Shown here piece by piece: positions 1 through 64,000 of a stretch of DNA of 64,000 nt; position 1 is the stretch's first letter, and every line of letters begins with the position of its first letter. The DNA is from Paenarthrobacter sp. DKR-5 (lineage in GTDB: Bacteria > Actinomycetota > Actinomycetes > Actinomycetales > Micrococcaceae): positions 1 to 64,000 of the forward strand of contig NZ_JAHBOI010000008.1 in NCBI RefSeq assembly GCF_018531425.1. Reading direction: 5' to 3'. The translations under genes and the position numbers were made by a program. The notes beneath the pieces are model-generated. The model was not told the DNA's origin, made no database searches, and saw only the letters and a list, made by a program, of their open reading frames with translations.

Positions 1-98
1 TCTACAATCATGAACGGCCGCACGGATCCCTGAACGGCATGACGCCGAAACGCTACTGGGAAACCTGGACGCAAGAAAACCAATTAGCTATCGCATAG
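1..98 (+). mobile_element. C-terminal end of an IS3-type transposase (integrase core), cut by the window edge
   Basis: Frame 3 reads 31 codons from base 3 to a TAG at 96-98. The peptide begins YNHERPHGSLNGMTP and continues to QLAIA. The H-E-R-P-H-x-S-L-x-G-M-T-P block is the signature just after the last catalytic Glu of rve-type integrase domains in IS3/IS481 transposases. Only the tail is in the window, so the element lies mostly to the left. Its right inverted repeat should fall shortly after base 98, but I could not fix its end. It converges on the small lipoprotein ORF, which it may have truncated. Confidence 0.8.
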
Positions 99-267
99 AC
101 GCTGGACTGCTAACGGGGGCCCAATCAGCTGTCTCGGAAGGCGAGGAGCTAACTGTAGCTGTCGGCAGGCCCGAGCCCGCGGACGACGCTGCAGCACCCC
201 CTCCGCATGCCGATAACAGGACCGCAACGATGGCGGCAAACAGCGAAGAATAAGCCTTCTTATTCAT
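88..267 (-). CDS. Small lipoprotein, probably 3'-truncated by the adjacent insertion sequence
   Basis: The ORF is 59 residues from an ATG at 267, preceded by a clear GGGGGA ribosome site. It starts MNKKAYSSLF, followed by a hydrophobic stretch and a lipobox ending LLSAC, so the protein should be lipid-anchored outside the membrane. What remains after the Cys is a Gly/Ala/Ser/Thr/Pro linker with no folded domain. The stop codon overlaps the transposase tail (88-98), so the last residues are probably read from the insertion sequence and the true domain has been lost. A longer in-frame ATG at 318 exists but lacks the ribosome site and would put a spacer before the signal peptide. The function cannot be told. 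Confidence 0.55.
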   Translation of the reverse strand: MNKKAYSSLFAAIVAVLLSACGGGAAASSAGSGLPTATVSSSPSETADWAPVSSPASMR

Positions 268-412
268 TTGTTCCCCCAGAGAAAAAGATGTGAGCCAGAG
301 CACTGGTGAGTGCTGCATTAGTTCTAGCAGTTCCTACCCCAGGTAACCAATCTACGCGCGACCCGAGAACGCTTGGCCCGCGCACAGGCGAAGAAGGCCG
401 CAATTGAACTGG

Positions 413-1270
413 CTACTTCGAGCTTGGCCGTATGGAAGGGACCGCGTGGGTCATCGCAGGATTAGGCCGTGACGGTATTGCCGGCGACGGGTGCGTAAGA
501 CCAGCGAAAACGCCTACAGCTAAGGACACCGCTAGCAGAAGCAAGAACAGAGACACAACCACGCCGAGGCAGCCGACCAGGACGCGCGTTGCGCGATCTG
601 GTCGCCTCACCGCATGCTTTCCCCGACCGGGTAAGGCTGATTGTTTCCCCACTCTCTCAAAGGACGCTGTGGTGAGAATGCCGGGGCTGGTCGGTCCAGC
701 AAGCAGGCGTGAGAGGTAGTCGTACAAGACTTTCACGGCAGCTGCGTCAAGGATCGCAGGAAGCGCTGCTACCGCATCAGGCAGCGAGTCGACGCCGTAG
801 ATTTTTACACCGGTACTGGTCACCGCACGCATGTCGGGCTGCCTCACCATACACAGCCAGGCTTGAACGAGATGGCGATGAGGTGGTTCCAAAAGAACCG
901 CCAAGGACGCTGCCTGTCGCAGGGCACCGGATGTGTCCCGTTCCCTGGTGTAGATACCTTGGTAGAGAACCCCGTTGCGCAGATGAACCTCCCCGGACCA
1001 GTTCTTCGCGTCGATGACGACGACTCCACCCGGTCCGACGAGCACGTGATCGAGATTGGCCTGGGGCCTTCCGGGCCAGTGGACGTCATGCAGCGCCAGC
1101 CATCCGAGCGGCTCCAGTTCAGCGAGTTTTCGAGCGACGATTGCTTCGCCCGCCGCTCCTGCAGCCCATGCGCGCTGCTGGCGCTCCGCCCTTTCGAGTT
1201 CCCGCCGTAAGCGCTCCACGCGCTCTGCTGCCAAGCGCGCCTGCTCCGCGGCACCGTCCCCCGCCGTCAT
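413..1270 (-). CDS. NERD domain protein with C-terminal membrane anchor
   Basis: The protein is 285 residues; the start is supported by GGGGG about 7 nt upstream. The first 40 residues are an Arg/Glu/Ala-rich, probably coiled-coil helix. Residues about 40-150 form a NERD (nuclease-related) domain: an AAGEAIVARKL helix, then LDHVLVGPGGVVVIDAKNWSG, which carries the Asp and the D-x-K pattern of the restriction-endonuclease-like fold. Residues about 228-255 are one strong hydrophobic segment followed by a Pro/Ser-rich tail. NERD proteins are thought to act on nucleic acid, but this one is not biochemically defined. A second NERD protein lies at 55609-56517. The stretch 268-412 on its 3' side holds no gene that I can see. 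Confidence 0.85.
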   Translation of the reverse strand: MTAGDGAAEQARLAAERVERLRRELERAERQQRAWAAGAAGEAIVARKLAELEPLGWLALHDVHWPGRPQANLDHVLVGPGGVVVIDAKNWSGEVHLRNGVLYQGIYTRERDTSGALRQAASLAVLLEPPHRHLVQAWLCMVRQPDMRAVTSTGVKIYGVDSLPDAVAALPAILDAAAVKVLYDYLSRLLAGPTSPGILTTASFERVGKQSALPGRGKHAVRRPDRATRVLVGCLGVVVSLFLLLLAVSLAVGVFAGLTHPSPAIPSRPNPAMTHAVPSIRPSSK

Positions 1271-1390
1271 TCTTTTCCCCCAGGTTGAGACCTTGCCCGC
1301 AAACCATCGCAGGCCAGGATCACTCTACGGGATCAACTTCGAGGAGGGACTGACGGGTTGCGTACCGTTCTCAATCGCCACAGCCACCAG

Positions 1391-2299
1391 TCAGCCCGAG
1401 GTGACGTCCCTTATCCGCTGGTCGTATCGGATCGTGAGTTCCCCGCCCCCGTGGTGCAGTTCGTGGTTCGCGCCCTCCCTGATGCCAAAGGCGCCGTAGT
1501 TCTCGTCCCAGGATCGGTTCAGGGCAACTTTGTATTGGTAGAAACCGGCGGGGAGGTCGGCTGTGAGCTTCCAAAGCTGGTCGGCGGGGTCGAAGGCCAT
1601 TTGGACTTCGTCGTACTGGGGCGCCCAGTCTTCCGGGGCGCCAAGGAGCTTTCCGAAGTCTCCAGCTATGGCGACGGCGTCAGGCTGCCGGAAGGTCTCG
1701 GCTGCCGCAGCAGCGGGCGCTTCCACCTCTGCGACGGTCTCGGTGGGTGCGCCTGTGGCGGCGGTAGCCTTTCGGCTCCGGCGCCGCGCGGCCGGTTTCT
1801 CCGGGACCTCCGCGGCGACACCAACCGGCGAAGCCTCTGCGGCTTCGGCCTCCTCAGTCCCCGCAACCGGAGCAGCTTCCTTCACCCGATCCGTCCGCTT
1901 CGCCGGGGCCTTGGGCAGGAATCCGCGAGGTGCCTTGGTCGGCACGGCAACGTCCTCCGGCACCGGCCTTCCCTCGGCAAGCGCAGCGGCGAACGCCGCC
2001 GGATCCCGGAAGGTGACGATGGCGCGCAGTCCGTCGTCGGTGATGGCCCAGCCGCCTTTGCCTTTGCTGAGCCAGCCGGCTTTCACGAGCCTGGCGGTGG
2101 CGGCGGTGAGGTTCTTGTGCCCGCGCGGAATGCCGCCGCTGAGGAGCTCGCGTTCCTTCTCGTTCGGCGGGACTCGGGTCAGGGCCTCCGCCAGGACCAT
2201 GCCGGCGTTGGGGCTCTCCCCCGCCCAAACCGCCGCGGCGAGGATCTCAAGCACCGCTTTCAGCCGAAGGTCTGTATTTTCTGCCAGTTCCGTGCCCAT
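1391..2299 (-). CDS. Winged-helix protein fused to an X25 (pullulanase-type) glycan-recognition domain
   Basis: The protein has 302 residues. Residues about 10-98 look like a winged helix (an ELLSGGIPRG turn, then LVKAGWLSKGKGGWAITDDG), similar to the N-terminal domain of Mrr-type endonucleases. Residues 100-205 are a low-complexity Ala/Pro/Glu/Lys linker with an RRRSRK patch. Residues about 205-298 match the X25 module of amylopullulanases: FYQYKVALNRSWDENYG, GANHEL, then a beta strand with RYD. There is no signal peptide and no glycosidase catalytic domain, so automatic labels such as pullulanase would mislead. A DNA-binding protein that senses glycogen or maltodextrin is my inference. It may be co-transcribed with the NERD gene downstream. 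Confidence 0.8.
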   Translation of the reverse strand: MGTELAENTDLRLKAVLEILAAAVWAGESPNAGMVLAEALTRVPPNEKERELLSGGIPRGHKNLTAATARLVKAGWLSKGKGGWAITDDGLRAIVTFRDPAAFAAALAEGRPVPEDVAVPTKAPRGFLPKAPAKRTDRVKEAAPVAGTEEAEAAEASPVGVAAEVPEKPAARRRSRKATAATGAPTETVAEVEAPAAAAAETFRQPDAVAIAGDFGKLLGAPEDWAPQYDEVQMAFDPADQLWKLTADLPAGFYQYKVALNRSWDENYGAFGIREGANHELHHGGGELTIRYDQRIRDVTSG

Positions 2300-2359
2300 G
2301 GCCGTCCTTCCAGCTCCGCCTGATCTCTGGGAAGCTTACCGACCGCCCGCCACCGGGCA

Positions 2360-4030
2360 CTAGTTGTGTCTGCCCCAGAGCTGCAGCCACACCAGCAGCC
2401 GGGTCTCGGCGTCGTCGAGGTCGATGCCGAAGAGGGGTTTGATCCGGGAGAGCCGGTAGCGGACGGTGTTCACGTGCAGGCCGAGCTGTTTCGCGACCTC
2501 GATGGCGTTGCCGCCGGCGTCGAGGTAGGTGCGCAGGGATTCCTCGAAGGAGGTCTTGTGGGCCGCGTCGTACTCGGCGATAGCCATGGCGTGGTCCCCG
2601 GGGAGGTGCCCGGCTTTCTGGAGTTCCATGACGATCTGCCGCAGGTGCAGCCGGGATCCGAGGGACTCCTGGTCCGCGACGACTCCGCTGGAGTCGGGGG
2701 TGATGCGCCCTTCGTCCAGGTCCCGGAACAGCTCCCCGAGCACCACCTCGGCCCCGGTGCGGGACTGTTCCAGCCTGCCCAGCGGCGCCGAACGGCCGAT
2801 ACCGGCGACGACGGGCCGGGAGAGCAGCCGGGCGGCGTTCTGCACGACCCGGAGGATGGCGTCGTGGTGGAAGCGCGGCGAGAAGTCGGCGGTCTGCGGC
2901 AGGACGATGTAGACGATGTTGTCGGCCAGCCCGCAGACGGCGGCCGGGAGCCGGACGGCGCACGCGGTGCGGACGACGTCGAACAGGCGCAGCCGGGACT
3001 GCAGGGTCTCGAGCGCGCCGGGCTGCGGGGGCCAGGAGCTGACAGCCGCGATGCGGACCGACGCTGCGGAGATGCCGAGTTTGAGCGCGGCGACCTCCGC
3101 CTGCTCGGGCTCGAAGAGCAGCGGTTTCACCAGGTCCACCTGCCGGGTCAGGTTGGAGACATACGCCGTCCGCCGGTGCAGCAGGTGCAGGGCGGCGACG
3201 TTGGCGGCTTCCCGCATCACGCGGGCGGTGTCCGCGCCGATGCTCTCCGCCGCGGTGAGCAGCCAGAGCGAACCGAGCACCGTATCCCCGGCGCGGATGG
3301 CGACGGCGCAGCGCCTGAGCCCGGGTTCCTCGGTGACGACGTCGATCACGTCAGAGGCGGCGTGCACCCGCCGGTAGTCGACGTCATTCTGCTCGGTCTG
3401 CGGGACGTGCAGCCGCAGGATGGAGTTGCGCCGGGTGTCGTCGATGGGCTGGTCCGGCAGAGTGGAGTAGGCGAGGATGGTCTGCTCTGGATCGGCGATG
3501 GCGATCGCACCGCCGGCGAGCGCGGCCACGGTGTTGGCCAGGTCGAACAAATCCCCCGGCCTGATGTCCACGAGCGTCCGGCCGGAGGCCCGGTGCGGGG
3601 CAATCGCGGCGTCAATGATTTCCGCTACCTGGTTCCAGGGGGCGGAGTCCGACGCGCGGAACAGCGCAAGTCCAGCGGCCCGGGCGGTGTTCCGCAGCAG
3701 TTCGTCGGAGTCCCCGTTGGCCTTGTACACCAGCCCCACGTAGCCGGCCTTCTCCAGTTCCTCCAGCCGCGGTTTGAGCCGCTTGCCGGAGAGGGAGAGC
3801 CCGATGCCAAGCGCCACGGCACCCGGGAAGGGGGTGGGCTGCGCGTTCGGGTCGTAGAGCACGGACCCGGAGACGCAGCGGTGCCCGACGTCGGCGGCCT
3901 CGACCAGGCTGACCAGCTCGGACCCGATGAGCCTGCTCATCGAATCCACGGTGGGGAGCCGTTCACCGCCGTCGGCCGCGTCCCGCGCCGCCGTCGGCCG
4001 GCTGCCGTCCGGCTCTTGGTAGGAGATCAC
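2360..4030 (-). CDS. PucR/CdaR-family transcriptional regulator
   Basis: From the GTG at 4030 (AAGGGA 10 nt upstream) the protein is 556 residues. An ATG at 3940 is an alternative start with a poorer ribosome site, and the longer ATG at 4207 would run into the divergent gene. The N-terminal third is the PucR ligand-sensing domain (purine-catabolism type), the middle is a GAF-like sensor, and the C-terminus carries the PucR helix-turn-helix (YLDAGGNAIEVAKQLGLHVNTVRYRLSRI). It is divergent from the alpha-hydroxy-acid oxidase at 4131, with a 100-bp shared promoter region, so control of the oxidase/ABC transporter unit is likely. PucR proteins are usually activators responding to a pathway metabolite. 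Confidence 0.88.
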   Translation of the reverse strand: MISYQEPDGSRPTAARDAADGGERLPTVDSMSRLIGSELVSLVEAADVGHRCVSGSVLYDPNAQPTPFPGAVALGIGLSLSGKRLKPRLEELEKAGYVGLVYKANGDSDELLRNTARAAGLALFRASDSAPWNQVAEIIDAAIAPHRASGRTLVDIRPGDLFDLANTVAALAGGAIAIADPEQTILAYSTLPDQPIDDTRRNSILRLHVPQTEQNDVDYRRVHAASDVIDVVTEEPGLRRCAVAIRAGDTVLGSLWLLTAAESIGADTARVMREAANVAALHLLHRRTAYVSNLTRQVDLVKPLLFEPEQAEVAALKLGISAASVRIAAVSSWPPQPGALETLQSRLRLFDVVRTACAVRLPAAVCGLADNIVYIVLPQTADFSPRFHHDAILRVVQNAARLLSRPVVAGIGRSAPLGRLEQSRTGAEVVLGELFRDLDEGRITPDSSGVVADQESLGSRLHLRQIVMELQKAGHLPGDHAMAIAEYDAAHKTSFEESLRTYLDAGGNAIEVAKQLGLHVNTVRYRLSRIKPLFGIDLDDAETRLLVWLQLWGRHN

Positions 4031-4130
4031 AATCAGAAGGTCCCTTGTTCGTCCCCGGGTCCATAGCCGCCCGGGTGATCCGATTCTAGGCTTGGCCTGA
4101 ACAAAATCGGCATAACCCGAAAGGCGCCAC

Positions 4131-5423
4131 GTGAAGGTCAGCGATATCAGGCAGCTGGTGCAGGTCAAGGCACCTGTGCTCTCCAGGCAGCGCAGGGTGC
4201 TGGCCAACGCCTACAACGTGGCCGAGTTCCGCGCCGCTGCCCGCCGCGTGCTCCCCGCCGGGATCTTCGACTACCTCGACGGCGGTTCCGAGGACGAGGT
4301 CACCCTGCGCCGCAACCGCGAGGCGTTCGAGGCCTGGGGCCTGATGCCGACGTGGGGACCCGTCGACGGGCCGGACACGACCACGACCATCCTCGGCAAG
4401 CACAGCGCGCTGCCGATCACGCTCACCCCGACCGGCGCCACCCGGCTCTTCCACCCGGAGGGCGAACTGGCGGTCGCCGGGGCCGCAGCAGCCGCCGGTA
4501 TCCCGTACGGACTGGCCGGCATGAGCACGGTGGCGATGGAATCCATCGCCGGGCACTTCCCGCAGCTGGACCGCTGGTTCAACTTCGGCCTGTCCGGCAC
4601 CCCCGCGGCCCGGGACGAGAAACTCGCGCGCTGCAAGGCGGCCGGCTTCACCACGCTCATCGTGGGCGTGGACACCCGGGCGCTCGGCTCCCGGGAGCGG
4701 GACCTGCGCAACGGCTTCACCGCCCCGCCCAGCCTGACCCTGTCCACCCTGATCGACATTGCCAGCCGCCCGGGCTGGTGGGCCAACTTCCTGCGCGCCG
4801 ACGGGCTCAGCTTCCCGAACCTGTCCCCGCAGGGCTCAAACCCGACGGTCACCCCGACCATGTGGCAGCAGATCCTGGGCCACTCGGACTCGAGCAGCGG
4901 CTGGGCCGAGCTCGAGTCGCTCCGCGAGGCGTGGGACGGCAGGATCGTCCTCAAGGGCTGCGTGAACCCGAAGGACGTCGCCCGCGCGGCCGACGTCGGC
5001 CTGGACGCCGTGCAGCTAAGCAACCACGGCGGCCGGCAGCTGGACCACATGCTCAGCCCGATGGACGTACTGCAGGAAGCCCGCCAGCAGGTGGGCGACG
5101 GAATCGAGATCTATGTCGATTCCGGCATCCGCCGCGGCACCGACGTCGTCAAGGCCCTGGCCCTCGGCGCCGACGCGTGCTCGATCGGCCGGCCCTACCT
5201 GTACGGCCTGGTGGCCGCCGGCTCGGCCGGCGTGAGCCGGGTCATCGAGATCTTCGCCGAGGAACTGCGCCGGACGATGACGCTGGTCGGCGTCTCGACG
5301 GTGGCCGAACTGCAGGCGAGGGGCACGGAAGTCGTGCGCGACCTTCGGCACGCCACGCCGTCGACCAATGAGCACCCGGCCGGCACTCAACACGCCACAC
5401 TGGTATCCACGGCCACGCAGTAG
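4131..5423 (+). CDS. FMN-dependent alpha-hydroxy-acid oxidase/dehydrogenase (lactate dehydrogenase family)
   Basis: The protein is 430 residues with a GTG start 6 nt after AAAGGCG. It oxidises a 2-hydroxy acid to the 2-oxo acid with FMN. The family landmarks are present: FDYLDGGSEDE near residues 46-56, LKG with Lys275, SNHGGRQLD with catalytic His299 and substrate-binding Arg302, and the flavin-phosphate loops DSGIRRG (330-336) and GRP (353-355). The length is slightly above the usual 380-400, the extra residues being a disordered C-terminal tail. It is followed by an amino-acid-type ABC transporter rather than a lactate permease, so the natural substrate may not be L-lactate. I therefore do not assign lldD. 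Confidence 0.9.
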   Translation: MKVSDIRQLVQVKAPVLSRQRRVLANAYNVAEFRAAARRVLPAGIFDYLDGGSEDEVTLRRNREAFEAWGLMPTWGPVDGPDTTTTILGKHSALPITLTPTGATRLFHPEGELAVAGAAAAAGIPYGLAGMSTVAMESIAGHFPQLDRWFNFGLSGTPAARDEKLARCKAAGFTTLIVGVDTRALGSRERDLRNGFTAPPSLTLSTLIDIASRPGWWANFLRADGLSFPNLSPQGSNPTVTPTMWQQILGHSDSSSGWAELESLREAWDGRIVLKGCVNPKDVARAADVGLDAVQLSNHGGRQLDHMLSPMDVLQEARQQVGDGIEIYVDSGIRRGTDVVKALALGADACSIGRPYLYGLVAAGSAGVSRVIEIFAEELRRTMTLVGVSTVAELQARGTEVVRDLRHATPSTNEHPAGTQHATLVSTATQ

Positions 5424-5475
5424 GAATCAGGCAGTAGGAATTTCGCAGCAACAGTTTCAAGACAAAGGACACCCA

Positions 5476-6393
5476 ATGCGCCTCAGCTACACAGTTCCAG
5501 CCCTCACCGCGGCGGCCGCCCTGCTCCTGACCGGGTGCGTGGACAACAGCGGATCCTCCTCTGGCAACCCGACCGGCTCGGCCGGAGCGTCCGGTTCCGC
5601 GGACACGGTGACCGTGAAGAAGGACGACTCGCTCGCCGCCCAGCTGCCGGACAAGATCAAGAGCTCCGGAACGCTCAACGTCGGCATGGCCAACAACTAC
5701 CCGCCGAACGAATTCAAGGACCCGAACGGGGCGCCCGCCGGCTGGTCCGTGGACCTGACCAACGCGCTGGGCCAGAAGCTGGGCCTCAAGGTCAATTTCG
5801 ACATCGGCACCTTCGACAACATCCTGCCCGCGGTGAAGGCCGGCAAGGACGACATGGGCATGTCCTCCTTCAGCGACACGGTCGAGCGGGAGAAGCAGGT
5901 CGACTTCGTCAACTACTTCTCCGCCGGCATCCAGTGGGCCTCCCCCGCCGGCAAGACCGTGGACCCGAAGAACGCCTGCGGGCTCAAGGTGGCGGTCCAG
6001 GCGACCACCTACGAGGACACCCACGAGGTGCCCGCCAAGTCCAAGGCCTGCACCGACGCCGGCAAGCCCGCCATCTCGATCTTCAAGTTCGACACCCAGG
6101 ACCAGGCCACGAATGCCCTCGCCGTCGGCCAGGTCGACGCGATGAGCGCGGATTCGCCCGTGACCCTCTACGCGATCTCGCAGACGAAGGGTAAGCTGCA
6201 GACCGCCGGCGACGCATTCGAGGTGGCACCGTACGGCATGCCGGTCGCCAAGAACAGCCCGTTCGAGCCGGTGCTGCAGAAGGCTCTGCAGGCCCTGATC
6301 GACGACGGTTCCTACCAGAAGATCCTTTCCAAGTGGGGCGTCGAGAGCGGCGGGGTCAAGACGGCCACCATCAACATCGCGTCGAAAGGCTAA
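5476..6393 (+). CDS. Amino-acid ABC transporter substrate-binding lipoprotein
   Basis: The ATG at 5476 follows an AAAGGA site, giving 305 residues. The N-terminus is a lipoprotein signal (LLLTGC, Cys21) followed by a Ser/Gly linker. The rest is a family-3 periplasmic binding fold: GTLNVGMANNYPPNEF opens lobe 1, with PAGWSVDLTNALGQKLGLKVNF and a hinge near DAMSADSPVTLY. This family binds polar amino acids and related small acids. It is the first gene of a three-gene transporter unit with the permease (7 bp downstream) and the ATPase. The ligand cannot be read from the sequence. Confidence 0.92.
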   Translation: MRLSYTVPALTAAAALLLTGCVDNSGSSSGNPTGSAGASGSADTVTVKKDDSLAAQLPDKIKSSGTLNVGMANNYPPNEFKDPNGAPAGWSVDLTNALGQKLGLKVNFDIGTFDNILPAVKAGKDDMGMSSFSDTVEREKQVDFVNYFSAGIQWASPAGKTVDPKNACGLKVAVQATTYEDTHEVPAKSKACTDAGKPAISIFKFDTQDQATNALAVGQVDAMSADSPVTLYAISQTKGKLQTAGDAFEVAPYGMPVAKNSPFEPVLQKALQALIDDGSYQKILSKWGVESGGVKTATINIASKG

Positions 6394-6399
6394 GCACTG

Positions 6400-7389
6400 A
6401 TGACTCCCCGGGACCCCGGCCGCACGGGCGCAGCAGAGGCTGAGCCGCTCGCGGCCGGGCAGGAAGGCGAAGCGATCAAGGCCATTCCGCTTCGCCACCC
6501 GTGGCGCAACCTCGCCGCGGTCATCCTCGTTCTGATGCTGGCGGTGTTCATCATCGACGCCGCCCAGCGCGAGGACTACGGCTGGGCCGACGTCGGCAAG
6601 TACATCTTCGACAAGCGCATCAGCGCCGCCGCCCTCGTCACCCTGCAGCTGACGGTGTACGCGATGGTCATCGCCATCGTGCTGGGCCTGGTCCTGGCGA
6701 TCATGCGTCTCTCCCCCAACCCGGTGCTGAAGAGCATCGCGTGGCTGTACATCTGGATCTTCCGCGGCACGCCCGTGTATGTGCAGCTGGTCTTCTGGGG
6801 CATCATGGCGCTGATCTACCCGGTGATCACCATCGGCATCCCGTTCACGACGCCCTGGATATCGATCCCCAACGGGGTCTTCACCAACCTGTTCATCACC
6901 GCCGTCATCGGGCTGGGCCTGAACGAGGCGTCCTACATGTCCGAGATCGTCAGGGCGGGTCTGCTGGCCGTGGACCGGGGCCAGGAGGAAGCCTCCCGCG
7001 CCTTGGCCATGTCGTGGGGGCAGACCATGCGCTACGTCGTCGTTCCGCAGGCTATGCGCGTCATCATCCCGCCGACCGGCAACGAGATCATCTCCATGCT
7101 GAAGACCACCTCGCTGGTGGCAGCCATCCCGCTGAGCATCGACCTGTACGGGGTGTCCCGAGGCATCTCCGCCGTCACGTTCACCCCGGTGCCGCTGCTC
7201 ATCGTCGCTTCCCTCTGGTACCTGCTGTTCACCTCGATCCTGATGGTGGGCCAGTACTTCATTGAGAAGCGGTTTTCCCGCGGCTCCGGCCAGCGCCGGG
7301 CGGCCAAACCGTCGTCCTTTGCGGGCGTGGGCACGACGGCGGCGGTCACCGAGGCACCGACCGGCAACGAACCAGGAGGCAAGGGATGA
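6400..7389 (+). CDS. Amino-acid ABC transporter permease
   Basis: The protein is 329 residues and a polytopic membrane protein of the HisM/GlnP type. About 55 cytoplasmic residues precede the first membrane helix ([15 protein letters not shown]). The conserved ATPase-contact loop is clear: [20 protein letters not shown] followed by [18 protein letters not shown]. The C-terminus after the last helix is a 45-residue flexible tail. Its stop codon overlaps the start of the ATPase gene (ATGA at 7386-7389), so the two should be translated in equal amounts. It probably acts as a homodimer, since no second permease gene is present. Confidence 0.93.
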
Positions 7390-8153
7390 GCGACCAACCC
7401 ATGGTGCTCGCGGACCGCGTGTCCAAGAGCTTCGGCACCAACCGGGTGCTGCGCAGCATCAGCCTCAAGGTGGATCCCGGCGAGGTGCTGTGCATCGTCG
7501 GGCCCAGCGGCTCCGGCAAGTCCACGTTCCTGCGCTGCATCAACCACCTGGACCGGGTCGACGCCGGGCGCCTCTCGGTGGAGGGCCAACTGGTGGGCTA
7601 CCGCGAGAAGGCCGGCAAGCTCTACGAGCTCAAGCCCAAGGAGGCCGCCTACCAGCGCCGCGACATCGGCATGGTGTTCCAGCGCTTCAACCTGTTCCCG
7701 CACCTGACCGCGCTGGAGAACATCATCCTGGCGCCCATGAAGGTGAAGGGAACCTCCAAGGCTGACGCGTCGGCGAAGGCGCTGGAGCTCATGGACCGGG
7801 TCGGGCTGGCCGACAAGGCGAACGAGTACCCGGCGCACCTCTCCGGCGGCCAGCAGCAGCGCGTGGCAATTGCGCGGGCGCTGGCGATGGAGCCGAAGCT
7901 GATGCTGTTCGACGAGCCGACCAGCGCCCTGGACCCAGAGCTGGTGGGCGAGGTCCTCGACGTGATGAAGGAGCTCGCCCGCAGCGGCATGACCATGATC
8001 GTGGTCACCCACGAAATGGGCTTCGCCCGCGAGGTCGCGAACTCGCTCGTCTTCATGGACGGAGGCGTCGTCGTCGAATCCGGCAACCCGCGCGAGGTGC
8101 TCACCAACCCGCAGCACGAACGAACGAAGGCGTTCCTCTCGAAGGTGCTGTAG
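7386..8153 (+). CDS. Amino-acid ABC transporter ATP-binding protein
   Basis: The protein is 255 residues with all ABC motifs: Walker [10 protein letters not shown] at 39-47, Q-loop [10 protein letters not shown] at about 97-106, signature LSGGQQQR at 152-159, Walker B LMLFDEP at 172-178 and the switch His in VVTHEMGF. The sequence is closest in style to GlnQ/HisP-type importers. It powers the permease at 6400-7389 and receives ligand from the lipoprotein at 5476-6393. Together with the upstream oxidase, the unit looks built for uptake and first-step oxidation of a hydroxy or amino acid. Confidence 0.94.
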
Positions 8154-8171
8154 GGCTGGTCCGGCGCGGTG

Positions 8172-8217
8172 GCCGGGGGCTTAGACGGCCAGGAGGGCGG
8201 CCGCCGGGGGCTTAGAC
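8172..8217. repeat. 15-bp direct repeat at a convergent gene end
   Basis: The string gccgggggcttagac occurs at 8172-8186 and again at 8203-8217. The second copy contains the TAA stop of the minus-strand gene, so the duplication copies the end of that gene into the 58-bp space behind the ABC transporter operon. It looks like a short slippage or recombination duplication. I see no terminator fold here. Confidence 0.6.
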
Positions 8218-8850
8218 CGCCATCTCCCGGACGATGCGCACCTTCCAGCTGGCGTCGTCGCTGGTATCCAGCAGCGCCACGATTCCGGCGGCGACGTTGA
8301 CGGCGATGCGCTTGCCGGCGAGCAGGTCCAGGTAGAGCGCTTCGTTCATGCGGGCGGGGACGTCGATGACGTGCTTCACGGCGTCGCGGACCTTGCGGTA
8401 GTTGTCGCTGCGTTCGCGCAGCTTCACCACGTCCTGGCTGCCGCGCAGCTTGAGCCGGGCTTCGTGCCGGTTCAGCCAGGACACGGCGGCGTGCACGGCG
8501 ACGACGACGGAGAGCGCGACGGCGTAGGCGAACCAGCCGTCGGACATCAGGAACAGCGGCAGGTTCGCGATTGCCACGATCGCGATGAACAGGCGCAGGG
8601 CGAGCAGCCGGCGGACGGTCAGCGCCGCGTTCTCCATGGCCGCCCTGAAGCCGTGGGCTTCCTGGCGGGCAGCGCCGGCGTCGAGCAGGATCTCCTGCAG
8701 CAGGATCATGCCGTGCGCGTCGGCATTGGCGAACTGTCCGTACCGGGGCGCGGCGGGACGGTCCAGTTTGGACTGGGGCAGTTCGGGCAGGGGCTGGTGG
8801 AGCGAGGCGGGATTGTTGGGCGTTTCCGGCGTCGAGGGTGTCGTGGCCAC
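8212..8850 (-). CDS. Uncharacterised protein with two membrane helices
   Basis: A GTG at 8850 sits 8 nt after GGAGG and gives 212 residues; the longer ATG at 8961 lacks such a site. The N-terminal 50 residues are Pro/Thr-rich and disordered. A helical region follows, then two adjacent hydrophobic helices (LFIAIVAIANLPLFLM and FAYAVALSVVVAVHAAVSW), a basic helical stretch and a C-terminal domain of about 55 residues ending KVRIVREMAV. The layout resembles small SLATT/DUF4231-like membrane proteins, but I cannot place it firmly. It is divergent from the flavin-reductase-fold gene at 9130. Confidence 0.7.
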   Translation of the reverse strand: MATTPSTPETPNNPASLHQPLPELPQSKLDRPAAPRYGQFANADAHGMILLQEILLDAGAARQEAHGFRAAMENAALTVRRLLALRLFIAIVAIANLPLFLMSDGWFAYAVALSVVVAVHAAVSWLNRHEARLKLRGSQDVVKLRERSDNYRKVRDAVKHVIDVPARMNEALYLDLLAGKRIAVNVAAGIVALLDTSDDASWKVRIVREMAV

Positions 8851-9079
8851 GGCGGAGACCTCCGAGTTTCTAGCGAGGCGCATCCGGCGCAAAAGCGGAC
8901 AGCACTGTCCAAGTTGCGGGCGGATGCCGGCGGGTGGATTGCTGGCATTATAGCCCACCAAGCAGGGTGCCGTCTCGGGTAGTTTCCCAGCCGGGATTCA
9001 GGAAGCAATCCTGCCGCTCCGGGAGGCGGGCGGGCCCATCGGCTCTATCCTTCGGGGCCTGGCTGCATTAGCGTCATCC

Positions 9080-9100
9080 CAACTGCGCTGACTGCAGTTG
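9080..9100. promoter_or_regulatory. Inverted repeat upstream of the split-barrel gene
   Basis: The 7-bp arms caactgc and gcagttg flank a 7-nt spacer, 29 nt before the ATG at 9130. It lies where an operator or a leader hairpin would be expected in the 279-bp space between the divergent genes at 8850 and 9130. It could be a regulator site or chance. I see no other structure of note in that intergenic stretch. Confidence 0.3.
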
Positions 9101-9129
9101 CACCGGCGCCGGCCACGAAAGGGATTGAC

Positions 9130-9549
9130 ATGCTGCCTGACGCGGAACACCCCGTGGTAATCCTCGACGAGCCCGAATGCTGGGACCTGCTCCTCGGGTC
9201 GACGCTGGGCCGGCTCGCCGTGAGCGTACGGAACCAGCCGGAGATTTACCCCGTGAACTTCCTGGCCCACGACGGCAAGATCCTGCTGCGCACCTCACAG
9301 GGCGACAAGCTCGTGCAGCTCACCATCAACAACACCGTGGCCTTCGAGACCGACGGCCGTTCCGCCAACTCGGTGTGGAGCGTGCTCGTCAAAGGCGTGG
9401 CCCGGGAACTGGACACGCAGGCCGAGATCGACGCCGCGCGGCAGCTCCCGCTGCGGCCGTGGACTCCCACGCACAAGGGAGTGTTCGTGGAAATCGAGCC
9501 GACGAACGTCACCGGCCGCCGGATCGCGGTGGGTCCGGAGCCGGAGTAG
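9130..9549 (+). CDS. Pyridoxamine 5'-phosphate oxidase-like (FMN/F420 split-barrel) protein
   Basis: The protein is 139 residues, with AAAGGGA before the ATG. It has the short split beta-barrel of the PNPOx-like superfamily: ECWDLLLGSTLGRLAVSVRNQPEIYPVNFLAHDGKILLRTSQGDKL, then a long strand with VWSVLVKGVAREL and a closing strand near the C-terminus. Such proteins bind FMN, F420 or haem and reduce small molecules; in actinobacteria many are F420-dependent. The substrate is unknown. No partner gene is obvious, as it stands between two oppositely oriented hypothetical genes. Confidence 0.85.
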   Translation: MLPDAEHPVVILDEPECWDLLLGSTLGRLAVSVRNQPEIYPVNFLAHDGKILLRTSQGDKLVQLTINNTVAFETDGRSANSVWSVLVKGVARELDTQAEIDAARQLPLRPWTPTHKGVFVEIEPTNVTGRRIAVGPEPE

Positions 9550-9574
9550 CCTCTCCGCGGCGCCGGGCTGCCGT

Positions 9575-10240
9575 TCAGGCCGGGGCGCTGCCGAGCGCCC
9601 GGGCGACCTTTGCTTCCAGGGCAGCGAGCGCGGCGTCCGGCAGGGCAATGAGTCCGTCCAGTTCCCGCCGGGCGCGTTTGTAGGCCGTCTGCCGCTCGGC
9701 CGGAGTGGCGGCCTCATCGACGGCGATCGTCAAGAGCTGCCGCGCGGTGGCCAGGCGCTGCCGCTCGGGCCCGCTGAAGTTGCTGTCCTTCACCCGCCGG
9801 GCTTCGCGCTCGGCGACGTCGAAGGCAACCTCGAACGCCGTGACCGCGGAGCGGTACTGTTCCAGCGCCGCCTTGTCCCTAAGCTCTTCGGGTTGATCCG
9901 GATGCAGGGCGTCAGCCTCGCGCTTGGCCCGCAGGAACCCCACCGTGAGCGGTTCGCGCACATCGGACATCATTGGGAAGTCGATCAGCTTGGCCACGTC
10001 CAGCTCGTACTCGAGCCAGCGCTTGTTCACCGCATCGTGGGCGTTCATCAGACGGCGGACCTCGTCCACGCGGACCTGCTCGGACTGCTGGGCCTGGTTC
10101 TTCAGGTTGTAGAGCTCGACCCTCCGCTGGTGCCGCCGCTCGCTGGCCCGCGACCAGGACCGCGCCCAGCCGCCCGCTACCCCGCTCAGCGGGAAGACAA
10201 GCCACCAGAAATGGCCAACGAAGTCGAGGACGGGCTGCAT
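9575..10240 (-). CDS. Membrane-anchored coiled-coil protein of unknown function
   Basis: From the ATG at 10240 the protein has 221 residues. One hydrophobic helix near residues 8-25 (VGHFWWLVFPLSGVAGGWA) acts as a signal anchor, and an Arg-rich patch (RASERRHQRR) marks the cytoplasmic side. The remaining 180 residues are almost wholly helical with heptad character, rich in Glu, Arg, Ala and Gln. I do not recognise a family. The longer ORF upstream runs through the palindromic repeat at 10285-10372 and is not likely to be translated. Confidence 0.65.
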   Translation of the reverse strand: MQPVLDFVGHFWWLVFPLSGVAGGWARSWSRASERRHQRRVELYNLKNQAQQSEQVRVDEVRRLMNAHDAVNKRWLEYELDVAKLIDFPMMSDVREPLTVGFLRAKREADALHPDQPEELRDKAALEQYRSAVTAFEVAFDVAEREARRVKDSNFSGPERQRLATARQLLTIAVDEAATPAERQTAYKRARRELDGLIALPDAALAALEAKVARALGSAPA

Positions 10241-10284
10241 TTCTCCATCGTCCCACCGGGTTTCACGCCGCGGTAGGTGCTGGC

Positions 10285-10372
10285 GAGCCAACTCTGCCCG
10301 CGGACGGGCCGCCGGCCTGCGTTTCGGCGCCGTCCGGGGTCGCCCGGAGCGATCCGCGGGCAGAGTTGGCGG
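10285..10372. repeat. Palindromic intergenic element, copy A
   Basis: An 18-bp arm gccaactctgcccgcgga (10287-10304) is matched perfectly by its inverse at 10353-10370, with 48 nt of GC-rich sequence between. The same arms and an inner GATTCGCGGG-like block recur at 15506-15608 and 53484-53567. All three lie between genes. It has the features of a REP or small MITE-like element. It sits in the divergent space between the coiled-coil gene and the lipoprotein at 10448. Confidence 0.8.
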
Positions 10373-10447
10373 GGCCACGCCCATCCGGCCACCGCTCCGG
10401 CGCCGAACCACAGCTATAGGTTTGATGTGGACGGAAAGGGACACCTG

Positions 10448-11065
10448 ATGGGGAGCAACAGCAGACAACGATGGGCCGGGCTCGCGCTGCTGCCCTTCCT
10501 CCTGGCAGGCATGGCCGGATGTGCGGTGAACGCCTCCGCCCCGGCCGCCACGCCGACGGCTTCCGCCTCGACAACAGCTTCCGCGTCGCAGGCAGGGTCC
10601 GCAACGTCTGCCACCGCCAAAGCCGCGGAATCCCACCCCGACGGGGACCCGGTGAAGATGGTGTGCGGCGACGAAATCAAGCAGAAGGCCCAGCAGATCC
10701 TCGGCCTACCCGGGCTCCCGGCAACCACGCCCTCCGAAGACAACGGAATCTACAGCTGCACTTACAAGACCGCCGACGGCGTCATGGTGCTCTCGGTGAA
10801 GAAGTCCGCGAGCGCTGCAGCCGCCAAAGCGTACTTCGCCGGCTACACGCCCACCCTCCCGGGCGCGAAGCCGATCGAGGGGATGGGCAACCTGGGGCTT
10901 CCCGCCGCGCAGACCCCCGGCGGCATCGTCGTCTTCGTCAAGGACGACATGACGCTGACCGTCGACACTTCCTGGATGCCGGCCACGGTCGGGCCGCACG
11001 GGGTATCTCGGGGCGCCGTCGCCTACCAGCTGGCCACCGACGTGATCGCCTGCTGGAGCGAATAA
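10448..11065 (+). CDS. Secreted lipoprotein of unknown function (DUF3558-like)
   Basis: The ATG at 10448 follows GAAAGGG and gives 205 residues; the longer ORF would read through the repeat element. A signal peptide ends in the lipobox LAGMAGC, followed by about 40 Ala/Thr/Ser-rich residues. The C-terminal domain (about 65-205) starts VKMVCGDEIKQKAQQILGLPG and contains two further Cys (YSCTYK and the C-terminal IACWSE), which could pair outside the cell. The layout is like DUF3558-type actinobacterial lipoproteins, but that is only a resemblance. Confidence 0.75.
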   Translation: MGSNSRQRWAGLALLPFLLAGMAGCAVNASAPAATPTASASTTASASQAGSATSATAKAAESHPDGDPVKMVCGDEIKQKAQQILGLPGLPATTPSEDNGIYSCTYKTADGVMVLSVKKSASAAAAKAYFAGYTPTLPGAKPIEGMGNLGLPAAQTPGGIVVFVKDDMTLTVDTSWMPATVGPHGVSRGAVAYQLATDVIACWSE

Positions 11066-11185
11066 AAAAAGTTTGCCCAGGCACCCATCCGTGATGCCGG
11101 ACACAGCGAACTAAGGGTGTCAGAACGATTCATCGGCACGACGCGGGCCCCTTGCGGACCGCCCCTCACCTGGAGGAACCACCCC

Positions 11186-11947
11186 ATGAAGAAGTCAGCA
11201 TTCCTCGTTGCCCCCGCCCTCGCCCTCGGAGCCCTCGCCCTTTCGGGCAGCCCGGCCATGGCGGCGGACACCACCACCTACCAGGCCAACCTGGCGTCCA
11301 TCAACGGCAGCAGCGCGTCCGGCTCGCTGATGATCACCCTCAATGGCGACCAGGCCACGGTCTCCGAGCAGGTCTCCGGTCTGGCGGCCACGTTCGGCGG
11401 CAAGCCCTACCCGCACGTGCAGCACATCCACATCGGAGGCCAGGGCATGTGCCCCACCCCCGCAGCTGACACGAACAAGGACGGCGTCATCAGCACCACT
11501 GAAGGCGGCCCGGCTTACGGCGGCATCGGCACCACGCTCTCCACCAGCGGCGACACCAGCCCGGCCGCGGGCCTTACCCTGACCGCCGCGCCGTCCGGCC
11601 CGACCATCAACTACAACCGCACCTTCACCCTGGATGCCAAGACCGTCGCGTCGCTGAAGAGCGGCAAGGCCGTCGTCGTGATCCACGGCCTCGACCCGGC
11701 AACCCTGCCGGCCGGCGCGCAGAAGGAGAAGAGCGATCTGGTGCCGTCCCTGCCGCTGGCAGCGACCTCCCCGGCCGCCTGCGGAACCCTGATGGCCATG
11801 CCGGCGGGTGCTCCGGGCACCGGCATCACCACCCCGGCGCAGGACCAGGGTCCTGACATGGGCCTGATCGCTGCCGGTGGTGGCCTCGTCGCCGCAGCCG
11901 GTGCTGCGTTCGCGGTTCGCCGCAAGATGGCCTCCACCAAGGCCTGA
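11186..11947 (+). CDS. Secreted CHRD-like protein with an EF-hand loop and C-terminal membrane anchor
   Basis: The ATG at 11186 lies 7 nt after GGAGGAA; the protein is 253 residues. A Sec signal peptide is cleaved near AMAAD (residue 27). The core has the CHRD-type pattern HVQHIHIGGQGMCP. It is followed at residues 95-106 by a canonical calcium loop (Asp95, Asn97, Asp99, Gly100, Ile102, Glu106). The C-terminus (about 225-253) is a Gly/Ala-rich membrane helix followed by RRK, so the protein stays on the cell surface. It is 21 bp upstream of the class F sortase, a pairing repeatedly seen in actinobacteria. I see no LPxTG motif. Confidence 0.85.
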   Translation: MKKSAFLVAPALALGALALSGSPAMAADTTTYQANLASINGSSASGSLMITLNGDQATVSEQVSGLAATFGGKPYPHVQHIHIGGQGMCPTPAADTNKDGVISTTEGGPAYGGIGTTLSTSGDTSPAAGLTLTAAPSGPTINYNRTFTLDAKTVASLKSGKAVVVIHGLDPATLPAGAQKEKSDLVPSLPLAATSPAACGTLMAMPAGAPGTGITTPAQDQGPDMGLIAAGGGLVAAAGAAFAVRRKMASTKA

Positions 11948-11968
11948 GCCAAGGGGATTTGAACCCAG

Positions 11969-12688
11969 GTGACTACCAAACCTGAGATCAACGGCCGCCG
12001 CGGACGTGTGTTCGCGTCCGCGGCGGCCGCCCTGCTCCTGGCCGGGGGCATCACCACCATCGGGCTGGGCCTGAATGCGGGCCAGTCCCGCGGGGACGGT
12101 CCGGCTTCGGCGGCGGTGGCAGTTTCCGCGCCGGCGACGACGTCGGCCTCCCCCGCGCCGGGCACGGCCTCGCCAAGCAGCAAGGCCGCCACCCCGCCGG
12201 CTCTGAAGCCCAGCATCGCCATGAAGGCCTCGACGCCGCTCTCGGTCCAGGCCCCGGCCATCGGCCTCTCCACCCCGCTGCTGCAACTGGGACAGCAGGC
12301 CGACGGCGAGGTCCAGGTCCCGCCGGGCGAACCGGGCTCCCCCGCCGGCTGGTACAAGTACTCGCCGACGCCGGGTGAAACCGGTTCGTCGGTGATCCTC
12401 GGCCACGTCAACAACACCCAGAGCCCGATCGGCGTCTTCTACCGGCTGCACGACATGCGGCCCGGCCAGCAGATCACGGTCACCCGGGCGGACCACACCA
12501 TCGCCGTCTTCACCGTGGACCGCGTGGACGTCTATCACAAGTCGAGCTTCCCGACGGTCAAGGTCTACCGCAACGCGGACCGGCCGGAACTGCGGCTGAT
12601 CACCTGCGGCGGCTACGACCCCGCCAGCGGCGAGTACCTGGACAACACCGTGGTGTACGCCCACCTCGTCTCGCACCACGCCGCCTGA
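11969..12688 (+). CDS. Class F sortase
   Basis: The protein is 239 residues with a GTG start after AAGGGG. An N-terminal membrane helix (residues 14-35) and a long Ala/Ser/Pro/Thr linker lead to the sortase beta-barrel (about 88-235). The catalytic His146 is in SVILGHVNN and Cys213 in LRLITCGGYDP, both typical of class F. At the place near YxDNxVVYA where these enzymes often show the catalytic Arg, the sequence reads GEYLDNTVVYA, so the Arg may be supplied elsewhere or missing. Class F enzymes attach or process surface proteins; the adjacent CHRD protein is the natural candidate partner. Confidence 0.88.
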   Translation: MTTKPEINGRRGRVFASAAAALLLAGGITTIGLGLNAGQSRGDGPASAAVAVSAPATTSASPAPGTASPSSKAATPPALKPSIAMKASTPLSVQAPAIGLSTPLLQLGQQADGEVQVPPGEPGSPAGWYKYSPTPGETGSSVILGHVNNTQSPIGVFYRLHDMRPGQQITVTRADHTIAVFTVDRVDVYHKSSFPTVKVYRNADRPELRLITCGGYDPASGEYLDNTVVYAHLVSHHAA

Positions 12689-12752
12689 CCGCTTGCCCGC
12701 CGCCTCCCGCGCCGGTCCCCTGCGGATCCACCCCTACCGATTGGAACGCGTC

Positions 12753-13232
12753 ATGAACCTGTCCCGAAACGCCTCCCGTGCTGCAGCGGTCACGCTCCTG
12801 GCCGGCGCTGCTGCCCTTGGTCTCAGCGCCTGCTCCGGGACATCCGCAACGATGGCGGTCCAGGCGACAGCCTCGGCGCCTGCTTCTTCCGCTGCGTCAG
12901 CCGCAGCCTCGTCGTCAATGGACCCCTCGATGGGTTCGATGTCGATGAGCACGTCGGGGGCGCCGTCATCGTCATCGTCATCGGCCACGACCGACCTGAC
13001 GATCCACATCAAGAACTACGGGTACTCCAAGCTGGAGGTGCCGGCCGGCGCGACCGTGACCGTCATGAACATGGACCCGGAGACGCACACCGTGACAGCG
13101 GACGACAAGTCCTTCGACGTGACTGCGCCGGGAGATCAAAGCGTGACGTTCACGGCGCCGTCAAAGCCCGGGACCTACACGTTCTTCTGCAAGTACCACT
13201 CGAACATGCACGGCACCCTCACCGTGAAGTGA
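12753..13232 (+). CDS. Cupredoxin (plastocyanin-like) lipoprotein
   Basis: The protein is 159 residues from the ATG at 12753. The lipobox LSAC puts the lipidated Cys at 27. A 50-residue Ser/Ala/Met linker contains several Met residues, which could help handle copper. The cupredoxin fold (about 80-159) carries a full type 1 copper set: His112 (ETHTVTA), Cys146, His149 and Met152 (FFCKYHSNMHG). It probably carries electrons or copper at the cell surface. It is in line with the sortase and CHRD genes, and the three may form one envelope operon. Confidence 0.9.
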   Translation: MNLSRNASRAAAVTLLAGAAALGLSACSGTSATMAVQATASAPASSAASAAASSSMDPSMGSMSMSTSGAPSSSSSSATTDLTIHIKNYGYSKLEVPAGATVTVMNMDPETHTVTADDKSFDVTAPGDQSVTFTAPSKPGTYTFFCKYHSNMHGTLTVK

Positions 13233-13248
13233 CGCGGAGCGGGAGCCG

Positions 13249-13980
13249 CTACTTGTGGGTGCGGCGACTGCCGCCATGCCAGTCCTCCTGCAGCCCGGCC
13301 TCATCCTCCGTGACGCCGAAGCTGCGCAGTTGGGGGCGCTCCCGCAGGCTGCGCTTCAGCTCGGCGAACCCGGGAAAGCGCGCCAAGCCCACGACGTGGT
13401 CCCAAAGTTCCGCGGCGTCTTCCTCTCGGGGCAGCCGGCTGATCACGGGCCCGAAGAACGCGACCCCGGCGGGCGGCTCGAAGTGCAGAATCGGCGTGCC
13501 GACGTCCTTCCCGGTGAGCGCGAGCGCTTCCTCCCCTTCGGCCCGGATCAGCGCGTCCCACGACTTGTCCTCGAGCGCAGAAGCATGCACCGGATCAAGG
13601 CCGGCGGCGGCCAGTGCCGGCTGGACGAACTCGAGGGTGCCGCGGTGGTCCAGTTCGGGGGTGTCCCGGCTGGTGTCGGGCTCCGAATCGAAAATCCGCG
13701 CGCCAAGTGCTGCGTAGAGGGCGCCCACCGCTTCCGGACCGTGGTCCGCGCGCACCGCGGCGGCGACACGAAGCAGGCGCAGGCCCGCGGTGTGCCCGGC
13801 TTCATAGCCTTCCGGGAACTGCGCGTCATAGTCAACGTTGGAGTTGATGAGCCGCAGCGAGATGAACCGCCACTCCACCGCGTAATCGCGCTGCCGGGCG
13901 ACCATGCGCACCCATTTGCTGGTCATCCAGGCGAACGGACAGACCGGATCGAAGTAGAACCTGATGTCGGGGTCGCTCAT
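13249..13980 (-). CDS. DsbA-like thioredoxin-fold protein (Rv2466c mycothiol nitroreductase family)
   Basis: The protein is 243 residues. It starts IRFYFDPVCPFAWMTSKWV, the active-site region of the DsbA/FrnE/Rv2466c group, with Cys14-Pro-Phe-Ala17. The second position of the CxxC pair is Ala, so it cannot act as a dithiol oxidoreductase but could still use a mixed disulfide with mycothiol. The large helical insert and a cis-Pro region (DVGTPILHF) follow. The start overlaps the stop of the upstream alpha/beta hydrolase by 4 nt. It is the last of three coupled genes, and a thiol-dependent detoxification step is plausible. Confidence 0.83.
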   Translation of the reverse strand: MSDPDIRFYFDPVCPFAWMTSKWVRMVARQRDYAVEWRFISLRLINSNVDYDAQFPEGYEAGHTAGLRLLRVAAAVRADHGPEAVGALYAALGARIFDSEPDTSRDTPELDHRGTLEFVQPALAAAGLDPVHASALEDKSWDALIRAEGEEALALTGKDVGTPILHFEPPAGVAFFGPVISRLPREEDAAELWDHVVGLARFPGFAELKRSLRERPQLRSFGVTEDEAGLQEDWHGGSRRTHK

Positions 13981-14789
13981 TGGTGTGCCTCCAGGTGGGT
14001 GATGATCGCTTCTGCTACCTGCTCGGGCGAATCCTCGGTCGGGATGTGCTTGCCGGGGACTTCCGTCAGGTCGGCGTTGGGGATCTCTTCGACGTACCGG
14101 CCCGCGAAGGAGAGCTTCTGGTACTCATCGTCCCGGCCCCAGACCAGACGGGTCGGTATCGCCGCCTTCTGCAGCGCAGGAACCAGGTCCAGCGTGAAGT
14201 GCGGGTCCGCCGCTGCTGCCATCGCCATCCACGACCGCTGCCGCGCCGGGTCCTGCCACGGCGAGAGATAGTCCTCGACCTCTTCCTGGCTGAGCGGCCG
14301 GGCGACGGCGCCGCGGGTCGACGTTTCCCTCGCCCTGAGCAGCTCCTCGCCGCTGGTGGCCGCCCTTACCTCCGGGTTCCGGAATTTCTCGACAGCGGGC
14401 ACCGGCCAGGAATCGAACATCACGGAGTTCATCAGGACGAGGCTTTTCACGCGCCCGCTCGTGGCCGCGAGGTGCTGGGCGATCCCGCCGCCAATGTCGT
14501 GCGCGGCGAGGTCGAACTCTCCGATCCCGAGTTCGTCGGCTGCGTCAAGAACTGCTGCGGCGAGTGCGGGGACTGTGGCATGCTCGACGTCGAGTTCGCC
14601 GCCGCTGCGCCCGAAGCCGGGAAGGTCCAGCGCGATCGACCGCCTCACCGTGCCGAGGGCGGGCATCACCGGCTGCCAGACCCGGCTCCAGAACGTTCCG
14701 TGCAGCAGCAACAGCGGTGCCGCGCCCTCGTCGCCGGAGACCAGATAGGAAAGTTCCGTCCCGTTGACTGTCACCTCTTGCCGGTTCAT
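13977..14789 (-). CDS. Alpha/beta hydrolase with Asp nucleophile (haloalkane dehalogenase/epoxide hydrolase type)
   Basis: The protein is 270 residues. The oxyanion loop HGTFWSR follows strand 3, and DLPGFGRSGG is typical of the fold. The nucleophile elbow reads AAHDIGGG, with Asp98 in place of the usual Ser. This places it with epoxide hydrolases and haloalkane or haloacetate dehalogenases, which form an ester on Asp. A late acid-His pair is suggested by GRDDEY and GKHIP. The gene is coupled by 4-nt overlaps on both sides, to a HAD-type dehalogenase upstream and a thioredoxin-fold protein downstream. The substrate is unknown. Confidence 0.85.
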   Translation of the reverse strand: MNRQEVTVNGTELSYLVSGDEGAAPLLLLHGTFWSRVWQPVMPALGTVRRSIALDLPGFGRSGGELDVEHATVPALAAAVLDAADELGIGEFDLAAHDIGGGIAQHLAATSGRVKSLVLMNSVMFDSWPVPAVEKFRNPEVRAATSGEELLRARETSTRGAVARPLSQEEVEDYLSPWQDPARQRSWMAMAAAADPHFTLDLVPALQKAAIPTRLVWGRDDEYQKLSFAGRYVEEIPNADLTEVPGKHIPTEDSPEQVAEAIITHLEAHQ

Positions 14790-15466
14790 CGGGTGTGCCC
14801 TTCCAGCGCGGCGGGCAGCTCCGTGAGCGCTGTGATCTCAATATCCGAGGCCGCAAAATGCCCCGGGTACGCCGCTCCGGTCCGGTTCAGCCACGCCGTG
14901 CCCAGACCGGCCCGCGCAGCACCATGGAGGTCCCAGGGGTGCACCGCAACGAGGAGCATCTGCCCCGGCGCAGTACTGCAGGCCTCCGCGGCGTAGCGGT
15001 ACGACGACGGCGCGGGCTTCCAGGCCGGGGCGTCCTCAACCGAGAGCAGGCGCTCAAACCGGTCGCGGATCCCGCCGGAGGAGAAGAGTTGCTCGGCGAC
15101 CTGCGCCGACCCGTTCGAGAGGGTCACGAGCCGGTAGCCCGCGTTCTGCAGCGCCGAGACGCCGCCGGCGACGTCCGGCTGCAGTGCCAGTTGCTGGAAG
15201 CCTGCGAGGACGTGGTCCGCTGCCTCCTCCTTGCCCATGGTCAGGCCCTCCTCGGGCAGCAGGTCCATGAGCACGTTGCGGCCGATATCGGCGAATCCCC
15301 GCGCGTCCCCTGCTGCGGCAAGGGCGAAGCCGTCCCGCAGGAGCGTGGCGAACCACAGCTTGGCCAGCTCCGCGGGGGCTCCGGTTTCTGCGAAGCGGTG
15401 GCTGAGCGGGGACATATCGGACAGGGTTTCGTTGACGTCGAAGACGATGACGGACGGTCTGGCCAT
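14786..15466 (-). CDS. HAD-superfamily hydrolase, L-2-haloacid dehalogenase (type II) family
   Basis: The protein is 226 residues. Motif I is FDVNETL with nucleophile Asp10, the form typical of type II haloacid dehalogenases. Motif II is VTLSNGSA, motif III is the Lys in WKPAPSSY, and motif IV is VAVHPWDLHGA. The family hydrolyses 2-haloacids through an Asp ester. Many members annotated this way act on other substrates, so the dehalogenase label is provisional. It is the first gene of the three-gene unit running to 13249, and the repeat element copy B lies just upstream. Confidence 0.85.
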   Translation of the reverse strand: MARPSVIVFDVNETLSDMSPLSHRFAETGAPAELAKLWFATLLRDGFALAAAGDARGFADIGRNVLMDLLPEEGLTMGKEEAADHVLAGFQQLALQPDVAGGVSALQNAGYRLVTLSNGSAQVAEQLFSSGGIRDRFERLLSVEDAPAWKPAPSSYRYAAEACSTAPGQMLLVAVHPWDLHGAARAGLGTAWLNRTGAAYPGHFAASDIEITALTELPAALEGHTR

Positions 15467-15505
15467 GTCGAGCTCCTCACATTGGGGTCCGTGACCAGCC
15501 TAGCC

Positions 15506-15608
15506 CTGCAACTTTGCCCGCCGATTGACGCTGCCCCCTGCGGAAGGCGGATTCCGGGCCCTGTCCGGGCGATTCGCGGGCAGAGTTGGCGGCGGGCAGA
15601 GTTGGCGG
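15506..15608. repeat. Palindromic intergenic element, copy B
   Basis: The left arm gcaactttgcccgccgat (15508-15525) pairs with the right arm gcgggcagagttggc, which is present twice in tandem here (15576-15590 and 15593-15607). The inner block gattcgcggg (15571-15580) is shared with copy C. It fills the divergent space between the haloacid dehalogenase and SNF2 genes. Compared with copy A, the left arm has decayed by about two bases. Confidence 0.78.
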
Positions 15609-15666
15609 CATCCACATAGCCGCCCCCGAAACCCGCCGTGTCGGGGCTCCGTGAGAGCATGAAACC

Positions 15667-18600
15667 ATGTCCGGGCCCGCCTATCCTCTCGTTGATGTCA
15701 ACGACCTCATCAGGATGGTCGGCGCCACCGCGTACCACCGGGGCAGGGCCTACACGCGGGAGGGTGCCGTCGCCAGCCTTGACTGGGATGAGACCACCGG
15801 GTTCCTCGACGCCCGGGTCTCCGGAACGGCTCCCACGCCGTACCACGTGCGGGTCCAGCTGGTCCACCGGGGCGAGGGCTACCGGATGGCCGGGGACACC
15901 TGCACCTGCCCGGTGGGCTACGGCTGCAAGCACGTCGCTGCGGCGGTCACGGCCTCGAATCTGGAGCATGTCCGCCAGCGCCAGGGGCTGCTCTCCGCCG
16001 CCACCGCACCCTCCGGGACCGACTGGCAGCGCACCTTGGACGGCCTGATCGGTTCTCCCGCCACCGCCCCGGAGCCGTCCGGCAGGTCCGTCACTCCGCT
16101 GGGTCTGCAGTTCGACCTGCGGGATCTGGGCACGGCCCGGTCGGGCCGCTGGGGGGCCTCCCCGTTGAAGCGGGCCGCCAAGCGCCACCACTACCAGCTC
16201 GGCGTGCGGCCAGTGGTGCCGGGCGCCAAGGGCAACTGGGTCCGCAACAACCTGTCCTGGGGCAGCATCGGGTACCAGACCTACGGGCTGAAGCTGGACC
16301 CGGAGCAGCACCGCTGGTTCTCCCAGTTCCCCTCGCTGCACCGGGGCACCGGCATCACCTATTTCGGCCAAAACGACTCCTGGCTCTACCTCGACGACTT
16401 CGCCAACCCGCTGCTCTGGCAACTGCTGGCCGACGCGCAACGGCTGGGCATCGCGTTCGTCGGGGCGAAGAAGAGCCTGAGCGTCGTCGTCGGCGAGCGC
16501 GCAGTGCTGGGCATGGATGCGCGTCAGGACGACGCCGGGCTGGAGCTGACGCCCGTCCTCACCATCGACGGCGCACAGCACCCGCTGGAGTCCGCCGGAC
16601 TGACCGGGAACCACGGCGTCTACACTTACCGGCCGCAACCTGACCCGGTGGTCACGCTCGCCCCGACAGTGCGCCCGCTGACAGAACAGGACGAGCAGCT
16701 CATTGAGCAGCCCCGGCCCGTCACTGTTCCCGCCGAGGACGCCGGGACCTTCCTGGAGCGCTACTACCCGGTGCTGCAGCAGCGGCTGGCCGTGACCAGC
16801 AGCGACGGCTCGGTCAGCTTCCCGGAGCTCGCTCCTCCGCTGCTCGTGCTCACCGCGAAGTTCAAGGCCGGCCATACCCTCACGCTGGACTGGTCCTGGG
16901 AGTACCGGCACGGCGCGGCCGTCGACACGAAGCCGCTGTTCGCCGCAGCCGGCGACACCGGCTACCGGGATACGGCAGCGGAAACGGCGGTGCTCGCCTC
17001 GGTGTCCCGGGCACTGCGCGGCGCCGACGTCCGCCAGCGCACCCTGGAGGACCTGGACGCCGCAGAATTTGCCGAGCATTCCATCCCCTTGCTGGAGAAG
17101 CTCGACGGCGTGCGGGTGGACATCAAGGGCAAGCGGCCGGACTACCGCGAGCTGACCGACGAACCCCAGCTGGTGATCAGCACCGTCGAATCCGACCGCC
17201 GGGACTGGTTCGACCTGGGTGTGATGGTCAAGGTCGGCGGCAAATCGATCCCCTTCGACCACATCTTCAAGGCCCTCGCCAAGGGCAAATCCAAGGTGCT
17301 GCTCACGGACGGCCGGTACTTCTCCATCAACCGGCCGGAGTTCCAGCAGCTGAACCGGCTGATCGAGGACTCGCGCGAGCTGCAGGAGTGGGAAACCGGA
17401 CCCCGGATCAGCCGCTACCAGGCCGGGCTCTGGGAGGAACTGGAGGAACTCGCGGGCGAAACCGTGCAGGCCCAGGCCTGGCGCCAGTCCGTGAAGGGGC
17501 TGCTGGACTTCGCCTCCTCGGACCGGGTGCACCTCGGCGCCGCTGCCCTGCCGCGCGGGCTCAAGGCGGAGCTGCGCCCCTACCAGCTGGAGGGCTACCA
17601 GTGGCTGGCGTTCCTCTGGGAGCACTCGCTCGGCGGCGTGCTCGCGGACGACATGGGCCTCGGCAAGACGCTGCAGACCCTGGCCCTGCTCTCGCATGCG
17701 CGGGAGGTTGAGCGGGAAGCCGCCCCGCGCCCGTTCCTCGTGGTCGCTCCGACGTCGGTGGTACCGAACTGGGCCTCCGAGGCGCAGCGCTTCACGCCGG
17801 ATCTGAAGGTCGTCACCGTCTCGGACAGCTCCACCAAGGGCAAGGTGCCGCTGGCCGACGCGGTGGCAGGGGCCGACGTCGTCGTCACCTCCTACACGCT
17901 GTTCCGGCTGGACTTTGACCGGTACCGGGCGCTGGGCTGGGACGGGCTGATCCTGGACGAGGCCCAGTTCGTGAAGAACAAGGGCACGCGTGTGCACCAA
18001 TGCGCCCGGGACCTGGACGCGCCGTTCAAGCTCGCGATCACCGGCACGCCGATGGAAAACAACCTGATGGAGCTGTGGTCCCTCTTCGCGATCGTCGCCC
18101 CGGGCCTGTTCCCGTCCGCCCGGCTGTTCGCCGAGGACTACCAGAGGCCGATCGAGCGCAACGGGGATGAGCGCAAGCTGGCGACCTTGCGGCGGCGGAT
18201 CCGGCCCCTGATGATGCGCCGCACCAAGGAGGCGGTCGCCAAGGAGCTGCCGGCGAAGCAGGAGCAGGTGCTCGAAGTGGAGCTCGGCCCCAAGCACCGG
18301 AAGATTTATCAGACGCACCTGCAGCGCGAGCGGCAGAAGATCATGGGCCTGCTCGAGGACCTGGACCGGCAGCGGTTCATCGTCTTCCGCTCCCTCACCC
18401 TGCTGCGGCTGATGAGCCTGGACGCGTCGCTGGTGGATGAGGCGTACGACGGGGTGCCGTCCGCCAAGCTGGATGCGTTGTTCGAGCAGCTCGAGGACGT
18501 GCTCGCCGAGGGCCACCGCGCGCTCGTGTTCAGCCAGTTCACCTCCTTCCTGAAGAAGGCCGCCGCCCGGCTGGACGCCGAAGGGGTCGAATACACCTAC

Positions 18601-18966
18601 CTCGACGGCTCCACGCGGCGCCGGGCGGAGGTCATCGAGAAGTTCAAGTCCGGCCACGCCGGGGTGTTCCTGATCAGCCTCAAGGCCGGCGGGTTCGGCC
18701 TGAACCTGACCGAGGCGGACTACTGCTTCCTGCTGGACCCGTGGTGGAACCCTGCCACCGAGGCCCAGGCGGTGGACCGCACCCACCGGATCGGCCAGAC
18801 GCGCAACGTCATGGTCTACCGGATGGTCGCCAAGGGAACCATCGAGGAAAAGGTCATGGCCCTGAAGGAACAAAAGGCCAAGCTCTTCAGCTCCGTGATG
18901 GACGACGACGCCGCGTTCAGTTCAGCGCTCACCGCCGAGGATATCCGCGGGCTGCTGGAGGTGTAG
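15667..18966 (+). CDS. SNF2-family helicase with N-terminal SWIM zinc finger
   Basis: The protein is 1099 residues. Residues 79-89 form a SWIM zinc finger (CxC, five residues, CxH: Cys79, Cys81, Cys87, His89). A large middle region of about 450 residues has no motif I can name. The C-terminal half is a SNF2 ATPase: DDMGLGKTLQTLALL near residue 660, DEAQ near 764, then KAGGFGLNLTEADYCFLLDPWWNP and QAVDRTHRIGQ for motifs V and VI. Such proteins translocate on DNA and remodel nucleoprotein or RNA polymerase. It stands alone in this window, so its partner process is not shown. Confidence 0.92.
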   Translation: MSGPAYPLVDVNDLIRMVGATAYHRGRAYTREGAVASLDWDETTGFLDARVSGTAPTPYHVRVQLVHRGEGYRMAGDTCTCPVGYGCKHVAAAVTASNLEHVRQRQGLLSAATAPSGTDWQRTLDGLIGSPATAPEPSGRSVTPLGLQFDLRDLGTARSGRWGASPLKRAAKRHHYQLGVRPVVPGAKGNWVRNNLSWGSIGYQTYGLKLDPEQHRWFSQFPSLHRGTGITYFGQNDSWLYLDDFANPLLWQLLADAQRLGIAFVGAKKSLSVVVGERAVLGMDARQDDAGLELTPVLTIDGAQHPLESAGLTGNHGVYTYRPQPDPVVTLAPTVRPLTEQDEQLIEQPRPVTVPAEDAGTFLERYYPVLQQRLAVTSSDGSVSFPELAPPLLVLTAKFKAGHTLTLDWSWEYRHGAAVDTKPLFAAAGDTGYRDTAAETAVLASVSRALRGADVRQRTLEDLDAAEFAEHSIPLLEKLDGVRVDIKGKRPDYRELTDEPQLVISTVESDRRDWFDLGVMVKVGGKSIPFDHIFKALAKGKSKVLLTDGRYFSINRPEFQQLNRLIEDSRELQEWETGPRISRYQAGLWEELEELAGETVQAQAWRQSVKGLLDFASSDRVHLGAAALPRGLKAELRPYQLEGYQWLAFLWEHSLGGVLADDMGLGKTLQTLALLSHAREVEREAAPRPFLVVAPTSVVPNWASEAQRFTPDLKVVTVSDSSTKGKVPLADAVAGADVVVTSYTLFRLDFDRYRALGWDGLILDEAQFVKNKGTRVHQCARDLDAPFKLAITGTPMENNLMELWSLFAIVAPGLFPSARLFAEDYQRPIERNGDERKLATLRRRIRPLMMRRTKEAVAKELPAKQEQVLEVELGPKHRKIYQTHLQRERQKIMGLLEDLDRQRFIVFRSLTLLRLMSLDASLVDEAYDGVPSAKLDALFEQLEDVLAEGHRALVFSQFTSFLKKAAARLDAEGVEYTYLDGSTRRRAEVIEKFKSGHAGVFLISLKAGGFGLNLTEADYCFLLDPWWNPATEAQAVDRTHRIGQTRNVMVYRMVAKGTIEEKVMALKEQKAKLFSSVMDDDAAFSSALTAEDIRGLLEV

Positions 18967-19013
18967 CAGGCCTACCTCTACCGGCCGGGCGGAGTGAGTG
19001 GTAGCACTGAGAC

Positions 19014-20171
19014 ATGGACACCTGCCGTCCCTCCCCCATCACGTTCCGCCGCCGGCCCGCTGCCGCAGCAGCCGCTTTCGCCGCGGGGTTGCTGCTCTCA
19101 GCGACGGCCTGCACCGCGCCCCAGCCTGCCGGGCCGCAGGACACCTCTTCAGCTTCGGCTGGGACGGCCACGGGCGCACCTGCAGCCACCGGCACGGCCT
19201 CGGCGCCGGCCACGAAACCGTCCGGCGCAGCCAAGGGCAGCACAGGCTCATCCTCCGGGACCGTCTCCATCCCGCAGATCGTCAAGGATGTCGAACCGTC
19301 CGTGGTGACGATCCGCACGGATGAGGGCCTGGGCAGCGGCGTGGTCTACCGGGCGGACGGGACCATCCTGTCAGACGCCCACGTGGTGGAGGACCAGCAG
19401 AAGCAGCCGTTCAGGACCGTGCAGGTGCAGTTCGCGGACGGCAGCCAGGCGGACGCAACGGTGGTCGGCGTCGACAACCCGACCGACGTCGCCGTGATCA
19501 AGGCGAAGCGGACCGGTCTGCCGGCCGCAACCTTCGCCACCGCGGAGCCGGAAGTCGGTTCGCTCACCGTGGTGATCGGGACGCCGCTCGGGCTGACCGA
19601 GACGGTGACGAGCGGCATCGTGTCCGGCCTGCACCGGAACATGCCGCCATCCCAGGAGTCACCCAGCGGATCCCTTGACCTGCTGCAAACCGATGCGGCG
19701 ATCTCCCCCGGCAACTCGGGTGGCGCCGTCGTCGGCCCTGACGGGAAGGTGATCGGCCTGTCCGAGGCCTACATCCCGCCGAGTTCCGGGGCCGTGGCAA
19801 TCGGCTTCGTGACGCCGTCGACCACTGTCACGAACGTGGCCGAGCAGCTGCTCAAGAACGGGACCGTCAAGCACGCCCTGCTCGGTGTCGTGCCGACCGA
19901 CCTGACGCCGCAGATCGCCCAGCAGTTCAATCTCTCCGCGACGGAGGGTGCACTGGTGATCGACGTCAGCTCGGGCGGACCGGCCGCGAAAGCCGGCATT
20001 TCGGCCGGCGACATCATCATCTCCTTCGGCGGCACAAAGGTCAGCAGCGTCACCGACCTGCTCGCCGCCCTCCGCCAGCACGACCCGGGGCAGCGGGTGG
20101 ATGTGACCGTCCGGCGCGGCTCGGGCACCAAGACCGTCTCGGTCACCCTCGGCAACAGCGCCGGCGGCTAG
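19014..20171 (+). CDS. HtrA-type serine protease with PDZ domain (S1C family)
   Basis: The protein is 385 residues. A signal sequence ends LLLSATACTAP, so Cys33 may be lipidated, although the box is imperfect. About 50 Ser/Thr/Ala-rich linker residues follow. The trypsin-like domain shows His123 (SDAHVVED), Asp158 (NPTDVAVIK) and Ser235 (SPGNSGGA), a complete triad. A single PDZ domain occupies about 285-380 (GAL..DVSSGGPAAKAGISAGDIIISFGG). It is a surface quality-control or signalling protease. Confidence 0.92.
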   Translation: MDTCRPSPITFRRRPAAAAAAFAAGLLLSATACTAPQPAGPQDTSSASAGTATGAPAATGTASAPATKPSGAAKGSTGSSSGTVSIPQIVKDVEPSVVTIRTDEGLGSGVVYRADGTILSDAHVVEDQQKQPFRTVQVQFADGSQADATVVGVDNPTDVAVIKAKRTGLPAATFATAEPEVGSLTVVIGTPLGLTETVTSGIVSGLHRNMPPSQESPSGSLDLLQTDAAISPGNSGGAVVGPDGKVIGLSEAYIPPSSGAVAIGFVTPSTTVTNVAEQLLKNGTVKHALLGVVPTDLTPQIAQQFNLSATEGALVIDVSSGGPAAKAGISAGDIIISFGGTKVSSVTDLLAALRQHDPGQRVDVTVRRGSGTKTVSVTLGNSAGG

Positions 20172-20205
20172 AGCCTGGAGAGAGCGCCGGCAGCTAGAGC
20201 GGGCG

Positions 20206-20907
20206 CTAGTCCTCCGCGGGAAGCATTTCGAGCGGCGGCCGCATCTCGCGGATGAGGTCCTCGAAGGTCTGATCCTTCGGGTCCTGCAGCGACAGGACCA
20301 GCCCTTCCGCCAATTCGTTCACCTTCAGGTTCAGCCGCTGGCTCGCCTTGGACAGCAGCGCAAACGCGGCGTCCGGCCCGACCCGCAGCCTGCCCATGAC
20401 GGCGCCTTTGACCTGCTCGATGGCGGCGCGGTGCTGCACGGACCGCTGGACGGCTTCCCGCGCCAGGTTGTCCGACTCCAGATGCACGGTGGAGGTGAGC
20501 TCGGTAAGAATCCCCTGCATGCGCGCCACGCGCCCGTGCGCGTCGTGCAGGCCGCACCCGGTGGCGATCACCTGCCGGACAACGCCGTTGGAGTCCACCA
20601 GCCGCCGGTAGTCGCTGAACGGTTCGCCGCTCCGCAGCGATCTCAACACCAACTCGGAGACAAATTCACGGTCCTCGGGATGGACATGGGCCAGGATGAG
20701 CTCCGTGCTGGGGACCACCTCGCCGCGGACGTAGCCGTGGATCTCGAACATCTCGTCCGACCACTCCCACGCGTCGGACTCGGGAAAGTAGGTAAAAACG
20801 CCAGCGCGCAGGTGGTCATTGCGGCCCAATACGGTTGAGAAGGTGTCTACGCGCGGTTCCCCCTTGCTCTTGCCGTTGAAGGAGTTCGTGGTGGCGTCGG
20901 TCGTCAT
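20206..20907 (-). CDS. PAS-ANTAR domain regulator
   Basis: From the ATG at 20907 the protein is 233 residues. Residues about 35-140 are a PAS sensor (WEWSDEMFEIHGYVRGEVVPS, then HVHPEDREFV and FSDYRRLVDSNG). Residues about 150-205 form an ANTAR domain (RAAIEQVKGAVMGRLRVGPDAAFALLSKASQRLN). ANTAR proteins bind paired hexanucleotide stem-loops in RNA and prevent transcription termination. The much longer ORF upstream is an antisense shadow of the exchanger gene. Its 5' side is an AT-richer, 219-bp divergent promoter region shared with the exchanger. Confidence 0.88.
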   Translation of the reverse strand: MTTDATTNSFNGKSKGEPRVDTFSTVLGRNDHLRAGVFTYFPESDAWEWSDEMFEIHGYVRGEVVPSTELILAHVHPEDREFVSELVLRSLRSGEPFSDYRRLVDSNGVVRQVIATGCGLHDAHGRVARMQGILTELTSTVHLESDNLAREAVQRSVQHRAAIEQVKGAVMGRLRVGPDAAFALLSKASQRLNLKVNELAEGLVLSLQDPKDQTFEDLIREMRPPLEMLPAED

Positions 20908-21126
20908 GATGCTGCTTTCGTGCACGTACTTATGTCGGGTGCGGCCCCTTCTTAACCGCATCCGCTGACTCTTTTTTGGAAGCATACTAAACGGGCACGG
21001 TTTCCGGCATCGAGTAGAGAAAACCATAAGCAGGCTGTTGTTTGCGCTAAAGCAAGTTATTCTAGAGGAACAACCGGTGGCACTGCCGCCGTATCTGCCC
21101 ACCATTTGACCGTGAAGGGGGCGCAG

Positions 21127-22191
21127 GTGGAATCCTTGCCACTGGCGTTGTTGCTCTTGATCTTTGTTGCCGCGGCTGCTGCCATCTGGGTCGCCGGCAT
21201 CCAGCTGTCCAAACAGACCGACATCCTCGATGTGCGGCTGCATCTTGGCTCCGCCTTGGGCGGCCTCATCCTCCTGGCGGTGGCGACGAACCTGCCGGAG
21301 ATAGCCATCACCGTCACCGCCGCCTCCTCCGGCAACGTCGGGGTGGCGGTGGGCAACATTCTGGGTGGTATCGCCGTCCAGACAGTCGTACTCGTCATCC
21401 TCGACCTTTTCGGCACCAAGGGCAGTGAGCCCTTGAGCTACCGGGCGGCGTCGCTGTCCCTGGTGATCGAGGCCATCACCGTCATCGGAGTGCTCGGCGT
21501 CGTCATCGCCGGCAGCCAGATGCCCGGTTCGCTGGTCGCCTTCCGCCTCACGCCGGCCGCGGTGCTGATTACGCTGATCTGGGTGCTCGGACTGATCCTG
21601 GTCAAGCGCTCCCAGAAAGCGCTGCCGTGGCACGAAGCAGGAGAGGCGCCGGGCAGCCAGGCCAAGCCCCGCGGCCACAGCAAGGACGCCTCCTCGAAGA
21701 ACAAGAAGGCGCCCAGCACCGGCAAGGCCCTGACCATCTTCCTCATCGCTGCGGCGGTGACCTTGGCTGCCGGCGTGCTCCTGGAACGCAGCGGGGACGC
21801 GATCGCGGGCCACATCGGTCTTTCCGGCGTCCTGTTCGGGGCGACGTTCCTGGCGCTGGCGACCTCGCTCCCGGAGATCTCCACCGGCCTGGCGTCGGTG
21901 AAGCAGGGGGACTACAAGCTCGCCTTCAGCGACATTTTCGGCGGCAACGCTTTCCTGCCGGTGCTCTTCCTCGTCGCCGTCCTGATCTCCGGAAAGCCCG
22001 TCCTGCCGCAGGCGCAGGCCACGGACATCTACCTCACGGCCCTGGCCATCCTGCTGACCCTGACCTACATCCTCGGGCTGGTGTTCCGGCCCCGGAAGAA
22101 GGTCCTGGGGATGGGGACCGATTCGCTGATTGTCCTCATCCTGTACATCCTCGGCGTCGCCGGCCTGTTCGCCGTCGCCTCCACGGGGTAG
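21127..22191 (+). CDS. Sodium/calcium exchanger-family membrane protein
   Basis: I chose the GTG at 21127, which sits 6 nt after AAGGGGG; an upstream TTG at 21106 lacks a ribosome site. The product is 354 residues with about ten membrane helices. It has the two inverted alpha repeats of cation/Ca exchangers: ATNLPEIAITVTAASSGN...GNILGG in the first half and ATSLPEISTGLASVKQGD...SDIFGGN in the second. A charged cytoplasmic loop rich in Lys (near 180-205) separates the halves. It probably exchanges calcium or another divalent cation against protons or sodium. Confidence 0.88.
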   Translation: MESLPLALLLLIFVAAAAAIWVAGIQLSKQTDILDVRLHLGSALGGLILLAVATNLPEIAITVTAASSGNVGVAVGNILGGIAVQTVVLVILDLFGTKGSEPLSYRAASLSLVIEAITVIGVLGVVIAGSQMPGSLVAFRLTPAAVLITLIWVLGLILVKRSQKALPWHEAGEAPGSQAKPRGHSKDASSKNKKAPSTGKALTIFLIAAAVTLAAGVLLERSGDAIAGHIGLSGVLFGATFLALATSLPEISTGLASVKQGDYKLAFSDIFGGNAFLPVLFLVAVLISGKPVLPQAQATDIYLTALAILLTLTYILGLVFRPRKKVLGMGTDSLIVLILYILGVAGLFAVASTG

Positions 22192-22198
22192 GCGGCGG

Positions 22199-22693
22199 TC
22201 AGTCTCCCTTGGGCTGGCCGGCCACGAGCTTCGCCGCTTCCTGGATCTTGACGATCGCGGCCATCTCCTGGTCGAGGTTCTGCCTCAGCAGCTGCGCGAC
22301 GGCCGGCTGTCCAAGGGCATCGGCGCTCGTGATGAGCCCCTCGTACACCGCCGTTTCGTAGTGTTCCGTCTCAAGCGCACCGGAGAGGACGACGACGTCG
22401 GCCAGCCCGGCGTCGGTCTTGCGCAGCGTGGCCTTTCCCTCTTTGGCCAGGCCCTTCGTGGTCGGCGACGGCGACTCGTGCACCGGCTGGCCCAGCAGGG
22501 AGAAGCACTGCTCGAGGTTCGCGATCTGCTGCCGCGTCTCCCCCGCGTGCTCGCGGAAAAGCGTCTTCAGGTCCGCCCGCTGCGCCTCTGACTCCAGATC
22601 CTCCAGCATGTGCAGCGAGTCCTTCTCCATCGTCATCGCCGATCCCAGCTTGAAAATGAAGAGCTGTTCGGGTGTTTCCAGATGTTCAAACAT
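22199..22693 (-). CDS. Ferritin-like DUF892/YciE-type protein
   Basis: The ATG at 22693 follows GGAGGAA; the protein is 164 residues. It is a four-helix bundle with Glu and His spaced for a di-metal site: MEKDSLHMLEDLE, REHAGETRQQI, GALETEHYETAVYEGL and NLDQEMAA. The family (YciE/YciF) is linked with stress responses and may bind iron. It lies downstream of a decarboxylase gene that has lost its catalytic core, and the two are probably co-transcribed. Confidence 0.88.
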   Translation of the reverse strand: MFEHLETPEQLFIFKLGSAMTMEKDSLHMLEDLESEAQRADLKTLFREHAGETRQQIANLEQCFSLLGQPVHESPSPTTKGLAKEGKATLRKTDAGLADVVVLSGALETEHYETAVYEGLITSADALGQPAVAQLLRQNLDQEMAAIVKIQEAAKLVAGQPKGD

Positions 22694-22747
22694 TGTTCCT
22701 CCTGTTGGTCGGGCCCTGCCGGGACCGGGTCTATTCCTGCACGACAT

Positions 22748-23083
22748 CTATTCCTGCACGACGCGGATTGTATTGAAGTCGGGGTCCGCCGGGTCCGGGA
22801 GCACCATGCCGGCTTCGGAGCCGGTCCGCAGGTACTCCAGGACGCCGTCGTTCAGCCGTTCGCCGGGAACCACAGCCGGAACACCCGGCGCTCCGGAGGA
22901 TGACCGGTCATCAAGACCCGCCGTGGCCAGCACGTCGGAACGGAAGGTGTCGATGCCGAGCGTCTGGACGGTCCGCGGGTCCGCTCCCCTGCCCCGGCGG
23001 TGGCCCGGCGGCGTGAAGCCGTACCGGTCGAGCTTGTGATACTCGACGAGTCCGTCAAGGATCGGGGCCTCCCTTTGGTCCAT
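22748..23083 (-). pseudogene. Orn/Lys/Arg decarboxylase remnant with in-frame deletion of the PLP domain
   Basis: The ORF is 111 residues with a good ribosome site (GAGGAG). Residues 1-63 match the N-terminus of Orn/Lys/Arg decarboxylases (LVEYHKLDRYGFTPPGHR, then FRSDVLATAGLDDRSSS). Residues about 65-111 match their C-terminus (GVPAVVPGERLNDGVLEYL...GMVLPDPADPDFNTIRVV). The usual 350-400 residues between, including the PLP lysine, are absent. The reading frame is intact across the join near nucleotide 22895, so an in-frame internal deletion is the simplest reading. The product cannot be a decarboxylase. A stable short protein remains possible. Confidence 0.82.
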
Positions 23084-23193
23084 GCCGGCGACTCCTCAGG
23101 TTGGGTTCCACATAGTAAGCTTGCTTCTCATTCTTGTGGTGGCGCGTCCCCGGCGCAACCTTCACCGCTCCGGCGGAAGCTAGGCTCTCCTGC

Positions 23194-24594
23194 ATGGAGC
23201 CTTCACCGTCACAACCTTCCGTCCCGGTCGAGGCGCTCACGCGCAGCGTGGACGAAGGGTTTCCCCTGGCCCTGCAGGAGCTGAAGACGCTGGTGGCCGT
23301 GCCGGGAATCGCATGGCCGGCCTTCGACCCGTCCGAGCTGCGCCTGAGCGCCGACCTGGTGGCCGGCCTCGCCGCGGCGGCCGGGCTGTCCGACGTGCGG
23401 ATCCTCGCTGCTGCCACGGCGGACGGCACGCCCGGGAGCCCGGCCGTCCTCGCCCGCAAGCCCGCACAGCCCGGGTGGCCGACGGTGCTGCTGTACGCCC
23501 ATCACGACGTCCAACCGCCCGGGGAACGCGCCGAATGGGAGAGCGAGCCCTTCGCCGCTGTCGAGCGCGACGGCCGGCTGTGGGGACGAGGGGTCGCGGA
23601 CGACAAATCGGGAATCATCACACACCTTGCCGCTTTCCGGGCCCTCACCCAGGTCCTGGGCGACGACGTCGGGCTCGGCGTCACCCTCTTCGTCGAGGGC
23701 GAGGAAGAAGCCGGCTCACCATCGCTGGCCGCCTTCCTGGACGACCACGAGGCAGCCCTTCGCGCCGACGTCGCGGTCGTGGCCGATTCCGGGGTCTGGC
23801 AGGTAGGCGTTCCGGCGCTCACCACCAGCCTGCGCGGGCTCATCGATGGCACGATCGAACTGCGGGCCCTGGGCCACGGACTCCATTCGGGCACCTACGG
23901 CGGCCCCGCCCTCGACGCGGTAACGCTGCTGGCCCAGCTGATCGCCAGCTTCCACGACGCCACCGGCGCGGTCGCCGTCGACGGGCTGGCATCAAGCGAC
24001 ACGGTGGACGCGGACATGACGGAGGAATCCTTCCGGCTGGACGCCCGCATCCCGGACAGCGTCCGTCTGGCCGGCACCGGGCCGATCACGGCGCGGCTGT
24101 GGAACAAGCCGGCACTGGCCATTACCGGCATCGACGCTCCGGCCGTCGCGGTGGCCTCGAATACACTCATCCCCTCGGCCCGCGCCAAAGTGAGCCTGCG
24201 GCTGGCGCCGGGCGACAGCCCCGGGAACGCGTTCGAGGCGATGCGCACGCACATCGAGGCACACACCCCGATGGGCGCCGAAGTCACTTTCACTCCGGGG
24301 CGTGCGAGTTCACCCTTTGCCGCGGACACCACCTCGCCGGCCGTCCGTGGCGCCCTGTGGGCGATGCGGGAGGCCTGGCACGCCGCTCCGGTCCTGATGG
24401 GGGTGGGTGGTTCCATCCCCATTGTGGCAGCCCTCGCCGAGCGCTACCCGCAGGCCCAGATCCTGATCACCGGCGCTGAAGATCCGGACACCCGGGCGCA
24501 CGGAGCCAATGAGTCCCTTCATCTGGGCGAGTTTCGCCGGTCCATCCTCGCCGAGACGCTCCTGCTGGCCCAACTCGCTCTCGCAAAATCATAA
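23194..24594 (+). CDS. M20-family metallopeptidase (dipeptidase)
   Basis: From the ATG at 23194 the protein is 466 residues, the usual size for M20 dipeptidases. Metal-site landmarks are LLYAHHDVQPPG (His and the catalytic Asp), RLWGRGVADDKSG (bridging Asp), FVEGEEEAGSP (catalytic Glu and metal Glu), AVVADSG and a late His in GANESLHLGEF. A dimerisation lid domain interrupts the catalytic domain in the middle. It probably cleaves dipeptides or small N-acyl amino acids in the cytoplasm. It is divergent from the decarboxylase remnant. Confidence 0.9.
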   Translation: MEPSPSQPSVPVEALTRSVDEGFPLALQELKTLVAVPGIAWPAFDPSELRLSADLVAGLAAAAGLSDVRILAAATADGTPGSPAVLARKPAQPGWPTVLLYAHHDVQPPGERAEWESEPFAAVERDGRLWGRGVADDKSGIITHLAAFRALTQVLGDDVGLGVTLFVEGEEEAGSPSLAAFLDDHEAALRADVAVVADSGVWQVGVPALTTSLRGLIDGTIELRALGHGLHSGTYGGPALDAVTLLAQLIASFHDATGAVAVDGLASSDTVDADMTEESFRLDARIPDSVRLAGTGPITARLWNKPALAITGIDAPAVAVASNTLIPSARAKVSLRLAPGDSPGNAFEAMRTHIEAHTPMGAEVTFTPGRASSPFAADTTSPAVRGALWAMREAWHAAPVLMGVGGSIPIVAALAERYPQAQILITGAEDPDTRAHGANESLHLGEFRRSILAETLLLAQLALAKS

Positions 24595-24646
24595 GCTTGC
24601 TGATAGTTTTTCGGCATAGGACGCCGATCCGTTCGAAGGAGAGCCG

Positions 24647-24985
24647 GTGCACTTGCCTTACAGCTTCACGACCTACGGGACGGACGCGGACGTGCGTCTT
24701 GGCCTCGCCATCCTCAAAGACCCCTCCTACAGCGTCTATCTCGACGATGAATACAGCTACATCGCGATCTTCCTCGACTATCCGGAGGCCAACCACGTGT
24801 ACTGCGCCGGGACGGTCGGGAACGGGCATCTGATCGACTATTTCCAGCGCTGTTACCTCGACACCGTCATCGCGCAGGCGTGGCGGCACGGGCTGCCGCT
24901 CCGCGTGCACCACCACATCAGCGACGAGGAGCGGATTCTGCACGAAGCGCACCTGGCGCACGGGCACGGCCTCGAAGCTTCGTAG
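24647..24985 (+). CDS. Conserved-looking hypothetical protein
   Basis: The GTG start is 4 nt after AAGGAGAG, giving 112 residues. The sequence is rich in Tyr, His and Asp with no signal or membrane segment (FTTYGTDADVRLGLAILKDPSYSVYLDDEYSYIAIF). The C-terminus contains a His cluster (VHHHISDEERILHEAHLAHGHG) that could bind a metal. I do not recognise a family. Coding is supported by the ribosome site, codon-position GC pattern and lack of a competing frame. Confidence 0.7.
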   Translation: MHLPYSFTTYGTDADVRLGLAILKDPSYSVYLDDEYSYIAIFLDYPEANHVYCAGTVGNGHLIDYFQRCYLDTVIAQAWRHGLPLRVHHHISDEERILHEAHLAHGHGLEAS

Positions 24986-25051
24986 CCCGTGCCCGCACGC
25001 ACCGAACGCCCGGACTCTGCTTTTTCTGCAGGGGCCTCAGCCGCCGGGGCC

Positions 25052-25219
25052 TCAGCTGCCGGTGTCCGGGGCGGGTTTTTCCTCGTCCCCGCGGTCCGGT
25101 CCTTCCGCGGGCTCCTCGGCTCTGCTCCTCGTGTCCGTGGGGTCCTGCGATTCGTCGCCCTCCGCGGGCGCCTCGCTGTGGACCCGCTCGTCCGGTGCCG
25201 GTTCCTGGGGATCATTCAT
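25052..25219 (-). CDS. Small acidic disordered protein (55 residues)
   Basis: The ATG at 25219 is 8 nt after AAAGGAG on the minus strand. The 55 residues begin MNDPQEPAPDERVHSEAPAE and end PAPDTGS, with Glu, Asp and Pro making up about half. There is no hydrophobic stretch, so it is a soluble, intrinsically disordered protein. Longer ORFs on both strands here have implausible composition and no ribosome site. The function is unknown. Confidence 0.6.
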   Translation of the reverse strand: MNDPQEPAPDERVHSEAPAEGDESQDPTDTRSRAEEPAEGPDRGDEEKPAPDTGS

Positions 25220-25399
25220 GCTGGGCACTCCTTTGCGGCAATCATTCCCGATACCGATGCCGGAAGCCTACGTCCTGCTTCCCTGCCGTGGATACCCCAC
25301 CGCCCCGGCCATGTGGGCGGCCCGCCGGACAGCCCGCCCGGGCGACGACTGCCCTTGTTTGCCCTTGTTTTTCACCACCAGATGCTCTAGGAGTTGACC

Positions 25400-26536
25400 A
25401 TGCCGGCCATGCTGCGGTCACTGGAAACGGCGGTTCCCGCCACCACTCTCACCCAGAACGAGGTGCGGGACGTCTTCGCCGCGCAGCCCGGGCTGTCCCG
25501 GCTGGGGGCACGCCTCGTGAAGACGTGCTTCGACGGGTCCGGGATCGACACCCGCTACACGGCTGTGGAGGAAATGAGCCTGGCCCGGCACAGCGACAAC
25601 CCTGTCTTCTTCGATGCCGGGTCGGGACTGCTGCTGAGCCCGAGCACCAAGGTCCGGAACGAGCTCTTTGCCACGGAGGCGACAAAGCTCTTCGTCGACG
25701 CCGCGGCGCGGGCGCTGGCCGCCTGCGAGGGGGTGGAGGCTGCGGACGTGACGCACGTCGTCACCGTTTCCTGCACAGGGTTCTTCAACCCTGGGCCGGA
25801 CTACCGGATCGTGCGGGAACTGAACCTGGACCCGGCCGTGGAGCGGTACCACCTCGGCTTCATGGGCTGTTACGCCGCTTTCCCCGCCCTCCGGGCGGCG
25901 AAAGCCTTCTGCGATGCGGATCCGAACGCCGTCGTCCTAGTGGTGGCAGCGGAGCTGTGCTCCCTGCACGTGCGCAGCTCCAACAACCCTGACACCATCA
26001 TGGGCTCCTCGTTGTTCGGCGACGGCGCCGGAGCCGCCGTGGTCACGGCGCGGCAGCTCCCGCCCGGCGCTCCGGCCATCCGGCTGGACGCCTTCGCCAC
26101 CACCCTCACGCCCGTCGGCGAGGATTCCATGGCGTGGAACATCGGCGACGAAGGCTTCGAGATGGTGCTGGGCACCTACGTGCCGCACATCATCGAGGAG
26201 CACATCACCGGCGCCCTGGAACCGCTGCTGGCGGGCAGCCCGGCCTTCGCTTCCGGCAGGCACAGCGACATCCCGCACTGGGCCATCCATCCGGGCGGCC
26301 GCAGCATCCTGGACCGGATAGAAACCGTCCTCGGCCTGACGGCGGAGCAGCTCCTCCCGGCCCGCGACACCCTCCGCCGGTACGGGAACATGAGCAGCGC
26401 CACCGTGCTGTTTGTCCTCAAGCACATCCTCGAACAGGACCCCGGCCGCGAGGACGAACCCATTTGCGCGATGGCGTTCGGCCCCGGCCTGACCGTGGAG
26501 ACCGGCCTGTTCACCAAGATCGCCCCGGGCAGATGA
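25400..26536 (+). CDS. Type III polyketide synthase (chalcone synthase-like)
   Basis: The ATG at 25400 follows TAGGAG by 6 nt, giving 378 residues. The catalytic triad is complete: Cys125 in VVTVSCTGFFNPG, His297 in WAIHPGG and Asn330 in YGNMSSATV. The protein resembles bacterial enzymes that extend acyl starters with malonyl-CoA to make alkylresorcinols or alkylpyrones. Its stop overlaps the start of a methyltransferase, which is followed by a flavin monooxygenase, the same functional order as the srsABC phenolic-lipid genes of Streptomyces. The starter unit cannot be read from the sequence. Confidence 0.93.
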   Translation: MPAMLRSLETAVPATTLTQNEVRDVFAAQPGLSRLGARLVKTCFDGSGIDTRYTAVEEMSLARHSDNPVFFDAGSGLLLSPSTKVRNELFATEATKLFVDAAARALAACEGVEAADVTHVVTVSCTGFFNPGPDYRIVRELNLDPAVERYHLGFMGCYAAFPALRAAKAFCDADPNAVVLVVAAELCSLHVRSSNNPDTIMGSSLFGDGAGAAVVTARQLPPGAPAIRLDAFATTLTPVGEDSMAWNIGDEGFEMVLGTYVPHIIEEHITGALEPLLAGSPAFASGRHSDIPHWAIHPGGRSILDRIETVLGLTAEQLLPARDTLRRYGNMSSATVLFVLKHILEQDPGREDEPICAMAFGPGLTVETGLFTKIAPGR

Positions 26537-27228
26537 TCCTGCTCCGCAACAGAGCTCTCGACGCCGTTGAGGAGATGGACAAGCCCGATTGCGATCCCCG
26601 GCTGCTGGCGAGAACCTACGCGCAGTTCCGGCTGGTGAACCGGCCCATCGCCCGGTGGCGGACGATCTACAGGAAATGGCTCCGCCCCGCCATGGTTCCC
26701 GGCCGGCCCTGCTCGCTGCTCGACGTCGGGTGCGGCGGCGGCGACGTCGCCTTCGATCTTGTCCGCTGGGCGGCGCGCGACGGAATCGAGCTTGCCGTTA
26801 CCGCCATTGACCCGGATGAGCGCGCACTCGCCTTCTCCACCGCACACCCGCAAGCCGGGGCGGTGACGTTTCGCAGGGCCACCAGCGCGGACCTGGTGAA
26901 GGAAGCCGCCACGTTCGACTTCGTGGTCTCCAATCACGTGCTCCACCATCTGGGGGACGCGGAACTGACCGGCCTCCTCGCCGATTCAAAGCAGCTCTGC
27001 CGGCGGCTGGCGCTGCACAACGACATTGAACGCTCCCCCGCCGCCTACCTGCTCTTCTTCCTCGGCGCCCTGCCGTTCCGGGGATCCTTCATCCGGCGCG
27101 ACGGGCTGACCTCGATCCGCCGCAGCTACACGGTGCAGGAGCTGGAGCGCGCGGCCCCCGAGGGGTGGTCCGCGCGCCGCCTGGCTCCGTTCCGTACCCT
27201 GCTCGTGCACCAGCCCGCGGGGGCATGA
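26533..27228 (+). CDS. Class I SAM-dependent methyltransferase of the polyketide operon
   Basis: The protein is 231 residues and begins inside the stop of the polyketide synthase gene (ATGA at 26533-26536). SAM motif I is LLDVGCGGGDVAFDL, followed by an acidic residue at AIDPDERAL and the post-I motif FDFVVSNHVLHHL. The region after residue 165 (AAYLLFFLGALPF) is hydrophobic and may contact a lipid substrate. It probably methylates the polyketide product on oxygen or carbon. It is a different fold from SrsB of Streptomyces, so the step is analogous rather than proven homologous. Confidence 0.88.
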   Translation: MILLRNRALDAVEEMDKPDCDPRLLARTYAQFRLVNRPIARWRTIYRKWLRPAMVPGRPCSLLDVGCGGGDVAFDLVRWAARDGIELAVTAIDPDERALAFSTAHPQAGAVTFRRATSADLVKEAATFDFVVSNHVLHHLGDAELTGLLADSKQLCRRLALHNDIERSPAAYLLFFLGALPFRGSFIRRDGLTSIRRSYTVQELERAAPEGWSARRLAPFRTLLVHQPAGA

Positions 27229-27229
27229 G

Positions 27230-28372
27230 GTGCACGACGTCGTGATCGTCGGCGGCGGCCCGGTCGGCCTGTACCTGGGGATTCTGCTGCTGCAACGGGG
27301 ACTGAGCATCGCGGTGCTGGAGCAGCGGGCCACAGCGCCCGCCCACTCCAAGGCCATCGGGATCCATCCGCCTGCCCTGGAGGCACTCGACCGGGCCGAG
27401 GTGGCACGCGACCTGGTGGCCGCCGGGGTGAAAATCGACCGCGGCGTGGCCTTGAGCAACGGCAGGGAAATCGCTCGGCTGAGCTTCGACCGGCCGGGAA
27501 TGCAGCCGCCGTTCATCCTCTCCGTCCCGCAATGGCGGACCGAAGCAGTACTCGAGCGCCGCCTCCGCGCCCTGGACCCCGGCGCTCTGGTCCGAGGAGC
27601 CCGGGTGGGCCGCGTCGAGCACCGCTCAACCCACGCCGTCGTCAGCGCGGACCGCGCGGGCTCCTTGGAGAAGTTCGAGGCACGCTTTGTCATTGGTGCC
27701 GACGGCGCGCGCTCGGCGGTCCGGGCCGGCCTGGGCATCCGGGCGCCCGAGCGGGTCCACCCGGACGCCTATCTGATGGGCGACTTCGCCGACCCCGGCA
27801 CCAACCGGACCACGGCAGTCCTCCACCTCGAGGCGGCCGGCGTCGTCGAATCCTTCCCGCTGCCGGAGGGCATGCGCCGCTGGGTGGTGCGCATGCCGTC
27901 CGCTGTGATCGGCGCCGCACCGGAGGACCTCTCGGCGATCGTCCATGCCCGGACCGGCATCAGCCCGGATCCGCGCACCAGCACCATGCTGAGCTCGTTC
28001 ACCCCGCGCACCACAATTGCCCGCAACTCGGTGCAGGGCCGGACAGTTCTCATCGGCGACGCGGCCCACGAGGTGAGCCCCATCGGCGGGCAGGGAATGA
28101 ACCTCGGATGGCTCGACGCGGCAGCCCTGGCACCCCTGCTCACCGCCGCCTCGGCCCGCGGTTCGGCCGGGCCGGGCGCCGCGGACTTCCTCCGCTACGA
28201 AGCGGACCGGCGCCGCGCGGCGCTCACTGCGGCCCGGCGTGCCCACGTGAACATGCTGCTCGGGCGCCCCCTCCCGCCGGACGTGGTGAAGGCCCGCGAC
28301 GCCCTGCTGCGCTCGCTCTTCGGGGCGCCCCCGGTAGCTGCCTGGGCCACCCGCCGGTTCACCATGCAGTGA
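27230..28372 (+). CDS. FAD-dependent monooxygenase of the polyketide operon
   Basis: The protein is 380 residues; its GTG is one base after the methyltransferase stop. The dinucleotide motif is VVIVGGGPVGLYLGILLLQRG, the middle motif has FVIGADGARSAVR, and the FAD-ribose motif is LIGDAAHEVSPIGGQGMNLG, as in phenol hydroxylase/UbiH-type aromatic hydroxylases. It probably hydroxylates the resorcinol or pyrone ring, which could lead to a quinone. The stop codon is the first base triplet of an 18-bp tandem repeat. Confidence 0.9.
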   Translation: MHDVVIVGGGPVGLYLGILLLQRGLSIAVLEQRATAPAHSKAIGIHPPALEALDRAEVARDLVAAGVKIDRGVALSNGREIARLSFDRPGMQPPFILSVPQWRTEAVLERRLRALDPGALVRGARVGRVEHRSTHAVVSADRAGSLEKFEARFVIGADGARSAVRAGLGIRAPERVHPDAYLMGDFADPGTNRTTAVLHLEAAGVVESFPLPEGMRRWVVRMPSAVIGAAPEDLSAIVHARTGISPDPRTSTMLSSFTPRTTIARNSVQGRTVLIGDAAHEVSPIGGQGMNLGWLDAAALAPLLTAASARGSAGPGAADFLRYEADRRRAALTAARRAHVNMLLGRPLPPDVVKARDALLRSLFGAPPVAAWATRRFTMQ

Positions 28373-28423
28373 CCGGGCACTGGGCAGTGATCGGGCATTG
28401 CGCAATGATCGGGCATTGTGCAG
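28370..28423. repeat. Three tandem 18-bp repeats beginning at a stop codon
   Basis: The units tgaccgggcactgggcag, tgatcgggcattgcgcaa and tgatcgggcattgtgcag lie head to tail at 28370, 28388 and 28406. The first TGA is the stop of the monooxygenase gene. Copies two and three differ at only two positions. The period is 18 nt, so every unit places TGA in the same frame. It lies 75 nt before the molybdoenzyme ATG. Confidence 0.85.
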
Positions 28424-28497
28424 GGCCCTTGTCCTCTACCGCGCGGGTCCCTAGTGTGGGGAAGGTCCGACCGGCCGAGGCAAGAGCGGAGAAACCC

Positions 28498-30963
28498 ATG
28501 GTGAGCAAGGACCGAATAGCGGAACCATGGGGCGCCCGAAGCCCTTACGGACCCGGCGACGAGTGGCCCACCCGGGTGGACAGCTACCTCGCGGACGGCA
28601 TCAGCCAGGACGAGGTCGACCGCTGGGTGCAGACGGCGTCCATCCTGCATTCCAACGGCGATGCCCTGGACATCGCGGTCAAGGACGAGCGCATCGTGGG
28701 GGTGCGCGGGCGCGCAACGGACAGGGTGAACCATGGCCGGCTCGGGGTGAAGGACCTCTACGGCTGGCAAGCGAACGCTTCCCCGGACCGCCTGACGGTC
28801 CCGCTCATCAGGGAAGGCGGCCGCCTCGTCGAAACGGACTGGGACACCGCCATGGGCCGGATCGTCGAACGAACCAAGACGCTGCTGGCGGAACAGGGCC
28901 CCAGCGCCGTCGGCTTCTACACGACCGGCCAGCTGTTCGCCGAGGAGTATTACACTCTGGGCACCCTCGCCCACGGCGGACTGGGCACCAACCATGTGGA
29001 CGGGAACACGCGGCTCTGCACGGCGACCGCGGCCGCGGCCCTCAAGGAGTCCTTCGCCTGCGACGGCCAGCCCGGCTCCTACACCGACATCGACCACGCC
29101 GACGTCATAGCTCTCTACGGTCACAATGTGGCCGAGACCCAAAGCGTGTTGTGGATGCGGATGCTGGACCGCCTCGCCGGCCCGAACCCGCCGAAGATCA
29201 TCTGCGTCGACCCGCGGCCCACCGAGGTCGCCCGCCACGCCACGGTCCACCTGGCGCCCCTGCCCGGCACCAACGTGGCCCTGATGAACGGGCTGCTGCA
29301 CGAGATCATCGCCAACGGCTGGGTGGACCACTCCTACATCGAAGCCCATGCGGTGGGCTACGAAGAGCTGGCCGAACGGGTGAAGGAGTACTCCCCCGAC
29401 GTCGTCGCCACCATCTGCGACGTACCGGCAGCACAAATCCGCGAAGCTGCTTCGATCCTCGGCCACGCCGAGCGGCTGCTCTCGACGGTCCTGCAGGGCT
29501 TCTACCAGTCCAACCAGGCAACAGCAGCAGCCGTCCAGGTCAACAACGTCAACATTATTCGAGGGATGCTCGGCAAGCCCGGCTGCGGGATCCTGCAGAT
29601 GAACGGCCAGCCGACAGCGCAAAACACGCGGGAGTGCGGCGGAGACGGGGACCTGCCCGCCTTCCGCAACTGGTCCAACGACGAACACGTGAAGGACCTG
29701 GCGCGGGTGTGGAACGTGGACCCGATGCAGATCCCGCACTACTCGCCGCCCACGCACGTCATGCAGATGATGCGCTACGCCGAAGACGGCTCGATCAGGA
29801 TGCTCTGGGTCAGCGGCACCAACCCGGCCGTGTCCCTGCCCGAACTGCGGCGGGTCCGCTCCATCCTCGAACAGGAGCGGCTCTTCCTCGTTGTCCAGGA
29901 CATCTTCCTTTCGGAGACCGCAGCGCTGGCCGACGTCGTCCTGCCGGCAGCGACATGGGGCGAAAAGACGGGAACATTCACCAACGTGGACAGGACGGTG
30001 CACCTGTCCGAGAAGGCTGTCGAGCCGCCCGGGCAGGCCCGCGCGGACCTGGACATCTTCATTGACTACGCGCAGCGGCTTGGCCTGAAGGACAAGGACG
30101 GCGGTCCGCTGATCAAGTGGCACGACGCCGAATCCGCCTTCGAGGCCTGGAAGGAATGCAGCCGGGGACGGCCGTGCGACTACACCGGCATCACCTACGA
30201 CAAGCTGCGCGGGGGCTCGGGAATCCAGTGGCCCTGCAACGAGGAGAATCCCGAGGGCACGGAGCGGCTCTACGAGGGCGGCAACTTCTGGAGCTCGCCC
30301 GAATACTGCGAGAGCTACGGCCGCGACCTCGTCACAGGGGCACCTGTGGAACCCACTGAGTACAAGGCCCTGAACCCGACGGGGAAGGCCATCCTCCGGG
30401 CTGCCGGCTACCTGCCCCCGCACGAGATGGTCAGCGAGGACTATCCCTTCATGCTGATCACCGGCCGGACGCTCTACCACTTCCACACCCGCACCAAGAC
30501 GGCCCGCGCGCCGCAGCTGCAGGCGGCCGCCCCCGAGGTGTGGGTGGAAGTCGCCGAGGACGACGCCGACGCCGCCGGCATCGCGGAAGGGGACCTTCTG
30601 CGGGTCTCGAGTCCCCGCGGATCGATCCAGGCCAAAGCGCGCATCACTGGCATCCGCACGGGCGTGGTCTTCGTGCCCTTCCATTACGGGTACTGGGACA
30701 CGGACGGCAGCCACGGACCGGACGACGCCGGGCGGGCGGCGAACGAGCTCACCATCACCGACTGGGACGCGTGCTCCAAGCAGCCCATTTTCAAGACCGC
30801 CGCCGCCCGGATCGAGCGCGTTCGTGCAGCTGACGGGCCGGCTCCGGCGCCTACCAACACGGCGTCCGCCCCGGCGTCGGCCGTCGGTTTCACAACGCAC
30901 GGCGGGGCTGATGCCGGCGCCGGGGAGGAACCGCAGGAACGGGCCACGGAGGCAACGCGATGA
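28498..30963 (+). CDS. Molybdopterin oxidoreductase, nitrate reductase-like, lacking the N-terminal 4Fe-4S cysteines
   Basis: The ATG at 28498 follows CGGAG by 7 nt; the protein is 821 residues. The bis-MGD fold is clear: DPRPTEVARHATVHLAPLPGTNVALMNGL, WVSGTNPAVSLPELRR, a WGEKTGTFTNVDRTVHLSEKAV loop and a C-terminal MopB dinucleotide domain (LITGRTLYHFHTRTKT). The likely Mo ligand is Cys174 in NTRLCTATAA, at the position used by NapA-type enzymes. At the place of the CxxCxxxC iron-sulfur motif the sequence reads TASILHSNGD (residues 46-55), with no Cys. Electron entry must therefore differ from NapA or NasA. It overlaps the next gene by 4 nt. Confidence 0.88.
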   Translation: MVSKDRIAEPWGARSPYGPGDEWPTRVDSYLADGISQDEVDRWVQTASILHSNGDALDIAVKDERIVGVRGRATDRVNHGRLGVKDLYGWQANASPDRLTVPLIREGGRLVETDWDTAMGRIVERTKTLLAEQGPSAVGFYTTGQLFAEEYYTLGTLAHGGLGTNHVDGNTRLCTATAAAALKESFACDGQPGSYTDIDHADVIALYGHNVAETQSVLWMRMLDRLAGPNPPKIICVDPRPTEVARHATVHLAPLPGTNVALMNGLLHEIIANGWVDHSYIEAHAVGYEELAERVKEYSPDVVATICDVPAAQIREAASILGHAERLLSTVLQGFYQSNQATAAAVQVNNVNIIRGMLGKPGCGILQMNGQPTAQNTRECGGDGDLPAFRNWSNDEHVKDLARVWNVDPMQIPHYSPPTHVMQMMRYAEDGSIRMLWVSGTNPAVSLPELRRVRSILEQERLFLVVQDIFLSETAALADVVLPAATWGEKTGTFTNVDRTVHLSEKAVEPPGQARADLDIFIDYAQRLGLKDKDGGPLIKWHDAESAFEAWKECSRGRPCDYTGITYDKLRGGSGIQWPCNEENPEGTERLYEGGNFWSSPEYCESYGRDLVTGAPVEPTEYKALNPTGKAILRAAGYLPPHEMVSEDYPFMLITGRTLYHFHTRTKTARAPQLQAAAPEVWVEVAEDDADAAGIAEGDLLRVSSPRGSIQAKARITGIRTGVVFVPFHYGYWDTDGSHGPDDAGRAANELTITDWDACSKQPIFKTAAARIERVRAADGPAPAPTNTASAPASAVGFTTHGGADAGAGEEPQERATEATR

Positions 30964-31442
30964 AGATCGGGCTCGCATTGAAGGAACTGCACCGGTCCGA
31001 GGAAGAGCTGGCCCACGAGCTGCTGCGGATCTCGGACCGGCACAAGGTGGACCATGAAATCTTCCACCTGGCGAAGGATCTGGCGCGCTGGTCGCAGCAG
31101 CACGTCAGGGCCATCGCGGAGATCGGCCGACGGTACGACCAGGAGCTCGATCCCGCCGCAGGCTCCGAGCCAGGAGCCGTGAAGGCCATGCTGGAGAAGA
31201 GCAGCGAACTGACCGGGCGGCGCGGGCCGGCCGCACTCCTGCTGCTGCGCGACCTCCGCGAGGTCTACACCCAGGCGGCCGGTGTCTCCGTGGACTGGGA
31301 GCTGCTGGCGCAGGCGGCCCAGGGCATCAAGCACACGGATCTGCTGGAGCTGGCGGAACGCTGCCACCCGGAGACGCTGCGGCAGATGCGCTGGGCCAAC
31401 GCCAAGCTCAAGGAGAGCGCCACCCAGATCCTGGTCAGCTGA
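30960..31442 (+). CDS. All-helical protein coupled to the molybdoenzyme
   Basis: The protein is 160 residues and starts inside the stop of the molybdoenzyme (ATGA at 30960-30963). It is predicted wholly helical, with many His, Glu and Arg (HRSEEELAHELLRISDRHKVDHEIFHLAKDLARW). The spacing of H-x-x-x-E residues could support a hemerythrin- or ferritin-like bundle, but I cannot assign a family. The tight coupling suggests a partner, chaperone or electron-transfer role for the molybdoenzyme. There is no signal peptide or membrane segment. Confidence 0.72.
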   Translation: MKIGLALKELHRSEEELAHELLRISDRHKVDHEIFHLAKDLARWSQQHVRAIAEIGRRYDQELDPAAGSEPGAVKAMLEKSSELTGRRGPAALLLLRDLREVYTQAAGVSVDWELLAQAAQGIKHTDLLELAERCHPETLRQMRWANAKLKESATQILVS

Positions 31443-31472
31443 AGGCACCCGTTTTCGGCCTATCCTTGGCGG

Positions 31473-32126
31473 GTGACCGTTTCCTCAGCACTGCTCTCCT
31501 TTGCCGTCATCGCCGGGCTGCTGACGATTGTCCCGGGCCTGGACACCGCCCTGGTGCTGCGCTCGGCCATCTCCCGCAGCCGCGGCTATGCCTTCGCGAC
31601 GGCTCTGGGTATCAACACCGGCGCCCTGATCTGGGGGATCGCTGCCGCGGTCGGTGCCTCCGCACTGCTCGCGGCCTCCGAAACGGCCTACCGGATCCTC
31701 ACCCTCGCCGGGGCCGCCTACATGGTGTGGCTCGGTGCGTCCATGCTGTGGAAGACCTTCCGCCGGGCGCCGGGGGCGCCGACGTCGTCGGCCACCGCCG
31801 CGACAGTGCCGCCCACCACCCGCGGGGACCTGCTGCGGGCGTGGCTGACCGGCGCGGGGACCAACCTGCTCAACCCGAAGGTCGGCGTCTTCTACCTGGC
31901 GATGATCCCGCAGTTCATCCCCACCGGCGTCTCCCCGATGCTGATGGGCGCCCTGCTCGCCGGCGTGCACAACGTGCTGGGCCTGGCCTGGTTCACGCTG
32001 ATCATCCTCGGTACCGGCTTCGCCGCCCGCTGGCTGAAGAACGCCCGCTCGGCGAAGATCATCGACCGGATCACCGGCACTGTGCTGATCGGCTTCGGCA
32101 TCAAGCTCGCCGCCCAGCCGCACTGA
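31473..32126 (+). CDS. LysE/RhtB-family exporter
   Basis: The protein is 217 residues with a GTG start and about six membrane helices. The family signature is clear near residue 15 (GLLTIVPGLDTALVLRSAISRSRGYAFATALGINTGALIWG) and in the middle (LTGAGTNLLNPKVGVFYLAMIPQFI). LysE-type proteins export amino acids or related metabolites using the proton gradient. The substrate is unknown. It begins 30 bp after the helical gene and could share its transcript. Confidence 0.9.
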   Translation: MTVSSALLSFAVIAGLLTIVPGLDTALVLRSAISRSRGYAFATALGINTGALIWGIAAAVGASALLAASETAYRILTLAGAAYMVWLGASMLWKTFRRAPGAPTSSATAATVPPTTRGDLLRAWLTGAGTNLLNPKVGVFYLAMIPQFIPTGVSPMLMGALLAGVHNVLGLAWFTLIILGTGFAARWLKNARSAKIIDRITGTVLIGFGIKLAAQPH

Positions 32127-32177
32127 CGCCCCGCGAAGACGGCGTCGCGCCCCGCGACTACCGCTCCACATGCACGC

Positions 32178-32207
32178 TTGCATACCCCCGGGGGTATCAC
32201 CCATACT
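32178..32207 (+). promoter_or_regulatory. Promoter with a 16-bp palindromic operator for the rhodanese gene
   Basis: A TTGCAT -35 box (32178-32183) and a CATACT -10 box (32202-32207) are 18 bp apart. The spacer is filled by the perfect palindrome atacccccgggggtat (32182-32197). This C-tract/G-tract form resembles operators of CsoR-family repressors, including the persulfide-sensing CstR type that controls sulfur-transfer genes. No such regulator is coded in the window. Confidence 0.72.
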
Positions 32208-32248
32208 GGAATCATTCGCTTCACACCCTCCGATGAAAGGGAACCACC

Positions 32249-32545
32249 ATGGCTGAAATCACCATCAACGAGACCAACGACCGCCGCACCAAGGACCAGA
32301 TCGTCGACGTCCGCGAGGACTTCGAGGTGGCCGAGGGCATGATCCCCGAGGCCGTGCACATCCCGATGGGCGAACTCGGCGCGCGTCTGGCCGAGCTGGA
32401 CAAGTCCCGCCCCGTCATCGCCGTGTGCCGCAGCGGCAACCGCAGCGCCCGCGTCGCCGACGCCCTCAACCAGGCCGGCTACCAGGCGGACACCATGGCT
32501 GGCGGCATGATGGCATGGCAGTCGGCGGGTCTGCCCACGCGCTAA
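32249..32545 (+). CDS. Single-domain rhodanese-like sulfurtransferase
   Basis: The protein is 98 residues, preceded by GAAAGGGAA. It is a one-domain rhodanese with catalytic Cys60 in the loop CRSGNRS and the substrate-site Arg and Asp of VDVREDFEVAEGMIPEAVHIPMGEL. It moves sulfane sulfur from a persulfide donor to an acceptor thiol. The palindromic operator upstream suggests induction by reactive sulfur or possibly metal stress. The MFS gene follows 39 bp later and may be under the same promoter. Confidence 0.93.
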   Translation: MAEITINETNDRRTKDQIVDVREDFEVAEGMIPEAVHIPMGELGARLAELDKSRPVIAVCRSGNRSARVADALNQAGYQADTMAGGMMAWQSAGLPTR

Positions 32546-32584
32546 TCTCGAAGAAACACCGGCACCATGAGGGGGACGATACCG

Positions 32585-33835
32585 ATGACCAACGCGACGG
32601 AGCCGGCACGCACCGCGAGCCAGAAGAAGGTCGTCGGTGTCCTCGTCGGCGGCCAAATCCTCGGCGGCGTGGGCATGGGTGCGACGCTCTCGCTCGGCGC
32701 CCTGCTCGCAGCCCAGCTCTCCGGTTCCAGCGCCTGGTCCGGGATGGCAGCCACGGGCAGCACCCTCGGCGCGGCGCTGATCGCGGTGCCTCTGGCCCGC
32801 CTGGCGCAGGCCCGCGGCCGCCGCGTTTCCCTCTCCACCGGAGCCCTGATCGCGGGAACCGGCGCCGTACTCGCCATCACCTCTGCGGCGGTCGGCGCGT
32901 TCCCGCTGCTGCTGCTGGCCCTGATGATGCTGGGCGTCGGCTCGGCGACCAACCTGCAGGCCCGCTTCGCCGCGACGGATCTGGCCGGTACCGGCTCGCG
33001 GGCCCGCGACCTCTCGGTCGTCGTCTGGTCCACCACGCTCGGAGCCGTGCTGGGACCGAACCTCTTCGACCCCGGGGAGGCGGTGGGCGCGTTCCTGGGT
33101 CTGCCGCCGCTGACGGGTGCGTTCGCTTTCTCGGTCACGGCACAACTGCTCGCCGCCCTCGTCTACACAATCGGCCTGCGCCCGGACCCGCTGCTGACCG
33201 CGCTGGCCCTGCGCAAGGTCCCGGCCGACGCACCCCGGCCGCAGGGCGGCATGGCCATCCTGCGCACCAATCCGGTGGCACGGTACGCCGTCGCCACGGT
33301 GGCCCTCAGCCACGCGACGATGGTGGCCCTGATGTCGATGACGCCGGTGCACCTGCGCGAGCACGGCGCGAGCCTGACCATTGTGGGCCTGACGATCAGC
33401 CTGCACGTGGCCGGCATGTACGCGCTCTCCCCCGTCTTCGGATGGCTCGCGGACCGGATCGGCCGGCGCAGCACCATCCTGCTGGGCCAGGCCATGCTGC
33501 TGGCGTCGCTGCTGCTCGCCTGGGGCGCCGCGGACTCCCGGCCCGCAGTCACGGTCAGCCTGATCCTGCTCGGCCTGGGCTGGTCCGCCTCGGTCGTGGC
33601 GGGCTCGGCCGTTGTCGCGGACTCGGTCGCTGTGCCCGAGCGCCCGGCGATCCAGGGCACCTCGGATCTGGGCATGAATGCCGCCGGTGCGCTCGGCGGC
33701 GCCCTGGCCGGCCCGGTGCTCGCGGCAGTCGGGTATTCCGGGCTCGGCCTGGCGGCGGTCACCCTCGTCGCCGTCGTCGTCCTCTGGTCGCTGTCCCAGC
33801 TGCGCGCCGAGCGCCTGGCTTCGCGGACGGCCTGA
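32585..33835 (+). CDS. Major facilitator superfamily transporter
   Basis: I chose the ATG at 32585, 9 nt after GAGGGGG; the ATG at 32567 begins in that site. The protein is 416 residues with about twelve membrane helices. The MFS loop 2-3 signature appears as LARLAQARGRRVSLSTGA and its repeat as LADRIGRRSTILLGQ. It is most likely a drug or metabolite exporter. Its position behind a rhodanese might suggest a sulfur compound, but this is weak. Confidence 0.88.
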   Translation: MTNATEPARTASQKKVVGVLVGGQILGGVGMGATLSLGALLAAQLSGSSAWSGMAATGSTLGAALIAVPLARLAQARGRRVSLSTGALIAGTGAVLAITSAAVGAFPLLLLALMMLGVGSATNLQARFAATDLAGTGSRARDLSVVVWSTTLGAVLGPNLFDPGEAVGAFLGLPPLTGAFAFSVTAQLLAALVYTIGLRPDPLLTALALRKVPADAPRPQGGMAILRTNPVARYAVATVALSHATMVALMSMTPVHLREHGASLTIVGLTISLHVAGMYALSPVFGWLADRIGRRSTILLGQAMLLASLLLAWGAADSRPAVTVSLILLGLGWSASVVAGSAVVADSVAVPERPAIQGTSDLGMNAAGALGGALAGPVLAAVGYSGLGLAAVTLVAVVVLWSLSQLRAERLASRTA

Positions 33836-33842
33836 CGCCGGG

Positions 33843-34526
33843 CTACACCTTCCGCGCGCGGCCGAGCACGTGCGCGACCGGCGGCGTGAACCGTTGCGGC
33901 GAAAAGCGGAACCGCTCGACGTCGGCAAGGTCCAGGCCGGCGGCCCGCACGGAGGCGGCGGTGTCCCGGTTCGGATGGCAGCCGCCGGCTGCCCGGCTCC
34001 ACAGCGGGGCCACCAGGTCCTCCAGCAGCGCGAGCACCGGCTGCTCCGAGCGCACGTGCTCATAGAAGGCGAAGACGCCGCCGGGGCGCAGCACCCGCCG
34101 GACCTCCCTGAGCACGGCTGCCTGGTCCGCCACGCTGCACAGCACCAGGCTGGCGACGACGGCGTCCGCACTGGCGTCCTCGAGCGGCAGCTCCTCCGCC
34201 CGACCGGCCAGCACCCGGACCGGGACGGGCGCATGCGCTGCAGCCCGGACCGCCAGGGAGCGCAGGTAGTCGTCCGGTTCCAGCGCCACCACCTCGCTGA
34301 CCGTCCGCGGGTAGAGCGGGAACGTTGCGCCGGTGCCCGCCCCCAGTTCGACCACCCGGCCGGAAAGGCCCTGCACCAGGCGGCGCCGGTGTTCGCGGGC
34401 TCCGCGCTCGTCCATCTCCGCGACGGCGCCAGCGAAGGCCCGCGCGAACCTGGGATGCTGCAGCTCCTGCGGCCCCGCGCCGACGTCCGACGGCCCGGGC
34501 CCGGAGGCACGGCCGGCCCCGCTCAC
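33843..34526 (-). CDS. Class I SAM-dependent methyltransferase (Methyltransf_11 type)
   Basis: The GTG at 34526 overlaps the stop of the broken SDR gene (GTGA), giving 227 residues. Motif I is VVELGAGTGATFPLY, followed by VVALEPDDYLRSLA, a DASADAVVASLVLCSV post-I motif and VLRPGGVFAFYEHV. The enzyme resembles ubiquinone/menaquinone-biosynthesis-like small-molecule methyltransferases. Translational coupling with the upstream SDR would have tied their levels; since that gene is broken, expression now may depend on reinitiation or an internal promoter. Confidence 0.85.
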   Translation of the reverse strand: MSGAGRASGPGPSDVGAGPQELQHPRFARAFAGAVAEMDERGAREHRRRLVQGLSGRVVELGAGTGATFPLYPRTVSEVVALEPDDYLRSLAVRAAAHAPVPVRVLAGRAEELPLEDASADAVVASLVLCSVADQAAVLREVRRVLRPGGVFAFYEHVRSEQPVLALLEDLVAPLWSRAAGGCHPNRDTAASVRAAGLDLADVERFRFSPQRFTPPVAHVLGRARKV

Positions 34527-35000
34527 AGCCCCACCCAGCCCGCCGTCATGCCGGTGACGCGGGATCCGTCCAGGTCCTTGAGCTTGGTACCGACGAAGTC
34601 CCGGGCCCAGTCCGATGTCTGCACCCGGAAGGGCGGGTTGCCGGCGCCGAGCAGGTCGGCAATGATCCCGCCTACCTCCTCCGGCGACTGCGCGCCGGTC
34701 GAGAATCGCCGCCCCGGCGTTGTTGACCACCGCGTCGAGGCGGCCGTAGTCCTCCATCACGCTTTCGACGACGGCGTGCACGGCCGGGCCCTCGGTCACG
34801 TCCAGCGGCCGAAGGTCCAGCTCGACGCCTGCTGCAGCAGCCGACTCCTTCAGCGGGCCGGCCTTGCCGGGATCCCGCATCGTGGCGACGACGGCCCAGC
34901 CCTGCCGTGCCGCCGCGAGCGCAGTCGCCAGGCCGATGCCCGAGGAGGTGCCGGTGATCAGGACTGTCCTGCCGGGGGCGTGCGCTGGGTTCTCGCTCAT
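34523..35000 (-). pseudogene. Short-chain dehydrogenase/reductase gene with a frameshifting internal deletion
   Basis: Frame one starts at the ATG at 35000 with MSENPAHAPGRTVLITGTSSGIGLATALAAARQG and runs to VVNNAGAAILDRR, which covers the cofactor-binding half of an SDR. At about 34693-34700 the homologous frame changes. The next frame reads QSPEEVGGIIADLLGAG... and ends GSRVTGMTAGWVGL at 34523, a typical SDR C-terminus. The section carrying the catalytic Ser-Tyr-Lys is missing, roughly 100-130 residues by comparison with normal SDRs. The reading frame is lost as well, so this gene is dead. Confidence 0.85.
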
Positions 35001-35091
35001 GGCATCCAATCGGTCGCGGTGGTGTCCCGCTCCCATGCTGGCACTTCCGCGGCTTTTCGCACAGCATGCCGGGCGGTCTAGAGTCGAACGG

Positions 35092-37725
35092 GTGCATCCT
35101 GAATCCGCCGCCCTGCCCGGACTGCCCCCGAGACAACCGGCCCCGCGACAGCTGGACCCGGACCAGCAGACCCAAGCCGAGCTCGCTCCGCAGGACCACG
35201 CGGACGGCTTCGTCCGGGTCCGCGGCGCCCGGGAGAACAACCTGCGCAATGTGAGCGTCCAGGTTCCGCGCGACGCGATCGTGGCCTTCACCGGCGTCTC
35301 CGGGTCCGGGAAGTCCTCCCTCGCGTTCGGGACCATCTATGCCGAAGCCCAGCGCCGCTACTTCGAGTCCGTGGCGCCCTACGCGCGCCGGCTGATCCAG
35401 CAGGGCCACAACCCCAAGGTGGAGGAGATCACCGGCCTGCCGCCCGCCGTCGCCCTCCAGCAGCGCCGGGGTGCGCCCAGCTCCCGGTCCACTGTCGGCA
35501 CCGTGACCACCCTCTCGAACTCGCTGCGGATGCTCTTCTCCCGCGCCGGAACCTACCCGGCGTCCGCCGCCGGACGGCTCGAATCGGACTCGTTCTCCCC
35601 CAACACCGCCGCCGGCGCCTGCCCGGTCTGCCACGGGCTGGGCACCGCGCATACGGTGACCGAAGCCTCGCTGGTGCCCGACCCGGACCTGAGCATCCGC
35701 GACGGCGCTGTCGCGGCGTGGCCCGGCGCCTGGCAGGGCAAGAACCTGCGAGACATCCTCACCGTCCTCGGCCACGACGTCGACGTCCCCTGGCGGAAGC
35801 TGCCAAAGAGATCCCGGGATTGGATCCTCTTCACCGAGGAACAGCCCGTGGTCGAGGTGAACCCGCAGCGGGACCGGGTCGCAAAGCCCTACAAGGGCCG
35901 CTTCTGGAGCGCCAGAAGCTACGTGCTGCACACGCTGGCCGACTCGAAGAGCCAGACCATGCGGGAGCGGGTGCTGCGGTACATGGAGACCGGCCCGTGC
36001 CCGGAGTGCGGGGGCAGCGGGTTGCGGCCGGAGGCGCTCGCCGTCACGTTCGCCGGGCGCAGCATCGCCGAACTGAACGGGGTGCCGATGACGGACCTGA
36101 CGGAGATCCTGCGCCCTGCCGCCGAACTGACCGGTGCCGGCGCTGCGCGGCGCTCGGCGTCGTCCGGCGAGGCAACCGAGGTGGCGGTCGCGATCGCGCG
36201 GGACCTGCGCCAGCGCATCGGCGTGCTGCTGGAGCTGGGGCTGGGCTACCTGGCGCTGGGCCGGGCGACGCCGACCCTCTCGCCCGGCGAGATGCAGCGC
36301 TTGCGGATCGCCACCCAGCTGCGCTCGGGACTGTTCGGCGTCATCTACGTGCTGGACGAGCCGTCCGCGGGCCTGCATCCGGCGGACGCGGAGCCCCTCC
36401 TGGCGGTGCTGGAACTGCTGAAGTCCTCGGGCAACTCGGTGTTCGTGGTGGAGCACAACATGGACGTGGTGCGCCGGGCGGACTGGCTGGTCGACGTCGG
36501 CCCGCGCGCCGGGGAAGGCGGCGGCGAGGTGCTCTACAGCGGCCCGGTGCCCGGGCTGGCGGAGGTGGAGAAGTCCGTCACCCGGCCCTTCCTGTTCGAC
36601 GGCGGCGGGCGGGACAGCAACGGGGACAGCAACGGGATCGACGGCGGCGGGTCGGCTGCCCGGAACCCGGAAGCCTGGCTGACGCTGACCGGCATCCGCC
36701 GGCACAACCTGCGCGGCCTCGATGCCCGTTTCCCGCTCGGCGTGCTGACCGCCGTCACAGGTGTGTCCGGGTCCGGCAAGTCCACGCTGGTCAGCCAGGT
36801 CCTTGCCGACGTCGCCGGCATGCACGTGGGCACCGAGTCCCCCGGCGCGGAAGAGCCGGACGCGGAGACCGGTGAAACGCAGGGAGACCGGACCCAGGTC
36901 CGGGAGGTGGCCGGGATGGACGCCGTCGACCGGCTGGTGCGGGTGGACCAGAAGCCCATCGGCCGCACTCCGCGCTCGAACCTGGCCACCTACACGGGCC
37001 TGTTCGACGCGGTCCGGAAGGAATTCGCGGCCACGGAGGAGGCCCGGGCGCGCGGATTCGGCGCCGGCCGGTTCTCCTTCAATGTTGCCGGCGGCCGCTG
37101 CGAAACCTGCCAAGGCGAGGGCTTCGTCTCCGTCGAGCTGCTCTTCCTGCCCGGCAGCTACGGTCCGTGCCCGGACTGCGGAGGCGCCCGCTACAACCCG
37201 GAAACCCTCGAGGTGCGCTACCGCGGAAAGAACGTGGCGGAGGTGCTCGGGCTGACCGTGGACGCCGCCGCCGAGTTCCTCGCCGACGTCCCGGCCGCCG
37301 CGCGCAGCCTGGCGGCGCTGCGTGAGGTGGGTCTGGGCTACCTGCGGCTCGGGCAGCCCGCCACCGAGCTTTCCGGCGGCGAGGCGCAGCGGATCAAGCT
37401 CGCCACTGAACTCCAGCGCGCCCGCCGCGGACACACGCTGTACCTGCTGGACGAGCCGACGACCGGCCTGCACCCGGCCGATGTCAGGCTGCTGATGGCA
37501 CAACTGAACCGGCTGGTCGATGCGGGCAACACGGTCGTCGTCGTCGAGCATGAGATGGACGTGGTGGCCGCGGCGGACTGGGTGATCGACCTTGGTCCCT
37601 CCGGCGGCGACGCCGGAGGCCGGATCGTTGCCGCCGGGGCGCCCGCCGCCGTCGCCGCGTCCCCCGACAGCCGGACGGCACCCTATCTGGCCCGGGGGCT
37701 CGCCGGCCGGCAGCCTGATGCCTAG
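35092..37725 (+). CDS. UvrA paralogue (drug-resistance or DNA-damage type, two ABC modules)
   Basis: From the GTG at 35092 the protein is 877 residues. It has two UvrA ABC modules: Walker A at 68-76 (GVSGSGKSS) and again at about nucleotide 36762, signatures LSPGEMQRL and LSGGEAQRI, and Walker B VLDEPSAGLHP and LLDEPTTGLHP. Zinc-finger Cys pairs are CPVC, CPEC, CETC and CPDC. It is shorter than housekeeping UvrA (about 950) and appears to lack part of the UvrB-binding/insertion region. Such paralogues (UvrA2, DrrC-like) are linked with resistance to DNA-binding drugs. I would not call it uvrA. Confidence 0.9.
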   Translation: MHPESAALPGLPPRQPAPRQLDPDQQTQAELAPQDHADGFVRVRGARENNLRNVSVQVPRDAIVAFTGVSGSGKSSLAFGTIYAEAQRRYFESVAPYARRLIQQGHNPKVEEITGLPPAVALQQRRGAPSSRSTVGTVTTLSNSLRMLFSRAGTYPASAAGRLESDSFSPNTAAGACPVCHGLGTAHTVTEASLVPDPDLSIRDGAVAAWPGAWQGKNLRDILTVLGHDVDVPWRKLPKRSRDWILFTEEQPVVEVNPQRDRVAKPYKGRFWSARSYVLHTLADSKSQTMRERVLRYMETGPCPECGGSGLRPEALAVTFAGRSIAELNGVPMTDLTEILRPAAELTGAGAARRSASSGEATEVAVAIARDLRQRIGVLLELGLGYLALGRATPTLSPGEMQRLRIATQLRSGLFGVIYVLDEPSAGLHPADAEPLLAVLELLKSSGNSVFVVEHNMDVVRRADWLVDVGPRAGEGGGEVLYSGPVPGLAEVEKSVTRPFLFDGGGRDSNGDSNGIDGGGSAARNPEAWLTLTGIRRHNLRGLDARFPLGVLTAVTGVSGSGKSTLVSQVLADVAGMHVGTESPGAEEPDAETGETQGDRTQVREVAGMDAVDRLVRVDQKPIGRTPRSNLATYTGLFDAVRKEFAATEEARARGFGAGRFSFNVAGGRCETCQGEGFVSVELLFLPGSYGPCPDCGGARYNPETLEVRYRGKNVAEVLGLTVDAAAEFLADVPAAARSLAALREVGLGYLRLGQPATELSGGEAQRIKLATELQRARRGHTLYLLDEPTTGLHPADVRLLMAQLNRLVDAGNTVVVVEHEMDVVAAADWVIDLGPSGGDAGGRIVAAGAPAAVAASPDSRTAPYLARGLAGRQPDA

Positions 37726-38642
37726 CTGACCTCGACGATGATCTTGCCCCGGGTGTGGCCTTCCATGTTCAGCCGGTAGGCCTCCGCGGCCTGCTCCAGC
37801 GGGAAGGCCTTGGCGACCTCGACCGTCAGCTTGCCCTGGTCCGCGAGATCCGCGAGCGCCTGCAGGTCCGACCCCACCGGGCTGACCCACATCCACGTGC
37901 CGCCGTGCTGCTCCACCTCGGCATCTGCGATCGAGGCGTGCCGTCCGCCGTCCTTGAGCACGGCCAGGGTGGCCTCCAGGTTGCCGCCGGCAAAGTCGGC
38001 GACGATGTCCGCACCGCCGGGAGCGATCTGCCTGACGCGCTCCGCGAGGCCGTCGCCGTAGCTGACCGGCGTGGCGCCGAGCGAACGGAGGAAGTCATGG
38101 TTCTTCTCCGAGGCGGTGGCGATGACGGTGGCACCCAGCGCGGCGGCGATCTGGATGCCCAGCGAACCGACCCCGCCCGCGCCGCCGTGGATCAGGACGG
38201 TCTCACCGGAGGAGAGCCCCAGCCGGGTGAGCACCTGGTACGCGGTGAGGCCTGCCAGCGGGAGGCCGGCGGACTGCTGCCAGTCCAGCGCGGCGGGCTT
38301 GCGGGCCACCATGTGTGCGGGCAGCGCCATGTACTCCGCGAAGCTGCCTCCGTGCACGTAGTCGCGCCGGCCGTAGGCGATCACTTCCTCGCCGGGCTCG
38401 AACTGCGGAGTGTCGATGCCCACGGACTCGACGACGCCGGCCACGTCCCAGCCCGGGATCACCGGGAACTGCACGTCCATGATGGCGTCGAGGTAGCCGG
38501 CCATGATCTTCCAGTCCACCGGGTTCACCGACGCGGCTTTGACCTTGATGAGCACCATGCCCGGGCCCACCTTGGGCATCGGCTGGTCGGTGAGTTCGAG
38601 GACATCGGGGTTGCCGTACGTGCTGTAAGTAATTGCCTTCAT
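37722..38642 (-). CDS. NADP-dependent quinone oxidoreductase-like enzyme (MDR family)
   Basis: The protein is 306 residues from the ATG at 38642. It has the zinc-free medium-chain dehydrogenase fold: VKAASVNPVDWKIMAGY, the GroES-like barrel with VIPGWDVAGVVESVG, and a Rossmann domain with VLIHGGAGGVGSLGIQIAAALGA. It should reduce quinones or conjugated carbonyls with NADPH. Its end overlaps the end of the convergent UvrA paralogue by 4 nt. No strong ribosome site precedes the ATG. Confidence 0.9.
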   Translation of the reverse strand: MKAITYSTYGNPDVLELTDQPMPKVGPGMVLIKVKAASVNPVDWKIMAGYLDAIMDVQFPVIPGWDVAGVVESVGIDTPQFEPGEEVIAYGRRDYVHGGSFAEYMALPAHMVARKPAALDWQQSAGLPLAGLTAYQVLTRLGLSSGETVLIHGGAGGVGSLGIQIAAALGATVIATASEKNHDFLRSLGATPVSYGDGLAERVRQIAPGGADIVADFAGGNLEATLAVLKDGGRHASIADAEVEQHGGTWMWVSPVGSDLQALADLADQGKLTVEVAKAFPLEQAAEAYRLNMEGHTRGKIIVEVS

Positions 38643-38780
38643 GCTTGGCGCAACGGGTACCGGCGGAGCGGTATTCCGCCCGAGTGGGCTCCGGGGGCGC
38701 TCCGGGCGCTCCGCCTGGAAACCCGTGCGGGCCGGGATGACGGCGCGCCCACAGGCTGCGCCGGGTGCCAGAATTGGCAG

Positions 38781-40655
38781 ATGGAGATCGCCCTCGGCCT
38801 GCTCGGCCTCGTCGCCGTCGTCTGCGCCGCGAGCGCGGTGGGCCGGAAGGCCGGGCTCCCGGTGCCGCTGCTGCTCGTGCTCGCCGGCGTCGCCGGTTCG
38901 TACCTCCCGTTCATCCCCCGGGTGGTGCTGATCCCGGACCTGGTGCTGACCGGCATCCTCCCCCCGCTGCTCTACGCCGCGGCGCTGCGCACGTCGGTGG
39001 TGGACTTCCGCGCCAACATGCGCTCCATCGGGCTGCTCTCCGTGGGCTATGTGATCTTCGGGACCTTCGCCATTGGCCTGGTCACCAAATGGCTGCTGCC
39101 GGAGGTCCCGCTCGCGGCCGCGTTCGCCTTCGGCGCAGTGGTGGCTCCCCCGGACGCCGTCGCAGCCACCGCCATCGCCAGGCGGGTCGGCATGCCGCGC
39201 CGGGTCGTGAGCATCCTCGAGGGCGAGTCCCTGGTCAACGACGCCACGGCGCTGGTGCTGCTGCGCGCCTCGATCGCCGCCGTCGCCGGCAGCGTCAGCT
39301 TCGCCCAGGTGTCTCTGCAGTTCGCCATCGCCGTCTTCGGCGGGATCGCCGTCGGGGTGGCCGCCGCGTCCGTGCTGCTGCTGATCCGCCGCAAGGTGCG
39401 CAACGTCGCCATCAACACCTCGATGTCGCTCGCGGCCCCGTTCCTCGCCTACGTCCCGGCGGAGGAGATCCGCGCCTCCGGGGTGCTCGCCGTCGTCGTC
39501 GCCGGCCTGATGATCGGCACCAAGACCCCTCTGATGCCTGACGGTTCGTCCCGGCTGAGCGAGCGCAGCAACTGGGCCACCGTCCAGTTCCTGCTCGAAA
39601 ACGCAGTGTTCCTGCTGATCGGGCTGCAGGTCCGGGACATCATCGACGCCGCCGCGGCGGACGCGCTCGGGACGGCGGATGCCTGGCTGGTGTGCATGCT
39701 GGTCCTGCTGGCCGTGCTCCTGCTCCGGCCGGTCTGGGTGTTCCCGGCAACCTATCTGCCGCGCCTGATCCCTGCCGTCCAGCGCAAGGATCCCGCACCG
39801 CCGTGGCAGATGGCGGCTGTCGTGTCCTGGGCCGGGATGCGCGGTGTGGTGACCCTGGCCGCTGTCTTCGTCCTGCCCGACGGGATCCCGCACCGGCCGG
39901 TGCTGGTCCTGGGCGCCCTGTGCGTGGTCGGCGGCACGCTGGTGCTGCAGGGCTTCAGCCTGCCCTGGCTCGTCCGCCGGCTGGCACTGCGCGGGCCGGA
40001 CCGGGACGAGGACGCGCTGAGCAGTGCATCGCTACTGCAGCAGGCGACCTCGGCAGGCATCGAGAAGCTGCGGGAGCGGACCATCTCCGAGGACCCGCCG
40101 GAGGTGCTGGCCATGCTCAAGCGGCGGACGCAGGAGCGCAGCCTCGCCGCCTGGGAGCGCCTCGGCCGCCCGGAGTCCGAGGCCCCTACTCCCAGCCAGC
40201 GCTACGCCCAGCTGCGGATGGAGATGCTCGCCGCCGAACGGGCCAAGGTGCTGGAGCTGCGCCGCGCCGGCGCGTACCCGCACGACGTCGTCGACGAAGT
40301 GCTCCAGCGCCTGGATGTGGAGGAGTCCATGCTGGACTCGCCCCGGGCCGGCGACGAGCGCAGCGCCGATTACCTGCTGACGGCGCCCCCGGAGGTGGCG
40401 GGCGGCTGCGAGCACCTGCAAGCGGCACAGGACCTGCCGGCGCCCGAGGACCCGTACTGCATGGACTGCCGCGCCGAGGGCACCGAACCGGTGCACCTGC
40501 GCCTGTGCCTGGAGTGCGGAAATGTCGGCTGCTGCGACTCCTCCCCCGGCCGGCACGCCACCGCCCACTTCCGCCGGACCGGGCACCCTGCGATGCGCAG
40601 CGCCGAGCCGGGCGAGTCCTGGCGCTGGTGCTACGTCGACGAGCTGCTCGGGTAG
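38781..40655 (+). CDS. CPA1-type sodium/proton antiporter with C-terminal UBP-type zinc finger
   Basis: The protein is 624 residues. Residues 1-420 are an NhaP-like antiporter with about twelve helices: GAVVAPPDAVAATAIARRVG, the ion-binding GESLVNDATALVL and AVVSWAGMRGVVTLAAVFVLP. Residues about 420-540 are a charged helical linker. Residues about 544-624 form a UBP zinc finger: CEH, CMDC, CLECGNVGCC, then H-A-T-A-H-F and the closing GHP. It probably exports sodium, with the zinc finger as a cytoplasmic regulatory or docking domain. The much longer upstream reading frame is antisense to the oxidoreductase and not used. Confidence 0.9.
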   Translation: MEIALGLLGLVAVVCAASAVGRKAGLPVPLLLVLAGVAGSYLPFIPRVVLIPDLVLTGILPPLLYAAALRTSVVDFRANMRSIGLLSVGYVIFGTFAIGLVTKWLLPEVPLAAAFAFGAVVAPPDAVAATAIARRVGMPRRVVSILEGESLVNDATALVLLRASIAAVAGSVSFAQVSLQFAIAVFGGIAVGVAAASVLLLIRRKVRNVAINTSMSLAAPFLAYVPAEEIRASGVLAVVVAGLMIGTKTPLMPDGSSRLSERSNWATVQFLLENAVFLLIGLQVRDIIDAAAADALGTADAWLVCMLVLLAVLLLRPVWVFPATYLPRLIPAVQRKDPAPPWQMAAVVSWAGMRGVVTLAAVFVLPDGIPHRPVLVLGALCVVGGTLVLQGFSLPWLVRRLALRGPDRDEDALSSASLLQQATSAGIEKLRERTISEDPPEVLAMLKRRTQERSLAAWERLGRPESEAPTPSQRYAQLRMEMLAAERAKVLELRRAGAYPHDVVDEVLQRLDVEESMLDSPRAGDERSADYLLTAPPEVAGGCEHLQAAQDLPAPEDPYCMDCRAEGTEPVHLRLCLECGNVGCCDSSPGRHATAHFRRTGHPAMRSAEPGESWRWCYVDELLG

Positions 40656-40710
40656 GCGGTCAGGGGATCCGGCCCGGGTAGGCGTTCCGGGGCTTCGGGG
40701 CTCGGCCCGG

Positions 40711-41772
40711 CTAAGCGGCCCGGGGCTCGCGGACGGCGACGGCGACCAGCATGCCCACCGCGGCGCCCAGCACCGTCTCCATGCCGCGGTCCGCCACCAG
40801 GACCCAGCGGCTGATCGGGTGCGCCAGCTGGCTCATCAGCAGGATCGCCGGGGTGAAAAACATCATCGCCATGCCGTAGTGCCGGGCCATGAAGAGCTCG
40901 GTCGGGAACAGCAGCAGCATCAGCAGGACCGTCAGCCCGGTGCTGTCGAAGCCCGGCAGCAGCAAGAGCGCTGTCAGGGCCACTCCGAGCAGGGTACCGA
41001 CCACGCGGTGGATACCCCGATGGATGCGGCCCCTGCGGTTGGCGGCGGCGAGGGGCACGGCGGCGGAGGCCATCGTCCAGTTGGCGTGACCCGCCCCGCC
41101 GAGCACGCCGAGCGTTCCCGCGGTGCCGACGGCGAGCAGGTACCGGAAGGCGTGCACCCGGACGGCGGCGGCTGAGCGTGCGGCGAGCGGCCAGTTGCGG
41201 CGGGCTACCGGCGCGGGAGGCCGCCGCACCTGGCCGTTCGCGTGGCTCCGGAGCCGCGCCGCGCGCTCCCGGAGCGCGCCGGCGGAGCCGACCAGGATCG
41301 AGAAGAGTGCCGACCCGGCGCAGATGGCCGTCGCCAGCCACGCCGGGATGGTCGTGGGCACGGAGGCGCAGGCCCCGAGCGCGAAGATCGAATAGAACGG
41401 GCCCGACGGTTTGAGCCGGGCACGGTCCGCCGCGAAGGACCCGACGACGGCGAAGAGCGCCTCGACCGCGACCAGTATCCAGCCCTGGACCTGCAGCACG
41501 GAGAGCCATACGCCGACGGTGAGCCCGGCAGTGAGCAGCAATGCTGCCTTGGTCTGGTGCCGCAGCCGGCGGCGGTGCCGGTCCGCCCGCCCGTACATGC
41601 CGGTGAAGGCCCCGAAAACGGCGTAAATGGACAAGTCTGGCCGGCCCAGGAGCAGCAGCAGCACCAGCGGCACGCTGACCCCCAGCGCCACGCGCAGGGC
41701 CGGAAGATGGTCGCCCTGCGAGGGTCCGATCCGGGCGAGGTCTTTCGCGTGGATCAGGACTCGTTTCACCAT
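40711..41772 (-). CDS. FUSC-family aromatic-acid exporter-like membrane protein
   Basis: From the ATG at 41772 the protein is 353 residues. Two sets of closely packed membrane helices are separated by a basic cytoplasmic loop (RERAARLRSHANGQVRRPP). The second set has the FUSC pattern: ANWTMASAAVPLAAANRRGRIHRGIHRVVGTLLGVALTALLLL, followed by FMARHYGMAMMFFTPAILL. Family members export aromatic acids or modify envelope transport. Its upstream neighbour ends in a clear terminator, so this gene should have its own promoter in 41773-41886. Confidence 0.88.
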   Translation of the reverse strand: MVKRVLIHAKDLARIGPSQGDHLPALRVALGVSVPLVLLLLLGRPDLSIYAVFGAFTGMYGRADRHRRRLRHQTKAALLLTAGLTVGVWLSVLQVQGWILVAVEALFAVVGSFAADRARLKPSGPFYSIFALGACASVPTTIPAWLATAICAGSALFSILVGSAGALRERAARLRSHANGQVRRPPAPVARRNWPLAARSAAAVRVHAFRYLLAVGTAGTLGVLGGAGHANWTMASAAVPLAAANRRGRIHRGIHRVVGTLLGVALTALLLLPGFDSTGLTVLLMLLLFPTELFMARHYGMAMMFFTPAILLMSQLAHPISRWVLVADRGMETVLGAAVGMLVAVAVREPRAA

Positions 41773-41886
41773 CCAAGGATACCGCCGGGGGCATCCGCGT
41801 CCGAACCAGGGCCGAGCCAGGGTCCGGACCAAAGGGGCCTGCAGCCGGAGCACCCCGGCCTTGAAACGGACCTCGAAAAAGGCATG

Positions 41887-41927
41887 AAAAAGGCGGCGAC
41901 CCCTATTGGGGGATGGGACCGCCGCCT
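41887..41927 (-). terminator. Intrinsic terminator of the Lrp/AsnC gene
   Basis: On the minus strand the 8-bp stem aggcggcg/cgccgcct (41920-41927 with 41891-41898) encloses a 21-nt loop and is followed at once by a run of five T. It lies about 110 nt after the stop of the regulator at 42039. The rest of the 266-bp space to the FUSC gene has no gene that I can see. Confidence 0.75.
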
Positions 41928-42038
41928 CAAAGAACACTACGTGCTGCGGACCGGCGGGCGCCAATCTACACGCGCGTCTTAACGCTTCCTTTATGCAGCC
42001 GCGGTGATGCGGCCCGCGGTGCGTCCAGCCGAACCCCC

Positions 42039-43040
42039 TCACCACACCTCCCCCGGCGGGACCACCTCGCCGGTTGCCGTCCCGTCGCGGCCAAGCACCC
42101 AGCCGACGCGCTTGGGGGCGTTCGTCACCACGACGCTTTCCCTCAGCTCGAACCGCGGGACCTGCTCCCCCACCGCGCGCTCGACGCGCATGATGTCCGC
42201 CGCGTTGCGCAGCCACATGCTGAACAGAAAGTTGCTGCTGCCGGTGGTCGACGCGCACAGCCGCATGGACCCGAAGCCGGAAAGGATCCGCGCAGCCTCC
42301 TGGTGGTCCACTGCCGGCAGCCGGCCGCGCCACTGGCAGGTCACCGGGTGCCCGGTCACGCTTTGGGCGATCTCGCAGCGGAAGGACAGAGTGCCGCTGG
42401 CCAGGATCCGCTGCAGCTGGCGTCGCGCCGTGGCGGGGTGCAGCCCGGCCGACGCCGCAACCTCCGCCGCCGTCGCCCTGCCGTTGCGGCTAAGCACCTG
42501 GATGATCGCGCGGAAGCTCGGCGGCAGCGTGCCGGGCGGCCCCGCCGGCGCGGGCCGGAACTGCTTGAGCTGCTGCCGCTGGCCGGGGCTGAGCGCGTTC
42601 AGCCGCCAGGCGTAGCCCCCGGCGTGCAGGTCGGTACAGAAGAACGTCTCGTAGCGGACCAGCCCCTCGACCGCGTCCAGCTGCGGGTAGATCATTTCGC
42701 CCAGCGCCGTCAGGGACGGCGTGATGGCCGTCAGCATCAGGTCCTGGCTGCGGGAGCATTCCTCCACGCTGACGACGTCGGGGATCCGGCACAGGGACGC
42801 GGCCACATCCGCGCGGCGGCCGGGTTCGCACTGCACATCCAAAAAGGACAGTGACATCTGCAGCGGATCGCCCATCGGGTGGGCGGTCACCCAGGCAACC
42901 CCCGCGGCGCGCAACCGTTCCCACCGCGCGGCCAGGGTGGAAGGATGCCGGTCCAGCACCGCGCCGAGCTGGGTCCAGGTGGCCCGCGGCGCCATCTGCA
43001 GGGCATTGACCAGCTCGAAGTCTTCCTCGGAAACCTCCAC
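42039..43040 (-). CDS. Two-module Lrp/AsnC-family transcriptional regulator
   Basis: The protein is 333 residues, about twice the usual Lrp length, with two HTH-plus-sensor modules. The first HTH is at residues about 5-50 (LVNALQMAPRATWTQLGAVLDRHPSTLAARWERL). The second is at about 175-220 (IIQVLSRNGRATAAEVAASAGLHPATARRQLQRI). Each is followed by an AsnC-type ligand domain. It is divergent from the M20 amidohydrolase/MFS operon, and the 149-bp space between carries an inverted repeat, so it probably controls that operon in response to an amino acid or N-acyl amino acid. Confidence 0.88.
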   Translation of the reverse strand: MEVSEEDFELVNALQMAPRATWTQLGAVLDRHPSTLAARWERLRAAGVAWVTAHPMGDPLQMSLSFLDVQCEPGRRADVAASLCRIPDVVSVEECSRSQDLMLTAITPSLTALGEMIYPQLDAVEGLVRYETFFCTDLHAGGYAWRLNALSPGQRQQLKQFRPAPAGPPGTLPPSFRAIIQVLSRNGRATAAEVAASAGLHPATARRQLQRILASGTLSFRCEIAQSVTGHPVTCQWRGRLPAVDHQEAARILSGFGSMRLCASTTGSSNFLFSMWLRNAADIMRVERAVGEQVPRFELRESVVVTNAPKRVGWVLGRDGTATGEVVPPGEVW

Positions 43041-43142
43041 GACACCTCCGGTTGAGCGTTTTCCCCATCATGGGCGATCAGAATGCAGATTCCAAGGGAT
43101 TTCGCGGCCGGTTGTGCGCGCGGAACAACAATAAGTGTCACT

Positions 43143-43158
43143 GTGTGCCAGAGCACAC
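43143..43158. promoter_or_regulatory. Inverted repeat in the divergent promoter region of the amidohydrolase operon
   Basis: The sequence gtgtgccagagcacac has 6-bp arms around a 4-nt centre, 31 nt before the ATG of the amidohydrolase. The position suits an operator for the divergent two-module AsnC protein. It could also form a short leader hairpin. I found no convincing sigma-70 boxes to anchor it. Confidence 0.4.
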
Positions 43159-43189
43159 TGCATTGAGCACCCTTTTGGAGGACACACCC

Positions 43190-44473
43190 ATGACCGTGAC
43201 CGCAGACGCCGCAGAACTCGCCGGCGACCTCGCCGTCCTGCGCCACCAGCTGCACCGGGAACCCGAGATCGGCCTGGTGCTGCCGCGCACCCAGGAAAAG
43301 GTCCTGACCGCCCTGACCGGCCTCCCGCTGGACATCACGCTTGGAAGCGACTGCACCTCCGTCACGGCGGTGCTGCGCGGCGGCGCCGCGGCAGGTTCGG
43401 GCAACGGTTCGGGTGACTCGGCCCCCGCCGTCCTGCTGCGGGCGGACATGGATGCCCTGCCCGTACAGGAGCGAACCGGCGCGGAATTCACCTCCACCAT
43501 CGACGGCGCCATGCACGCCTGCGGCCACGACCTGCACACCAGCATGCTGATCGGCGCCGCGCACATGCTCGCCGCGAACCGGGAGAAGCTCGCCGGCGAC
43601 GTCGTCTTCATGTTCCAGCCCGGCGAGGAAGGCTTTGACGGTGCGGGCGTAATGATCCGCGAAGGGGTGCTCGACGCCGCCGGCCGCCGCGTCGATGCGG
43701 CCTACGGCATGCACGTCTTCGCCGGCCTGGAGCCGCACGGCGTCTTCGCCACCAAGCGCGGAACCATGATGTCCGCCTCGGACGGGCTCAACGTCACCGT
43801 GCTCGGCGCCGGCGGCCACGGCTCCGCCCCGCACAACGCCAAGGACCCTGTCCCCGTGCTCACCGAAATGGTCACCGCCCTGCAGGTGATGGTCACCCGG
43901 CAGTTCAACATGTTCGACCCGGTGGTCCTCACCGTGGGCGTGATCAACGCGGGCACCAAGCGCAACATCATCCCGGACACGGCCCGCTTCGAAGCCACCA
44001 TCCGCACCTTCTCCGAGGCCTCGCAGGAGAAGATGATGGCTGCCGTCCCGCGCCTGCTCAAGGGCATCGCCGCGGCGCACGGCGTGGACGTCGACGTCGA
44101 CTACCGGAGGGAGTACCCGGTCACGGTTACCGACGAGGATGAAACCGCCTACGTGGAGACCGTCGTCGACGAGCTCTTCGGCGAGCAGCGGCACAGCCGC
44201 TGGGCCATCCCGATCAGCGGCTCCGAGGACTTCTCCCGGGTGCTCGAGGCCGTCCCCGGCAGCTTCATCGGCCTGGGCGCGTCGGCTCCCGGCAGCGACT
44301 ACGCCAACGCCGCCTTCAACCATTCCCCTTATGCCAGCTTCGACGACGGCGTGCTCGCCGACGGCGCAACGCTGTACGCCGAACTGGCCGCCCGCCGCCT
44401 CGACCGGCTCGCCGCCGGCTCAGCCTCCACCACCCCCGCCGCCGACCCGGCCGCTCCCGAGGAGACCCGATGA
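43190..44473 (+). CDS. M20D-type amidohydrolase (aminoacylase/IAA-amino acid hydrolase-like)
   Basis: The ATG at 43190 follows GGAGG by 8 nt; the protein is 427 residues. Metal-site motifs are LRADMDALPVQE, DGAMHACGHDLHTSML (with the bridging Cys), FMFQPGEEGFDGAGVMI, AYGMHVFAGL and the late GSEDFSRVL. The family removes the acyl group from N-acyl amino acids. It is coupled by a 4-nt overlap to a metabolite/proton symporter, so import and cleavage of an N-acyl amino acid or related amide is the likely job. Confidence 0.92.
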   Translation: MTVTADAAELAGDLAVLRHQLHREPEIGLVLPRTQEKVLTALTGLPLDITLGSDCTSVTAVLRGGAAAGSGNGSGDSAPAVLLRADMDALPVQERTGAEFTSTIDGAMHACGHDLHTSMLIGAAHMLAANREKLAGDVVFMFQPGEEGFDGAGVMIREGVLDAAGRRVDAAYGMHVFAGLEPHGVFATKRGTMMSASDGLNVTVLGAGGHGSAPHNAKDPVPVLTEMVTALQVMVTRQFNMFDPVVLTVGVINAGTKRNIIPDTARFEATIRTFSEASQEKMMAAVPRLLKGIAAAHGVDVDVDYRREYPVTVTDEDETAYVETVVDELFGEQRHSRWAIPISGSEDFSRVLEAVPGSFIGLGASAPGSDYANAAFNHSPYASFDDGVLADGATLYAELAARRLDRLAAGSASTTPAADPAAPEETR

Positions 44474-45774
44474 CCAACACCACCGCTGCCGGCACGACGT
44501 CGGTCGCCGCCCCGCGGAGCAGCCGCCGCACCCTGATCGCCACCGGCATCGGCAACGCGGGTGAATGGTTCGACTGGGCGATCTACGCCACGTTCGCACC
44601 GTTCTTCGCGGGACAGCTGTTCAACAACGCGAACCCGACGTCGGCCATCCTGGCCACCCTGGCGGTCTTCGCCGTCGGCTTCCTCGCCCGGCCGCTCGGC
44701 GGTCTGCTCTTCGGCTGGCTTGGGGACAAGGTGGGCCGCAAGACGGCGATGACCGCCACGGTTGGCGTCGCCGCCGTCGGCAGCCTGATGATCGCCATCA
44801 CCCCGACGTTCGGCATGATCGGCGTCTTCGCCTCGTTCATCCTGCTCGCCGCGCGCCTGCTGCAGGGCCTGGCCCACGGCGGCGAGCTGCCGTCGTCGCA
44901 GACCTACCTCTCGGAGATCGCTCCGCGGGAACACCGCGGCTACTGGGCCACCTTGATCTACTTCTCCGGCACCCTCGGAAACCTCTTTGGAACACTTCTT
45001 GGCGCCGTGCTGGCGCTGTCGCTGAGCAAGGCGGACATGAACGCCTGGGGTTGGCGCGTGCCCTTCCTGATCGGCGCGGCCGGCGGCCTGTACGCGCTGG
45101 TCATGCGGATCCGGATGAAGGAAACCGCGATCTTCGAGGAGGAAGCTCCGACCGTCAAGCACGAGAAGATCTGGCCGCAGATCGTCCGCCACCGCAAGCA
45201 GGCCTTCCAGGTGATCGGCCTGACCGTCGGCCTGACCGTGACGTACTACGTCTGGGCCATCGTCGCCCCGACCTACGCGTCCACCCAGCTCGGCGTGGAC
45301 CGCGGGGCCGCACTCTGGGCCAGCGTCGGAGCGAACCTGGTGTTCCTGGCGGCCCTGCCGTTCTGGGGCAAGCTCTCGGACAGGATCGGCCGCAAGCCCG
45401 TGATGTGGGCCAGCGGCGGTGGCTGCGCGGTGCTGTTCTTCCCGATGAACTGGATGCTCAACAGCTCCCCGGTGAACCTGTTCATCGCCCAGTCCGTGAT
45501 GTTGCTCTTCATCGGCGGCGCCACCGCGATCGTCCCGGCGGTCTATGCGGAAATGTTCCCCACGAGCATCCGGACCGTCGGCGTGGGCGTGCCGTACTCC
45601 ATCTGCGTGGCGCTCTTCGGCGGCACCGCACCGTACCTGCAGACCTGGCTCGGCTCCACCGTGGGTGCGAACGCGTTCAACATCTACACCGTGGTGCTGC
45701 TGCTGGTCAGCTCTGCCGTGGTGTTCACCATCCCGGAAACCAAGGGCAAGGACCTGGCTGCGGACACCGAGTAG
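44470..45774 (+). CDS. MFS metabolite/proton symporter (ShiA/ProP-like)
   Basis: The protein is 434 residues with about twelve helices and begins inside the stop of the amidohydrolase. The N-terminal signature GNAGEWFDWAIYATFAPFF is characteristic of the metabolite/H+ symporter group. Loop 2-3 is LGDKVGRKTAMTATVG, and LLQGLAHGGELPSSQTYLSEIAPREHRGYW matches that group closely. It probably imports the substrate of the amidohydrolase. The pair should be controlled by the divergent AsnC-type regulator. Confidence 0.92.
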   Translation: MTNTTAAGTTSVAAPRSSRRTLIATGIGNAGEWFDWAIYATFAPFFAGQLFNNANPTSAILATLAVFAVGFLARPLGGLLFGWLGDKVGRKTAMTATVGVAAVGSLMIAITPTFGMIGVFASFILLAARLLQGLAHGGELPSSQTYLSEIAPREHRGYWATLIYFSGTLGNLFGTLLGAVLALSLSKADMNAWGWRVPFLIGAAGGLYALVMRIRMKETAIFEEEAPTVKHEKIWPQIVRHRKQAFQVIGLTVGLTVTYYVWAIVAPTYASTQLGVDRGAALWASVGANLVFLAALPFWGKLSDRIGRKPVMWASGGGCAVLFFPMNWMLNSSPVNLFIAQSVMLLFIGGATAIVPAVYAEMFPTSIRTVGVGVPYSICVALFGGTAPYLQTWLGSTVGANAFNIYTVVLLLVSSAVVFTIPETKGKDLAADTE

Positions 45775-45777
45775 GGC

Positions 45778-46245
45778 CTACTTCGGCAGGTGCTCCAGGA
45801 CGTGGGCGGTGACGGCTCCGTACGCCAAGTGCGGGAGGACGTCGCTCGCCCAGTCCTGGGCACTCCAGCTGCGCGGGTCCGTCACCCCAAGCACCGTCAT
45901 CGGGACGTTCGACGCCGTCATCGCCGCGGCCGAGGACAGCAGCACGGTCCGCAGCGGACCGGTGCGCACGCCCAGGCTCGCCGCCGCACCCAGCACCGCC
46001 CCGACCCCCAGCCCCGTGGCGATGCCCAGCAGCGGGCCGAGGCCGGCGATGCGGTTGGTGCGCTCATCGTCGTCGCCGGGGATCCCGACTCCGGTTTTCG
46101 CCGCCAGCCGCTTCACGGATTCCTCGGGCGTGCTGCTGGCCGGGCGGGCCCGCCAGACCATGTCGAGGTAGCTCACGGCGTTCAGTGCCGTTGTTCCCGC
46201 GGCTCCGGCCACCGCCCCGTTGACGATTCCCTTGATCAGCGACAT
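45778..46245 (-). CDS. Small hydrophobic protein of unknown function
   Basis: From the ATG at 46245 (GGAGCAGGG upstream) the protein is 155 residues. It has Gly/Ala-rich hydrophobic stretches near residues 5-22, 70-92 and 100-118, so it is probably an inner-membrane protein with three or four short helices. A charged cytoplasmic segment (SSTPEESVKRLAAKTGVGIPGDDDERTNR) lies between the first two. I do not recognise the family. It converges on the symporter gene with a 3-bp gap. Confidence 0.75.
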   Translation of the reverse strand: MSLIKGIVNGAVAGAAGTTALNAVSYLDMVWRARPASSTPEESVKRLAAKTGVGIPGDDDERTNRIAGLGPLLGIATGLGVGAVLGAAASLGVRTGPLRTVLLSSAAAMTASNVPMTVLGVTDPRSWSAQDWASDVLPHLAYGAVTAHVLEHLPK

Positions 46246-46318
46246 GCCCTGCTCCTCACGCTCGGTCCCGCGCCTGCTGACGACGCTACGGCACCGGCAA
46301 AGGGCCGGGCAACGGGAG

Positions 46319-47101
46319 CTATCTGCGGACCAGGGTGTTGCCGTAACCGGCGTCGCACCGGCCGTTGTGGAACACACCGGACCCGGCGGCGACAGCATAG
46401 TTCGCGGCCGGGTTGAAGACCACGGTGTGCAACTGGCCGTCGCCGTCGGTCACCGTGCTCGCGCAGTCATCGGCACTGCCAGCGGTGCCGCTCTGGCCGC
46501 CGATCCACAGGTCCAGCCAGATGGTGGACCCCGAGCCGTCCGCGTTCACTCCCGCGTGGCAGGGCCCGTACTGCGGGTGCAGCCCGTCGCCGCAGGTGTC
46601 CTCCACGATGAAGTAGCGCCGCACGTCCGGCAGGTACAGACGGGTGCCGGCCGGGTAGTCGAGGATGTCCCTGCCGTTGATGATGGAGTGCCCGACGGCG
46701 ATCGTCACCGGATCCGCGTATGTCCCGGTGCCGCCCGCTGTCCTGTGCAGGACCGGGTTGGAGATGACGGCCGAGCCGGCCGGGGTGTTGTCGAACCAGG
46801 TGTAGGCAGTGGTGTAGGCGGTCCGGACGATGCGTTCCGCCGGGGCCGCGACCGGCCTGGGCGCGGGCTTGGGGGCGGCTTTCGGCTTCGGCTTGGGTTT
46901 CGGCTTCGATTTGGTCGTGGCCTTCGCCAGTTCCAAGTCCGCCGACTGCGGGGCTGCCGCGAAGGCCGGTGCGTCCCCTTGATGGTCGGGGAGCTGGGAG
47001 TTGACGATGGCGGCGGGCACGATGCCCATGGCGGCGAGGATGGCGGCGGCCGCGGCGGCAGTACGGATTTTGCGCGCGCGCGTGACAGGCTGGGGCGTCA
47101 T
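46319..47101 (-). CDS. Secreted protein with a Lys-Pro linker and a double-psi-barrel-like domain
   Basis: The protein is 260 residues. A Sec signal with an Arg/Lys start (TRARKIRTAAAAAAILAAMG) is followed by a linker with a regular Lys-Pro run near residues 66-82, typical of cell-wall-spanning segments. The C-terminal domain (about 90-260) starts VRTAYTTAYTWFDNTPAGS and contains DILDYPAGTRLYLPDVRRYFIVEDTCGDG, reminiscent of 3D/double-psi-barrel domains with a catalytic Asp. Four Cys may form two disulfides. A cell-wall hydrolase role is only a guess. Confidence 0.75.
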   Translation of the reverse strand: MTPQPVTRARKIRTAAAAAAILAAMGIVPAAIVNSQLPDHQGDAPAFAAAPQSADLELAKATTKSKPKPKPKPKAAPKPAPRPVAAPAERIVRTAYTTAYTWFDNTPAGSAVISNPVLHRTAGGTGTYADPVTIAVGHSIINGRDILDYPAGTRLYLPDVRRYFIVEDTCGDGLHPQYGPCHAGVNADGSGSTIWLDLWIGGQSGTAGSADDCASTVTDGDGQLHTVVFNPAANYAVAAGSGVFHNGRCDAGYGNTLVRR

Positions 47102-47261
47102 GATTTCCTAAGGGTGAGACCGAAACAGACAAGCCAATAGAATCAGACCGGACCGGTTTGCGCGATCATGTCCGTTTTGTGTCCTGCGCGCCGCATTCCC
47201 GGGCTCTGCGGTTGGCGCACGCGCCGCAGGCTCCCGCCGACTGAAAGTTGATGCACTCCGA

Positions 47262-47897
47262 ATGAACAAGCGAGTCCTGCTGGCCGCCGCCTTCTCCATT
47301 TTTGCTGCCGCAGCGTCAGGCTGCTCGGCATCGCCCGCGGCGACGCCGTCGTCGTCCGCCTCAGCCCCGTCGTCCTCCGCGGCGGCCGGCTCCTCGAGCG
47401 CCTCTGCCTCCGACAGCGGCTGGGCACTCGACACCGCCGGCGCTACCGGCCGGATCAAGGCGGCCGGGCTGAGCGTGCTCAACATGGAGGGCAGCGCCGA
47501 GCACTACCACGCCCATCTTGACGTGTTCGTCGACGGCAAGCCGGTCGCGGTCCCGCCGGGCATCGGCTTCAGCGTCGGCGCCGACGGCAAGGCGGACGGG
47601 ATTTCCGCCCTGCACACGCACGAGCCCGACGGCGTCGTCCACATCGAGGCCGCGCAGACCGGCCAGCGCTACACGCTCGGACAGGTCCTGACCGAATGGG
47701 GCGTCCTGGACGGCTCCAACCAGACCCCGGGCTCCCCGCACGGCGGCACGGACGGCTGGACGGTCTACGTCAACGGCGCCAAGCAGTCCGGCAGCATCCG
47801 CGACGTGCAGCTCAAGGCGCACCAGGAGATCGTGCTCGCCTACGGCACCGCCCCGTCACCCCTCCCCAGCACATTCAAGTTCCCCGACGGCGAGTAG
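47262..47897 (+). CDS. Secreted lipoprotein with a His-rich conserved domain
   Basis: The protein is 211 residues. The lipobox ASGC (Cys21) is followed by a Ser/Ala linker of about 35 residues. The domain from about 58 starts with the striking HYHAHLDVFVDGKPVAVPPGIGF and later has LHTHEPDGVVHIEA, so three to five His could bind a metal. Similar domains occur in actinobacterial proteins near copper or thiol genes, but I cannot give a function. It ends directly before the 21-nt-period repeat region. Confidence 0.78.
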   Translation: MNKRVLLAAAFSIFAAAASGCSASPAATPSSSASAPSSSAAAGSSSASASDSGWALDTAGATGRIKAAGLSVLNMEGSAEHYHAHLDVFVDGKPVAVPPGIGFSVGADGKADGISALHTHEPDGVVHIEAAQTGQRYTLGQVLTEWGVLDGSNQTPGSPHGGTDGWTVYVNGAKQSGSIRDVQLKAHQEIVLAYGTAPSPLPSTFKFPDGE

Positions 47898-47921
47898 GCG
47901 CCTCCGGCCCGCTGGCCCGCA

Positions 47922-48048
47922 GCGATAGGAATCCGGACGGGCCCGATAGCAGTCCGGACAGCTGCGATAGCAACCTGGACCGCCGCGTGAGCAACCTGGA
48001 CCGGCGTTAGGGAAATTCCGCTAACGCCGGTCCAAGTTCCTATCGCAG
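47922..48048. repeat. Four 21-nt direct repeats plus an inverted copy
   Basis: Units start at 47922, 47943, 47964 and 47985, exactly 21 nt apart. The shared core is gcgatagcaacctggacc, with units 3 and 4 most alike. An inverted copy of the same unit lies at 48026-48048, across a hairpin. The array is between convergent genes (lipoprotein ending 47897, oxidoreductase ending 48078) and has no reading frame of its own. Twenty-one nt is two helical turns, so a repeated protein-binding site is possible. Confidence 0.85.
47998..48033. terminator. Hairpin between convergent genes, probable bidirectional terminator
   Basis: A perfect 13-bp stem, ggaccggcgttag (47998-48010) with ctaacgccggtcc (48021-48033), encloses a 10-nt loop that is itself nearly palindromic. 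It is formed by the last direct repeat unit and the inverted unit. There is no T tract on either side, so it may act through stem strength or Rho. Confidence 0.6.
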
Positions 48049-48077
48049 CCCCGGTTACCCCGGGTTGCCCTGTCGCC

Positions 48078-49073
48078 CTAGCTGCGGGCGGGCGCCAGCG
48101 CGGCGGCGTCGGCGAGCAGCTCGTACGAGCGCAGGCGTTCCTGGACGGTCGGCGACTGGGTAGCAACGATGAGCTCGTCCGCCTGGGCGTGCTCGGCGAA
48201 GCGGTCCAGGGTCTGCAGGACCTGGTCCGGCGTGCCGACCGCCGAGTAGCGGCGCATCTGCAGCATCTGCTGCCCTGCCGGGGACTCGAGGATCATGCTC
48301 GACTCGTCGCGGGAGAGCGTCTTGCCGCGGCCAAAGAACAGCGAGATCATCCGGTGGGCGGCAGTCTCGGACTGGACCAGCGCTTCCTCCTCGGTGTCCG
48401 CCGCGATGGCGTTGATCCCGGCGATGAAGTACGGCTTGTCCAGCTGCTCGGAGGGCTGGAACTCGCGGCGGTAAATCGCCACCGCATCCTCCAGTGCCGC
48501 CGGAGCGAAGTGCGAGGCGAACGAGAACGGCAGGCCCAGCGCGGCCGCCAGCCTGGCCCCGAACAGCGAGGAACCGAGGATGTACAGCGGCACGTTGGTG
48601 CCCTTGCCCGGGGTGGCGTCGACTCCCGGGATCCGGGTGTTCCCGGTCAGGTAGCCCTGCAGTTCGAGCACGTCCTGCGGGAAGCTGTCCGACGACGACG
48701 GGTCCCGGCGCAGGGCGCGCATCGTCGTCTGGTCGCTGCCCGGCGCGCGCCCCAGCCCCAGGTCGATCCGGCCCGGGTGCAGGGTTTCGAGAGTGCCGAA
48801 CTGCTCGGCGATTGTGAGGGGCGAGTGGTTGGGCAGCATGACGCCACCGGCTCCGAGGCGGATTGTCGAGGTGTGGGCCGCCACGTGGGCGATCAGCACG
48901 CTCGTGGCCGAGGACGCGATGGAGGGCATGTTGTGGTGCTCGGCGTACCAGATCCGCCGGTAGCCCCACTGCTCGGCGTGGCGGGCGAGTTCCACGCTGG
49001 CGTCGAAGGATTCGCGGATGGTTTCGCCTTCTCCAACTGATGCGAGGTCGAGGATGGACAAGGGAACAGCCAT
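48078..49073 (-). CDS. LLM-class (luciferase-like) flavin-dependent oxidoreductase
   Basis: From the ATG at 49073 the protein is 331 residues. It has the bacterial luciferase TIM barrel: [71 protein letters not shown], which is the hallmark of the VC/MsnO8-type subgroup, and [29 protein letters not shown]. These enzymes use FMNH2 or F420 with oxygen. The substrate is unknown. The gene stands alone, with the Rpf promoter region on its 5' side. Confidence 0.92.
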
Positions 49074-50158
<1,085 letters not shown>

Positions 50159-50182
50159 CAACCGCAGCAGCGCCAGCGCGGA

Positions 50183-50219
50183 AGCGCCCCCGTTCCCACC
50201 GGAGCGGGGGCGCTTTTTC
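50183..50219 (+). terminator. Intrinsic terminator after the rpf gene
   Basis: A 10-bp stem agcgcccccg/cgggggcgct (50183-50192 with 50205-50214) with a 12-nt loop is followed by five T (50214-50218). It starts 25 nt after the stop codon of the Rpf gene, a textbook Rho-independent terminator. Confidence 0.9.
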
Positions 50220-50304
50220 GTTGCTTCCCTGACATTCCGCCGAAACATTCAGCCCGTAGCGTCGAAGCCAAGAACAGCAAGCGCGCACGAACAGGGGTAC
50301 TTAC

Positions 50305-50958
50305 ATGCGTATCGGACTGATCCGGGCACTGACCACGGCCGACCCGCGGCTGCTGCACGCCCACGGCGGCGCGCTGGAACGTGCCTTCGGCTTCCACGTC
50401 ATCTCGAAGTGCATCGAGGGCCAGCCCCATGGCGTGTACGACGCCGGCTCCCGCGCAGCGGCGGCGCCCAAGGTCGCCGACCTGGCCGAGGAGCTCGCCC
50501 CGGACGTGGACGCGATCATCATCAGCTGCACGGCGGATCCGGGCCTGTCCGAGTCCCGCGGGAGGGTCCCCGTGCCGGTGATCGGTGCCGGGGCGTCCGC
50601 CGCCGCGGCGGCCCTCACATTCGGGGGCGCCGTGGGGGTGCTGGGCCTGAGCTCCTCGACGGCGAGCCCGATCCCGCAGCTGCTCGGGGACCGGCTGGTC
50701 CACGTCGACGGCGCCCAAGGGGTGGAGCGCACCACGCAGCTGCTCACCCCCACCGGGGTCTTCGAGACCATCTACGCTGCCGAACGCCTTGCTGCCGCCG
50801 GCGCCGAGGTCATTGTGCAGGCCAGCACGGGCCTGACGAGCATCGGGATGGCCGCCGAACTGCGGCGCCGGCTCGGGTTGCCGGTCGTCGACGCCGTGAT
50901 GGCGGCCGGCGCCATGGTCGCCGCCGGCGCCGCCAGCCGCGAACTCGTCACCGCCTGA
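50305..50958 (+). CDS. Asp/Glu/hydantoin racemase-family protein
   Basis: The protein is 217 residues with the two-domain racemase fold. The first catalytic Cys is present (Cys75 in IIISCTADPGL). At the second site, where family members usually have C-T-G, the sequence reads VIVQASTGLTS, with Ser174 replacing Cys. Two-base racemisation therefore looks impaired; a one-base reaction (decarboxylase, isomerase or lyase-like, as in arylmalonate decarboxylase or maleate isomerase relatives) is possible. It has its own transcript after the rpf terminator. Confidence 0.85.
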   Translation: MRIGLIRALTTADPRLLHAHGGALERAFGFHVISKCIEGQPHGVYDAGSRAAAAPKVADLAEELAPDVDAIIISCTADPGLSESRGRVPVPVIGAGASAAAAALTFGGAVGVLGLSSSTASPIPQLLGDRLVHVDGAQGVERTTQLLTPTGVFETIYAAERLAAAGAEVIVQASTGLTSIGMAAELRRRLGLPVVDAVMAAGAMVAAGAASRELVTA

Positions 50959-50983
50959 CGCCGGCCCCCGGTTCCCGGGCCTG

Positions 50984-53467
<2,484 letters not shown>

Positions 53468-53483
53468 TTTGCCTCATCTGCCG

Positions 53484-53567
53484 CCGACTCTGCCCGCCGA
53501 TGGTCCAACTGGGCGCCACCGGACCCCCGATTCGCGGGTTTGCGCATCATCGGCGGGCAGAGTTGCA
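53484..53567. repeat. Palindromic intergenic element, copy C
   Basis: The 16-bp arms actctgcccgccgatg (53486-53501) and its exact inverse (53547-53562) flank a 45-nt centre that contains gattcgcggg, the block also present in copy B. It lies between the Tex start (53467) and the end of the PII gene (53572), so it occupies nearly all the space between them. Confidence 0.8.
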
Positions 53568-53571
53568 GGGG

Positions 53572-55386
<1,815 letters not shown>

Positions 55387-55608
55387 CTAATCAGCACACG
55401 TTTCCGCTGACGGACCGCAATGCAACAGCTGTGTTACGTGCGTCACACCACGGTAAAATCTGCGAGTCGGCAGTGTTTCCGCCGCGTTTCGGACAACGCA
55501 CGCCGGCTGGTTGTCGGAGGTCCTGTGCTAAATGTTGCTAGGGCTTCAGGGCCTCTTCCCCTGCGCGAAGCATTCGCACGGGGTGAGCATCTTTTTTGGG
55601 GGGGAAGA

Positions 55609-56517
55609 ATGACGGGACCGATGCTGCCTCCGGGCAGAGCAGACCAACACGGAGCAGGACAACACAGAGCAGACCAACACCGAGCAGACGGACACGCAGG
55701 GGGCAGGGCCGACGACGGCGACGCCGCCCCGCCCGGCCTCCGCGCCAGGATCCCGGGGCAGGCGGTGATGACCGAGGTCCTCAGGGCACAGCGGCTCGCA
55801 CGTCCCCGGCCCTGGCCGGCACGCCTCTTCGGCGCGAGTCCGCTCCCGCCAGAGGCCGTCTCCTGGTACAAGGGCGCCCTGGGCGAAATAGCCGTCGGGG
55901 CGCTCCTGGCCGGGCTGGGCCCGGAATGGACGGTGCTGCATGCGGTGCCCGTGGGTGCGGGAACGGCCGACATCGATCACGTGCTGATCGGGCCGTCCGG
56001 GGTGTACACCCTCAACACCAAGAACCATTCCGGGCAGTACGTGTGGGTCGTCAACCGCACGCTCATGGTCGCCGGCAAGAAGCAGCCGCATCTGCGCAAC
56101 GCCGCGTACGAAGCGAAGCGGGCGTCCCGCCTGCTCTCGGACGCGGCCGGACAGTCCGTGCCGGTCAAGGGGGTACTGGTGCTTGTCCTTGGCTCCGGGA
56201 AGCTAAGCGTGCGCGAGTGCACGCAGGAGGTGGCGGTGGTGACCGCCGACGGGCTGCTGCGCTGGCTCAAACGGCGCGATCCGCTGCTCTCCCCCGAGCA
56301 GGTGCGGAGGATTGCCTCGGTGGCGGAACGGCCGGAAACCTGGCGCATCTCCGCCCCGGCGAAAGCCGCGGGGACAGCCGTCGCACCGCAGTTCCGGGCC
56401 CTGCACGCGGCAGTGCGCCGCGCCCGCCGGATCAGATCGGCCTGGCTGCTCGCAGTCCCCGTGTTTTGCGTGGCGGCGGCGGTGCTCCCGCCGTTGCTCG
56501 CCCGCGTGGCCCGCTGA
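55609..56517 (+). CDS. NERD domain protein with C-terminal membrane helix
   Basis: The ATG at 55609 follows a run of seven G, so the site is strong; the protein is 302 residues. An N-terminal disordered region contains four 5-residue repeats (ADQH/AGQH type). The NERD domain (about 85-190) shows GEIAVGALLAGLG, then TADIDHVLIGPSGVYTLNTKNHSGQYVW. Here the usual D-x-K appears as N-T-K, so the nuclease-like site may be altered. A membrane helix lies at the C-terminus (SAWLLAVPVFCVAAAVLPPLLA). It is a distant paralogue of the protein at 413-1270, and a terminator follows it. Confidence 0.87.
   Translation: MTGPMLPPGRADQHGAGQHRADQHRADGHAGGRADDGDAAPPGLRARIPGQAVMTEVLRAQRLARPRPWPARLFGASPLPPEAVSWYKGALGEIAVGALLAGLGPEWTVLHAVPVGAGTADIDHVLIGPSGVYTLNTKNHSGQYVWVVNRTLMVAGKKQPHLRNAAYEAKRASRLLSDAAGQSVPVKGVLVLVLGSGKLSVRECTQEVAVVTADGLLRWLKRRDPLLSPEQVRRIASVAERPETWRISAPAKAAGTAVAPQFRALHAAVRRARRIRSAWLLAVPVFCVAAAVLPPLLARVAR
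55636..55695 (+). repeat. Four 15-bp tandem repeats inside the NERD gene
   Basis: The unit agagcagaccaacac starts at 55636, 55651, 55666 and 55681, with one to four changes per copy. It codes a five-residue repeat of the type R-A-D-Q-H near the N-terminus. Being in frame, changes in copy number would not break the gene. Confidence 0.85.
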
Positions 56518-56542
56518 CACGGCACAGGAAAAGATCGGCAGG

Positions 56543-56580
56543 CGAAAGAGCGGCCGGGCAGACGCCCGGCCGCTCTTTCG
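56543..56580. terminator. Strong hairpin terminator between convergent genes
   Basis: A perfect 17-bp stem (56543-56559 with 56564-56580) with the 4-nt loop agac. The right arm ends ctctttcg, giving a short T tract on the plus strand, and the left arm gives the same on the minus strand. It lies between the NERD gene and the minus-strand gene ending at 56593, so it can stop transcription from both sides. Confidence 0.85.
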
Positions 56581-56592
56581 TTGCCGAAAGCG

Positions 56593-56871
56593 CTACTCGC
56601 TGGAGTCCGTGTTGGTGGTCAATCCGCGGTCGTCCGGCGTCTTCTTGTCCAGCTCCTCGGCGGGCCCGGCCGCCCCACCCGGCGCGGCCGCCGGGGCGCT
56701 GCTTTCAGCCCCCTGGAGATCGGGGACCTGTGCTGCGGCGGTGTCCTGGTCGACCGCCTGCGCGATGATCGGATCCCCGTCGGCGGCGTCGTTGGCGGCA
56801 CCGCTTACAACCTCGCTGCCGGCGGCGCCGGACCTGGCGTCCGGTTCGGTGTCTGCGCTATGCCTGCCCAT
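56593..56871 (-). CDS. Small acidic disordered protein
   Basis: The ATG at 56871 follows AGGAG by 6 nt, giving 92 residues. The sequence is rich in Ala, Asp, Glu, Gly and Pro, with no hydrophobic or structured segment (SGAANDAADGDPIIAQAVDQDTAAAQVPDLQGAESSAPAA). It starts 8 nt after the stop of the membrane protein gene, and the ribosome site overlaps that stop, so the two are translated together. I do not recognise it. Confidence 0.7.
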   Translation of the reverse strand: MGRHSADTEPDARSGAAGSEVVSGAANDAADGDPIIAQAVDQDTAAAQVPDLQGAESSAPAAAPGGAAGPAEELDKKTPDDRGLTTNTDSSE

Positions 56872-56879
56872 CGGTGCTC

Positions 56880-57419
56880 CTATCGCTTGCGGATACTGTC
56901 GAGAATGTTCGTCGGGCGCTGCTGCTCCCCTTGCTGGGCACCGAGCACGATAACGAGCCCGCTGACCGCCGGAAGCGCCCACTGGAGCATCTTGAGCTGC
57001 TTCTGCGCTGCCTGCAGCTCGGCCGATGCGCCCGACTTCGGCTCGGTCGCGCCCTCGGCGCCCTCGTCGGCCAGCTTGCCAACCTTCTTGCCCAGCATGC
57101 CGGAGTAGAGCGTCAGGGCCATACCAGCGAGCGTCACTGCGCTCTTGATGATCGTGTTCGCCTGCGCGCCGCCCTGGGAGGCGAGCCTGCCCTTGTTGCC
57201 GAGAATCAGACCGATGCCGCCCACCGCGTGGACTGCGAAAGCCGCCGTCTGAACGGGAGCCCACTTGGCCCAGCCCAGGGTCGAGAGCCTCGTGCGCTCC
57301 TTCGGGTCCTTAGCGGCCGCTGCGGCGCCGTTGAGCCCAACCGCTCCCATCAGGGAGCCGCCGAACCACGCGGCCGCGCTCAAGTCGTGCATTGACCGTG
57401 CCAACAAATTGCCTGCCAT
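56880..57419 (-). CDS. Membrane protein of unknown function with four helices
   Basis: The ATG at 57419 follows GGAGGAA; the protein is 179 residues. Four hydrophobic stretches are visible: SAAAWFGGSLMGAVGLNGAAAA, WAPVQTAAFAVHAVGGIGLILG, IIKSAVTLAGMALTLYSGMLG and WALPAVSGLVIVLGAQQG. A charged loop (KLADEGAEGATEPKSGASAELQAAQKQLK) precedes the last. It looks like a small actinobacterial DoxX-size or DUF-type membrane protein, but I cannot name a family. It is coupled to the acidic protein downstream. Confidence 0.78.
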   Translation of the reverse strand: MAGNLLARSMHDLSAAAWFGGSLMGAVGLNGAAAAAKDPKERTRLSTLGWAKWAPVQTAAFAVHAVGGIGLILGNKGRLASQGGAQANTIIKSAVTLAGMALTLYSGMLGKKVGKLADEGAEGATEPKSGASAELQAAQKQLKMLQWALPAVSGLVIVLGAQQGEQQRPTNILDSIRKR

Positions 57420-57608
57420 GGTTCCTCCTGTTGCGTGTTGCCTCATTGCGGACTTAGATCACCCCAGAATAGTCAGCATGCTTACTGGTGCGCAATACGC
57501 GGGGCTTTGCGCTCACTCCCGCCTCCTGTGAACCTGTCGGGCCCTGCTGATAGATTCGCTGTACAGCCGTCCCGCAGCCGACAGCTGAGCCAAGCGGCAG
57601 GAGGCACG

Positions 57609-60600
57609 ATGTTTCTGCTCACCTCGGAGACCCCGGGGGCTCACCCCGATCTGGTCTTCTCCGCCAGCGACCTGGTCGCCGCGGCCGTCTGCGAATACGC
57701 CGTGCTGCGCACCCTGGATGACAAGCTCGGCCGTGGAGAGAAGCTTCCCGCCGTCGAGGACAAGATGCTCGAGCGGACCGCCCGGCTCGGCGACGCGCAC
57801 GAACTCCGTGTGCTGGAAGGTTTCGTCGCCGAGTACGGGCGGTGGGATCCCGCGGCCGGCCGGGGCGTGTACGAAATCGAGCCAGCAGCTGCCATGACCC
57901 GGGCTGCGCTTTCCGCCAAGCACGGGCAGACCCTGACTGCCCTGCGTGCGGGCGCCGACGTCGTCTTCCAGGGCTCCTTCTTTGACGGCAGCTTTCACGG
58001 GCGGTCGGACTTCCTCGTCAAGACCGCCGACGACGGCGGGGCACGGTACGCGGTGTACGACACCAAGCTCGCCCGGCATGCCAAGGTCACAGCGCTGCTG
58101 CAGCTCGCCGCGTACGGAGACCAGTTGCAGCAGGCGGGCATCCCGACGGCGCCCACGGTGCACCTGATCCTTGGGGACGGCAGCAGCACCACCCACCGGC
58201 TCGCGGACATCCTGCCCGTTTACCGGGAGCGGAGGCAGCGGCTGCTGACCATCCTCGATGCCCACCGCCGGCAGCCGCTCGCGGTCGAATGGGGCGATCC
58301 CCGGTACACGGCATGCGGCCGCTGTGACGTCTGCAAGGAACAGGTGCAGAAGACCCGCGACCTGCTGATGGTGGCAGGAATGAGCCTGTCGCGGCGCAAG
58401 AAACTCATCACCCAGGGCGTTCCGACGATCGAGGCGCTCGCATCGCTGGAACTGCCGCAGCCGAGTGCGGGATCCCTGGTACGGCTGAGGGAGCAGGCGC
58501 GGATGCAGACCGGAACGGGCCCCGCGGACGGGTCGGCCGGGGGCGTCGCCTTCAGCTTCCTGGCGGAGAACACGCTTGCCACCCTGCCGCCGTCGAGCCC
58601 GGGCGACATCTTCTTCGACTTCGAAGGGGACCCCCTGTGGACCGAATCCGGCTCCGCCGACTGGGGGCTGGAGTATCTGTTCGGAGTGATGGAAGCGCCT
58701 GCGTCGCCGGGGCACGCCCCCGAATTCAGGGCATTCTGGGCGCACAACCGTGCCGAGGAACGCCAGGCGCTGCTCGACTTCCTCGCGTACGTGGCGGAGC
58801 GCCGCTCCCGCTACCCGGACATGCACATCTACCACTACGCCAACTACGAAAAGGCCGCCCTCCGGCGGCTGTCCTTGCGCCACGGCACGGGCGAGGATGC
58901 GGTGGACGGCCTGCTGCGCGACGGCGTGCTGGTGGACCTTTACAACGTGGTCCGGCACAGCGTGCGCATCTCGGCGCACTCCTACAGCATCAAGTCGCTT
59001 GAACCGCTGTACATGGGCCCGCACCTGCGCACCGGGGACGTCAAGGATGCCGGCGCCTCGGTGGTCGCCTACGCCCTCTACTGCGAAGCGCGGGACGCCG
59101 AGCGCACCGAGGAGGCGGCGGAGGTGCTCGCCAGCATCGAGGACTACAACACCTACGACTGCCTCTCCACGCTCAAGCTGCGGGACTGGCTGGTGCGGCA
59201 CGCCCGCGAGCGCGACATCCTCCCGCACGAAGTGACGCCTGCGGCCGCTGAAACCGGAACACCCGTGCCGGAAACCGCGCCGGATGAGCCCGGGCCTGCC
59301 GAGGCCGTTCTGCTGGAGCGCGTCAGCCATGCCCGGGAGGAGGCGGCCGCGGCGCACCGGCCGCTGGGAGCCGACGACGAAGCGCTCGCCCTGCTGGCCG
59401 CCGCGACCGGGCACCACCGGCGCGAGGAGAAGCAGTTTTGGTGGGCGCACTTCGACCGGCTCAGCGCCGACGTCGGCGAATGGCAGGACACCCGGGACGT
59501 TTTCGTGGCGGACAGTGCGCGAGTGGTGGAGAACTGGTCCGTCCCGACCGGGAAGAAAAGCCTCGCACGAACCGTGAGGCTGGCCGGTTCCTGGGCGGAC
59601 GGGTCCGAGGTCAAGCCTGGGCTGCAGGTCTTCTCGATGTACGACGCGCAGCTCCCCGCCGAGCCGCCGCGGCCCAATGACGGACGCACCCGGCGGGACG
59701 GCTTCTTCGGCGCGGACATCCTCGAGGTGGGCGTCGAGGACGGCAAAGACGTCGTCGTCCTTCGGGAGCGCTTGCCCAAGGGATGCGAGCCGTTCGCGGC
59801 GACGCCAATGGCGTTGACGCCCAACAGCCCGATCCCCACGAACGCTCAGCGGGAGTCGATTGCCGCCCTTGCCCGGAGCGTGGGCGACGGGCTCCCCGCT
59901 CTTCCTGACAACCCGGCGCTGGACATCCTCCGGCGGCGCGCGCCCCGGCTGCGTTCGCTGGATGCCCTCCCGGTGGCGGAGGACGGCGCCTACATCCCCT
60001 CCATCACCGCGGCGGTGGCGGACCTCGACAGCTCCTACCTGGCCGTGCAGGGGCCTCCCGGATCGGGGAAGACGCATGTGGGCTCGCACGTCATCGCCGA
60101 CCTCGTCGGGCGCGGCTGGAAGGTCGGCGTGGTCGCCCAGTCGCACGCCGTGATCGAGAACATGTTTTCGGCCCTCACCGGCAAGGCGGGGGTTCCCGCG
60201 CACCGGGTGGGGAAGAAGCCTTCCAACGGCTCCACCCCGGCCGACGTCCCGTGGACCTGGCTGAAGAACGACGCCGCCCTCCGCGCCTTCCTCGACGAGG
60301 GGGCGGGTGTGGTGGGGGGCACAGCCTGGGACTTTGCCAACGCGAAGCGCTTCGGCGACGCGGAACTCGACCTGCTGGTGATCGACGAAGCCGGCCAGTA
60401 CTCGCTCGCCAACACCGTCGCGGTCTCCCGGGCAGCTAAGCGGCTGCTGCTGCTGGGGGACCCGCAGCAACTCCCCCAGGTCACGCAGGGCACGCACCCG
60501 GAACCCGTGGACACCTCCGCTTTGGGCTGGCTCTCGCAGGGGCACAACACCCTGCCTGCCGACCTCGGCTACTTCCTGGCCACCACCTGGCGCATGCACC

Positions 60601-61277
60601 CGGTGCTCGCCGCCGCGGTCTCGCACCTGTCCTACGATGACCGGCTGAGCGCCGACCCCTGCACCGCGGAGCGCCGTCTGTCCGGCGTGGCCCCCGGCGT
60701 GCACTGCCTGTGGGTGGAGCACCGCGGCAACGCGACGTCCTCGCCGGAGGAAGCGCGCGCCGTCGTCCGTGAAGTGCAGAAGCTGATTGAGCTGCCCTGG
60801 ACGCCGGGCCCCGACGCTGGACCTCGGCCGCTGGAACAGGGGGACATCCTCGTGGTCGCGGCGTACAACGCGCAGGTGCAGCTGATCCGGCGTGCGCTGG
60901 CCGACGCCGGCTGGGACAAGGTGCCGGTGGGGACGGTGGACAAGTTCCAAGGCCAGGAGGCACCCGTGGTGATCGTGTCCCTTGCCGCGTCGGCTCCCGG
61001 GGAGGTGCCGCGCGGAATGGAGTTCCTGATTTCCCGCAACAGAGTCAACGTGGCCGTCTCCCGCGCCCAGTGGTGCGCCGTCGTCGTGCGCTCCCCCGAG
61101 CTGACGGCGTACCTGCCCACCCGCCCCGAGGGGCTCGAAGAGCTCGGGGCGTTCATCGGCCTGTGCGCGTCCGGAAGCTCCGAAACCGCGCCGCGCAGCT
61201 CGCCCGTGCTCACGGACCCGGAGTTCGAGCGGCGGCACCGGGCCGAAAGGGAACACCTGCGTGCCGGCCGCCATTGA
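57609..61277 (+). CDS. TM0106-family RecB-like nuclease fused to a superfamily 1 helicase
   Basis: The ATG follows GGAGG closely; the protein is 1222 residues. The N-terminal RecB-like nuclease has GRSDFLV and YAVYDTKLARHAK as metal and catalytic motifs. An iron-sulfur pattern is split as Cys28 and Cys236/239/242 (CGRCDVC), as in Dna2, AddB and Cas4. The middle part is an RNase H-like exonuclease (IFFDFEGDP, YHYANYEKAAL, YNTYDCLSTLKL). The C-terminus is a UvrD/Upf1-like helicase: GPPGSGKT at 815-822, VIDEAGQ, LGDPQQLPQV, TTWRMHP and VDKFQGQEAPVVIVS. It should unwind and cut DNA or RNA ends. Confidence 0.92.
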   Translation: MFLLTSETPGAHPDLVFSASDLVAAAVCEYAVLRTLDDKLGRGEKLPAVEDKMLERTARLGDAHELRVLEGFVAEYGRWDPAAGRGVYEIEPAAAMTRAALSAKHGQTLTALRAGADVVFQGSFFDGSFHGRSDFLVKTADDGGARYAVYDTKLARHAKVTALLQLAAYGDQLQQAGIPTAPTVHLILGDGSSTTHRLADILPVYRERRQRLLTILDAHRRQPLAVEWGDPRYTACGRCDVCKEQVQKTRDLLMVAGMSLSRRKKLITQGVPTIEALASLELPQPSAGSLVRLREQARMQTGTGPADGSAGGVAFSFLAENTLATLPPSSPGDIFFDFEGDPLWTESGSADWGLEYLFGVMEAPASPGHAPEFRAFWAHNRAEERQALLDFLAYVAERRSRYPDMHIYHYANYEKAALRRLSLRHGTGEDAVDGLLRDGVLVDLYNVVRHSVRISAHSYSIKSLEPLYMGPHLRTGDVKDAGASVVAYALYCEARDAERTEEAAEVLASIEDYNTYDCLSTLKLRDWLVRHARERDILPHEVTPAAAETGTPVPETAPDEPGPAEAVLLERVSHAREEAAAAHRPLGADDEALALLAAATGHHRREEKQFWWAHFDRLSADVGEWQDTRDVFVADSARVVENWSVPTGKKSLARTVRLAGSWADGSEVKPGLQVFSMYDAQLPAEPPRPNDGRTRRDGFFGADILEVGVEDGKDVVVLRERLPKGCEPFAATPMALTPNSPIPTNAQRESIAALARSVGDGLPALPDNPALDILRRRAPRLRSLDALPVAEDGAYIPSITAAVADLDSSYLAVQGPPGSGKTHVGSHVIADLVGRGWKVGVVAQSHAVIENMFSALTGKAGVPAHRVGKKPSNGSTPADVPWTWLKNDAALRAFLDEGAGVVGGTAWDFANAKRFGDAELDLLVIDEAGQYSLANTVAVSRAAKRLLLLGDPQQLPQVTQGTHPEPVDTSALGWLSQGHNTLPADLGYFLATTWRMHPVLAAAVSHLSYDDRLSADPCTAERRLSGVAPGVHCLWVEHRGNATSSPEEARAVVREVQKLIELPWTPGPDAGPRPLEQGDILVVAAYNAQVQLIRRALADAGWDKVPVGTVDKFQGQEAPVVIVSLAASAPGEVPRGMEFLISRNRVNVAVSRAQWCAVVVRSPELTAYLPTRPEGLEELGAFIGLCASGSSETAPRSSPVLTDPEFERRHRAEREHLRAGRH

Positions 61278-62331
61278 CCAGCAGCCCCGACAGCGGGATG
61301 CTCAAAGAACAATGTTCCAGCAGCGCGGGCGGTCCTACCGGAAGGCGCGGAAAACAGCAGGACCGGTCCCGGATATCAGCCGACGGCGCTTCATCGCGGG
61401 CAGTGCGGCAACGCTGGCGATGGCGTTCTTCGGCACCAACCTTTCGCTCGAGTACATCATCACGGAGAACACCTCGTTCGAGGTGATCACCCCGGATAAC
61501 GACGAGAACCGCTTCGCGGCACTGCGCTTCCCCAGCTCCGCCTGGTACCTCCTGGGCGGCTACCAGGTTCCCAACCGGGCGGTACGTGCCAAGCTCAAGG
61601 GCCTGCAACCGGCCATGAACGAGCGGGCCCCCGCGTCCTACGTGGGGTATTCCAACGAGGGCATCGATATCGACAAGCTCTTCGTCGCCATCTACAACGA
61701 CGCGAACAAGAGGCGGATCGGCGACATCTACCTCTACGGGGACAGCTTCGGCGGCATGGTCGCGACGGTGCTCGCACCGATGCTCGAGGACGCCGGGTAC
61801 CGGGTGCGGATGATCGTGATGGGCTCCAGCCCGAGCAGCTCCTTTGACGTGTTGGACGCGAATAAACAGCTCATTGACGTGGCAGGCTACCTGGGCCCGT
61901 ACGTCGGAGTGCTGGGGCGGATGGCCGTGGGCGCGATGGACGGGGTTCAGAACCCGAACGGACGGGGCATGTACGAGGCCGTGACCCAAGGCATCGAACG
62001 TTCCCTCGATGGCAGCAACAACAGCGTGCTGCTGCGCACCTCGCAGGGGAAGTTCCTGGAGGCGTTCCCCCGGCAGTACCACGGCAACATTTCCCCGGCG
62101 ACGGGCATCGGCCTGCTGTACGACGAGCAGGACCCGATTGTTGATGCGGCTTCGGCCAAGCGCGGCTGGCACCGCCTGCTGCCGAAGAACCCGTTCTACG
62201 AATACGATCTCCAAGGCGTGGGGCATGCCAGTCCCGAGTACCACTCGCCGGAGTACCAGACAGGCCTGACGATCATCCAGGACCAGCTTGATCCGCCGCC
62301 GAACAAGCAGCCGAAGCCCAGGTACTTCTAA
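61261..62331 (+). CDS. Tat-exported alpha/beta hydrolase
   Basis: The GTG at 61261 has AAAGGG 9 nt upstream and overlaps the nuclease-helicase by 17 nt, giving 356 residues; an ATG at 61312 is an alternative. A twin-arginine signal reads SRRRFIAGSAATLAMAFFG (residues 40-58), with no clear lipobox, so the protein is probably exported folded. The catalytic Ser is in YLYGDSFGGMVA, the acid in LLYDEQDP and the His in GVGHASPE, a complete alpha/beta hydrolase triad. A lipase or esterase role is plausible. Its overlap with a nucleic-acid enzyme is odd. Confidence 0.83.
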   Translation: MPAAIDQQPRQRDAQRTMFQQRGRSYRKARKTAGPVPDISRRRFIAGSAATLAMAFFGTNLSLEYIITENTSFEVITPDNDENRFAALRFPSSAWYLLGGYQVPNRAVRAKLKGLQPAMNERAPASYVGYSNEGIDIDKLFVAIYNDANKRRIGDIYLYGDSFGGMVATVLAPMLEDAGYRVRMIVMGSSPSSSFDVLDANKQLIDVAGYLGPYVGVLGRMAVGAMDGVQNPNGRGMYEAVTQGIERSLDGSNNSVLLRTSQGKFLEAFPRQYHGNISPATGIGLLYDEQDPIVDAASAKRGWHRLLPKNPFYEYDLQGVGHASPEYHSPEYQTGLTIIQDQLDPPPNKQPKPRYF

Positions 62332-62414
62332 GGGCGGCTCCCGCGAGGGCGGGCTTTCACGACGGCGGGCTTTCGGCCTATTCCTGCCGGCTTTTGCAGG
62401 TTCTAAGCTGAATC

Positions 62415-63083
62415 ATGGCAACTGGTCAGCTCACCCTGCCCGAGGAACTGATGCTCCTTTCCCTGCACCGGGAGACAGGGAAGAAGCGCATTGATGCTCA
62501 GACTCTGCACCTGATCCTGGCCGGCGCCGTACTGGTGGAGCTCGCACTGGAAGGTGCCATCGAGATCCACGACGACCACGTGCAGGCCAGTGGTACCGCC
62601 TCGGACACCGCGTATCCCACCCACTTGCTGCGCATTTCCGACGAGCACAAGCCCCGCCGCGCGCAGTGGTGGGTGGAGCACTTCCAGAACCGGAGCCAGG
62701 CTGAGGACCTCTGCCGCAGGCTCGTGCACAAGGGGATCCTCAAGGAGACCGATTCAACCGTGCTCGGTTTCATTCACGTCCACCGGTTCCCCGAATCGGA
62801 GCACGACGCCGACGCCGAGATCCGCAGCCGCCTGCAGCGGGCATTGGCGGGAACTGAGACCGGGGGCGCCGCGCCGGGGCCCGACGACAGGACGACCGCC
62901 CTCATAGCACTTGCGGAGGCCGGCGACCTTCTGCGCAAAATCATTCCGGACGCCCCGAAGGGACGGGTGAACCAGATCGTCGCAGGTCCGTGGCAGTCCC
63001 CTTCGGCCAGAGCTGCGGTTGAAGCGGTTGCCGCTGCCGTCTCCACCGCGCTCGTCGTGGTGTACATGGGCGGGGGCAGCTAG
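62415..63083 (+). CDS. GPP34 (Golgi phosphoprotein 3-like) family protein
   Basis: The protein is 222 residues. It starts LTLPEELMLLSLHRETGKKRIDAQTLHLILAGAVLVELALEGAIEI, the defining first helices of the GPP34 fold, and later has QAEDLCRRLVHKGILKE and a helical C-terminal half. In eukaryotes the fold binds phosphatidylinositol 4-phosphate. Actinobacteria have many copies of unknown role, perhaps in lipid sensing. It has its own gene and no visible partner. Confidence 0.9.
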   Translation: MATGQLTLPEELMLLSLHRETGKKRIDAQTLHLILAGAVLVELALEGAIEIHDDHVQASGTASDTAYPTHLLRISDEHKPRRAQWWVEHFQNRSQAEDLCRRLVHKGILKETDSTVLGFIHVHRFPESEHDADAEIRSRLQRALAGTETGGAAPGPDDRTTALIALAEAGDLLRKIIPDAPKGRVNQIVAGPWQSPSARAAVEAVAAAVSTALVVVYMGGGS

Positions 63084-63113
63084 CGGGTTGCCGCAGGCAC
63101 GAAGGACGGCCGC

Positions 63114-63986
63114 CTAACAGCCCGCGCCGTGCGGGTTCTGGAGACAGTTGTCCGCATAGTTACGGGTGACCGACCGCCACACGCTGATTGATACGGGAGG
63201 GGTGGAAAATTCCCCCGTCCCCGGGATAGGCAGCTCAGGGCCACCGTTGACAGAGTATGTGCCTTGGAAATAGGTCGTGGCAGTAACCGAGAAATCGCCC
63301 GTGGCGCCGTATGCGTGACTAGTGTTTGTTTTCTCACCCCAGCGGTTCTGCGGGAGTGACCCTCCGGAAGAGGCAACTGGGCCAAGAGAAGAGCCGTCTC
63401 CGTAGTTCCATTTGTACTCCACCGGAACCGCATGAACATGAACCTTCTGCCCCAGCAGTTGGATGTCAAAGTCTTGGGTGACTGCGTCGATGAAAAAGTT
63501 CGTTTGTGCTCCCCTGAGGGTGTGAGGGCTGGGCTGGGCGCTGAGGCGCCCGGGTCGAAGAGGCAGCTCTCGAAAGGCGTGTTCGATGACCGCAGCGATT
63601 TCTGCCATGACGTCTCGAGGTTTTGCTGAATATACGCAAGAGGTTCCGCCGAGAGGCAGCCAACTCGGAGGATCGAAAGCCTTGGGAGACCGGAACCATT
63701 GCACAGGTCGGCCATTCTCCGCTGCCGGGCAGTCGTATTTAGCTAGGCATGCCTTGTCGAAATCATTGAGCTTTACCAGACACAACAATTCAAACTTGTA
63801 GTTGTCCGGATCTTCAGCGCCGGCTGCTGGCGAACTTCCCCACAACCCACTGGTTGGATCTTGTACCCAGGTTTCCACCTCCGCACCATGCGAGCTCCAA
63901 CTTCCCTTGCTCCCGTCCGCTGCGGCGATGGGCGTGCCCAAAACCATTGAGAAAATGAGTAACACCAGACAGAAGAAACCGCGCAA
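63114..63986 (-). CDS. Secreted protein with a PKD-like domain; 5' end may lie outside the window
   Basis: The frame is open to the window edge. The first possible start seen is a TTG at 63986 with a weak ribosome site, giving 290 residues. A signal peptide (CLVLLIFSMVLGTPIAAADG) leads to a domain with paired Cys (LLCLVKLNDFDKACLAKYDCPA and SCVYSAKP). The region about 175-250 has a PKD-type pattern (VEYKWNYGDGSS, then TSHAYGATGDFSVTATTYFQGTYSV). The C-terminus has another Cys pair. The base composition is less GC-rich than the neighbours, which suggests recent acquisition. The function is unknown. Confidence 0.72.
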   Translation of the reverse strand: MRGFFCLVLLIFSMVLGTPIAAADGSKGSWSSHGAEVETWVQDPTSGLWGSSPAAGAEDPDNYKFELLCLVKLNDFDKACLAKYDCPAAENGRPVQWFRSPKAFDPPSWLPLGGTSCVYSAKPRDVMAEIAAVIEHAFRELPLRPGRLSAQPSPHTLRGAQTNFFIDAVTQDFDIQLLGQKVHVHAVPVEYKWNYGDGSSLGPVASSGGSLPQNRWGEKTNTSHAYGATGDFSVTATTYFQGTYSVNGGPELPIPGTGEFSTPPVSISVWRSVTRNYADNCLQNPHGAGC

Positions 63987-64000
63987 ACCTTGAGAGGATC

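Follow-up and report, generated by a model that had tools for sequence, protein, structure and literature searches.

The window analyzed here is a 64,000-nucleotide stretch of the Paenarthrobacter sp. DKR-5 genome (contig NZ_JAHBOI010000008.1, positions 1 to 64,000). It carries a gene pair encoding a predicted molybdenum oxidoreductase and a small helical protein (Table 1). The two open reading frames overlap by 4 bp (ATGA) and the second product is helical in its AF2 model, in agreement with an earlier note on this DNA, which had described a coupled helical protein of 160 residues. The enzyme matches the Pfam models Molybdopterin (PF00384, 1.8e-58) and Molydop_binding (PF01568, 5.1e-28), both above the cut-off, and Cys174 is present in all 109 enzyme rows of our alignment; both are features of the DMSO reductase / MopB superfamily. 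In alignments with the solved NapA and the HDCR formate dehydrogenase, Cys174 falls on their active-site cysteines, residues which we take to be Mo ligands, in agreement with the MGD fold and the probable ligand Cys174 of the earlier note. In a second alignment, of 81 rows (in which L066 is shortened and the ORF of L088 is mis-called), Cys174 is found in 80 rows, the mis-called L088 being the exception. No obvious signal sequence was seen when the enzyme N-terminus was inspected by eye.

Table 1. Features of the gene pair, with positions in the window
Feature	Position	Strand	Evidence
Predicted Mo-bisPGD oxidoreductase gene, 821 aa	28498..30963	+	Translation; PF00384 and PF01568; ATG at 28498, stop ends at 30963
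Former CxxCxxxC loop, S48, H51, D55 (S-I-L-H-S-N-G-D)	28639..28662	+	H51/D55 in 100/100 window-type rows; C/C/C in 9/9 three-Cys relatives
Former fourth-Cys region, G83-V84-K85-D86	28744..28755	+	D86 in 100/100 window-type rows versus G86 in 9/9 three-Cys relatives; K85 in 109/109
Cys174-Thr175, predicted Mo ligand and its neighbor	29017..29022	+	CT in 109/109; falls on Cys-Met of NapA and Cys-His of FDH in the alignments
Helical partner gene, 160 aa, orphan family; fold predicted as a ferritin-like four-helix bundle	30960..31442	+	AF2 pLDDT 89.1; VIA; adjacency 80/80; fusion in Halomonas KO116

Conservation of the gene pair

The best NCBIfam model for the enzyme by score is Fdh-alpha (472.4 bits), followed by NasC (436.7 bits), and its best PDB match is FdhF of HDCR, while the solved NapA aligns over residues 40-773. 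A formate dehydrogenase variant would agree with the first of these models and with the best structure match. However, the Fdh-alpha score lies below the family cut-off (666.25), and the residue following the ligand cysteine is Thr in every row, whereas the HDCR enzyme has His there; a His after the Cys or Sec has a catalytic, defining role at the formate dehydrogenase active site. Moreover, the host genome already encodes two formate dehydrogenases above the cut-off, one with an in-frame TGA, plus an NAD-dependent one. We therefore consider a formate dehydrogenase very unlikely.

The molybdenum enzyme is widespread among bacteria, almost always with the small helical partner. The partner gene adjoins the enzyme gene in 80/80 fetched loci (enzymes of 71-86% identity). 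Among sampled Mycobacterium genomes, 89 of 396 have the enzyme at E <= 1e-150, and in the 44 enzyme-bearing genomes common to both samples (lists compared by hand) the partner is present in every one. Comparison of the enzyme gene with six relatives gave dN/dS values of 0.10-0.17 (dN 0.09-0.15, dS 0.79-1.09). Because of this ratio and the constant adjacency of the partner, the enzyme is not decaying, and the suggestion of a distinct system in the earlier note is upheld in that the two genes form a conserved pair.

Residue exchange at the former Fe-S site

The CxxCxxxC motif is replaced in the window enzyme by S48-I-L-H51-S-N-G-D55. This region had been quoted in the earlier note, correctly, as TASILHSNGD (T46 to D55), but the loss is wider than stated there, as the fourth ligand position is also gone: position 83 is Gly or Asp in the window type and Gly already in the three-Cys relatives. 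The cluster-ligand positions thus read S/H/D/G in the window and CCCC only in the outgroups L002 and L128. The Fe4S4 Pfam domain stays below threshold (15.6 versus 22.7 bits), with a match limited to residues 57-85, after the cysteine loop. When the 100 window-type rows (99 genes, since L079 and L184 represent the same gene) were compared with the nine three-Cys enzymes, 87 columns were fixed in both groups. Just three of these separate the groups (C51H, C55D and G86D), each of them at the cluster site, and the remaining 84 are identical across all 109 rows; this alignment omits L133, L136 and L139, which are split or cut, and the cluster region of L123 (Gloeothece) is undetermined. Chance does not give H51 and D55 in 100 of 100 rows. 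As judged from the alignments, the loss of the cluster is orderly, its ligands having been exchanged for an unchanging His-Asp-Asp set.

These data bear on whether the enzyme is decaying, with its conservation merely residual. The cluster ligands are gone, and in eight mycobacterial genomes the partner is matched only in part and the enzyme does not appear at the limit applied, as decay would have it. Against this stand the excess of dS over dN, the columns identical throughout the family and the invariance of the replacement residues themselves; selection and invariance refute decay for the window lineage, and we give it practically no credence.

His51, Asp55 and Asp86 may either fill the cluster cavity as a polar network or bind another ion. 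Tentatively, the Fe-S pocket might have been converted into a new site for a different ion, on the cluster's side of the pterin, the relay becoming another metal site or a proton-transfer site within one enzyme family, which would let a stress enzyme work in oxygen; we regard this as unlikely. With a pLDDT of 61, the enzyme's AF2 model is too poor to show the cluster site.

More distant members of the family keep three cysteines, with Gly in the fourth position; those from outside the Actinobacteria come from plasmid records only. In trees built with FastTree on 48 of 112 sequences and with iqtree -fast on a subset of 27 of these, the window type nests inside a three-Cys grade, and its monophyly was not rejected (AU p 0.40 with 5000 replicates, below the number recommended for the program). 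One window-type enzyme, L131, groups weakly with the three-Cys enzymes, and two losses, or a regain, may therefore be possible. The ancestors of the enzyme probably held an Fe-S cluster. A first step would have been loss of the fourth cysteine, leaving three cysteines, a state compatible with a [3Fe-4S] cluster; in a second, within the window lineage, the remaining cysteines would have been exchanged and the invariant His51/Asp55/Asp86 set would have arisen. This order, the fourth cysteine first and then the rest, is supported but not proven by the sequences.

Two groups of known enzymes offer comparisons. AioA has a [3Fe-4S] cluster in place of the [4Fe-4S] one, and TorA and BisC work without an N-terminal cluster. 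The accessible part of one source (PMC10100899) reports the same [3Fe-4S] replacement for IdrA and describes DorA as working without the N-terminal cluster. AioA and IdrA are thus comparable with the three-Cys members of the window family, but their Mo has no protein ligand according to the same text (PMC10100899), whereas the window family keeps Cys174. DorA, TorA and BisC are Fe-S-free like the window enzyme, but they have a Ser ligand (PMC10100899, same part) and belong to a different branch, so that the loss of the cluster in the window family appears to be independent.

The helical partner

In its AF2 model the partner has helices at residues 2-27, 32-59, 91-122 and 126-159, with a low-confidence linker helix at 73-84. 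The 50 VIA structure matches listed (Z 15.8-17.1) are mostly ferritin-like chains, the top one being an uncharacterised Xanthomonas protein, and Foldseek with the same model reached an E of only 0.016. The predicted fold is a ferritin-like four-helix bundle with a long crossover, although helical bundles score high easily. Bacterioferritin and Dps share such a four-helix fold, but the partner lacks their full set of conserved di-iron ligands and no sequence similarity to them was detected. Neither Pfam nor NCBIfam contains a family matching the window partner; a Pfam scan of 31 partners gave a best E of 0.0055 (IntS14_C in 7/31, taken as chance), and the partner profile, searched against PDB sequences, a best E of 0.44. 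The window's own DUF892 protein (22202-22747) shows no similarity to the partner (hhalign probability 0.8%).

The earlier note had pointed to H-x-x-x-E spacings in the partner. H11 and E15 are present as such, but the conserved acid is E14 (111/114 rows), and among the histidines H28 (109/114) and H48 (113/114) are conserved; D98, W113, Q118, K151 and Q156 are also near-invariant. (Two of the 114 rows are duplicates; L123, L145, L146 and most duplicate loci were omitted, two duplicate pairs being kept.) We rejected a di-iron ferritin, as the conserved acidic and His residues are too few and only E14 and H48 lie near the middle of the bundle, a placement reasoned from helix levels. An electron carrier, as the earlier note had suggested, was likewise rejected: no CxxC or CxxCH was seen in the partner by eye, no family match was found, and the conserved acidic and His residues are again too few.

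The expectation that the missing cysteines and the partner go together holds insofar as all 80 Cys-less relatives have the partner, but the partner is also beside 8/9 three-Cys enzymes, being fused to the enzyme in one (at the enzyme C-terminus in Halomonas KO116, HMM E 7.6e-17). We thus rejected the partner as a replacement for the cluster: it is not a stand-in for cysteines that its neighbor still has. Judging by this distribution, the partner predates the cysteine loss. The one enzyme that keeps its cysteines and has no partner, a combination the earlier note would have read as decay of the window enzyme, is L124, from a Staphylococcus saprophyticus plasmid; it is remote (43% identical) and does not show decay.

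The partner might instead be a dedicated assembly chaperone (like TorD, NarJ or NapD) rather than part of the working enzyme. It is small, all-helical, without a cofactor motif and translationally coupled to the enzyme, and private chaperones are known for such molybdoenzymes. On the other hand, the Halomonas fusion speaks against this, as do the listed structure matches, which are mostly ferritin-like; TorD-like folds are absent among the listed VIA matches, which excludes nothing. A chaperone is a real possibility, though we lean against it.

Stress-type regulation and proposed function

A strict SigF/SigB-type promoter motif lies upstream in 28/81 loci, compared with 0.4 expected; the other 53 upstream regions, including that of the window, are without a strict match. 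The mycobacterial loci examined carry the motif. In the accessible part of a study of Mycobacterium smegmatis (PMC4694148), MSMEG_2837 (NarB) and MSMEG_2838 (a hypothetical protein) are SigF-dependent and listed under the same SigF promoter. The order, enzyme and then hypothetical protein, is that of the window, and from gene order and promoter we presume the two to be the orthologous pair. No Fe-S analysis of MSMEG_2837 was found in the literature searched, as far as its texts were accessible. The operon may therefore belong to the stress response, with SigF/SigB-type promoters driving it in many Actinobacteria. In Arthrobacter sp. Helios, narGHJI-type genes fall under drought, according to the part of the report available (PMC9608346).

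Is the enzyme then simply a nitrate reductase (NarB/NasC) of nitrate assimilation, as annotated? Most of the listed close relatives carry the label "nitrate reductase" in plasmid records, NasC ranks second among the NCBIfam models, and in outer members (Curtobacterium and six Rubrobacter-type loci) the partner gene is directly followed by an HPP gene; none was found in the 80 close-relative loci. HPP-type proteins are membrane proteins, and nitrite transport has been reported for the family (accessible part of a review, PMC10605003). The domain order and the Cys at the Mo position are also common to the window enzyme, NarB/NasC and NapA. However, the NasC score is far below the cut-off of 1100, and the usual [4Fe-4S] cysteines are absent. 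The window enzyme further differs from NarB/NasC and NapA in the Thr after the ligand Cys, the helical partner and, in part of its relatives, the stress-type promoter motif. The host genome has a NarG above the cut-off and a separate NasC-like enzyme, itself below it (688.7). Finally, when narB was deleted in M. smegmatis, neither nitrate assimilation nor nitrate reduction changed, NasN being the sole assimilatory nitrate enzyme there, as the accessible part of that study reports (PMC7816997); provided that narB is the orthologue, the true substrate may not be nitrate. A plain nitrate reductase is thus unlikely.

We favor, with about even confidence, a two-gene system in which an aerobic Mo-bisPGD enzyme, linked to stress and free of Fe-S clusters, has an obligate helical partner. 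The pair would encode a cytosolic Mo- (or W-) bisPGD oxidoreductase that has Cys174 as the metal ligand and belongs to the DMSO-reductase (MopB) superfamily, on its Nas/Nap/formate-dehydrogenase side; the enzyme would form a complex with the partner, an obligate helical subunit with a ferritin-like fold. Since the cluster cysteines have been exchanged, electrons would have to reach the molybdenum without the usual Fe-S relay. The chemistry would most likely be oxygen-atom transfer on a small oxyanion or an N- or S-oxide under aerobic stress, because the operon appears to be a stress operon and the third gene in outer members is of the HPP type with its reported nitrite transport. No description of the cysteine loss or of the partner was found in the openly accessible literature searched.

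In the molybdoenzyme superfamily, electrons are normally conducted by Fe-S clusters, which oxygen can damage. Three stages can be seen across the present family and its outgroups, with four cysteines in the outgroups used, three in the outer members and none in the window lineage; in the last stage exactly three fixed residues are exchanged in a coordinated manner. They provide a natural series for how an enzyme sheds its cluster under strong selection. Among Actinobacterial genes with a nitrate reductase annotation there may be some that encode a different enzyme, and the stress-type regulation together with the near-obligate partner provides a handle toward the function of this protein pair.

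The enzyme–partner gene pair and its conservation

The enzyme and partner genes are coupled, an ATGA serving as the shared stop and start. Pfam recognised the catalytic domain (E 1.8e-58) and the dinucleotide-binding domain (E 5.1e-28) of the enzyme, the Fe4S4 domain remaining below its cut-off. None of the 25 NCBIfam models listed scored above its own cut-off, the highest raw scores going to formate dehydrogenase alpha and NasC. Its best matches of solved structure include NapA and, from the hydrogen-dependent CO2 reductase, FdhF. Cys174 aligns with their active-site Cys, presumably the metal ligand; the residue after this Cys is Thr in the window enzyme, His in FdhF and Met in NapA. No signal sequence was seen by eye at the N-terminus, which points to a cytosolic enzyme.

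Features discussed in the text
Feature	Sequence	Position	Strand	Basis
Molybdopterin oxidoreductase, 821 residues	window	28498-30963	+	translated ORF
Partner, 160 residues	window	30960-31442	+	translated ORF
DUF892 protein	window	22202-22747	-
Type III polyketide synthase, methyltransferase and FAD-binding monooxygenase genes in a row	window	25394-28369
Three 18-nt head-to-tail direct repeats	window	28366-28419
Formate dehydrogenase locus L187	host contig C1	14500-21000
In-frame TGA, then His	L187	2758-2760
SelB match above cut-off	host contig C1	24762-26531
HPP-family gene locus L190	host contig C13	8000-17000
Hymenobacter partner, 152 aa	L121	7308-7766

Relatives were taken from one scan of a genome collection as the best 80 of at least 586 confirmed matches (71-86% identity; nearly all Actinobacteria by record title). 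The partner lies directly behind the enzyme in all 80 of these best matches, and the two genes overlap by 4 bp in 73 of 81 rows, one of which is the window. As this arrangement is accompanied by dN of 0.09-0.15 and dS of 0.79-1.09 for the enzyme (against six close relatives), a decayed enzyme, the alternative raised in the earlier note, can be ruled out for this lineage.

The enzyme was found in 89 of 396 genomes taken as Mycobacterium (E <= 1e-150), one of which (G452) carries a gene identical to that of Mycobacterium locus L079, and the partner was matched in 52 of 198. All 44 enzyme-bearing Mycobacterium genomes common to both samples have the partner (lists compared by hand), the remaining eight partner matches being partial. 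In the 396-genome sample of the phylum, 28 genomes have the partner; 26 of its 30 places (window included) have the enzyme alongside, and the other four are short or interrupted matches. The Rubrobacter-type genome G173 carries two different enzyme–partner pairs (L143 and L080).

Cysteine states at the old cluster site

The absence of CxxCxxxC from the enzyme, as claimed earlier from the window alone, was confirmed: among 112 enzyme rows, 100 (including one duplicate gene) have no cluster Cys and invariably carry His51, Asp55 and Asp86 (window type), nine have three Cys, two have four and one was unassigned. The four-Cys enzymes are the outgroups L002 (NasC-like) and L128 (Nap-type). Three-Cys enzymes, which keep CxxCxxxC with Gly at the fourth position, are found as distant members in plasmid records of Deinococcus, Hymenobacter, Halomonas, Curtobacterium and Streptomyces (58-62% identity) and, most remote, Staphylococcus saprophyticus (43%); further ones are two from mycobacteria and one from the host's own family. 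One genome taken as Mycobacterium (G503) has both a window-type and a three-Cys enzyme (L180, L181).

Of the columns fixed in both the 100 window-type and the nine three-Cys rows, which count related sequences and not independent events, 84 have one residue throughout. The three exceptions, C51H, C55D and G86D (three-Cys to window type), all lie at the old cluster site. Pro10 is nearly specific to the window type (96/100 versus 0/9). Position 48 in window-type rows is Ser (61), Thr (25) or Ala (14), position 83 is Gly (65) or Asp (35), and Lys85 occurs in 109 of 109 enzyme rows.

Trees built without the diagnostic columns and rooted with four-Cys outgroups (L128 and L002 in one, L128 alone in the other) placed the window type within a three-Cys grade. 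This supports, but does not prove, a stepwise loss of the cluster Cys. Monophyly of the window type was not rejected (AU p 0.40); as L131, a window-type sequence, is weakly joined to three-Cys enzymes of Actinobacteria, two losses, or a regain, are possible.

Passages of a superfamily paper describe DorA as lacking the cluster and IdrA as having [3Fe-4S]; the ligand is Ser in DorA and is not supplied by the protein in IdrA, whereas the window family keeps Cys (PMC10100899). The titles, abstract openings and passages retrieved held no account of cluster loss in the window-type family or of the partner.

The partner protein

In an alignment of 114 rows (112 distinct), Q118 is invariant, H48, D98 and W113 are found in 113, E14, K151 and Q156 in 111, and H28 in 109. 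The AlphaFold model is a confident four-helix bundle (pLDDT 89.1). Foldseek against the PDB gave ferritins as best matches (E 0.016) and nothing at E <= 0.001. Among the 50 VIA-align matches listed (Z 15.8-17.1), most are bacterioferritin and Dps relatives, the first being an uncharacterised Xanthomonas protein; these values somewhat exceed the Z of 13-14 that, by the tool's own caution, helical bundles often reach. Searches of Pfam, NCBIfam and PDB sequences yielded no convincing family. A di-iron ferritin was rejected, because its set of metal ligands on the four helices is not conserved. DUF892 proteins are ferritin-like and often linked to general stress; the one encoded in the same region has no detectable similarity to the partner.

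The partner adjoins eight of the nine three-Cys enzymes, and in Rubrobacter-like loci, whose enzymes are window-type, most partners look like those that accompany three-Cys enzymes. These observations argue that the partner was present before the Cys were lost, and rule out its compensating for them. With no CxxC or heme motif seen by eye, they also speak against the electron supply proposed in the earlier note. A Cys-keeping homologue lacking the partner, which that note would have read as decay if close, was found once, in a remote enzyme (S. saprophyticus L124), and does not show decay. The partner may be a subunit or a private chaperone; we favour a subunit because a 945-residue frame of Halomonas KO116 carries it as a fusion to the enzyme C-terminus (partner HMM E 7.6e-17). 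The Hymenobacter partner is annotated 'molybdopterin oxidoreductase', a name probably carried over from fused forms.

Regulation, neighbouring genes and proposed function

Gene order, annotation and promoter suggest that MSMEG_2837/2838 of M. smegmatis are orthologous to the window pair. Passages of the SigF regulon study list MSMEG_2837 (NarB) and MSMEG_2838 (conserved hypothetical) together (PMC4694148), and excerpts elsewhere call MSMEG2837 NarB in a nitrogen study (PMC3706326), list its expression on androstenedione, cholesterol and glycerol (PMC4881515) or, for the GlnR regulon, name other genes (PMC3662644). According to passages of a further study, narB deletion left nitrate assimilation and reduction unchanged, its transcript was not detected in the media used, and no strain used nitrate under the anaerobic conditions applied (PMC7816997). 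The knock-out argues against routine nitrate assimilation.

The motif GTTN-N15-17-GGGTA, covering the form GTTT-N16-GGGTA given for the M. smegmatis operon (PMC4694148), was sought within 200 nt upstream. It was present in 28 of 81 loci and absent in 53, compared with a mean of 0.35 (maximum 2) in 200 shuffled runs and 0.4 predicted when 200-nt stretches are drawn at random from these loci; 18 of the 28 matches lie 10-11 nt before the chosen start. The window has no strict match. The direct repeats just upstream of its enzyme gene, 78-83% alike, overlap an imperfect palindrome and are possibly a regulator site.

An HPP-type membrane gene lies directly behind the partner in Curtobacterium and six Rubrobacter-type loci (L135, L137, L139-L142), other Rubrobacter-type loci lacking it or ending too early. 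In Halomonas it comes after the fused gene; it is near in Gloeothece, lies about 3.4 kb off in L129 and is a partial match in Deinococcus. It was not found in any of the best 80 of at least 586 loci (Curtobacterium protein as query, E <= 1e-6). The sole HPP-family gene found in the host (L190) is not near the molybdoenzyme; a gene for an NAD-dependent formate dehydrogenase precedes it, with about 1.3 kb between them. HPP nitrite transport was reportedly first described by Maeda in 2014. Passages of a review credit plant and cyanobacterial HPP proteins with nitrite transport (PMC10605003). The association with HPP genes makes a nitrogen oxyanion a candidate substrate.

A zinc alcohol dehydrogenase-like gene (named by annotation) recurs in 17 of 100 loci, and a relative of the FAD-binding monooxygenase gene is near the molybdoenzyme in five loci besides that of the window. 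The host genome has NarG and two formate dehydrogenases above NCBIfam cut-offs, a NasC-like enzyme (688.7 versus a NasC cut-off of 1100), and FdhD on the molybdoenzyme contig. The L187 enzyme, with its TGA at the metal-ligand position, is probably a selenocysteine formate dehydrogenase.

Most likely, the enzyme would work in the cytosol of cells under aerobic stress and, in complex with the partner, transfer oxygen atoms at a Mo-bisPGD ligated by Cys. As the cluster is missing, electrons would have to be delivered straight to the metal. The His/Asp/Asp set would either fill the cavity as a polar network or form a new site for an ion. Several hosts of the family (Deinococcus, Hymenobacter, Rubrobacter and Geodermatophilaceae) are known for drying or radiation tolerance, an anecdotal fit with a stress role.
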